Assembly (NCBI GenBank): GCA_945874745.1
Contig: CAMCIN010000009.1
Coordinates: forward strand, 1 to 34,122
DNA length: 34,122 nt
Direction: 5' to 3'
Source of the DNA: Akkermansia muciniphila
Lineage (GTDB): Bacteria > Verrucomicrobiota > Verrucomicrobiia > Chthoniobacterales > Chthoniobacteraceae
The position numbers and the translations under genes were made by a program. Positions 1 to 34,122 of the stretch are shown here, piece by piece. The stretch's first letter is position 1. The number at the start of each line of letters is the position of its first letter. The notes below the pieces were generated by a model. It searched no databases. It worked only from the letters and a program-made list of their open reading frames with translations, and was not told where the DNA came from.

Positions 1-3000
1 TGACGGTCCCACAACTCGCGTCGCTTTCGACCGTCCAGATGACCGGTCTGACGACCGCGCAGGTGGAGGCCTTCACCACCGCTCAGGCGCGCGCTCTGGG
101 GTTGAGCCAGCTTGTGGCTTTGGGGAGTGCCCAGATTCGCGCGATGGAAGCAGTTGATTTGGCGGCTCTGCGAACAGCGCAGCTTGTCGCGTTGAAGACT
201 GCGCAGGTGGCGGCTCTGACCACGACCCAGCTCGGGGCACTCGTGACGGAGCAGATGGCTGCCCTCACAGGAGTCCAAGTGCGGGCGCTCACCACGGAGC
301 AGGTGGCTTCGATCTCGACTGTTGCGCTCTCTGTTTTGACGCTCGGCCAGCTTGCTGCACTGACCACCAATCAGTTGCAGGCGCTGTCCGCGGAGAGCGT
401 GCGGACGCTTTCAAGCGTGCAGGTGGGCGGTTTTGTCACCGCTCAGATTCCAGGCTTTACGACAGAGCAAATTGGAGCGCTGACCTCTGTGCAGATTCGG
501 GGCTTTAACAGCGCGCAGGTGGCGTCACTCAATTCCGGCCAGGTCCAGGCGCTGACCACCGTGACTGTAGGCGCGCTTTCGGTGGGGCAGGTGGCGGCGT
601 TGACTTCGGTTCAGGTGGCGGCCTTGACCACGGCTCAGAGTGGAGTCTTGAGCGCTGCGCAGGCGGCAGCGCTTTCTGTTGTCCAGGTGCGCTCGCTGAC
701 CAGCAGTCAGGTGGCCGTTCTCACCACTGCGGCCACAACTGCTTTGTCTGCGGACCAAATTAGGGTGCTGACGAGCACCCAGCTGCGTGCATTGACCACG
801 GAGGGAGTCGGGGCTTTTACGACGGACCGGATGGCGGCCCTTTCCAGTACGCAGTTTACGGCTCTGCGGGACGAACAGCTCGCGGCGCTGACAACGGTGC
901 AGGTGCGGGCTCTGAAAACCTCGCAGCTTTCTGCGCTCAATTCACGGCAGGTTGCCGCGCTCGAAACTGTGGACCTAGCCGTGCTGACGGCTTTGCAGGT
1001 GGGCGGGCTGACTACCGGGCAGGTGGCCGGCCTGACGACGTTGCACGCTGGGGCATTGACTTCGGCACAGGTGCCGGGACTGAGTCTCGCGCAGATCCGT
1101 TCGCTGACGAGCGCCCAGATCGCGGCGCTTGGCATCGCCACTTCGACCGCATTGCGTTCCGACCAGATTGCGATTCTCTCGAGCACTCAGGTGCGGGCTC
1201 TGACAACAACAGCGGTTGAGGCTCTCACAACGCGTCAAGTGGCTGCGCTGACCGCTGCGCAGGTCGGGGCGCTGACCGCTGCGCAAGTGGCTGCGTTCAA
1301 CACGGCTCAGGCGAGAATTTTGGCAGTCGCGCAACTGGCGGCAATGAGCTCCTCTCAGATTCAGGCTCTGGAAACAACAGACTTGGAGGTGTTGACTAGC
1401 GGCCAGATCCGGGCTTTCACAACGGCGCAGGTCCCGGTCTTCACCACCGACCAGCTTTCGGCGTTTGGCACGGCCCAGGTCGCTGCGCTGACCACGCAGC
1501 AGGTCAGGGCGTTGGCGACCCAACAGCTTGCGGCGTTTACGGAGGAGGACCTCGGGGCGCTCAGCGCCGCGCAGGTGCTGGCGCTTGGCACGGCCCAGTT
1601 GCGGGCGCTCGAGACTGAAGGTCTGGGAGCACTTTCCTCGGGCCAGCTTGCGGCACTTTCGTTGGTTCAGATCGCAGGGTTGAGCACGGATCAGGTTGGT
1701 GCGCTCAGTTCCACCCAGATACGGGGGCTGAGTGCCGGGCAGTTATCGGCCCTGAGCACCCGCCAAATTCAAGCACTTACCTCGAGCAACTTTGGCGCTC
1801 TCTCCACGGGCCAGTTGAGGGGCCTCAAAACACAACAGATCTCGGCGTTGACTACCGACCAACTGTCTGCTTTGCGCTCCGCACAGGCGGCTTCTCTGAG
1901 CAGTTCCCAGATTAGGGCGCTGACAAGCAGCCAGGTTGCCTCTCTTTCCACGCTGGCCACTACCGCCTTGACGACTGCGCACGTCGTCACCCTGACGACC
2001 GCTCAGGTGGGGGCGCTGGCGCCGGATAACATCGGCGCATTGAGCCTCACTCAGACGTCTAGGCTGTCCCAAGCGCATTTTAAGGCCTTCACGACGGCGC
2101 AACTTGTGGCGCTGACTACCGCGCAGGCGAGGGCGTTGACCTCTGTGCAGGCAGCGGCGTTCAACTCCGCTCAGGTGCAGGCGCTGGAGGCGGAGGATGT
2201 GGCGGCCCTGACTACTGGCCTTTTGCGGACCCTCTCAACGGCCCATATCTCAGCCTTTACGACGACTCAGGTTGGGTCGCTCAGTTCTGCGCATTTCCGC
2301 GCGCTCACAGTTGACCACGTTCGGGCCCTGACGTTGGAGCAGGTGGGGGCCCTTTCGGGCGCGAATTTGGTGGCGCTCACAACGACCCAGATTGGCTCTC
2401 TGCGCAGTGTGCAGTTGCAGGCGCTGAGCACCGATGCCCTTGTGTCGGTGAGTGCAGCCCAAGTGAAGGCATTGAACACGGCGCAGTTGCCTGGATTGAC
2501 CACGGACCAGATGGGGGCACTCTCCACCCTCCAAGTGCGTGCATTGAGTACGTTACAGGTTGCCGGACTGAGCACCGCACAGGTTCAGGGGCTTGGAACA
2601 GCAAACTTCGCGGCGCTTTCAAGTCTGCAGGTTGCGGGGTTCTCGACGGTTCAGGTGGGTGCCTTTACCACAGAGGCCGCGGCCGCGTTGACTGCGGGCC
2701 AGGCCGCTGCGTTGAGCCTGTCCCAGGTGAGGGCGCTCCGCAGTATTCAGGTTGCCGCGCTTTCTACCTCAGCAATGTTGGCTCTCACGAGTTCCCAAGT
2801 GGCGGTCCTTTCGACGGGCCAGCTACAGGCAATCCGTACGGAAGGGCTTGAATTGTTATCGTCTCGGCAGCTTGCTGCCCTTTCGAGTGTCCAAATGGGC
2901 AGCCTGACCACTGTTCAGATCGTGGCGCTTACGACATTGCAAGTGCCGGTGCTGACGACCGCGCAGGTCAGAGCACTGGGCGCTACCCAGTTGGCAGCCT

Positions 3001-3308
3001 TGGAGACACAGGATGTGGGTGCTCTCACAGGAGCCCAGCTTGGGGCCTTCAGGCTCAATACGGCCGAGGCGTTCGCGCTCTCGACAAGCCAGATTGTGGC
3101 TCTGACTACAGCGGCGGTTCGGGGCATGACCACGAGTCAGTTGCGCACGCTGAGCACGGAGCAGGTTGTGGCAATTGCCAGCACCCAAATGAGCGCGATG
3201 TCCACGACACAGCTTTGGGCGTTCACCTCCACTCAGGTGATGGCAATTACCTCATTGCAGCAGGCGCCGCTGACTCCTGCACAGCTCAATGCGCTCTACC
3301 ACGCTTAG
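1..3308 (+). CDS. Giant tandem octapeptide-repeat protein (3' part; 5' end outside window)
   Basis: Single open frame of L-[TS]-[TS]-x-Q-[VIL]-x-A units. The supplied ORF (39..3308) parses exactly as MTG + 125 units of 8 aa + one 10-aa unit + 9 units of 8 aa + LYHA = 1089 aa. The same frame upstream of the ATG at 39 reads (L)TVPQLAS-LSTVQMTG, so the repeat continues to the window edge and that ATG is internal. Confidence 0.9.
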   Translation, partial: TVPQLASLSTVQMTGLTTAQVEAFTTAQARALGLSQLVALGSAQIRAMEAVDLAALRTAQLVALKTAQVAALTTTQLGALVTEQMAALTGVQVRALTTEQVASISTVALSVLTLGQLAALTTNQLQALSAESVRTLSSVQVGGFVTAQIPGFTTEQIGALTSVQIRGFNSAQVASLNSGQVQALTTVTVGALSVGQVAALTSVQVAALTTAQSGVLSAAQAAALSVVQVRSLTSSQVAVLTTAATTALSADQIRVLTSTQLRALTTEGVGAFTTDRMAALSSTQFTALRDEQLAALTTVQVRALKTSQLSALNSRQVAALETVDLAVLTALQVGGLTTGQVAGLTTLHAGALTSAQVPGLSLAQIRSLTSAQIAALGIATSTALRSDQIAILSSTQVRALTTTAVEALTTRQVAALTAAQVGALTAAQVAAFNTAQARILAVAQLAAMSSSQIQALETTDLEVLTSGQIRAFTTAQVPVFTTDQLSAFGTAQVAALTTQQVRALATQQLAAFTEEDLGALSAAQVLALGTAQLRALETEGLGALSSGQLAALSLVQIAGLSTDQVGALSSTQIRGLSAGQLSALSTRQIQALTSSNFGALSTGQLRGLKTQQISALTTDQLSALRSAQAASLSSSQIRALTSSQVASLSTLATTALTTAHVVTLTTAQVGALAPDNIGALSLTQTSRLSQAHFKAFTTAQLVALTTAQARALTSVQAAAFNSAQVQALEAEDVAALTTGLLRTLSTAHISAFTTTQVGSLSSAHFRALTVDHVRALTLEQVGALSGANLVALTTTQIGSLRSVQLQALSTDALVSVSAAQVKALNTAQLPGLTTDQMGALSTLQVRALSTLQVAGLSTAQVQGLGTANFAALSSLQVAGFSTVQVGAFTTEAAAALTAGQAAALSLSQVRALRSIQVAALSTSAMLALTSSQVAVLSTGQLQAIRTEGLELLSSRQLAALSSVQMGSLTTVQIVALTTLQVPVLTTAQVRALGATQLAALETQDVGALTGAQLGAFRLNTAEAFALSTSQIVALTTAAVRGMTTSQLRTLSTEQVVAIASTQMSAMSTTQLWAFTSTQVMAITSLQQAPLTPAQLNALYHA
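48..3293 (+). repeat. 135 tandem 24-bp (8-codon) coding units organised into a 17-unit (408-bp) higher-order repeat
   Basis: Manual unit-by-unit parse. Unit n starts at 48+24(n-1) up to unit 126 (3048). Loss of Gln5 recurs at units 5, 12 and 15 modulo 17. Confidence 0.9.
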
Positions 3309-3337
3309 TGGACTGTAACAGCTAAACTTTCGTGCAG

Positions 3338-3366
3338 CGAGCCGCCCCGATGGCGGTCCGGTTCGC
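3338..3366 (+). terminator. Possible hairpin after the repeat gene
   Basis: CCGCC-ccgat-GGCGG (3342-3356) with outer GCGA/TCGC flanks, about 30 nt after the TAG stop. No T-tract follows. Confidence 0.25.
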
Positions 3367-3724
3367 CGTACTGGGAGACAACGGTTGGAGGGGGCGGCGG
3401 GGATTAACCTGCCGGCCCCTGGCTAGCAGCTTCCGGCCTATGCAGCTGAGGAGAAATCCTGTTTTTTGGGTGTCTTGGTCCTTCCTCAAGTCGTGCACAG
3501 ACGATGCTCCGCACATTGACCAAGCAGTGACGGGGCGAGTCACGCGGTGCTGGGCGCCAAGCGAGGGCAGAGGGCAAACCCCCCTCTTTTGTCAGCGATC
3601 TCCCAATACGGCAGCAGGTTTCGGGGTTGCTCGGCGGTGCAGAGGGCCGACGAGATTGTTTTGAGCGTCAGCTCTCCACCGAGTTCCAAGGGGCGCAGAG
3701 GGATGGCGTCTTTTTGCGGCTTGT

Positions 3725-4252
3725 TTAGTGGACCGCGGCGGAGTGCTTTGCCGGGTCAAGTTGGAGTGTTGGATCTTCCTCAATCAGGGCGGCCAGTGTG
3801 TCCCAACCCTCGGAGTCGAGCGACTGGAACGTGTTGAGGTAGATGGCGAGCAAATGGGAATCGTAGCGGCTGCGCAGACCGGTGATGACCCGCAGCAGAT
3901 CCTCTTTCGAGGGCGCCTGCGGAAGCACTTCCACCGTGCCATTTTCGTCGTGGGCAATTCCAAAGCCGTCCAGGAAATCGCAGAGCAGGCCCTTGTGTGA
4001 GCCCACCAGCCAGGCCTGCAGCAGATGGGCTGCGATGGAGTCGTGCTGGCGGCGACGCGCTTTATCGGCCAGCCAGAGGTGCTGTTCCGCCCTGGATTTG
4101 CGCTCCACAAAGACTGGGCGGAGGTTGTGTGCCTTGGCGAGACTGTCGACCGCGGCCTTGTACAGAGGCTTCTGGACCTCGTGGAGGTCGGCAAAGATGC
4201 GCGCGGCGGTCTCGAGGGGCAGTTGGGCGAAGATTTCGTGGGGGTTAAGCAT
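3725..4252 (-). CDS. Hypothetical protein (175 aa)
   Basis: Reverse-strand ORF with soluble, protein-like composition (MLNPHEIFAQLPLETAARIFADLHEVQKPLYK...). It is the best coding candidate among overlapping ORFs in the gap between the repeat gene and rlmN. Confidence 0.75.
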   Translation of the reverse strand: MLNPHEIFAQLPLETAARIFADLHEVQKPLYKAAVDSLAKAHNLRPVFVERKSRAEQHLWLADKARRRQHDSIAAHLLQAWLVGSHKGLLCDFLDGFGIAHDENGTVEVLPQAPSKEDLLRVITGLRSRYDSHLLAIYLNTFQSLDSEGWDTLAALIEEDPTLQLDPAKHSAAVH

Positions 4253-4335
4253 ACGCGGAAGCCCGTGAGGGTAGAAGTCTGCGGCAAAAGCGGAAGTCGA
4301 AAGTCAGTTGCCGTGCCGCAACTTTCGGAGAGGAT

Positions 4336-5427
4336 ATGGAGATGAGCGTAGCAGGGCAGAAAGAATCAATCTATGGCACCACGCTTTCGGGCTTGCGCGA
4401 GTGCATGCAGGAATGGAGACAGCCCGCCTACCGGGCTGCCCAGGTGCTGGAATGGCTCTATGCCAAGCGGGTGGAGGGTTTTGCGCAGATGAGCAGCCTG
4501 CCCGCCGCATTGAGGGCCGCACTGGAGGAGCGCTTTGAATTTGCAACGCTCGAACCGGTGCGGGTGCTTGGGTCCGAGGATACCACGCGCAAGTACCTCT
4601 TCCGGCTCGGGGACGGGGCGCTCATTGAGACGGTTTTGATCCCCGCTTCGCCCGCTCTTTATGGGGAAACCTCGGACCGCCGGACGCTTTGCGTCTCCAC
4701 GCAGGTCGGGTGCGCCTACGGGTGCAAGTTCTGCGCCAGCGGCCTGGACGGGTGGAGTCGCAACTTGAGCGCGGGCGAGATCGTGGGACAGATTGTGCGC
4801 GTGGAAAAACTCAGTGGTGAGCGGGTGAGCAACTTGGTTTTTATGGGAATGGGGGAGCCTCTGGCCAACTTCAAGAATCTGCAGCCGGCTCTTGAGATTC
4901 TCAACGCCCCGTGGGGCGTGGAGATTGGCGCGCGCCGGATCACGATTTCCACCAGTGGCCTTGCGCCGCAGATTCGCCTGCTGGCGGAGCTGCCAATGCA
5001 GGTGCGGCTTGCCGTTTCGTTGCACGGGGCGACGGACCTGGTGAGGGAGCAGATCATGCCGGTGAACAAAAAGTATCCTTTGGCCCAGTTGCTGGAGGCG
5101 TGCGAATATTTCGCGCAGAGGCGCAAGCAGCGGATCACCTTCGAGTACATCCTGATCCGCGGGGTGAACGACCGGGTGGAGGATGCAGCGGCGTTGGTGG
5201 AGGTGGCGCGTCGCGTGGAGGCAAAGGTCAACTGCATTCCCTACAACACCGTCGAGGGGTTGGAGTGGGAGCGGCCAGAGGAAGCTCAGCAGGATGCCTT
5301 TATGGCGGTACTTAAACGGGGCGGGACGGCTGCCACGCTGCGCCGGGAGAAGGGGCATGACATTGCTGCAGCCTGCGGGCAGCTGCGCCGCCAAACTCAG
5401 GTGGAGCGGGGCCAGGGCCCGGCCTGA
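4336..5427 (+). CDS. rlmN: 23S rRNA (adenine(2503)-C(2))-methyltransferase, radical SAM
   Basis: CxxxCxxC radical-SAM motif (CAYGCKFCASG), GMGEPLANFKN, RITISTSGL, VSLHG. Full length 363 aa. Confidence 0.96.
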   Translation: MEMSVAGQKESIYGTTLSGLRECMQEWRQPAYRAAQVLEWLYAKRVEGFAQMSSLPAALRAALEERFEFATLEPVRVLGSEDTTRKYLFRLGDGALIETVLIPASPALYGETSDRRTLCVSTQVGCAYGCKFCASGLDGWSRNLSAGEIVGQIVRVEKLSGERVSNLVFMGMGEPLANFKNLQPALEILNAPWGVEIGARRITISTSGLAPQIRLLAELPMQVRLAVSLHGATDLVREQIMPVNKKYPLAQLLEACEYFAQRRKQRITFEYILIRGVNDRVEDAAALVEVARRVEAKVNCIPYNTVEGLEWERPEEAQQDAFMAVLKRGGTAATLRREKGHDIAAACGQLRRQTQVERGQGPA

Positions 5428-5556
5428 TGCCTGCTGGGCGGTTGGGCTGCAGGTAAGCGGTATGCGGGAAAACCGGACGGGAAATTCCCTGAAAGGACGG
5501 GGTGGAGAGAAAAAATCGGTTTACACGGTGGGGAGCCTGTGTTCAGAACAGCAGAC

Positions 5557-6219
5557 ATGGCCGACGAGCACGAGCAACCGGAGCGCGAGTGGGACGAATA
5601 CGAGTGGGAGCGTTTTCTTCAGAACCAGGATCTGAGGACCGAGCGGTATTTGGAGCTGCTTGAAAGGTACGTGGATCATCCGGAGCGGGATGTTCTCATC
5701 GCTAAGGAGATGGGCTGGTTTGATTTTGCGGCTGGGGAGGATGGCTGGGAGGCCTCCTGCGCCGGGGAAGAGGAGGAGTTGGAGCGGTTCGAGTGCGAGT
5801 TGGACGGGGAGGGGGAGGCGGATGCAGACGAGGAAGCTCTGGAGGAACACCCGTTGTACCGGATTGCGTTTGACCTGACGGTCTGGCTCGACAGCGCGCT
5901 GGAGGCGCGTGGCGAGCGGGTCACCGAGCATCCCGCAGCCATGGAACTGGCCAAGCAGACGTGCATTTTGGGAGGCAAAGTGGCGGCCGCCTTGAGCGGG
6001 CCGGAGGAATCGGAGCTTGGGATGACCATCGCCTACCTGAAGCGGGCGCTGCGTGCCGCAAATCTGGCGCTCAACGCCTATGCGGAGGTGCACCGGGAAC
6101 ACTTGTTGGGCCGGGTGCGCGACAAGCAACTGCGGTCGCGTCTGTTTCAAGTGCGCGACGCGGTGGTGGTGTTAATCGGGGAGACGCGGGCGGAGTGGAA
6201 GCGCAGGCTTGAGCGATAG
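5557..6219 (+). CDS. Acidic hypothetical protein
   Basis: ORF 5539..6219. The ATG at 5557 (MADEHEQPERE) is preferred over the GTG at 5539. Strongly acidic N-terminal half, helical basic C-terminus. Confidence 0.7.
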   Translation: MADEHEQPEREWDEYEWERFLQNQDLRTERYLELLERYVDHPERDVLIAKEMGWFDFAAGEDGWEASCAGEEEELERFECELDGEGEADADEEALEEHPLYRIAFDLTVWLDSALEARGERVTEHPAAMELAKQTCILGGKVAAALSGPEESELGMTIAYLKRALRAANLALNAYAEVHREHLLGRVRDKQLRSRLFQVRDAVVVLIGETRAEWKRRLER

Positions 6220-6291
6220 CCAAGGCGCGGGGGTTGGAGCAGCGGCAGGGACCGGAGTGGGCGGTTGGGCGGTTTGCTGGGGTGTGGCTGA

Positions 6292-6318
6292 GGGAGAGGA
6301 GGGAGGAGGGAGGAGGGG
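6292..6318 (+). other. Putative G-quadruplex-forming sequence
   Basis: GGG-agagga-GGG-agga-GGG-agga-GGGG fits G3+N1-7 x4 on the + strand, about 290 bp upstream of mraZ. Confidence 0.5.
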
Positions 6319-6494
6319 ACGGATTGAAATCCGGGGGTGGAAAGTGGCCATTGTGCCTTCAAAAGAGCCTTTGCAGGCACCTCTGGCAGTCCTGAGCGAC
6401 GAGTGCCGAGGAGGGGAATCGCGCGACGGGTGGGGGGTGGTTGTTTTTCAGAGAAAAAAAGAGTCAGAAAGCAGGTGCGGAGCATTGACCAAAA

Positions 6495-6539
6495 TGGGGG
6501 CGGGTGGCACAAAGTGGGGCGAAGTAGGGCATAGTGGTG
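6495..6539 (+). promoter_or_regulatory. Putative MraZ-box operator array
   Basis: TGGGG/TGGCA/TGGGG/TAGGG/TGGTG starting at 6495, 6505, 6515, 6525 and 6535: exact 10-bp period, 65 bp before the mraZ ATG. MraZ is known to bind TGGGN direct repeats separated by 5 nt. Confidence 0.75.
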
Positions 6540-6603
6540 CGGTTGCCCTTTCTCTTTACCCACGGCATCAACCCTTCCTGCTAAAACTTAAACTTCTCTA
6601 CAA

Positions 6604-7059
6604 ATGAACATTGCGCAGAATCCGCCCCCGATCTTCTCGGGCGAATTTTGCCATGCTCTCGACGCGAAGAACCGGGTGACCATTCCGTCCAAGTGGCGCG
6701 CCAGCGAGGCGGACGAGTTTTACGTGCGTGCGGACAGTTCGGGGCGTTTTTTGAGGGTGATGCCGCCGGAGCAGTTCCGTGCGGTGGGGGACAAGTTGAA
6801 TGCAAGTTCGTCGATTTCGCCCAAGGAACGGGCGGAGTTTCTGCGCCGGTTTTACTCCGGTTCGCAGCATGTGGTGGCGGACAAGCAGGGGCGCATGCTG
6901 GTGCCCGATGAGTTGGGCAGGGCGCTTGGGTTGGCTGGCGAGGTGGTTCTGGTCGGGGCTTTTGAGACTTTTGAGCTTTGGAATCCGGAAGCCTGGGTCT
7001 CCACGAAGCGGGCCGGTGAGGAAAACTACGAACGGGTGGCGGAACTGATCGGGCTATGA
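6604..7059 (+). CDS. mraZ: Division/cell wall cluster transcriptional regulator MraZ
   Basis: Two AbrB/MraZ-like repeats (HALDAKNRVTIPSKWR; VVADKQGRMLVPDELG). Immediately upstream of rsmH. Confidence 0.95.
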   Translation: MNIAQNPPPIFSGEFCHALDAKNRVTIPSKWRASEADEFYVRADSSGRFLRVMPPEQFRAVGDKLNASSSISPKERAEFLRRFYSGSQHVVADKQGRMLVPDELGRALGLAGEVVLVGAFETFELWNPEAWVSTKRAGEENYERVAELIGL

Positions 7060-8054
7060 TTGCTGCGATGAAAATTTCAGAGCTAAAAAACAGCACTGCA
7101 GGTGGATACCACGCCCCCGTGCTGCCTGCGGAGGTTTTACAGGCGTTTGCGCCCGCGGCGGGGCGGCTGGTGGTGGATTGCACTCTTGGCGGGGGCGGGC
7201 ACGCGGAACTCCTGCTTGAGGCGGGCGCCGACGTCATTGGCGTCGACCAGGATCCTGAGGCGATCGCACACGCCTCAAAACGGCTTGCCCGTTTCGGGGG
7301 CAGGTTTAGGGCGGTGCGCGCCAACTTCGGGCAGGTCGGACAGGTGTTGGGCGGGCTTGGAGTGGGTTTGGTGGACGGTTTCTTGCTGGATCTAGGGGTG
7401 TCTTCCCACCAGCTGGACACTCCTGAACGGGGCTTTTCTTTCCGTTTTGACGGGCCGCTGGACATGCGGATGAACCCGGAGCTGCCTGTGACGGCGGCGG
7501 ACTGGGTGAACACGGCCAGTTCCGAGCAATTGGAGCGGATGTTCCGGGAATATGGAGAGGAGCCCCAAGCCAGGCGGATTGCGCAAAGGCTAGTCAAGGA
7601 CAGGGCGGTGCGGCCGTTTTTGACTACGCTGGAGCTTGCGGAGGGAGTGGAGCGGGTGGTGCCTCGGCGCGGGCGGACGCATCCGGCGACACAGGTTTTT
7701 CAGGCACTGCGGATCGCGGTCAACCGCGAGCTGGAGGTGCTGGAGCAGACTTTGGGGGCGCTCGGTGGACTGCTCTCGCCCGGTGGGAGGCTTGCGGTCA
7801 TCACCTTCCATTCGCTGGAGGACCGCATCGTCAAACAGCTCTTTCAGCGCTGTTCGGTGGCGACCCTCGACCGCCCCGAGTGGCCCGCTCCGCGCCGCAA
7901 TCCAGACTGCATCTACCGCAAGCTCACCGGAAAGCCCTCGATTGCGGGCGCCGAGGAGCAGCGGCAGAACTCTCGTTCGCGAAGCGCCAAGCTGCGGGTG
8001 GTCGAGCGGCTGCCCACGTTTGGAGCCGCGGCACTCACTGCTGGCAAGGCGTAG
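7056..8054 (+). CDS. rsmH: 16S rRNA (cytosine(1402)-N(4))-methyltransferase
   Basis: HAPVLPAEVL, DCTLGGGGHAELLL, GFLLDLGVSSHQLD, VITFHSLEDRIVKQLF. ATGA overlap with mraZ. Confidence 0.97.
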   Translation: MIAAMKISELKNSTAGGYHAPVLPAEVLQAFAPAAGRLVVDCTLGGGGHAELLLEAGADVIGVDQDPEAIAHASKRLARFGGRFRAVRANFGQVGQVLGGLGVGLVDGFLLDLGVSSHQLDTPERGFSFRFDGPLDMRMNPELPVTAADWVNTASSEQLERMFREYGEEPQARRIAQRLVKDRAVRPFLTTLELAEGVERVVPRRGRTHPATQVFQALRIAVNRELEVLEQTLGALGGLLSPGGRLAVITFHSLEDRIVKQLFQRCSVATLDRPEWPAPRRNPDCIYRKLTGKPSIAGAEEQRQNSRSRSAKLRVVERLPTFGAAALTAGKA

Positions 8055-8093
8055 TTCTCAATCTCCTTTCTTTCCACCTTCACTCCTCCTCGT

Positions 8094-8471
8094 ATGTCGT
8101 CGAATCGCCGTAAAAACGCCAATCTGCTGCCGGTCGCAAAGATCCTGCTTGTGGCGATGGTGCTGCTCACCATTGGCGGTGGGGCGCTTTACTATGTGAA
8201 CGCCAAAAACGAGGTGCACCGGTACGGACAGCGCAAGAAGGAGCTGGAGCGGGAACTTTTGGCGGTGGCGACCAAGGACGAGGTCGTGACCTCGCGTATC
8301 TCCAAGCTTTGCTCCTATGAGGCGCTGCGCAAGCGGCAGTCACTTGAGCGCGAAGCTTTCGCCAAGTTGGTTCCCGTTGCGGACACTTTGGTGGTGCGCC
8401 TGCAGGACCGGTTTCTGTCTCCGGTGGAATCTCAGCTGCGTCACGTTTCCAATCCCCAACCGGCACGGTAA
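8094..8471 (+). CDS. ftsL: FtsL-like cell division protein
   Basis: 125 aa with one N-terminal transmembrane segment followed by a coiled coil. Conserved position between rsmH and ftsI. Sequence identity alone is weak. Confidence 0.65.
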   Translation: MSSNRRKNANLLPVAKILLVAMVLLTIGGGALYYVNAKNEVHRYGQRKKELERELLAVATKDEVVTSRISKLCSYEALRKRQSLEREAFAKLVPVADTLVVRLQDRFLSPVESQLRHVSNPQPAR

Positions 8472-10265
8472 ATGGCTGTTTCCTCGAGAAGACGGGCGAT
8501 GTGGATGGGGGGCATTGTGGCCTCCGGCTTCACCGTGTTCTCGTTCCGACTGGTGGAGCTGCAAGTGGCGAAATCCGACCACTACAGAGCGCTCGCATTT
8601 GAGAAGCACTCCATCCGCCAGACAATCCATGCCAGGCGCGGGGGCATCGGGGACATCAACGGGATCCCCTTGGCCAGCAACGAACCGGTCAAGACCGTGG
8701 TGGTGGACGCGAGCGTGGTCAAAAACGCGGAGGTGCTGGCCGAGGCTCTGTCGTGGCATCTGGAACTGCCACTGGCGGCAGTGCGTGAGCGGCTTAACAA
8801 AAAAGTGGAGTCTGGCGACTCCGGCGAGAAAAAGCCCAGCCGCTACATTGTCATCAAGCACGAGGTGTCCGAAAACGTGGCGGAGGCCCTGGCTGCGGAA
8901 CTGGAAAAGAAGAAGGTCCGGGGGATGTTTTTCGAGCAGAACGCGGTGCGGGTCTATCCGAACGGGAGCATGCTCTCCCACGTGGTCGGCTATGTGAACC
9001 GCGAGAACAAGGGGATGGAGGGGGTGGAGCGCTCGATGGACGAGTGGCTCAAGGGGCGCGACGGTTTCCGTTATACGGAACGCAATAGGCGGGGGAGCGA
9101 GATGGTGGCTTTCCGTCGGATGGAGAGTCCCCCGCGTGATGGCGCCACCATCCGGCTGACCGTGGACATGGCGCTGCAGGACATCGTCGAAAGCGAGATG
9201 GATGCGGCGATGAAACAGTTCCGGCCGAAGATGGCCACCTGCATCCTTATGCGGCCCACGACGGGGGAAGTGCTGGCCATGGCGAACCGCCCGCATTACG
9301 ACCTCAACCAGCGGGATGGAGTGCCGGTGGAATCCCGCAAAAACCGCGCGATCATGGACATGATCGAGCCCGGGTCGACCTTCAAGATTGTCACCACCGC
9401 CGGCGCGCTGGAAAGCCGGTTGGTGCGTCCCGAAAGCGGGATTTATTGTGAGCACGGCCGCTTCACCTACGGCGGGACGATCCTGCACGACAGCCACCAC
9501 GGCTACGGCGAGTTGTCCGTCAACGATATCATCGTCAAGTCCAGTAACATCGGGGTGGCGAAGCTCGGGATCATGCTTGGGGAGCAGCGCCTCTACGAAT
9601 TCATCCGACGCTTTGGTTTTGGCGACCGCACCGGAGTCCAGCTTCCCGGGGAGATTGGTGGCATTATCCACCCGCCGAGCCGGTGGAGTAAAATTTCAAT
9701 CACCCACATTCCAATGGGCCACGAGGTTGGGGCGACACCGATGCAGGTGGTCAATGCCATGTGCACGATCGCCAACCGCGGCAAGCTCCTGACCCCCCAG
9801 ATCATTTCCTCCATCACCGATGCGGCTGGTAAGGTGATTGCTTCCTATCCGACGGCGGAGGTGCGGCAGGTCATCGCTCCCGAGGTGGCGGAGGCGCTGG
9901 TAAGCGCGCTCAAGGAAGTGGTAAGCAAAAAGGGGACTGCGGCGCTCGCCCACGTTCCCGGCTTCGAAGTGGCTGGAAAGACCGGCACCGCCCAGAAAAT
10001 CTCCGCGGGCGGGGGCTACGAGCACAGCAAGTACGTCGTGTCCTTCGCGGGTTTTTTGCCCGCGGACAAACCGGAACTCTGTTGTTTGGTTCTGCTCGAT
10101 GAACCTATTCCAGGCAGCACCCCTTACTACGGCGGGTATATTGCGGCGCCGATCTTTTCTAAAATTGCACAGAGGGCGGTCCGCCACCTCAACCTGCCTC
10201 CAAATCCTGATTTTTTGAAGTTGGCCGGCTCATTGGCGAAAAACGAAGACGGGGGGAAACGGTGA
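8472..10265 (+). CDS. ftsI: Peptidoglycan transpeptidase FtsI / PBP3-type
   Basis: SxxK (EPGSTFKIV), SxN (KSSNIGVAK), KTG (AGKTGTAQK) motifs. N-terminal transmembrane segment. Confidence 0.93.
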   Translation: MAVSSRRRAMWMGGIVASGFTVFSFRLVELQVAKSDHYRALAFEKHSIRQTIHARRGGIGDINGIPLASNEPVKTVVVDASVVKNAEVLAEALSWHLELPLAAVRERLNKKVESGDSGEKKPSRYIVIKHEVSENVAEALAAELEKKKVRGMFFEQNAVRVYPNGSMLSHVVGYVNRENKGMEGVERSMDEWLKGRDGFRYTERNRRGSEMVAFRRMESPPRDGATIRLTVDMALQDIVESEMDAAMKQFRPKMATCILMRPTTGEVLAMANRPHYDLNQRDGVPVESRKNRAIMDMIEPGSTFKIVTTAGALESRLVRPESGIYCEHGRFTYGGTILHDSHHGYGELSVNDIIVKSSNIGVAKLGIMLGEQRLYEFIRRFGFGDRTGVQLPGEIGGIIHPPSRWSKISITHIPMGHEVGATPMQVVNAMCTIANRGKLLTPQIISSITDAAGKVIASYPTAEVRQVIAPEVAEALVSALKEVVSKKGTAALAHVPGFEVAGKTGTAQKISAGGGYEHSKYVVSFAGFLPADKPELCCLVLLDEPIPGSTPYYGGYIAAPIFSKIAQRAVRHLNLPPNPDFLKLAGSLAKNEDGGKR

Positions 10266-11755
10266 GACTGGATACGCTTTTAAGACAGACGACGGTACAC
10301 TCTGTGCACGGGAACCGGGAGAGCGAGATCTCAGGCGTGTGTGTCGATTCGCGGTTGGCCAAGCCAGGGTCGCTTTTTGTGGCGCTGTCGGGGACTCGCC
10401 TTAAGGGGGAAGATTTCATCCAGGAGGCGGTGGCTCGCGGGGCCTCCGTGGTTGTGGCGGAGCGGCCAGAGGCGCTTTCGGGAAAAAGCGGGGTGACTCT
10501 GGTGGTGGTGGCCGACGCACGGCGGGCGCTTGCCGAGTTGGCCGGCGCCTATTACGAACGGCCTTCTGAAAAGCTGCGCGTGGCCGGTGTCACCGGTACC
10601 AACGGAAAGACCACGACCACCTTCCTCCTCCAGCACATTTGCGACGCGGCCCTCCAGCGTTGCGGCCTGATTGGGACGGTACGCTACCAGGTGGGCGGGC
10701 GCACCTTGCCGGCGGCGCGCACCACGCCGGACGCGCTGGAATTGCAGGACCTCCTTGCCCAGATGCGCGATGCCGGCTGCAAAACGGTGGCCATGGAGGT
10801 CAGTTCCCACGCCATTGCACAGCAACGGGTGCGCGGCATCGAGTTCGACGCGGTGGTGTTTACCAACCTCACCCAGGACCATCTCGATTATCACGGCACG
10901 ATGGACGCCTATTTCGAGACCAAGGCGGGGCTGCTTCTCGGCCTGGGACTGCAGCGCTTCAAACCGGGTGTGGCCGTGATCAATGTGGACGACCGCTACG
11001 GGGCGTTGCTCTACGACCGCGCCCTGCAGGCAGGGGTGCCTGTGATCGCCTATGGGCAGGGCCAGAAAGCGGAGTTTCGCGCCAGCAATTGCCGCACGGA
11101 TGTACAGGGCAGCACCTTCCAACTCGATGCGGTGGGGCGCTCCTGGTTGGTGCGTCTGCCGCTCAGTGGCATGTTTAACATTTCCAACGCTCTCGGCGCT
11201 CTCGCTGCCGCCCACGCCCTGGGGGTGGACGTGCGTACCGCAGTGCTCGCGCTGGCTTCCGCGCCCCCGGTTCCCGGGCGGATGGAGCCGGTGGCAGCCA
11301 AGCGCGCCTTTCGCGTTTTTGTGGATTACGCCCACACCGAAGATGCCCTGCGCACCGTGCTGCGCACCCTTCGCGACCTCCAGCCCAGCCACCTGATCAC
11401 CGTCTTCGGCTGTGGTGGCGACCGGGACAAGGGCAAGCGCCCGCTCATGGGCGCCGCCGCCGAGGAATTTTCGGACTGGACGATTGTAACCTCGGACAAC
11501 CCCCGTTCCGAAAGCCCGGAACAAATCGCAGCCGAGATCACCTGCGGCATGTCCAGGGGCAAGCACGAGGTCGTGCTCGACCGCCGCGCCGCCATTCAAC
11601 GAGCTATCGAGATGGCCGGCCCGCGCGCCATCGTGCTCATTGCCGGCAAGGGGCACGAAACCACGCAGGAGACCGCAGGGAAAACCGAACCCTTCGACGA
11701 CGTGGCCATTGCGCGTTCCGCTCTGGAGAACCTCGAATCAGATTTCGGCCGCTAA
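10262..11755 (+). CDS. murE: UDP-MurNAc-tripeptide synthetase MurE
   Basis: GTNGKTTTTFLL, TTPDALELQ, DNPRSESPEQI. GTG start overlaps the ftsI stop. Confidence 0.95.
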   Translation: MRLDTLLRQTTVHSVHGNRESEISGVCVDSRLAKPGSLFVALSGTRLKGEDFIQEAVARGASVVVAERPEALSGKSGVTLVVVADARRALAELAGAYYERPSEKLRVAGVTGTNGKTTTTFLLQHICDAALQRCGLIGTVRYQVGGRTLPAARTTPDALELQDLLAQMRDAGCKTVAMEVSSHAIAQQRVRGIEFDAVVFTNLTQDHLDYHGTMDAYFETKAGLLLGLGLQRFKPGVAVINVDDRYGALLYDRALQAGVPVIAYGQGQKAEFRASNCRTDVQGSTFQLDAVGRSWLVRLPLSGMFNISNALGALAAAHALGVDVRTAVLALASAPPVPGRMEPVAAKRAFRVFVDYAHTEDALRTVLRTLRDLQPSHLITVFGCGGDRDKGKRPLMGAAAEEFSDWTIVTSDNPRSESPEQIAAEITCGMSRGKHEVVLDRRAAIQRAIEMAGPRAIVLIAGKGHETTQETAGKTEPFDDVAIARSALENLESDFGR

Positions 11756-11769
11756 GTGTTGCGAAGCTC

Positions 11770-13131
11770 ATGAACCCAACCACTCTCGAACAGATCGCAG
11801 CATGGGCAGGTGGCCGCCTTTCAGGCGCCCCCGGCGCATCGGTCTGTCGCGTGGTGACGGACTCCCGGGCAATTCAGCCGGGGGATTTGTTTGTGGCGCT
11901 GAAGGGGGAGCGTTTTGACGGGCACGATTTTATCGCTGCGGTGACGGCGCAGGGAGCCGCAGCATGCCTGGTTCAGGCGGGCCTTGGGGAACGGCCTCCG
12001 GGAGTGCATGCGGTGGAGGTGGAGGACACGCTTCTGGCGCTGCAACGCCTTGCCGCAGCCTGGAGGCAGACGCTTCCTGTCCGGGTGGTGGGTATTACCG
12101 GTTCCAGCGGGAAGACTTCCACCAAGGATTTTACACACGCCGTGCTCTCCAGTCGGCTCAAGGGCTGGTGCACCCAAGGCAATCTCAACAATCACATCGG
12201 TGTCCCACTCACCTTGCTTGCCGGCGGTGCGGGCGACGCTTTCGCCGTGGTGGAGATGGGAATGAATCACGCGGGGGAGATCGCCCCGCTGGCAGCGCTA
12301 GCTCGTCCGGAAGTGGGCATCATCACCAATATCGGGGTGGCGCACATCGAATACCTGGGCAACCGGGAAGCCATTGCGCGGGAAAAGGGCGCCCTTGTAG
12401 CGGCCTTGCCCGCGGTAGGCACGGCGGTGCTGCCGGCGGAGGAGGATTTTCTGCCTTTGCTGGAGACACTGGCCACCGGGCGGATTCTCACGGCAGGGCT
12501 CGGGCGCGGGGATGTGCAGGCGGTGGACGTCGCTGCGGTGCAGGGCGGGAGCCGCTTCGGACTGATCCATGAAGGGCAGAGGGTGGAGGTGGAACTGGGC
12601 GTGGCGGGCCTCCACATGGTGCGCAATGCCGCGCTCGCCGCCGCAGCAGCACTTGCTTTGGACCTGCCCCTGGAGGCGGCCGCAGAAGGTCTGCGTGGGA
12701 TGAAGCTCACAAAGGGGCGGATGGAGGCACGGGTGGTTCGAGGGATCGAGTTTCTCGACGATACTTACAACGCGAACCCGGATTCGATGAAGGCCGCGCT
12801 CGCCACGCTGGCACAATGGCCGGCCCGGGGCCGCCGAATCGCGGTGCTGGGACGCATGGGCGAGCTTGGGTCGCATGCACGCGAGGGGCACGCCTCCGTG
12901 GGGCGCGCGGCTGGCGCGGGCATCGACTGGCTGCTCACCGTGGGAGCCGAGGCGGAATGGATAGCGGCAGCGGCGCGCGAGGAAGGCTGTCCGGAGGTTG
13001 CTCACTTTGAGGACACGCAGGCGGCCGCACGCGCTCTTGTCGCGGCGTTGGAAGAGGGGGACGTTGTGTTGGTGAAGGGAAGCCGTTCGGCGCGGATGGA
13101 ACGCGTGATCGAGGAGGTGGCGCTGCTATGA
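11770..13131 (+). CDS. murF: UDP-MurNAc-tripeptide--D-Ala-D-Ala ligase MurF
   Basis: GITGSSGKTSTKDF, MGMNHAGEI, DTYNANPDSMKAAL. Confidence 0.95.
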   Translation: MNPTTLEQIAAWAGGRLSGAPGASVCRVVTDSRAIQPGDLFVALKGERFDGHDFIAAVTAQGAAACLVQAGLGERPPGVHAVEVEDTLLALQRLAAAWRQTLPVRVVGITGSSGKTSTKDFTHAVLSSRLKGWCTQGNLNNHIGVPLTLLAGGAGDAFAVVEMGMNHAGEIAPLAALARPEVGIITNIGVAHIEYLGNREAIAREKGALVAALPAVGTAVLPAEEDFLPLLETLATGRILTAGLGRGDVQAVDVAAVQGGSRFGLIHEGQRVEVELGVAGLHMVRNAALAAAAALALDLPLEAAAEGLRGMKLTKGRMEARVVRGIEFLDDTYNANPDSMKAALATLAQWPARGRRIAVLGRMGELGSHAREGHASVGRAAGAGIDWLLTVGAEAEWIAAAAREEGCPEVAHFEDTQAAARALVAALEEGDVVLVKGSRSARMERVIEEVALL

Positions 13132-14258
13132 TGTACTACCTGTACAAGCTGAGCGAAGGAGGCCCGGACTGGATGCACGGCTTCAACGTGCTGCAATACA
13201 TTTCCTTCCGCGCAGTGGCGGCGGCCGTTACAGCGTTCCTGCTGTGCATTCTGCTGGGAGACTGGGTCATCCGGAAGTTGATTTCCCTCAAGGTCGGCCA
13301 GCCGATCCGCACAGCGGAGGAGGTGCACAAGCTGTTTGAGCTGCACGGCAAAAAGGCGGGCACCCCCACCATGGGGGGCGTCTTGATTCACGGCGCCGTG
13401 ATTTGTTCCACGCTGATTTGGGCGCGTACGGACAATTCAGCGGTCTGGCTGCTGGTTTTTACCATCGTCGCTTGTGGGCTGCTCGGATTCTGGGACGACT
13501 GGCTCAAGGTGAGCAAAAAGAACTCCGGGGGCATCAGCGAGCGCACAAAGCTGCTGGGCCAGTTCGCTGTGGCAGCCGTGGTGGCCTGCTTTTTTCTGAC
13601 AAACCCCGCCACCGAGGTGCAGGCCAGAGCACTGTATGTGCCGTTTTACAAGGCGCCCGTCATTGAGAACCTGGGCTGGTGGTCCGTGGTGTTTTTCGCG
13701 CTCGTCATCGTGGGCACCTCCAACGCGGTAAACCTCACTGACGGCCTCGACGGCCTCGCCGCAGGCTGCACTGCGACCTCGGCCCTCGCCTACAGCGTGA
13801 TCGCCTATGCGGCTGGAAACGTCAAAATCGCGCAGTACCTCCAGATCCCGTACTATCCGTTCGCGGGGGAGCTGAGTATTGTTTGTCTGGCGCTTGCGGG
13901 TGCTTCGATCGGTTTTTTGTGGTTCAACGCGCATCCGGCGCGCGTCTTCATGGGAGACACTGGATCGCTCGCCATCGGCGGCCTGTTGGGGGTGGTGGCG
14001 ATCTGTTGCAAGCAGGAGCTGCTCCTGGTGCTGGTGGGAGGGATTTTTGTGATCGAGGCGACATCAGTGCTCATCCAGCGGGTTGTCTTCAAACTGACAA
14101 AACGCCTCTACGGAGAGGGGCGGCGCGTGTTCCGGATGTCCCCCATCCACCACCATTTTGAGCTTCAGGGCTGGCCGGAAAACGTGGTCATCGTCCGATT
14201 CTGGATCATGAGTATCCTCTTTGCGCTCCTTGGCCTCGCAACCCTCAAACTGAGATGA
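13128..14258 (+). CDS. mraY: Phospho-MurNAc-pentapeptide transferase MraY
   Basis: [51 protein letters not shown]. Multiple transmembrane segments. Confidence 0.97.
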
Positions 14259-15625
14259 ACGCCGCCGAATTCAACGCTCTACCAGTTGCCGTTTTGGGCG
14301 CAGGCGAAAGCGGTGTAGCCGCTGCCTTGCTGCTTGCCGCCGAGGGCGTGCCGGTGAGCGTTTTCGATACAGCTTCCCGCGAAAAGCTGGGAGCGCGTGC
14401 GCACGAGCTTTCCGCAGCAGGAATTCCCCTGACCTGCGGTGCGGAAACGGTGGTCGTTCCCGAGCGGGCGAGGCTTGCGGTGTTGAGTCCAGGCATCGCA
14501 CCTGACAGCGAGCTGGTGCGGCGTTTCACTGCGGCGGGAGTGCCCTTGCAGGGAGAGTTGGAGTTTGCTTTCCAACGTTGCGAATGCCCCGTCGTGGCGA
14601 TCACCGGCACCAACGGCAAGACCACCACCACCCAATTGCTCGAGGTGCTGTTTAACGGAGCCGGCGCCCCGACCAAGGCTTGCGGCAACATCAGCCCCGC
14701 ATTCTCAAGCTGTGTCGACCAAAGCGCCTCCCTCGCGCTCATGACGGTTGAAGTGTCTTCGTTCCAGCTGGAAACCATTTCGACCTTCCGCCCCAAGATC
14801 GCCGTGTGGCTAAACTTTGCGCCTGATCACCTCGACCGTTACCGCTCGCTGGAGGAATACCGCGCGGCAAAGCTGAGGGTGTTTGAGAACCAACAGGGGT
14901 CGGATTGGGCTGTGGTGAACAAGCTCGACACTATTTCAGGCCTGCGAGCGAAAACGCTGACTTTCAGCGCCTATGAAAGGGGCGGTGATTTTGAGTTGTC
15001 GGAGGGTGCGATTCTCTTCCGGGGGACGCCGGTGCTGCGGATGGCTGACACACAACTTCGGGGGCTTCACAACGCGGAAAACCTGATGGCAGCGCTGGCA
15101 GCGGGCCACGCCTGGGGGCTCGACTGGGAGGCGATGCGGGCACCGCTTTGCGGGTACCGTAGTCTGCCACACCGCTGTGAGGTCGTCGGCTCGCTCGACG
15201 CGGTCGAGTACGTGAACGACTCCAAGGCGACCAATCTGGACGCTCTCGAAAAGGCACTTCAAAGCGAGGCGCGCCCAGTGGTTTTGATCGCCGGCGGCAA
15301 GGACAAGGGTTTCGAGTTTGACTCCCTGACCGAGCTGGTGGGCAAACGTTGCCGGAGCGCAGTGCTCATTGGAGAAATGGCCGCCCGAATCCAGTCCCAG
15401 TGGGAGCATGCCCTTCCGTGCCACCGAGCGGGCACCCTTTCCGAAGCGGTCTCCTGCGCGCGTTCCGCCGCACGGGCAGGGGACGTTGTTTTGTTCAGTC
15501 CCGGCACCTCTTCTTTTGACATGTTCCGCAGTTACGCCGACCGAGGAAACCAGTTCCGCGCACTTGTGCAGGGCCTTCCCAGTCGCAGCCAACCGCTGGA
15601 GCTGCCTGCCCTTTTGTCCCGCTAG
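14255..15625 (+). CDS. murD: UDP-MurNAc-L-Ala--D-Glu ligase MurD
   Basis: GAGESGVAAA, ITGTNGKTTTTQLL, NDSKATNLDALEKAL, SPGTSSFDMF. Confidence 0.95.
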   Translation: MNAAEFNALPVAVLGAGESGVAAALLLAAEGVPVSVFDTASREKLGARAHELSAAGIPLTCGAETVVVPERARLAVLSPGIAPDSELVRRFTAAGVPLQGELEFAFQRCECPVVAITGTNGKTTTTQLLEVLFNGAGAPTKACGNISPAFSSCVDQSASLALMTVEVSSFQLETISTFRPKIAVWLNFAPDHLDRYRSLEEYRAAKLRVFENQQGSDWAVVNKLDTISGLRAKTLTFSAYERGGDFELSEGAILFRGTPVLRMADTQLRGLHNAENLMAALAAGHAWGLDWEAMRAPLCGYRSLPHRCEVVGSLDAVEYVNDSKATNLDALEKALQSEARPVVLIAGGKDKGFEFDSLTELVGKRCRSAVLIGEMAARIQSQWEHALPCHRAGTLSEAVSCARSAARAGDVVLFSPGTSSFDMFRSYADRGNQFRALVQGLPSRSQPLELPALLSR

Positions 15626-15676
15626 AAAGTCCCACACACTCCAAACGCCCCAACCATCGCCCCAGTCCGCCGCCCC

Positions 15677-16414
15677 ATGAAAAAGTTCAAACTGCTGAGC
15701 CTGAAATCTCTGGTTCCCCAGTCCAAAGTCGCCAATCAACGCAAGCCAGTCACCCGTCTGGCTGCGCGTCTCACGCAACCCGCCTACGACGATTACGAGG
15801 AAGAGCCCACCACGAAGCTCTCCACCGCATTTGTGGTGGTGCTGGTGTTGCACCTTGTTGCTGTCGGTGGAATCTACGCCTTCCACAGCATTAAGACCAA
15901 GCGCCGGGAGGCGGATGGCACAGCACTCACCGCGAGTGTAACCTCCCCAAAAGAGATGGCAGTCAAGGCCGAGACAGCGGCAAAGGCTCCGCCGCTCGCC
16001 CCCACGCACGCGCCGGCACCAGTCGCGCCAGCCGTTGCCTCGCCTGGGGCCGCGGTGGCCGCAAAGGGCGCCGCAGCGCAGCCCTTGGAAAAAGTACCGG
16101 CCGGTCCTTCTGCGGTAGTGCCGCAGCCTGCGAAGCCCGCACCAGCGGCTGGTGGCGCAGCGCAGGCGGGGGGGGCGGCAACGGCGAAGACCGCGAAGGC
16201 AGGGGTGGCTCCGGTGGCTGCTCCCGGTGCCTCTGGTGAAGCGACAGTCAAAACGTATACGGTCCAGAAGGGGGACAACCCGGTGGCGATCGCCAAGCGG
16301 ATGGGCGTGAATTACGACGATTTGCTCAAGATCAACGGGGTTGACGATCCCAAACGGCTTAAGATTGGGCAGGTCTTGAAATTGCCGGTACGCACCAAAC
16401 CCTCGGCAAACTAG
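15677..16414 (+). CDS. Single-pass membrane protein with Ala/Pro linker and C-terminal LysM domain
   Basis: N-terminal basic cytoplasmic stretch, transmembrane segment STAFVVVLVLHLVAVGGIYAF, long Ala-rich linker, C-terminal LysM (TYTVQKGDNPVAIAKRMGVNYDDLLKINGVDDPKRLKIGQVLKLP). Confidence 0.9.
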   Translation: MKKFKLLSLKSLVPQSKVANQRKPVTRLAARLTQPAYDDYEEEPTTKLSTAFVVVLVLHLVAVGGIYAFHSIKTKRREADGTALTASVTSPKEMAVKAETAAKAPPLAPTHAPAPVAPAVASPGAAVAAKGAAAQPLEKVPAGPSAVVPQPAKPAPAAGGAAQAGGAATAKTAKAGVAPVAAPGASGEATVKTYTVQKGDNPVAIAKRMGVNYDDLLKINGVDDPKRLKIGQVLKLPVRTKPSAN

Positions 16415-16480
16415 GGTCTCAAGCGCGCCCGTTCACGCAGGCGCGCGCCCGACTCGAGATCCAAACCCAGGCAAACACCG

Positions 16481-17635
16481 ATGAATCGCCGGAGTGTTTT
16501 AGTGCTGTTACTGGCAGTGGGCGGTCTGCTGGCTGTGGGGATCGTCATGTTGGCCAGCACTGGTGAGTTCGCAGAGGACGCCCACGGGAGGCCGTACTTC
16601 TTCCTCTACCACCAGCTCGGTTGGCTAGCGGTTGGAAGCATTGTGTGTTGGTGTGTGTCCCGGGTGGACTACCACATCTGGATCAAAAATTGGCGCTGGA
16701 TTTACATCGCGGCGCTGGTGCTGCTCGTGTTGTGTTTTATTCCCCCAATCGGGGCGCGGATCAACGGCTCCTCGCGCTGGATCCGTCTCGGGATTGGAAC
16801 CTTCCAGCCCTCAGAACTGGCAAAGTTTGCGGCTGTGACCATGTTGGCGTGGTGGTTTTCCCGGGAGGAGCGAGTGGAGGAGCAAAAGCTCAAGGGGTTT
16901 GTGGTACCCCTCGGTCTGGTGAGCGCGCTCATGCTACTCATTGTGCTGGAGGTGGACGTGGGTTCCACTGCGCTCATTGGCGCCACCACGTTGGTGATCA
17001 TGATTGTGGCTGGTTCCCCGCTGAAGTTCATCCTCCCCGTCATCGGATTTGGAGTGAGTGTCATTGTCGGGGCGATCCTCATGATGCCTGAGCGCATGGG
17101 CCGGTTCCTCGCGTTTATGCACCCCGAACGCTACCCCAAGGATGCCTACCAGACTGAGCAGGGGCTCATCGCCCTTGGCAGTGGGGGGATTTCGGGGTTG
17201 GGGCTTGGCAACGGCCGGCAAAAGCTCCTCTACCTCCCGTTTGCGCACACCGACTTTATTTTCCCAGTCATCGGCGAGGAGCTTGGGCTGGCGGGAACCC
17301 TGGGCATCGTGCTGGCCTACATTCTCTTCATCCTCGGCGGAGTCACCATTGCGGTGAAGGCGCGCGACAGGGCGGGGCTGCTCTTTGGAATGGGGATCGT
17401 GATGATCATCGCTACTCAGGCCGCGGTGAACCTTGGCGTCACGACGCAGCTGCTGCCCAACAAAGGCTTGCCGCTCCCCTTCATCTCGTACGGCGGTTCC
17501 AACCTGCTTTTTTGTATGGCCTGTGTGGGCGTGCTCATCAACATCTACCGCCAGGGACTGACCGAGCAGGAGGAGGAGCAAATGGAGCAGCTCGAGCTGG
17601 TGCTGCAATCCGAGCGGAGGCCGGTCAGGCTTTAA
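16481..17635 (+). CDS. ftsW: SEDS-family peptidoglycan glycosyltransferase FtsW
   Basis: INGSSRWIRLG, FQPSELAKFA, AHTDFIFPVIGEELG, GLPLPFISYGGSNL. Confidence 0.95.
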   Translation: MNRRSVLVLLLAVGGLLAVGIVMLASTGEFAEDAHGRPYFFLYHQLGWLAVGSIVCWCVSRVDYHIWIKNWRWIYIAALVLLVLCFIPPIGARINGSSRWIRLGIGTFQPSELAKFAAVTMLAWWFSREERVEEQKLKGFVVPLGLVSALMLLIVLEVDVGSTALIGATTLVIMIVAGSPLKFILPVIGFGVSVIVGAILMMPERMGRFLAFMHPERYPKDAYQTEQGLIALGSGGISGLGLGNGRQKLLYLPFAHTDFIFPVIGEELGLAGTLGIVLAYILFILGGVTIAVKARDRAGLLFGMGIVMIIATQAAVNLGVTTQLLPNKGLPLPFISYGGSNLLFCMACVGVLINIYRQGLTEQEEEQMEQLELVLQSERRPVRL

Positions 17636-17636
17636 T

Positions 17637-18740
17637 ATGAAGCGCTTTGCCATCGCTGCAGGCGGGACAGGCGGCCACCTCTTTCCGGGGTTGGCTGTTG
17701 CTGAGGTATTGCATTCCTGGGGGCACCAAGTGTTGCTGCTGACATCCGAAAAACACATTGATGCAGTCGCAACCGAGGGGCGCTCCGAATTTCAAATTGC
17801 GCGTCTTCCGGGGATGGGGCTGCCTCGCGGGATCACCCTCCAAACAGTCAAGTTTCTCGCCCGATTTGCCCGTGGGATTCTGCACTGCCGCAGCCTTTTT
17901 GCCGAGTTCCAGCCCGCGGCAGTTTTGGGCATGGGCGGCTTTACCTCAATCGCGCCCATTCTGGCCGGCCGGTTGAGCGGGTTGCCCGTCTTCGTGCACG
18001 AATCCAACGCGATTCCCGGCAAGGCGAACCGGCTCAACGCCCGTCTCGCCGGCAGTTGGCTCACCGGCTTTGAGGAGTGCGCGCTTCAAATTCCCTCGGT
18101 GCCCTGCACCGTTACAGGCACCCCAGTGCGCAGCGCCTTTTTGCAGCACCCTTCCAAGACGGAAGCCCTCCGGAAATTCGGCCTCTCCCCAGACCGTAAG
18201 ACCGTCCTTGTCATGGGCGGCAGCCAGGGCGCCGCGGGCGTCAACATGGCTGTGATGCAGGCCGCTGTAAATCTGGCCTCCGCCGGTTATCAGTTTTTGC
18301 ACATCACCGGCGCGGCCGACGAGCAGGCGGTCGCCGCATTTTATCGGAACGCGGGGATTCCCGCCTGGACCGCGGCCTTCCACCACGCGATGCAGGACGC
18401 CTACAGCGCGGCTGACATTGCGGTTGCCCGTTCCGGCGCGGCGAGCCTCACAGAGCTCTCTTTCTTTGGGCTGCCTTCGATTCTGATTCCGTACCCTTTT
18501 GCCGCCGAGGATCACCAGACTTGTAACGCCAAGGTTTTCAGTAAAGTCGGCGCGGCGCTTTTGGTACAGGAGCGCGAGGCCACCGGCCCTTTTTTGGCGG
18601 CCGAGATCCAACGGATTTTGGAGGACCCCCAGGGGCTGGCCAAAATGAAGGAGGCCTGCCGGGCTCTTTACAAAGGCGACGCGGCGGAGCGGGTGGCCAA
18701 GGTTTTGGTGAACGCCGCAGAAGGGAGGTCGAGCAAATGA
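17637..18740 (+). CDS. murG: UDP-GlcNAc--lipid I GlcNAc transferase MurG
   Basis: AAGGTGGHLFPGLAVAE, HESNAIPGKANR, VMGGSQGAAGVN, RSGAASLTELSFFGLPSILIPYPFAAEDHQ. Confidence 0.96.
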   Translation: MKRFAIAAGGTGGHLFPGLAVAEVLHSWGHQVLLLTSEKHIDAVATEGRSEFQIARLPGMGLPRGITLQTVKFLARFARGILHCRSLFAEFQPAAVLGMGGFTSIAPILAGRLSGLPVFVHESNAIPGKANRLNARLAGSWLTGFEECALQIPSVPCTVTGTPVRSAFLQHPSKTEALRKFGLSPDRKTVLVMGGSQGAAGVNMAVMQAAVNLASAGYQFLHITGAADEQAVAAFYRNAGIPAWTAAFHHAMQDAYSAADIAVARSGAASLTELSFFGLPSILIPYPFAAEDHQTCNAKVFSKVGAALLVQEREATGPFLAAEIQRILEDPQGLAKMKEACRALYKGDAAERVAKVLVNAAEGRSSK

Positions 18741-21085
18741 GCACGTTCCCGACTGATCTCCAGCAAGGAGTATCCCAAGGAAAAACAACGGAGGCCGGAG
18801 AGCTGGGACGTTGGCTGGAGGGAGGGTCGCGGCGGATCCACCTCATCGGAGTGGCAGGCTCAGGGATGAGCGGAATCGCCGCACTGTTGCTGGAACTGGG
18901 ACACCACGTGAGCGGTTCCGACAAGGCAAGCACGGTGGAGGTTGAGCGGTTGCGCACTGCCGGGTTGGATTTTTATTCCCCCTCAAACGCAGCGGCGGCG
19001 GGGGCCGCAGAACTGGTGGTCTACTCGTCGGCGATTCGTGCGGAGCACCCGGATTTCGCGGCGGCAACCGGCTTGGCGGTGCGGTTGGTGCGCCGGGCCG
19101 AGGCGCTGGCGGCGATGCTGGGGACGCGCCGCGGGGTGGTGGTGGCGGGCATGCACGGGAAAACGACCACCTCGGCGATGGCTGCGCATGTGCTGCGGGC
19201 CGGGGGGCTGAATCCCTCCCACTATGTGGGTGCCGAGATCCCGGTTTTGGGCACCAACGCGCATTGGAACACGCAGGGAGAATGGTTTGTGGCCGAGGGT
19301 GATGAAAGCGACGGAACGCTGGCCTTGTATGAAACCGAGCACTCCATCGTGCTTAACGTCGAGGAAGAGCATCTGGACTACTACCAGGACATCGACGCGA
19401 TCGACGTGGTCTTTCGGCAACTCCTCGCCCACACCCGGGGAAAGGTTTTCTTTTGCGCCGATGACGCCCATGCCACGCGGCTTTGCGCGGGCCGCGAGGG
19501 GGCGATCTCCTACGGGGAGCGTTCCACGTCTTTCTATCGGTTTGATGATCTCCATCTCAAGCCGTTCCAAAGCCATTTCCGGGTGGTCCGCGACGGGCAG
19601 GCTCTCGGCGCAGTCACCTTGAATATTCCAGGGCGCCACAACGCGAGCAACGCAGTGAGCGTCGTTGCGCTTGCCACGGAATTGGGCGTGCCGTTTGCCG
19701 AGATCGCACGCGCGCTTGAGAGTTTCCGCGGGGCAAAACGGCGGTTTGAAATCAAGTACCGCTCTTCCAAGTACATGGTGGTGGACGACTACGGGCACCA
19801 TCCCACCGAGGTGCGCGCAACCCTTGCCGCGGCGCGCAACGCTGGCGCGGGGAGGTTGCTTGTGGTGTTTCAACCGCACCGCTACAGCCGGACCGTGGCC
19901 CTCAAGGAGGAGTTTGGCCGCGCCTTTTCGGATGCTGCAGAAGTCTGGGTGACGGCGATCTATGCCGCCAGCGAGCAGCCCTTGGAGGGGGTCAGTGGAG
20001 AGCTGTTGGTCGAGGAGATCCGGCGCGACGGCCATCCCGCCGTCAACTACCAGCCCGACCGTGCAAGCCTCCTACTTGAGGTTGGCAGAAGCCTCCGGCC
20101 TGGCGATTGCGTCCTGACTCTCGGCGCGGGGAACATCCACGAACAGGCGGCAAATCTCTCCCGCGACCTCTCGGTGCTGGAGGCGCTCCAGCAGGCTATG
20201 GGCCCGGGCGAGGCCCGCCTGTATGAGCCCCTTTCAAAGCACACCACCCTGCGCATCGGCGGGCCCGCCCAGTATTGGCTCGAGCCCGAAACGGAGGAGG
20301 GTTTTGCGCGGGTGGTTCGGTATTGCCATGCCGAGGGGGTGCCCCTTTTTGTGATTGGCCGTGGCTCCAATCTTCTGGTTCGAGACGGCGGCATCCGGGG
20401 CGTGGTCGTTTATTTGGGGCGTGGGGAGTTCAAGCATCTGGAGGTGCGAGGCTCCCAGATCACGGCGGGTGCCGGCGTGAGACAAAAGGAACTGGCGCTC
20501 GCCGCAAGGGATGCTGGGCTCGGTGGGTTTGAGTGGTTCGAAGGCATTCCGGGGAATGTCGGGGGAGCGCTTCGGATGAACGCGGGCGCCATGGGGGCGG
20601 AGGCCTTTGGGCAGGTGGTGAGCATGCGGTACGTCGACAGCGAGGGCGAATTCCACACGCGGACTCCCGCCGAGATCGAGGTGCACTACCGGAACGTGCC
20701 TTTTCTCAGGCAGAACTACGCGGTGTCCGCCACCTTCTTCGGGGAGGCGAGTGCTCCCGAACAGATCGAGGAGCGCTTGGAGGCGTCCATTCGAAAGCGG
20801 CGAAGCTCCCAGCCGCGCGAGTCCAGTGCGGGCTGTATTTTCAAAAACCCGGCGGAACTGCCTGCGGGGAGGCTCATCGAAGAGCTCGGACTCAAGGGAA
20901 GCCGCTCCGGCGGGGCGAAGGTTTCTGAGGTGCATGGAAACTTTTTGGTCAACGAGCGGGATGCGACCGCAGGCGAGATGCTGGCGTTGATCGCAAAGGT
21001 ACAGGAGACAGCGTTCTTAAAACGCGGAATCCAGCTGGAGACAGAAGTGCAAATCGTAGGAGAAGAGAAAGTTGCATATGCTTGA
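18737..21085 (+). CDS. murC-murB: MurC-MurB fusion (UDP-MurNAc--L-Ala ligase / UDP-MurNAc dehydrogenase)
   Basis: One uninterrupted 782-aa ORF. N-part is MurC (HLIGVAGSGMSGIA, GMHGKTTTSAMAAH, DDYGHHPTEVRATL). C-part from about 20200 is MurB (HTTLRIGGPAQYW, VIGRGSNLLVRDGG, GIPGNVGGALRMNAGAMG, SSAGCIFKNP). Confidence 0.95.
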   Translation: MSTFPTDLQQGVSQGKTTEAGELGRWLEGGSRRIHLIGVAGSGMSGIAALLLELGHHVSGSDKASTVEVERLRTAGLDFYSPSNAAAAGAAELVVYSSAIRAEHPDFAAATGLAVRLVRRAEALAAMLGTRRGVVVAGMHGKTTTSAMAAHVLRAGGLNPSHYVGAEIPVLGTNAHWNTQGEWFVAEGDESDGTLALYETEHSIVLNVEEEHLDYYQDIDAIDVVFRQLLAHTRGKVFFCADDAHATRLCAGREGAISYGERSTSFYRFDDLHLKPFQSHFRVVRDGQALGAVTLNIPGRHNASNAVSVVALATELGVPFAEIARALESFRGAKRRFEIKYRSSKYMVVDDYGHHPTEVRATLAAARNAGAGRLLVVFQPHRYSRTVALKEEFGRAFSDAAEVWVTAIYAASEQPLEGVSGELLVEEIRRDGHPAVNYQPDRASLLLEVGRSLRPGDCVLTLGAGNIHEQAANLSRDLSVLEALQQAMGPGEARLYEPLSKHTTLRIGGPAQYWLEPETEEGFARVVRYCHAEGVPLFVIGRGSNLLVRDGGIRGVVVYLGRGEFKHLEVRGSQITAGAGVRQKELALAARDAGLGGFEWFEGIPGNVGGALRMNAGAMGAEAFGQVVSMRYVDSEGEFHTRTPAEIEVHYRNVPFLRQNYAVSATFFGEASAPEQIEERLEASIRKRRSSQPRESSAGCIFKNPAELPAGRLIEELGLKGSRSGGAKVSEVHGNFLVNERDATAGEMLALIAKVQETAFLKRGIQLETEVQIVGEEKVAYA

Positions 21086-22022
21086 GGTAGCCAAAAACGA
21101 TCAAGGCCTGCGTGGCAGGCGCATTGCGGTGCTCATGGGCGGCCCTGGGTCAGAGCGGCCCGTCTCGCTGGCCTCTGGGGCCGGGGTGGCTGCGGCTTTG
21201 CGCAGTCTTGGGGCGGAGGTTTGCGAGGTGGACGTGCGGGACGCCGGTTTTGTGGTGCCTGAGGGCGTCGAGCTGGCGTTCAACGTCATTCATGGGACCT
21301 TTGGGGAGGACGGGCAGGTGCAGCGGATTTTGGAGGCGCGGGGCATCGCGTACACCGGCGAAGGCGTGGCTGGCAGCGAGCTGGCGATTGATAAAATCGC
21401 GACCAAACAGCGCCTGCTTGAGCACGGGGTGCCCACGGCTGCCTTTGAGGTCTTGCTGCCCGGCGAACGGCCGACGCTCCCTCTGCCCTACGTGCTCAAG
21501 GCTCCCAAAGAGGGCTCCAGCGTGGGGGTCTACATTGTCCGGGAGGCTGCGGAGGTCGAGGCGCGCCTTGCCGAAGTGCGTGGTTACGCAGACGAGATCT
21601 TGGTGGAAGCGTTCGTGGCGGGCCGCGAACTGACGGTCGGAATTCTGGGGAACCGCCCGCTGCCGGTGGTGGAGATTTGCCCGAAGGAGGGCTTTTACGA
21701 TTTCCAAAACAAATACCCCTTCTTAAACCCGCAGGCCGCGGGCGCCGACCACTGGTGCCCTGCAGATCTGGAGGAGGCGGTCGCCCGTGAGGTGCAGCAG
21801 ATCGCGTTTGCCGCCAACCGGGCGCTGGGACTTGAGGTCTACTGCAGGGTCGACATCCTTTTGGATGCGCAGAACCGACCGGTCGTGCTTGAGATAAATA
21901 CAATTCCGGGTATGACGCAGGTCAGCCTTTTGCCCGAGGCCGCGGCCGCCGCAGGAATCTCTTACGCCGCTCTCTGCGCAGAAGTTATATCTCTTTCTGA
22001 ACGAAGACTTTCTCTCAAATGA
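21078..22022 (+). CDS. ddl: D-alanine--D-alanine ligase
   Basis: LMGGPGSERPVSLASG, HGTFGEDGQVQ, EVYCRVDILLD, LEINTIPGMTQVSLLP. The ATG at 21078 is preferred over the upstream TTG. Confidence 0.95.
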   Translation: MLEVAKNDQGLRGRRIAVLMGGPGSERPVSLASGAGVAAALRSLGAEVCEVDVRDAGFVVPEGVELAFNVIHGTFGEDGQVQRILEARGIAYTGEGVAGSELAIDKIATKQRLLEHGVPTAAFEVLLPGERPTLPLPYVLKAPKEGSSVGVYIVREAAEVEARLAEVRGYADEILVEAFVAGRELTVGILGNRPLPVVEICPKEGFYDFQNKYPFLNPQAAGADHWCPADLEEAVAREVQQIAFAANRALGLEVYCRVDILLDAQNRPVVLEINTIPGMTQVSLLPEAAAAAGISYAALCAEVISLSERRLSLK

Positions 22023-23485
22023 GCTTCTTCTCCACTCCCACCTCGAATCGCCGCATCAAACACGGCAGGGAAAAGCGCGCCGCCAACATGTTGGAGGTCA
22101 GCACGCGGCCAAACCGGGAGAACCGCCTGCAGATGCGGCGCAGCTTCTCCACGATTGTGAAGATCCTTCTGGTGGTCGGCCTGATTGCGGGCGTCGCACT
22201 GGGCGGGCGGGGCATGGTCAACCGGTTTGTTTGGGAGAATCCCGCCTACGCGCTGGCTGACATCCGCGTGTCTACGGACGGGCTGCTCACACGGGTCCAG
22301 GTGTTGGAATTGCTCGAAGTGTGGGAGGGGAAAAACATCTTTACCTTGGATATCTCCAAAATGAGGCGGGAACTCGACGCCCTGCCGCAGGTGGAGAAGG
22401 CCGACATCCGCCGGCAGCTGCCCGACCGCCTCGAGATCCGGATCTCCGAGCGGCAACCCGTGGCGTGGGTGGCTGCTTCCGCCGAGGCGGAACTTGGGGT
22501 GGGAGTCGCCTCTCTTTTGGTCGACACCCGCGGGTTTGTGATGCGCACCCGCAAGGTGCTGCCCGAGCATCTGGCTTTGCCGCGCATCATAGGCGTGGTG
22601 ATGGAAGACGTGGCACCCGGCCAGAAGCTCCCCACCGCGGAAGCGCTCTCAGCCCTTGAGCTCATCAAGCTGAGCGTGGAGGACCTGCGCTGGCAGCCCA
22701 GAGTCGTGGATGTCAGCAAGGGTTACTGCCTTCTGGTGACGGACGATCACCGGGCTCGGGTGACCTTTGGCTTCGACAACATCGAGGGCCAGCTGGGCCG
22801 GTTGCGCCAGCTTATGGATTATGTCGAACCCCAGAACCGCGAGTTGCAGTCGGTCAACCTGATGCTTGAGCGTAATATTCCTGTCGTGTTTGCCGCGCCG
22901 CCAACGCCGCCGACCCTCCCCGTCATTGATCCGAAAACCGGCAAGCCAAAGCTTGGAGTGAAGGGCGCGCCCGTCGCCCAGGCACTCCCTTTTTCAGGTG
23001 GCATTTCCGGCGGTGTCGTCCAGTCGGCTGCGTCTCCCCAGGCAACGCCCACCCGGAGCGAGCCAACGTCGGGAACGCTCCCCGCAGCCAAATCTGTTTC
23101 TGCTTCCACCGGGGCCTCCTCCACCCGTCCGCAGCCCAAGCGCATTCCAGAGCTTGAAGCTGCGCCCCCAAAAAAGGCTCAACCCGAATCTGAACGGATT
23201 TTGAAGATGGCCAAAGTGAGCGAGCCTGCCGCGCCTGTCCGCCAGAAAGAGGTGCCGGAAAAGCCTGCCCGCCGAAAAGTCGAGCGGGACGAGGAAGAGG
23301 AGGACGCGCCCAAGCGCCCGGTGAAGGCCGTGCGTCCAATCGAGCCGCCGCCAAAAGCCGCGCCCCGGGCCAAGCCGGTCTCCCCGAGCACTCCAGAGCC
23401 CCCGCCCCGGGCCGTTCCGTCCGCCGCACCTCCAAGCGTGTCGCCCAGTGAGTCATTAAGAAAACTTTTCAACCCCCATGGCTAG
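22019..23485 (+). CDS. ftsQ: FtsQ/DivIB-type division protein with long Pro/Ala/Lys-rich C-terminal extension
   Basis: Transmembrane segment, then POTRA-like region (YALADIRVSTDGLLTRVQVLELLEVWEGKNIFTLDISKMRRELDALPQVEKADIRRQLPDRLEIRISERQPVAWV), between ddl and ftsA. Confidence 0.85.
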   Translation: MSFFSTPTSNRRIKHGREKRAANMLEVSTRPNRENRLQMRRSFSTIVKILLVVGLIAGVALGGRGMVNRFVWENPAYALADIRVSTDGLLTRVQVLELLEVWEGKNIFTLDISKMRRELDALPQVEKADIRRQLPDRLEIRISERQPVAWVAASAEAELGVGVASLLVDTRGFVMRTRKVLPEHLALPRIIGVVMEDVAPGQKLPTAEALSALELIKLSVEDLRWQPRVVDVSKGYCLLVTDDHRARVTFGFDNIEGQLGRLRQLMDYVEPQNRELQSVNLMLERNIPVVFAAPPTPPTLPVIDPKTGKPKLGVKGAPVAQALPFSGGISGGVVQSAASPQATPTRSEPTSGTLPAAKSVSASTGASSTRPQPKRIPELEAAPPKKAQPESERILKMAKVSEPAAPVRQKEVPEKPARRKVERDEEEEDAPKRPVKAVRPIEPPPKAAPRAKPVSPSTPEPPPRAVPSAAPPSVSPSESLRKLFNPHG

Positions 23486-24683
23486 AGAGCAGATCGTTGT
23501 CGGACTTGAAATCGGCACTTCCAAGATTGCCGCGGTAGTGGGCGATGTCCGGCCAGACCAGCCCCTGCGGATTTTGGGCGTAGGGCTCACTCCCTCGCGC
23601 GGGGTGCGCAAGGGGGAGATTGTCGATTTGGACACTGCTTCGCGGTGCGTACGCGACGCGCTTGCCGATGCCGAGACCGCCAGCGACGTGGACATCCGCT
23701 CTGTGTACCTAGGCGTTTCAGGGGCGCACATCCGCTCCTTTCAGAGCCGGGGTTCGGTGCTGATTCCCGAGGACCAGGGGGAGGTGTATATGGAACACAT
23801 CCACCAGGTGCAGGAGGATGCTCGCCACGTGCAGCTCCCCCCGGACCAGTGCTTTCTGCACACAATCTTGCAGCACTACTACGTCGACGGGCAGGATGAG
23901 GTGCTCAATCCTGTCGGCCTCCAGGGCGGACGGCTTGAGGCGGACTTCCAGATCGTCCATGGCGCCATCAAGCGGATCAGCAATTCCATCCGTTGCGTGC
24001 GTGAACTCGGAGTGGAGGTGACCCACCCGGTTTTCAATGGGGTGGCGGCTGCGCAGGTGGTGCTTAATGCCGACCAGAAAAACGCGGGCGCCGTCATGAT
24101 CGACATGGGCGGCGGCACCACCGATTACGTCGCTTATAACCACGGTGCGGTACGGGCCTGCGGCAGCATTGCCCTGGGTGGCGACCATATCACCAACGAC
24201 ATCTCGCTTGGGGTGCGCATTCCCATGGCTCGGGCCGAGTGGCTCAAGGTCAATGAGGGCGGCGTGCTGCTTTCGGGTGAACCTGCGGAGGGGCGGGTGG
24301 TTTTGAAGCCAGAGGCAGGGTTCGCTGGGTGCTCTATCGAGCGCAAGCTGCTCAATACGATCATCGCCTGCCGCGTGCGGGAGACCTTCGAACTGGTCAA
24401 ACGCGAACTGGATACGGCGCGCGCCTTCAAGTACCTAGGCGGCGGCATTCTGCTAACCGGTGGGTGTAGCCTGCTCGAGGGGATAGACGAGCTTGCCGGA
24501 GAGGTCTTCGGCGTGCCAGTGCGGCTCACCCATGCGCATGCCGTGTCCGGACCCGCCTCCGCCTTTGAGAACCCCCAGCTCTCGGCCGCCATCGGGCTCA
24601 TCAAGTACGCGCAAGCCATGCAGCCGGAGCCCAGCGTGAAGCCGTTGCGGAAGTTTTTCGGCCGTTTTCTCTCCGGCCGCTGA
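23478..24683 (+). CDS. ftsA: Cell division protein FtsA
   Basis: VVGLEIGTSKIAAVVG, VMIDMGGGTTDYVAY, GGGILLTGGCSLLEGI, C-terminal amphipathic LRKFFGRFLSGR. Confidence 0.95.
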   Translation: MAREQIVVGLEIGTSKIAAVVGDVRPDQPLRILGVGLTPSRGVRKGEIVDLDTASRCVRDALADAETASDVDIRSVYLGVSGAHIRSFQSRGSVLIPEDQGEVYMEHIHQVQEDARHVQLPPDQCFLHTILQHYYVDGQDEVLNPVGLQGGRLEADFQIVHGAIKRISNSIRCVRELGVEVTHPVFNGVAAAQVVLNADQKNAGAVMIDMGGGTTDYVAYNHGAVRACGSIALGGDHITNDISLGVRIPMARAEWLKVNEGGVLLSGEPAEGRVVLKPEAGFAGCSIERKLLNTIIACRVRETFELVKRELDTARAFKYLGGGILLTGGCSLLEGIDELAGEVFGVPVRLTHAHAVSGPASAFENPQLSAAIGLIKYAQAMQPEPSVKPLRKFFGRFLSGR

Positions 24684-24800
24684 GCGGAGCGCCTCCTTGA
24701 GCCGCTCCACCCACTGGCAAATATTTCTCGGTCCTCCCTTTCTTTTGCTGCTTTTAAGGCACTTTCCTTTCCTCAAGAGGCCACCCTTGCTTAGAACCCC

Positions 24801-26495
24801 ATGATTGAGCTTACGCGAACCCACGAACTCCACTCCGATTGGAAGGTCAAAGTCCTTGGCGTCGGCGGCGCGGGCACCCACGCCGTGGACCGACTCAACC
24901 GCGATGGACTCTCCGGTATTGAATTGCTCGTTGCCAACACGGATGCGCGCGCATTAAGCACCTCGTTTACGACCGAGCGGATCTCTTTGGGCCAGGCTCT
25001 CACCAGAGGGCTGGGCGCGGGCGGGGATCCGGAACTGGGACGGACGGCGGCCCTTGAATCCAGCTCCACGCTGGGTGAGCGCCTCGCGGGCGCCTCGCTG
25101 GTTGTGCTGCTGGTCGGACTAGGCGGAGGGACCGGCTCCGGCGCGGCTCCCTGTATCGCGCAGATTGCCAGGGCACAGGGTGCGCATGTTGCCGTCTTCG
25201 CCACCCTGCCCTTTTCCTTTGAAGGCCGCCGGCGCAGGGAGCAGGCCTTGGAGGCCCTCGACGCTCTGCGCCGGGAGGCAGACCTGGTCATTTGTTTTGA
25301 GAACGACCGCATGTCCACTGTGGCAGACCCTGCCAGTGGGATTGAGGACGCGTTCCAGAGCGTCGACTCTCTGCTTGCCCAGTCGGTGCGCGCTCTTGCC
25401 TCCATGACGCGCCGCAGGAATGTCCTCCACAGCGGCCTGGATGAAATTGCCGCGACTGTCGCCGGCCCCAGGTGCACCGCTTTGTTTGGCTACGGCGCAG
25501 CCGATGGCGAGGAGCGCGCGCGCGCTGCCGTGGTGCGAGCCTTTTCCAACCCCCTACTCAATTTTGACGGTGCAGTGGACTCCATTGCCAGTCTCTGGGT
25601 TTATGTCGCCGGCGGCTCGGATATGCGCTTTTCCGAAGTCCAAAACCTCATGCAGGAGGTGGCTGGACGCATTCCGCCGGACTTGCGCCTCTATTTTGGG
25701 GCTGCGGTGGACCCCCAGATGGAAGGCGCCATCTCCGTGACGCTCCTCGCTGGGATCCCCTGGGCGGACGCACCTGCCGCCATTCCGGCGGTCCGGTCGC
25801 TTGTGCAGACTCCCGTTTTTGTCCCGGCCATGGCGCCCTTGCCTGCCGGTCCGGTTGCGCACCCGCAGGTTTCCGTGCGCTCGGAGCCTGAGCCGCTTTT
25901 TGTACCCGAGCCGGAGCCCGCTGCCGAGGCGGTGTGGACCCCGGTGTCCTCCAGCGAGCCCGAGCCTCTCTTTGTGCCGCCGCCGTTTCAGTCTGCGGGG
26001 CTTCCGGAAGCGGCTCTTTTTGAGCCTGAACCCATGGTGCTGGAGGCATACGAGTCCGTGGTGGAGCCCGAGGCGGCCCCGGCCACGTTGCGCAACGTGC
26101 CGACTCCTCCTTTCGAGCTTTCGAAGGAGCGCAGGCGGGAGGCAGCCACCTCGCTGCCACTGGATCCTCTCCCACCTATCGCCGATTTTGTGCCTGAGGC
26201 AACGCCGGTGAAGCAGGCTGAGCCTTTGTGGGAACCCGTTCTGCCGTTAGAGGTGGAGGCGGCGCCCGCTGATCCTCTGCCAAGCGCTGCGCCGCTGCTC
26301 GAAACGAGGGCCGCCGAAGTGCAGGAATCTCCGCAGGAAGCGATTGCGCGCAAGGCGAAGGAGAACGTGCAGGAACAGATGCGCTTTGAGCCGGTCAACC
26401 GGGGCAGATTTGAAAAGACGGATCCCACCATCGTCGACGGTGAGGACCTCGACGTGCCGACCTTCATGCGGCAGGGGGTCCCACTCGAGCCCTAA
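24801..26495 (+). CDS. ftsZ: Cell division protein FtsZ (divergent), with long acidic Pro-rich linker and C-terminal peptide
   Basis: KVLGVGGAGTHAVDRL, ANTDARAL, GLGAGGDPELGR, LGGGTGSGAAP, PFSFEGRRR, ENDRM, C-terminal GEDLDVPTFMRQG. Directly downstream of ftsA. Confidence 0.92.
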   Translation: MIELTRTHELHSDWKVKVLGVGGAGTHAVDRLNRDGLSGIELLVANTDARALSTSFTTERISLGQALTRGLGAGGDPELGRTAALESSSTLGERLAGASLVVLLVGLGGGTGSGAAPCIAQIARAQGAHVAVFATLPFSFEGRRRREQALEALDALRREADLVICFENDRMSTVADPASGIEDAFQSVDSLLAQSVRALASMTRRRNVLHSGLDEIAATVAGPRCTALFGYGAADGEERARAAVVRAFSNPLLNFDGAVDSIASLWVYVAGGSDMRFSEVQNLMQEVAGRIPPDLRLYFGAAVDPQMEGAISVTLLAGIPWADAPAAIPAVRSLVQTPVFVPAMAPLPAGPVAHPQVSVRSEPEPLFVPEPEPAAEAVWTPVSSSEPEPLFVPPPFQSAGLPEAALFEPEPMVLEAYESVVEPEAAPATLRNVPTPPFELSKERRREAATSLPLDPLPPIADFVPEATPVKQAEPLWEPVLPLEVEAAPADPLPSAAPLLETRAAEVQESPQEAIARKAKENVQEQMRFEPVNRGRFEKTDPTIVDGEDLDVPTFMRQGVPLEP

Positions 26496-26504
26496 AACGA
26501 GACT

Positions 26505-27098
26505 ATGTTTACAGGCCTGGTCGAGGAATTGGGAGAGGTGGTTTCGCTGGAGCAGGCGTCCTCCGGTGGCGTCCGCCTGACTTTACGGGCCCCTACCATC
26601 GCGCAGGAGGCGCAGTTGGGCGAGAGCGTGGCTGTCAACGGGTGCTGTTTGACCGTGGCGGCCAGGCAGGACGGCCTGCTCCGGTTTGACCTGCTTCAGG
26701 AGACCCTTGCGCGGACCAGCCTTGGCGGGGTACAGCCCGGTGGGTGCGTCAACTTGGAGCGGGCGCTCCTGGCCGGAGGGCGCTTGGGCGGACACTTCGT
26801 TCAGGGGCACGTGGACTGCACCGCTGAAATTCTGGTGTTGGAACACAGGGGGGCAGACGTGCGGCTTGAGGTGGCGCTGCCCGAGGAGGGGGCCCGTTAT
26901 CTTGTGGAAAAAGGGTCCATCGCGGTGGACGGAATCAGCCTCACTGTAGCCGAACTTGGAAAGAAAAGTTTTGTGCTTTGGATCATTCCCCACACCCTCG
27001 CGGAGACCAACCTGGGCCGGCGCAGGGCGGGCGATAAGGTCAACTTGGAGTACGATCTGCTGGCTAAATACGTGGAGCGGATGCTGGCTCACCGCTAG
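26505..27098 (+). CDS. ribE: Riboflavin synthase (alpha subunit)
   Basis: MFTGLVEELGEV, internal duplication with ESVAVNGCCLTVA / GSIAVDGISLTVAEL, GGHFVQGHVDCTAEI. Confidence 0.95.
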   Translation: MFTGLVEELGEVVSLEQASSGGVRLTLRAPTIAQEAQLGESVAVNGCCLTVAARQDGLLRFDLLQETLARTSLGGVQPGGCVNLERALLAGGRLGGHFVQGHVDCTAEILVLEHRGADVRLEVALPEEGARYLVEKGSIAVDGISLTVAELGKKSFVLWIIPHTLAETNLGRRRAGDKVNLEYDLLAKYVERMLAHR

Positions 27099-27150
27099 CC
27101 CTACTCCGCGGAGCGCTCCCAGATTGGGGAGAAAGAAAATTCAGGAGACA

Positions 27151-27175
27151 CGTTGCGGAGGCAACGTTCCGCAAC
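27151..27175. other. Competing hairpins between convergent genes
   Basis: ACGTTGC-ggag-GCAACGT (27150-27167) and GTTGCGGA-ggcaacgt-TCCGCAAC (27152-27175), both perfect and mutually exclusive. Confidence 0.4.
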
Positions 27176-27266
27176 TGTGCAGACGCCAGACTTCCCGAGT
27201 TCTGGTTCCGCAATTTATGAAGCTGCTCTGGGAAGGAGTCGGCGCATGGCGGAGGGGGCGCCCCGG

Positions 27267-28532
27267 TCAGGAAGGCCTTATCTCCGTGAGGGCCGCCGTG
27301 CTGCTGGCAAACTTGGAGGTTTCGATACCAAGGCCCTGGAGCATCGTCACAAACAGGTTTGCGAGCGGCGTGTTGTTCTGTGTGTCGAACGCCAGGTTCC
27401 CTCCGTGCTTGAACCCGCCCCCTGCAAGAATGAGCGGGAGATTTTGGTTGCTGTGGGAATTCGCGTTTCCGAGGCAACTGCCGTAAAGCACCTGTGTGTG
27501 GTCCAGGAGGCTGCCTCCGGTCTCACCGACTGCCTGGAGCGACTCCAGCAGCGAGCCAAAGGCGGCCACCTGCGCCTCTTCGATCTTGAAGAGTTCGGCT
27601 ACCTTGTCGGGTTCGTTGCCATGATGGGTGAGGCCATGGGTTTCGTTCTTCACACCGGGGACGTGTGGGACGACGGAAAAGGTGCTCAGGCTCAGCGTCA
27701 CCACGCGGGTGCTGTCGGTCTGCAAGGCGAGGCGCACTAGTTCGAACATGAGCTTTGACTTCGCAATCACTTCGTTCGCATCGGCAATGTCCTTCGGCTG
27801 GGGATAGTCAACAGCAGGTTTGGGCCGGTTTTCCCACTCGATGTTGCGCTGCAGTCGGCCCTCAAGCTCACGCACGCTCGTAAAGTACTGGTCCAGCCGG
27901 GCGCGGTCCTCGGATGCTGCATTTTTTTCGAGCCGCCCGGCCTTCTGGTGGATCAGGTCCAGCACGCTCCCTCCCGCCGCGATGCGCCGCATGGTGGCTG
28001 CTTTTTCCTCGGGAGTCCCTGCCACAAAAAGGCGCCGGTAAAGCCGCTCGACGCTGGTTTCCGTCGGCAACACGACCCCCGAACGGGAGACGGCAATCGA
28101 GTCGGCATAGTGCTCCCCTTTGCGCACGGAAACGGCCAGCGAGGGAAAGCGGGTGTCCAAAGCGATCCGCTCGGCGGCGTACTGGTCGAGCGAAATGCTG
28201 TTTCGAAAAGTCGGCTGGCCCGGATGCGGCGCGCCGGTCAGAAAGCACTGCCCCGCATGGTGGTTGCCATCGACCCCGGGATGCGACACGCCGCTGAAGG
28301 TCGTGAAATGTTGCCGGTGCTGCGCGAGCAGATCCAGGTACGGGCTGGAGGCCTCCCCAGTCTTTGGAAAGAAAAACTGGGGCATCATTCCCAGCGGCAC
28401 GTGGATGGCGAGAAGACGCTTTGCGGGCAGGTTCTCGGCCGCACGGCCCATGCAGGGCAGGGCGAGACAAGCGCCTGCAGCGCGCAAAAAGTGCCGGCGT
28501 GAGATTCCTGTTGGAGTGAGGGCTCGGATCAT
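27267..28532 (-). CDS. DUF1552 family secreted protein (Tat signal)
   Basis: The supplied 506-aa ORF over-extends. The start at 28532 gives MIRALTPTGISRRHFLRAAGACLALPCMGRAAE (RR-x-FLR Tat motif) and overlaps the sulfatase stop by ATGA. Body shows DUF1552-like features (LDQYAAERIALDTRFPSLAVS, HGLTHHGNEPDK, GGGFKHGGNLAFDTQNNTPLANLFVTMLQGLGI). Confidence 0.88.
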   Translation of the reverse strand: MIRALTPTGISRRHFLRAAGACLALPCMGRAAENLPAKRLLAIHVPLGMMPQFFFPKTGEASSPYLDLLAQHRQHFTTFSGVSHPGVDGNHHAGQCFLTGAPHPGQPTFRNSISLDQYAAERIALDTRFPSLAVSVRKGEHYADSIAVSRSGVVLPTETSVERLYRRLFVAGTPEEKAATMRRIAAGGSVLDLIHQKAGRLEKNAASEDRARLDQYFTSVRELEGRLQRNIEWENRPKPAVDYPQPKDIADANEVIAKSKLMFELVRLALQTDSTRVVTLSLSTFSVVPHVPGVKNETHGLTHHGNEPDKVAELFKIEEAQVAAFGSLLESLQAVGETGGSLLDHTQVLYGSCLGNANSHSNQNLPLILAGGGFKHGGNLAFDTQNNTPLANLFVTMLQGLGIETSKFASSTAALTEIRPS

Positions 28533-29968
28533 TTTTCGGCTCCGTTGGTTGCTTTGTTGTTGGTTTTGCTGGCGGGTTTGCGCGGCGGTTGGGGGGAGTG
28601 CCGCTGCGGTCCAAACTCGGCGTCCAGCATTGCGTGCAAACCCGGCACGAGTGCAGCGTGCTCGGACTTGGCGATGACGTTGAAATACTCTCCCGGATCG
28701 TTGTGGTGGTCGTAGAGCTCGCGGGTCCCGTCGTTCCGTTCCGTCAAACGCCAGCGTTGCGTGCGGACGGTGCGACCGTTGCCCCATTGGCAGAAGGCGC
28801 CCTGCTTGCCCTCAGCTTTCGGGTCCTTCAGGAGGGGAGCAAAGCTCTTTCCGTCCAGCCCATCGGGCAGTGGCTGGCCTGCCGCTTCGCAAAAGGAAGG
28901 GAACAGATCCAGCAGCTCGACGATCCCATTGGCAACGGCGCCCTTAGCTCCCTGCGGATGGCTCACAATGAGCGGAACGCGCAGCACCTGCTCGTCGATG
29001 CTGTGCTTGCACCACTGTCCGCGCCAGCCGAGGTGGTAGCCGTGGTCGCTGGTGAAAACCACGATGGTATTCTCCAGCAATTTCTTGGCACGCAGCTGCT
29101 CCAGGAGTCGGCCCACCTGCTGGTCGAGCATCGTCACGGCTGCGTAGTAGGCGCGCTGCCCCTCGCGTTGGTGGGGCTCAGTCAACTCCATGCCCGGCTC
29201 CTGCAGCAGGGAGCCGGGGGGTAGGGGAGTGGTGCCGGGTGGAGCTGTCTCCAAGGTGAACCGTGCAGGGGTGTGCGCCTCATGAACGGTCTTTGTAAAA
29301 TCCCAAGGCACATGGGGCGCATGAAAGCCGATCGCAGCAAAGAAGGGTTTTGTGGCATCCCGCTCCTTTTCAAAAAACTCCAGCATGCGTTCTGTGCGCA
29401 CCCAGTCGTTAATCGCCTCCGGCACCTCCGCAATGCCAATGTTGGAAACCCGCTTGCGCATAAGTCCAAGGTCCTCGTCAAAGAACCTCCTTTGAATCGG
29501 CGCCTTGGCGGCCATGTCCTCGCGCTTTACCCGGATGTCCCAGGCTTTCGGGTCGACGTAGCTGTCCGTTGGATCGTCGTGGTCGATCTTTCCAATCGAG
29601 CAGGTCTGGTAGCCGCGCTCCCGGAACCAGCGCCCCATCGTCATGGTGTCCGGATTGCCCAGAAAGTGGCTGGCCTTCGCGTGGCGCGAATTGAGTCCGA
29701 GCATGAAGGAAGTGCGGCTGGCGGTGCAGACCGCCCCCTGACAATAGGCGCGGTTGAAGACGACCCCTTCGGCGGCCAGCCTGTCGAGGTTTGGCGTGAT
29801 CGCCGCCTTGTCCCCATAACAGCCAAGCCGCGCGGCAAGGTCGTCGGCGATGATGAACAGGATGTTGGGGCCTTTTGCCGCCCGGGGTGTCTCCGCCTGG
29901 GTCGTGGCAACCAAGGCAAGCAGGAGCGCAACAATCGCGCGGCGTGTGGGGAGTCTGGGGATCAGCAT
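28529..29968 (-). CDS. Sulfatase (iduronate-2-sulfatase-like)
   Basis: Signal peptide, GPNILFIIADDLAARLGCYGD, CTASRTSFMLG active-site motif, FTSDHGYHLGWRGQWCKHSIDEQVLRVPLIV. Confidence 0.92.
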   Translation of the reverse strand: MLIPRLPTRRAIVALLLALVATTQAETPRAAKGPNILFIIADDLAARLGCYGDKAAITPNLDRLAAEGVVFNRAYCQGAVCTASRTSFMLGLNSRHAKASHFLGNPDTMTMGRWFRERGYQTCSIGKIDHDDPTDSYVDPKAWDIRVKREDMAAKAPIQRRFFDEDLGLMRKRVSNIGIAEVPEAINDWVRTERMLEFFEKERDATKPFFAAIGFHAPHVPWDFTKTVHEAHTPARFTLETAPPGTTPLPPGSLLQEPGMELTEPHQREGQRAYYAAVTMLDQQVGRLLEQLRAKKLLENTIVVFTSDHGYHLGWRGQWCKHSIDEQVLRVPLIVSHPQGAKGAVANGIVELLDLFPSFCEAAGQPLPDGLDGKSFAPLLKDPKAEGKQGAFCQWGNGRTVRTQRWRLTERNDGTRELYDHHNDPGEYFNVIAKSEHAALVPGLHAMLDAEFGPQRHSPQPPRKPASKTNNKATNGAEK

Positions 29969-30007
29969 AGGTCTTCGGGTCTCAACGATTGCCTCGGAGC
30001 GAAGCCG

Positions 30008-32671
30008 TCACGGGCGCTCAGCCATTTCGGGTTGGATTAAGCGGCTGGTTCCAAGCGCGTGCACGAGGGCGCGCAGGCGGTAGCCGCCGGCTCCGGTGCT
30101 TTCAACAATGCGCCGGATCTCAGCCCGGTCCGCATAGCCGACGTCCGTGCCGGTAGCATAACGGGAGAGGTGGGCGACAAACGCCCCGGCGAGCCGCTCC
30201 GGGTCCCCGGCTAGCAGTCGGTTGAGGGCGCTGACATCTTGGAACGTCCGTCCGTCGGCCAACGCGCCGGTGGGGTCCACCTTCGGCCCAAGCTTGTACT
30301 GGACCCTCCAGGGGGTCTTGCCCTTCTCTGGCGGCTCCTCACCTGCCCCGTTGGAGCGGTAGCGTTCGCGCAGGCCTCCAATCGGATCGAAGGCTTCCAA
30401 GGCAAATCCGGCGGGGTCGATCTTGGCGTGGCAGGCGGCGCAATTCGCGTCGCTTCGGTGGCGGTCGAGCTGCTCCCTGACCGTGGTGGTGCCCCGGGTG
30501 TCGGGATCAATCAAACTGATTCCCGGCGGCGGCGGCGGGGCGGGTGCGTTGAGCAGGCGGTCCATGACCCAAACGCCGCGTTTGACCGGAGAGGTTGTCG
30601 TCCCGTTGGCCGTGAGTTTGTGGATGGCAGCCTGGCCCAGCAGCCCCCCACGCAGGCTGTCATTGTGCACCCAGAAAACCTTCCGGACCTTCACGCCGTG
30701 CACGCCCTCGATGCCGTAGTGCTCTGCCAGTCGCTGGGTCAGCATTGCAAAACCCGGCTCCAGCAGGGAGCGCACCGGAAGGTTCTCCGAAAGAAGCGTG
30801 CGCACAAAGGCACGCGTCTCGGCGGACATCCCCTCGTGGAGCAGAAACCGGTACTCCGGATACAGTTGCGGATCGGGGGTTGTTTCATCGAGGCGGCCGA
30901 GTTCAAGCCACTGGTCGGTGAAGTCTTCGATGAAACGGTCACTGCGGCCGTCGGCCAGCAGGCGGTCGATCTGCTCCCGGATTACTTCGGGGCGGTTCAA
31001 GGATTCATCGCGCGCCTTCGCCAGCAACTCTGCATCCGGCGGCCCGTTCCAAAGCCAATACGACAGCCTTGAGGCCAGCGTGTAGGAGCCCTTTTCTGAG
31101 AACAAGCCGCGGCCTTGTTTTGCATCCGCCGGATGAAACAGAAACTCCGGCGAAGTCAGCACGGCGACGTAGACCCGCCGCATCGCGTCCTCGAAACAGT
31201 CCTTTGCAAGGAGCCGGGATTGCAGGAGGGAAACATAGGGCTCGATCTCCGCGGGCGCGACCTCGCGCCGAAAGGCCCGGGGCAAAAAGGAGGCGAGCAG
31301 CCGCCGGGCGTCCTCCTCGGGATGGGCGGACTGCACCGTCTCCAAAGGGGGTTTTCTGTCCTGCGGCGGGATATCCTTGTGCAGTACCGGCACGTAGCCG
31401 CCGATGCTGCGAACGGCCTCCCGCCGGGGAGGAACGGTTTCGCCTCCCTCTGGGAAGCCCAGCAGCGGGAGGTCGCCAAACAGCCGCTTGTGGCTTTCCG
31501 GCGGCCAGCTCGCGTTGAGAGGGCCTTCGATTTCCAGCCAGTCGATCGCCACTCCCGGCCCGACATGTTTGGCGGCGCGTCCCGCGACCTGTCCGATGCG
31601 CAACCCCACCCAGGGGACGGACACCGGGTCGAAAACGAGGGACTCGTGCTCCTTGAGGAAGGCCGTGAACTCCACCTCGTTGGACTGCAGCGAGGGCGCC
31701 GTGAAGGTGCGCAGCAAGCGCCCCCCCTCCTGTTGTTTACCCTCCTCGTGCGCCCGCAGGACGGCCGCCTGCGGCGCGGCGCAGGCCACCGGCTTTCCTT
31801 GGTCCCACTGGAAGCCCCAGAGCGAAATCTTGAGCCGGTAGTCGCCCGCGTAAATCGGTGAAACGTTGAGCGCCGCTTCGTATCCCGACACATTCGGGTT
31901 GAGCAGCCCCACCGCGCTCAGGCTCTCCCTCACACCGGGGCCCTTGACGAGGTCGCGCCGCTCCTCGATGTCCGGGCCGTCAAATCCCACGTGGCCCGTC
32001 TTGTCCTCGAAACCGCCCCGTACGGGCAGTGCCGGGTCGGGCTGCCTGTCCTTGAGCAGCACAAACTGGCCGTGAATCAGGTTCCCTCCGAACTTGAACA
32101 ACCCCGCGGGATAGACGCGCTTCTTAAACACCGGGGGGGGCGTGCTGCGGGTGGCGATCGCCGCGTCCAACGCCTTTTCCGCCGCCTCCTGATAAGCCAC
32201 CAGATGTCCGGGTGAAAGGTCCAGCCCTCCCGCGATCTTGTCATAGCCGGCCACGCGGCCGTCCGCGGGCAGCAACCCGGTGACGTCGAGCCTCGGAAGA
32301 GCAAGCAGGTCGCAGAGCGTGTTTTCAAACTCCTTTCTGGTCATCCTGCGCAGCCGCACCCGGCCTGTCTCCTGCGTGTCGGTGGCCGCGGTAAGCTTGG
32401 CGTCCAGTTCGGCAAGAAACGCGCTCTTCGCCGCCTGTTCGGGCCTCGTTTTTTTCTTCGGTGGCATCTCTCCTTGCTCCACGACGTCATGGATTTTGAT
32501 CCAGACATCGGCGGTTTCGGGGGCGAAGCCCAGGGCGGTGAGGTCCAGGTTGCCCTTCTTCGAATCCGCGTCGTGGCAGTCGTGACAGTAACGCTCTAAG
32601 AAGCTCTGGGGCGCAGCCAAGGCCCGGACGGGAAGCACGGCGAGGAGGAGGAATAAAAGCGAGCAGCGCAT
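30008..32671 (-). CDS. DUF1592-type planctomycete/verrucomicrobial cytochrome-like protein (DUF1587/1592/1588/1585 architecture)
   Basis: Signal peptide, CHDCH near the N-terminus, RRMTRKEFENTLCDLL, RAFRREVAP, SRLSYWLWNGPPDAELL, VRRGVWVMDRLLNAPAPPPPP, CAACHAKIDPAGFALEAFDPIG. Confidence 0.93.
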   Translation of the reverse strand: MRCSLLFLLLAVLPVRALAAPQSFLERYCHDCHDADSKKGNLDLTALGFAPETADVWIKIHDVVEQGEMPPKKKTRPEQAAKSAFLAELDAKLTAATDTQETGRVRLRRMTRKEFENTLCDLLALPRLDVTGLLPADGRVAGYDKIAGGLDLSPGHLVAYQEAAEKALDAAIATRSTPPPVFKKRVYPAGLFKFGGNLIHGQFVLLKDRQPDPALPVRGGFEDKTGHVGFDGPDIEERRDLVKGPGVRESLSAVGLLNPNVSGYEAALNVSPIYAGDYRLKISLWGFQWDQGKPVACAAPQAAVLRAHEEGKQQEGGRLLRTFTAPSLQSNEVEFTAFLKEHESLVFDPVSVPWVGLRIGQVAGRAAKHVGPGVAIDWLEIEGPLNASWPPESHKRLFGDLPLLGFPEGGETVPPRREAVRSIGGYVPVLHKDIPPQDRKPPLETVQSAHPEEDARRLLASFLPRAFRREVAPAEIEPYVSLLQSRLLAKDCFEDAMRRVYVAVLTSPEFLFHPADAKQGRGLFSEKGSYTLASRLSYWLWNGPPDAELLAKARDESLNRPEVIREQIDRLLADGRSDRFIEDFTDQWLELGRLDETTPDPQLYPEYRFLLHEGMSAETRAFVRTLLSENLPVRSLLEPGFAMLTQRLAEHYGIEGVHGVKVRKVFWVHNDSLRGGLLGQAAIHKLTANGTTTSPVKRGVWVMDRLLNAPAPPPPPGISLIDPDTRGTTTVREQLDRHRSDANCAACHAKIDPAGFALEAFDPIGGLRERYRSNGAGEEPPEKGKTPWRVQYKLGPKVDPTGALADGRTFQDVSALNRLLAGDPERLAGAFVAHLSRYATGTDVGYADRAEIRRIVESTGAGGYRLRALVHALGTSRLIQPEMAERP

Positions 32672-32694
32672 GGCGGGTAAAAACGAAGGGCGTC

Positions 32695-33672
32695 CTATTT
32701 CTGGAGCAGGCGGACGGGCAACTTGGGTTGGGTCTTGAGCATCAGGTTTACGTTGTCAGCAAATTGGCGGCCAAGCTCTGGAGCCGGCAGCGCCTTCCCG
32801 CGCGGCCGGCCGCAGGCAATCTGGACCACCGCAAAATCCGCGTTCGCGGGCAGAACGCAGCGTGCCGTGACCCGCCGCCCTTCCTGCACGTCGCCTCCGC
32901 CCTCTGAAATCCAGCCGGCCACGCCCGAGCCCAGCGCTTCGCGCAGTGGTGCAGGCCACGAGGAGTGGAGCGCCTCGGGGTTTCCTGAAAACAGGTACAG
33001 GTGGCAGCCGAAGCGCAGAGGGCCGCCCCCTTCGGACCGCGTATCGTGAAAATCTGAGGACAGCTCCAGCACCGCGTCTCCCAGCCCTTCGCCCTTGGAT
33101 CGAAGCGAGCGCAAATCCACAACCTGGAAGATATCGCAGGAGTCGGCAGGACTGTAAGGGACCGCGGCGTCCCCCTGCGCGCGCTGAAAGCAAAGAGCCT
33201 TCCCTCCTGCCTTCGTCCTCCCTGAGACAACGGCTGCCTCGTCTCCGCTCCAGACCCCGATCTCCGAGGGAAAGCCTGAGGGGATCCTGTCCGGTTGCCT
33301 TTCGAAGCCTCCATCCACGAGGGCGAGCAGTCGGGAGGCGGTGACGACGGCCTGAGGCGAGGCGTAGGCGAAGAGCAACGAAGCGCTGAAGAGTCCAAGG
33401 GCCAGGCCCGCCGCTGCCGCCATCAGGGGGCGCCAGAAGACGGGGCGGGCCGGGCGCGCTTCCAGGCTGAGAGGCTGCCCCGCGAGCATCTGGGCGATGG
33501 AGGCACTGGAGCTGGCATGGGCCTCGAGCGCGACATCGAGGTTCATGTAGCTCAAATATAATTCGGCTGCAGCCGGCTCTTCTTTAAGCGTGGCTTCGAG
33601 AAGCCGGGCGTCTGCATCCGTTAGGGTGCCGGCGATGTAGTGCTGGATGAGCTCGTGCCAGTCGGTTTTCAT
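32695..33672 (-). CDS. Anti-sigma-factor-like single-pass membrane protein with extracytoplasmic domain
   Basis: The start at 33672 (MKTDWHELIQHYIAGTLTDADARLLEATLKEEP) overlaps the sigma-factor stop by ATGA. Transmembrane segment WRPLMAAAAGLALGLFSASLLFAYA. C-terminal ~200 aa extracytoplasmic region. Confidence 0.8.
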   Translation of the reverse strand: MKTDWHELIQHYIAGTLTDADARLLEATLKEEPAAAELYLSYMNLDVALEAHASSSASIAQMLAGQPLSLEARPARPVFWRPLMAAAAGLALGLFSASLLFAYASPQAVVTASRLLALVDGGFERQPDRIPSGFPSEIGVWSGDEAAVVSGRTKAGGKALCFQRAQGDAAVPYSPADSCDIFQVVDLRSLRSKGEGLGDAVLELSSDFHDTRSEGGGPLRFGCHLYLFSGNPEALHSSWPAPLREALGSGVAGWISEGGGDVQEGRRVTARCVLPANADFAVVQIACGRPRGKALPAPELGRQFADNVNLMLKTQPKLPVRLLQK

Positions 33673-34122
33673 GCGGTCTCCCTTTTGCTCAGAGTGTGCT
33701 GCACGCATTCCTGCAGGGCCTGCCGGATGCGGTGGAGCAGTTTGTAAAGGGCCATCGGTGTCTGGCCGCGGAGGGCGGCCAGGGCGTTCATCGTACTGCC
33801 CTTCGTGTATGCGCGCAGGACCAGCTCCCGTTGCACGGCTGGTAGCTTTTGCAGGCAGCCTTCCAAGGCCTCGCGCTCGGCGAGGTGTTGCTGCTCCAGA
33901 AGAACGGCTCTGTCCGCGAGTTGGTTTACCAGTTCGTCGTCAAAAATGTGGCGGTCGCGTTTTCGAGTTTGCAGAAATTTGAGAACCTCCAACCGAGCCA
34001 CACCGAAGGCCCACTTCTTAAAGTCCTGTGCCGTGTCAAACTTCTGCCACAAAACCACGATGACGTTCTGCATCACCTCCGCTGCCTCCTCGCGGCCAGG
34101 CAGCATCGATCTGATAAAGGTG
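33669..34122 (-). CDS. ECF RNA polymerase sigma factor (N-terminus outside window)
   Basis: Frame remains open upstream of the supplied ATG: TFIRSMLPGREEAAEVMQNVIVVLWQKF (sigma region 2). Region 4 is LPAVQRELVLRAYTKGSTMNALAALRGQTPMALYKLLHRIRQAL. Confidence 0.9.
   Translation of the reverse strand, partial: TFIRSMLPGREEAAEVMQNVIVVLWQKFDTAQDFKKWAFGVARLEVLKFLQTRKRDRHIFDDELVNQLADRAVLLEQQHLAEREALEGCLQKLPAVQRELVLRAYTKGSTMNALAALRGQTPMALYKLLHRIRQALQECVQHTLSKRETA

Follow-up and report, generated by a model that had tools for sequence, protein, structure and literature searches.

A likely family-wide winding angle behind the 17-octapeptide period of an ALTTAQ repeat protein

The window analysed here, a stretch of DNA of 34,122 nucleotides, is the beginning of contig G000:C9, and its first open reading frame encodes an array of octapeptides (octads) with a higher-order period of 17 units. 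This period is likely explained by the angle by which the protein winds from octad to octad, a rule that probably applies to the whole repeat family. The best overall explanation is that this giant bacterial protein of the ALTTAQ family, with octads in the hundreds, most probably forms a tight right-handed α-solenoid rod. This is supported by computation, namely by a family-wide angle, by coupling between octads i and i+3 or i+4, by one helix per octad and by the lengths of internal duplications.

An octapeptide array with a 17-unit register

The product of the array gene consists nearly throughout of head-to-tail octads L-T-T-x-Q-V-x-A (Table 1). No signal peptide is visible, the N-terminus being missing, and no C-terminal domain was found; the protein ends with octads followed by LYHA. 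The Pfam family PF20080 (ALTTAQ_rpt), which describes the same octapeptide repeat, matches the protein with an E-value of 9.7e-198 in 41 passing stretches, and the score of 640 bits compared to a curated cut-off of 26.4 identifies it as a member. The family criterion, a head-to-tail consensus A-L-T-T-A-Q, is also met by its 136 octads. In this respect, the window protein is nothing unusual: it belongs to a Pfam repeat family that is known, but has not been characterised. Pfam matches to LRR/EndoS, gp5 and fibrinogen-binding models were not taken to reflect the true identity of the protein. Only LRR_EndoS exceeded its cut-off (45 bits), over a stretch of just 39 residues, and this is likely a cross-match of the leucine-rich octads.

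Table 1. Positions of the array gene, its octad classes and the modelled segment within the window
Feature	Positions	Strand	Span of class	Remarks
Array ORF	3..3308	+		1101 aa, 5' open at contig start, stop TAG 3306-3308
Whole octad array	24..3293	+		136 octads L-[TS]-[TS]-x-Q-[VIL]-x-A, one 2-residue insertion behind base 3047
Strict-register array	48..3047	+		125 gapless octads, 17-unit period (136 aa, 408 bp)
Class-5 octads, first four	144-167, 552-575, 960-983, 1368-1391	+	144..3023	Non-Q residue 5; phase 0 of stripe
Class-5 octads, last four	1776-1799, 2184-2207, 2592-2615, 3000-3023	+		Non-Q residue 5; phase 0 of stripe
Class-12 octads, first four	312-335, 720-743, 1128-1151, 1536-1559	+	312..2783	Non-Q residue 5; angular phase +1/17 turn
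Class-12 octads, last three	1944-1967, 2352-2375, 2760-2783	+		Non-Q residue 5; angular phase +1/17 turn
Class-15 octads, first four	384-407, 792-815, 1200-1223, 1608-1631	+	384..2855	Non-Q residue 5; angular phase -1/17 turn
Class-15 octads, last three	2016-2039, 2424-2447, 2832-2855	+		Non-Q residue 5; angular phase -1/17 turn
AlphaFold2-modelled segment	456..1271	+		34 octads, mean pLDDT 96.1, pTM 0.83

In only 25 of the 125 octads between bases 48 and 3047 is residue 5 neither Gln nor His. The original prediction stated that this residue is replaced at positions 5, 12 and 15 of every 17 units. This held exactly: all 22 expected units (5, 12, 15, 22, 29, 32, 39, 46, 49, 56, 63, 66, 73, 80, 83, 90, 97, 100, 107, 114, 117 and 124) are non-Q/H, and only units 33, 91 and 110 deviate among the others. 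The claimed Arg at residue 7 in seven of seven class-10 and seven of eight class-2 units was confirmed from the unit list, as was the LE(T/A)xD(L/V) variant (E2/D5) in five of the eight class-5 units, with the correction that unit 5 begins with Met rather than Leu. The proposed autocorrelation check was performed and supports the 17-unit claim, since the non-Q indicator reaches 0.85 at lag 17 and 0.85 at lag 34, far above the maximum of 0.53 obtained at any lag between 1 and 45 in 20,000 shuffles. In the DNA self-comparison, the predicted peaks were found at 408, 816 and 1224 bp, with identities of 0.53-0.55 compared to approximately 0.49 at other multiples of 24 bp. Whole-unit identity at lag 17 is merely modestly raised (0.419 versus a null mean of maxima of 0.395; p = 0.057 without column 5), and the units within a block are therefore truly diverged, as had been claimed. 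Codon identity in the window is only weakly raised at lags 34 and 51 (0.42-0.43 versus 0.38, sd 0.025). As identity between blocks is barely raised at the codon level, the units are likely old. Loss of the register elsewhere in the gene had been named as a potential refutation: the register is indeed lost behind unit 125, where the insertion is followed by 11 further octads up to about base 3293, and it has decayed in the likely upstream part of the gene, where the face described below is nevertheless kept.

In the periodogram of the non-Q units, the maximum is not located at 17; it lies at 3.396 units (power 23), which corresponds to 5/17 turn per octad, and the face signal is significant in a permutation test (p = 0.0002 at f0). 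When the class numbers 5, 12 and 15 are multiplied by 5 modulo 17, they become 8, 9 and 7, three neighbouring values; no other multiplier makes them consecutive, and 17 of 680 triples behave in this way. Together, the periodogram and the multiplier pointed to a helix that completes a turn every 3.4 octads and has a single special face, an idea which was then tested on other arrays. In the window alone, column 5 is the sole carrier of the angle, and the best frequencies of columns 4 and 7 differ from it.

Winding angle across the family

Arrays were gathered from relatives using the Pfam model and from 85,000 species genomes, and they were parsed with one octad model, resulting in an analysis set of 86 non-redundant arrays with 18,902 octads. 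A phylum-wide search at a strict cut-off added only one further genome, and no relatives of the array were detected by tblastn against phages. Relatives are also present in 58 plasmid records, which are mostly alphaproteobacterial and in which the naming is inconsistent, for instance as heme utilization or ice nucleation protein.

Across the 86 arrays, the positive lags between non-Q units are 17, 34, 51, 27, 10, 44, 7, 24, 58 and 41. All ten lie at most 0.06 turn from whole turns and represent near-return times of a 5/17 rotation. They are followed by the half-turn lags 5, 12 and 22, and lag 3 is strongly negative. The same angle emerges most cleanly from residue 4, whose identity between octads declines smoothly with angular distance: a cosine fit gave α = 0.2945 turn per octad with a bootstrap interval of 0.294-0.295, while 5/17 equals 0.2941, and 17 octads therefore correspond to 5.006 turns. 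The fit reached r = 0.95 after exclusion of multiples of 17 and masking of recent copies, and lags up to 16 alone gave α = 0.294 and r = 0.96; the best value among 25 unit-shuffled sets was r = 0.48. When taxonomic groups were analysed separately, α was 0.2935-0.2955 in seven of eight, namely Verrucomicrobiota, Betaproteobacteria, Alphaproteobacteria, Pseudomonas, Pelobacter, Acidobacteria and Methylomonas, of which the Pelobacter, acidobacterial and Methylomonas groups comprise a single one each. The eighth group, one unplaced proteobacterium, had an α of 0.2965. Even the 11 arrays with little 17-lag signal yielded 0.2935.

Helix contacts and residue chemistry

With 3.4 octads per turn, contacts of octad i with octads i+3 and i+4 are expected. 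The mutual information of column pairs was corrected by the same-phase value one and two 17-unit blocks further on, and the excess is concentrated at lags 3 and 4, which account for all of the ten strongest pairs. AlphaFold2 predicts one α-helix of 5-6 residues per octad, with 33 helices of at least 4 residues in 34 octads. The defining feature of an α-solenoid, helices that stack into a continuous superhelix, was counted as met on the basis of a pLDDT of 96 and the i+3/i+4 coupling; no coordinates were inspected. Ideal backbones were sampled with the AlphaFold2 helix pattern and filtered for those satisfying the ten coupled pairs. Every backbone that passed is right-handed, and the median winding is 3.36-3.38 octads per turn, whereas unconstrained sampling favoured left-handed backbones 3:1, ranged from 2.2 to 3.6 octads per turn and left the geometry unfixed. 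It should be mentioned that the lag 3/4 contact set itself confines solutions to approximately 3-4 octads per turn, and that the pitch hit the lower bound of the filter. The new information predicted by the backbone models is agreement in the second digit and the handedness, and the pitch remains undetermined. Right-handedness and exact geometry are thus inferred from models, and the 3.4 octads per turn were not measured on a structure.

The pairs Leu1/Val6 and Thr2/Gln5 agree with the hydrophobic staple and the capping box, respectively, which are established features of helix N-termini. The octads fall into two types, one with Thr or Ser at residue 2 and Gln at residue 5 and one with Glu at residue 2 and Asp at residue 5. 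E2 and D5 are strongly coupled within an octad (1585 seen versus 224 expected), E-D octads recur at distances of 7, 10, 17 and 27, and a Val at residue 7 favours an E2/D5 octad four octads later. At lags 1 and 3, neighbouring D5 residues occur far less often than expected (51 versus approximately 342). Acidic residues at position 4 lie on one side of the rod, and residue-4 Ala as well as Lys or Arg at residue 2 lie on the opposite side. In the models, residue 4 points outward, while D5 is located between turns and not on the surface. Residue 3, which is Thr or Ser in 86% of the octads, also points outward in the models and has no capping role that would require it.

The upstream half and block duplications

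Another contig of the same genome, C82, carries an N-terminal open reading frame of 686 amino acids, which consists of octads and runs off the contig end; it likely represents the front half of the array gene. Here, the 17-mer is no longer strict and has degenerated into spacings such as 7, 7, 7, 3 and 7, but 11 of the 17 non-Q units lie on one face, and a smaller cluster is located opposite (p = 0.027 at the fundamental and 0.0006 at the second harmonic). As C82 keeps the face without the strict 17-mer, conservation applies to the face, which the 17-mer block carries most exactly.

Recent internal DNA duplications were found in 30 arrays, with block lengths of 17, 27, 34, 44, 10, 75, 48, 54, 82 and 119 octads. 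Nearly all of these lengths are at most 0.12 turn from whole turns; one clear exception has about 12 octads (12.1). Block duplication and a constraint on the face both operate in these arrays. Three readings had been offered for the period. A structural constraint such as one superhelical turn is supported in kind, but the period comprises five turns and not one. Old block-wise amplification applies in part, as duplication does occur, with block lengths that are almost always near-integer turns. A repeating ligand site has been neither shown nor excluded.

Gene neighbourhood and potential export

A gene for a GT41 (O-GlcNAc-transferase-like) glycosyltransferase is located near the array in 36 of 84 loci of relatives, mostly directly adjoining it, and ABC and HlyD genes are found near the array in 14 and 11 of these loci, respectively. 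The 84 loci are not all independent, and a few matches are weak. On the same-genus contig L147, the array, ABC, HlyD and GT41 genes follow each other consecutively, and the array, ABC and HlyD genes are found on the same-family contigs L050 and L052. GT41 is present in 12 of 13 PF20080-positive relatives compared to 13 of 44 negative ones (p = 7e-5). No GT41 or secretion gene was found at the window locus, no ABC or HlyD gene lies beside the array on C82 either, and the window genome has no close homologue of the ABC exporter of the relatives (best match 33% identical). Between GT41-linked arrays and the remaining ones, no difference in Thr/Ser content was seen. At their C-terminus, proteobacterial arrays carry an acidic LDLNGDG domain, which matches an EF-hand; a C-terminal calcium-binding or secretion domain is absent from the window protein, and verrucomicrobial arrays lack the LDLNGDG domain.

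The arrays are proposed to be type I-secreted rods, which might be glycosylated on their Thr/Ser surface. This is inferred from the gene neighbourhood of relatives only and has not been shown for the window protein. The inference, resting on these neighbourhoods, leaves export of the rod as likely as not.

Proposed model and alternative explanations

In the proposed model, every octad would be a single short helix that a hydrophobic staple (Leu1-Val6) and a capping box (Thr/Ser2-Gln5) close off. The rotation per octad would be 0.2945 turn (106 degrees), giving 3.40 octads or 27.2 residues per turn, with each octad packing onto the octads 3 and 4 further along. Octads 17 apart would be stacked, and those 7 or 10 apart nearly so (2.06 and 2.94 turns). 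Classes 5, 12 and 15, with offsets of 0, 7 and 10, would thereby form one narrow longitudinal stripe, on which the inter-turn Gln would be replaced by D, N, G, A, S or T. Duplicated blocks would be retained at near-whole-turn lengths because only such blocks leave every face in register, and blocks of 408 bp would prevail as a result. Type I export and O-glycosylation by GT41 might then result in a long extracellular or surface rod, and the stripe might serve side-by-side packing or ligand contact, although we consider the stripe as the contact surface less likely than not.

The period could also be a fossil of pure descent, that is, of an ancestral tandem amplification of 17 octads without structural meaning. 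The slight elevation of codon identity that the window shows at lags 34 and 51, class-specific oddities (LExxD, R7, ATTA) and the frequent recent 17-block copies in other arrays would agree with this. However, class patterns vary between arrays and the angle does not; it is still 0.2935 in arrays with little 17-lag signal, and lags up to 16 alone yield it. Furthermore, the spacings 7, 10, 24, 27 and 44 are near-whole turns rather than multiples of 17, and the upstream half loses the 17-mer, but keeps the face. Pure descent is therefore very unlikely, and as the sole cause it was rejected, since the angle also survives masking of recent copies. A combination, to which we lean slightly, would be that the fold sets the angle, while the strict register of this particular gene arose by old block amplification and has since been maintained by selection on the face. 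In its favour are the class-specific similarity that residues 5 and 7 still show at lags 17, 34 and 51, the weak DNA trace, and the fact that the strict register is lost upstream, on C82, as well as behind unit 125; however, the DNA trace could also stem from composition or from selection at the protein level. This combined reading is compatible with the rod model and refines it.

Alternatively, E2/D5 octads could bind Ca2+ or another ligand every two to three turns. The tight E2-D5 coupling, the preference of V7 for such octads four positions later and the recurrence of E-D octads at 7, 10, 17 and 27 are in line with such a site. In the models, however, D5 lies between turns rather than on the surface, the avoidance of D5-D5 pairs at lags 1 and 3 excludes a multi-carboxylate cluster formed from D5, and two of the stripe classes in the window are mostly A, G, N or S and not acidic. 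This explanation is considered unlikely. Lastly, alias geometries, in which one turn would take 1.42 octads (0.7055 turn per octad) or, at the second harmonic, 2.43 octads, fit part of the non-Q pattern equally well. Yet 1.42 octads correspond to 11 residues per turn, too few for a helix and a loop, residue 4 shows 0.2945 and hardly 0.411, and coupling occurs at lags 3 and 4 rather than 1-2 or 2-3. Both geometries were rejected on the coupling lags and are practically excluded.

With the preferred rod model, a peculiar period in the sequence becomes a measured structural constant of 0.2945 turn per octad, obtained from sequence alone for a Pfam family without known function, and the model explains why duplications occur in 7, 10, 17 or 27 octads. 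It further shows that selection acts separately on different faces of the rod, namely the non-Q stripe and the acidic residue-4 stripe opposite residue-4 Ala and residue-2 Lys/Arg. The link of many array proteins to GT41 and a type I exporter makes their function testable. In a bolder reading, for which the arguments seem evenly balanced, these proteins would be widespread giant rods, type I-secreted and possibly glycosylated by GT41, whose winding of 3.4 octads encodes functional stripes, whose duplications are quantised (7, 10, 17, 27) and whose angle can be read from the raw sequence.

Comparison with known systems

The literature searched contains neither a function nor a higher-order description for the PF20080 repeat, its fold or the gene pair, and the 38-residue Pfam model itself does not contain the 17-octad period. 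A 17-octapeptide super-period, of which the original prediction knew no description, was not found described in this literature either. Likewise, no description of the winding constant, of quantised duplications or of the GT41/type I link was encountered; most subscription journals and preprints lay outside these searches.

A sequence match was obtained with HeliScrew4 (PDB 9zem), whose octads L-[TS]-P-[ED]-[QK]-[IVF]-A-A match over 109 residues with an E-value of 4e-14. It differs in having only 120 residues and, judging by its name, is apparently designed; 9zem was not among the Foldseek matches (library released up to April 2026). Foldseek did not reveal a close solved fold, and a structure search among viral proteins gave weak matches only. 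The best Foldseek matches, with mesothelin at the top (TM about 0.3-0.4), are superhelices of the mesothelin, stereocilin and otoancorin type, which are likewise right-handed solenoids of short helices. The mesothelin-type superhelix comprises 24 helices in nine layers (PMC10035497). Full-length mesothelin chains reached TM values of 0.26-0.38, below 0.5, and the criterion for a mesothelin fold is thus not met. This group also differs in having approximately 2.7 irregular, longer helices per layer compared to 3.4 uniform octads, and there is no sequence match. With type I-secreted giant repeat proteins such as the BapA/RTX-type adhesins, relatives of the array share the very large size and the adjoining ABC and HlyD genes; however, BapA/RTX-type repeats are β-rich, whereas ALTTAQ arrays are composed of α-solenoid octads and many of their loci additionally contain GT41.

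Array architecture and protein ends

At L045 and L046, two array loci of genome G008, and at Pseudomonas loci, the non-Q octads, which lack Gln or His at residue 5, form two stripes opposite each other with spacings of 5,2,5,3,2, and the fourth harmonic is dominant in Aquabacterium arrays; the number of stripes therefore varies among lineages. The array ORF of one relative (L037, contig G005:C77) comprises at least 6,821 aa and more than 830 octads; the 408-bp period is present here too, with a non-Q spacing pattern of 4,3,4,6.

Array proteins of proteobacterial loci, including L062 and L068, share a conserved C-terminal domain of ~250 residues (LDLNGDGV...GWV...DGLLVMDRNGDG...ELFG). NCBIfam has no name for this domain, and Pfam matches it only weakly, to EF-hand. 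Verrucomicrobial arrays (L039-L056) frequently end in a short tail, LNALF-x-G-N-N, and the array protein of the window terminates in LNALYHA. It is conceivable that the short verrucomicrobial tail acts as an export or end-cap signal.

Genes neighbouring the arrays

On contig C82 of the window's genome, which probably carries the front half of the window's gene, two GDP-sugar genes, named from sequence alone, are divergent from this N-terminal half (Table). ABC exporter and HlyD genes come after the array gene on two same-family contigs (L050, G024:C16; L052, G013:C76); at L102, a Rhodobacterales locus, they are found around the array together with a GT41 gene.

Coordinates of genes at two array loci
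Locus	Contig	Position	Genes
L006	C82	2138-4305	GDP-L-fucose synthase-like, GDP-mannose 4,6-dehydratase-like
L147 (same genus)	G011:C196	4-6623	ALTTAQ array, then ABC exporter and HlyD; also GT41

GT41 genes lie near the array gene, mostly adjoining it, at L082, L132, L128, L039, L137 and ~30 further loci, spanning Pseudomonas, Burkholderiales, Alphaproteobacteria, Acidobacteria and Verrucomicrobiota. The array-linked GT41 proteins belong to PF13844 and are O-GlcNAc-transferase-like with TPR.
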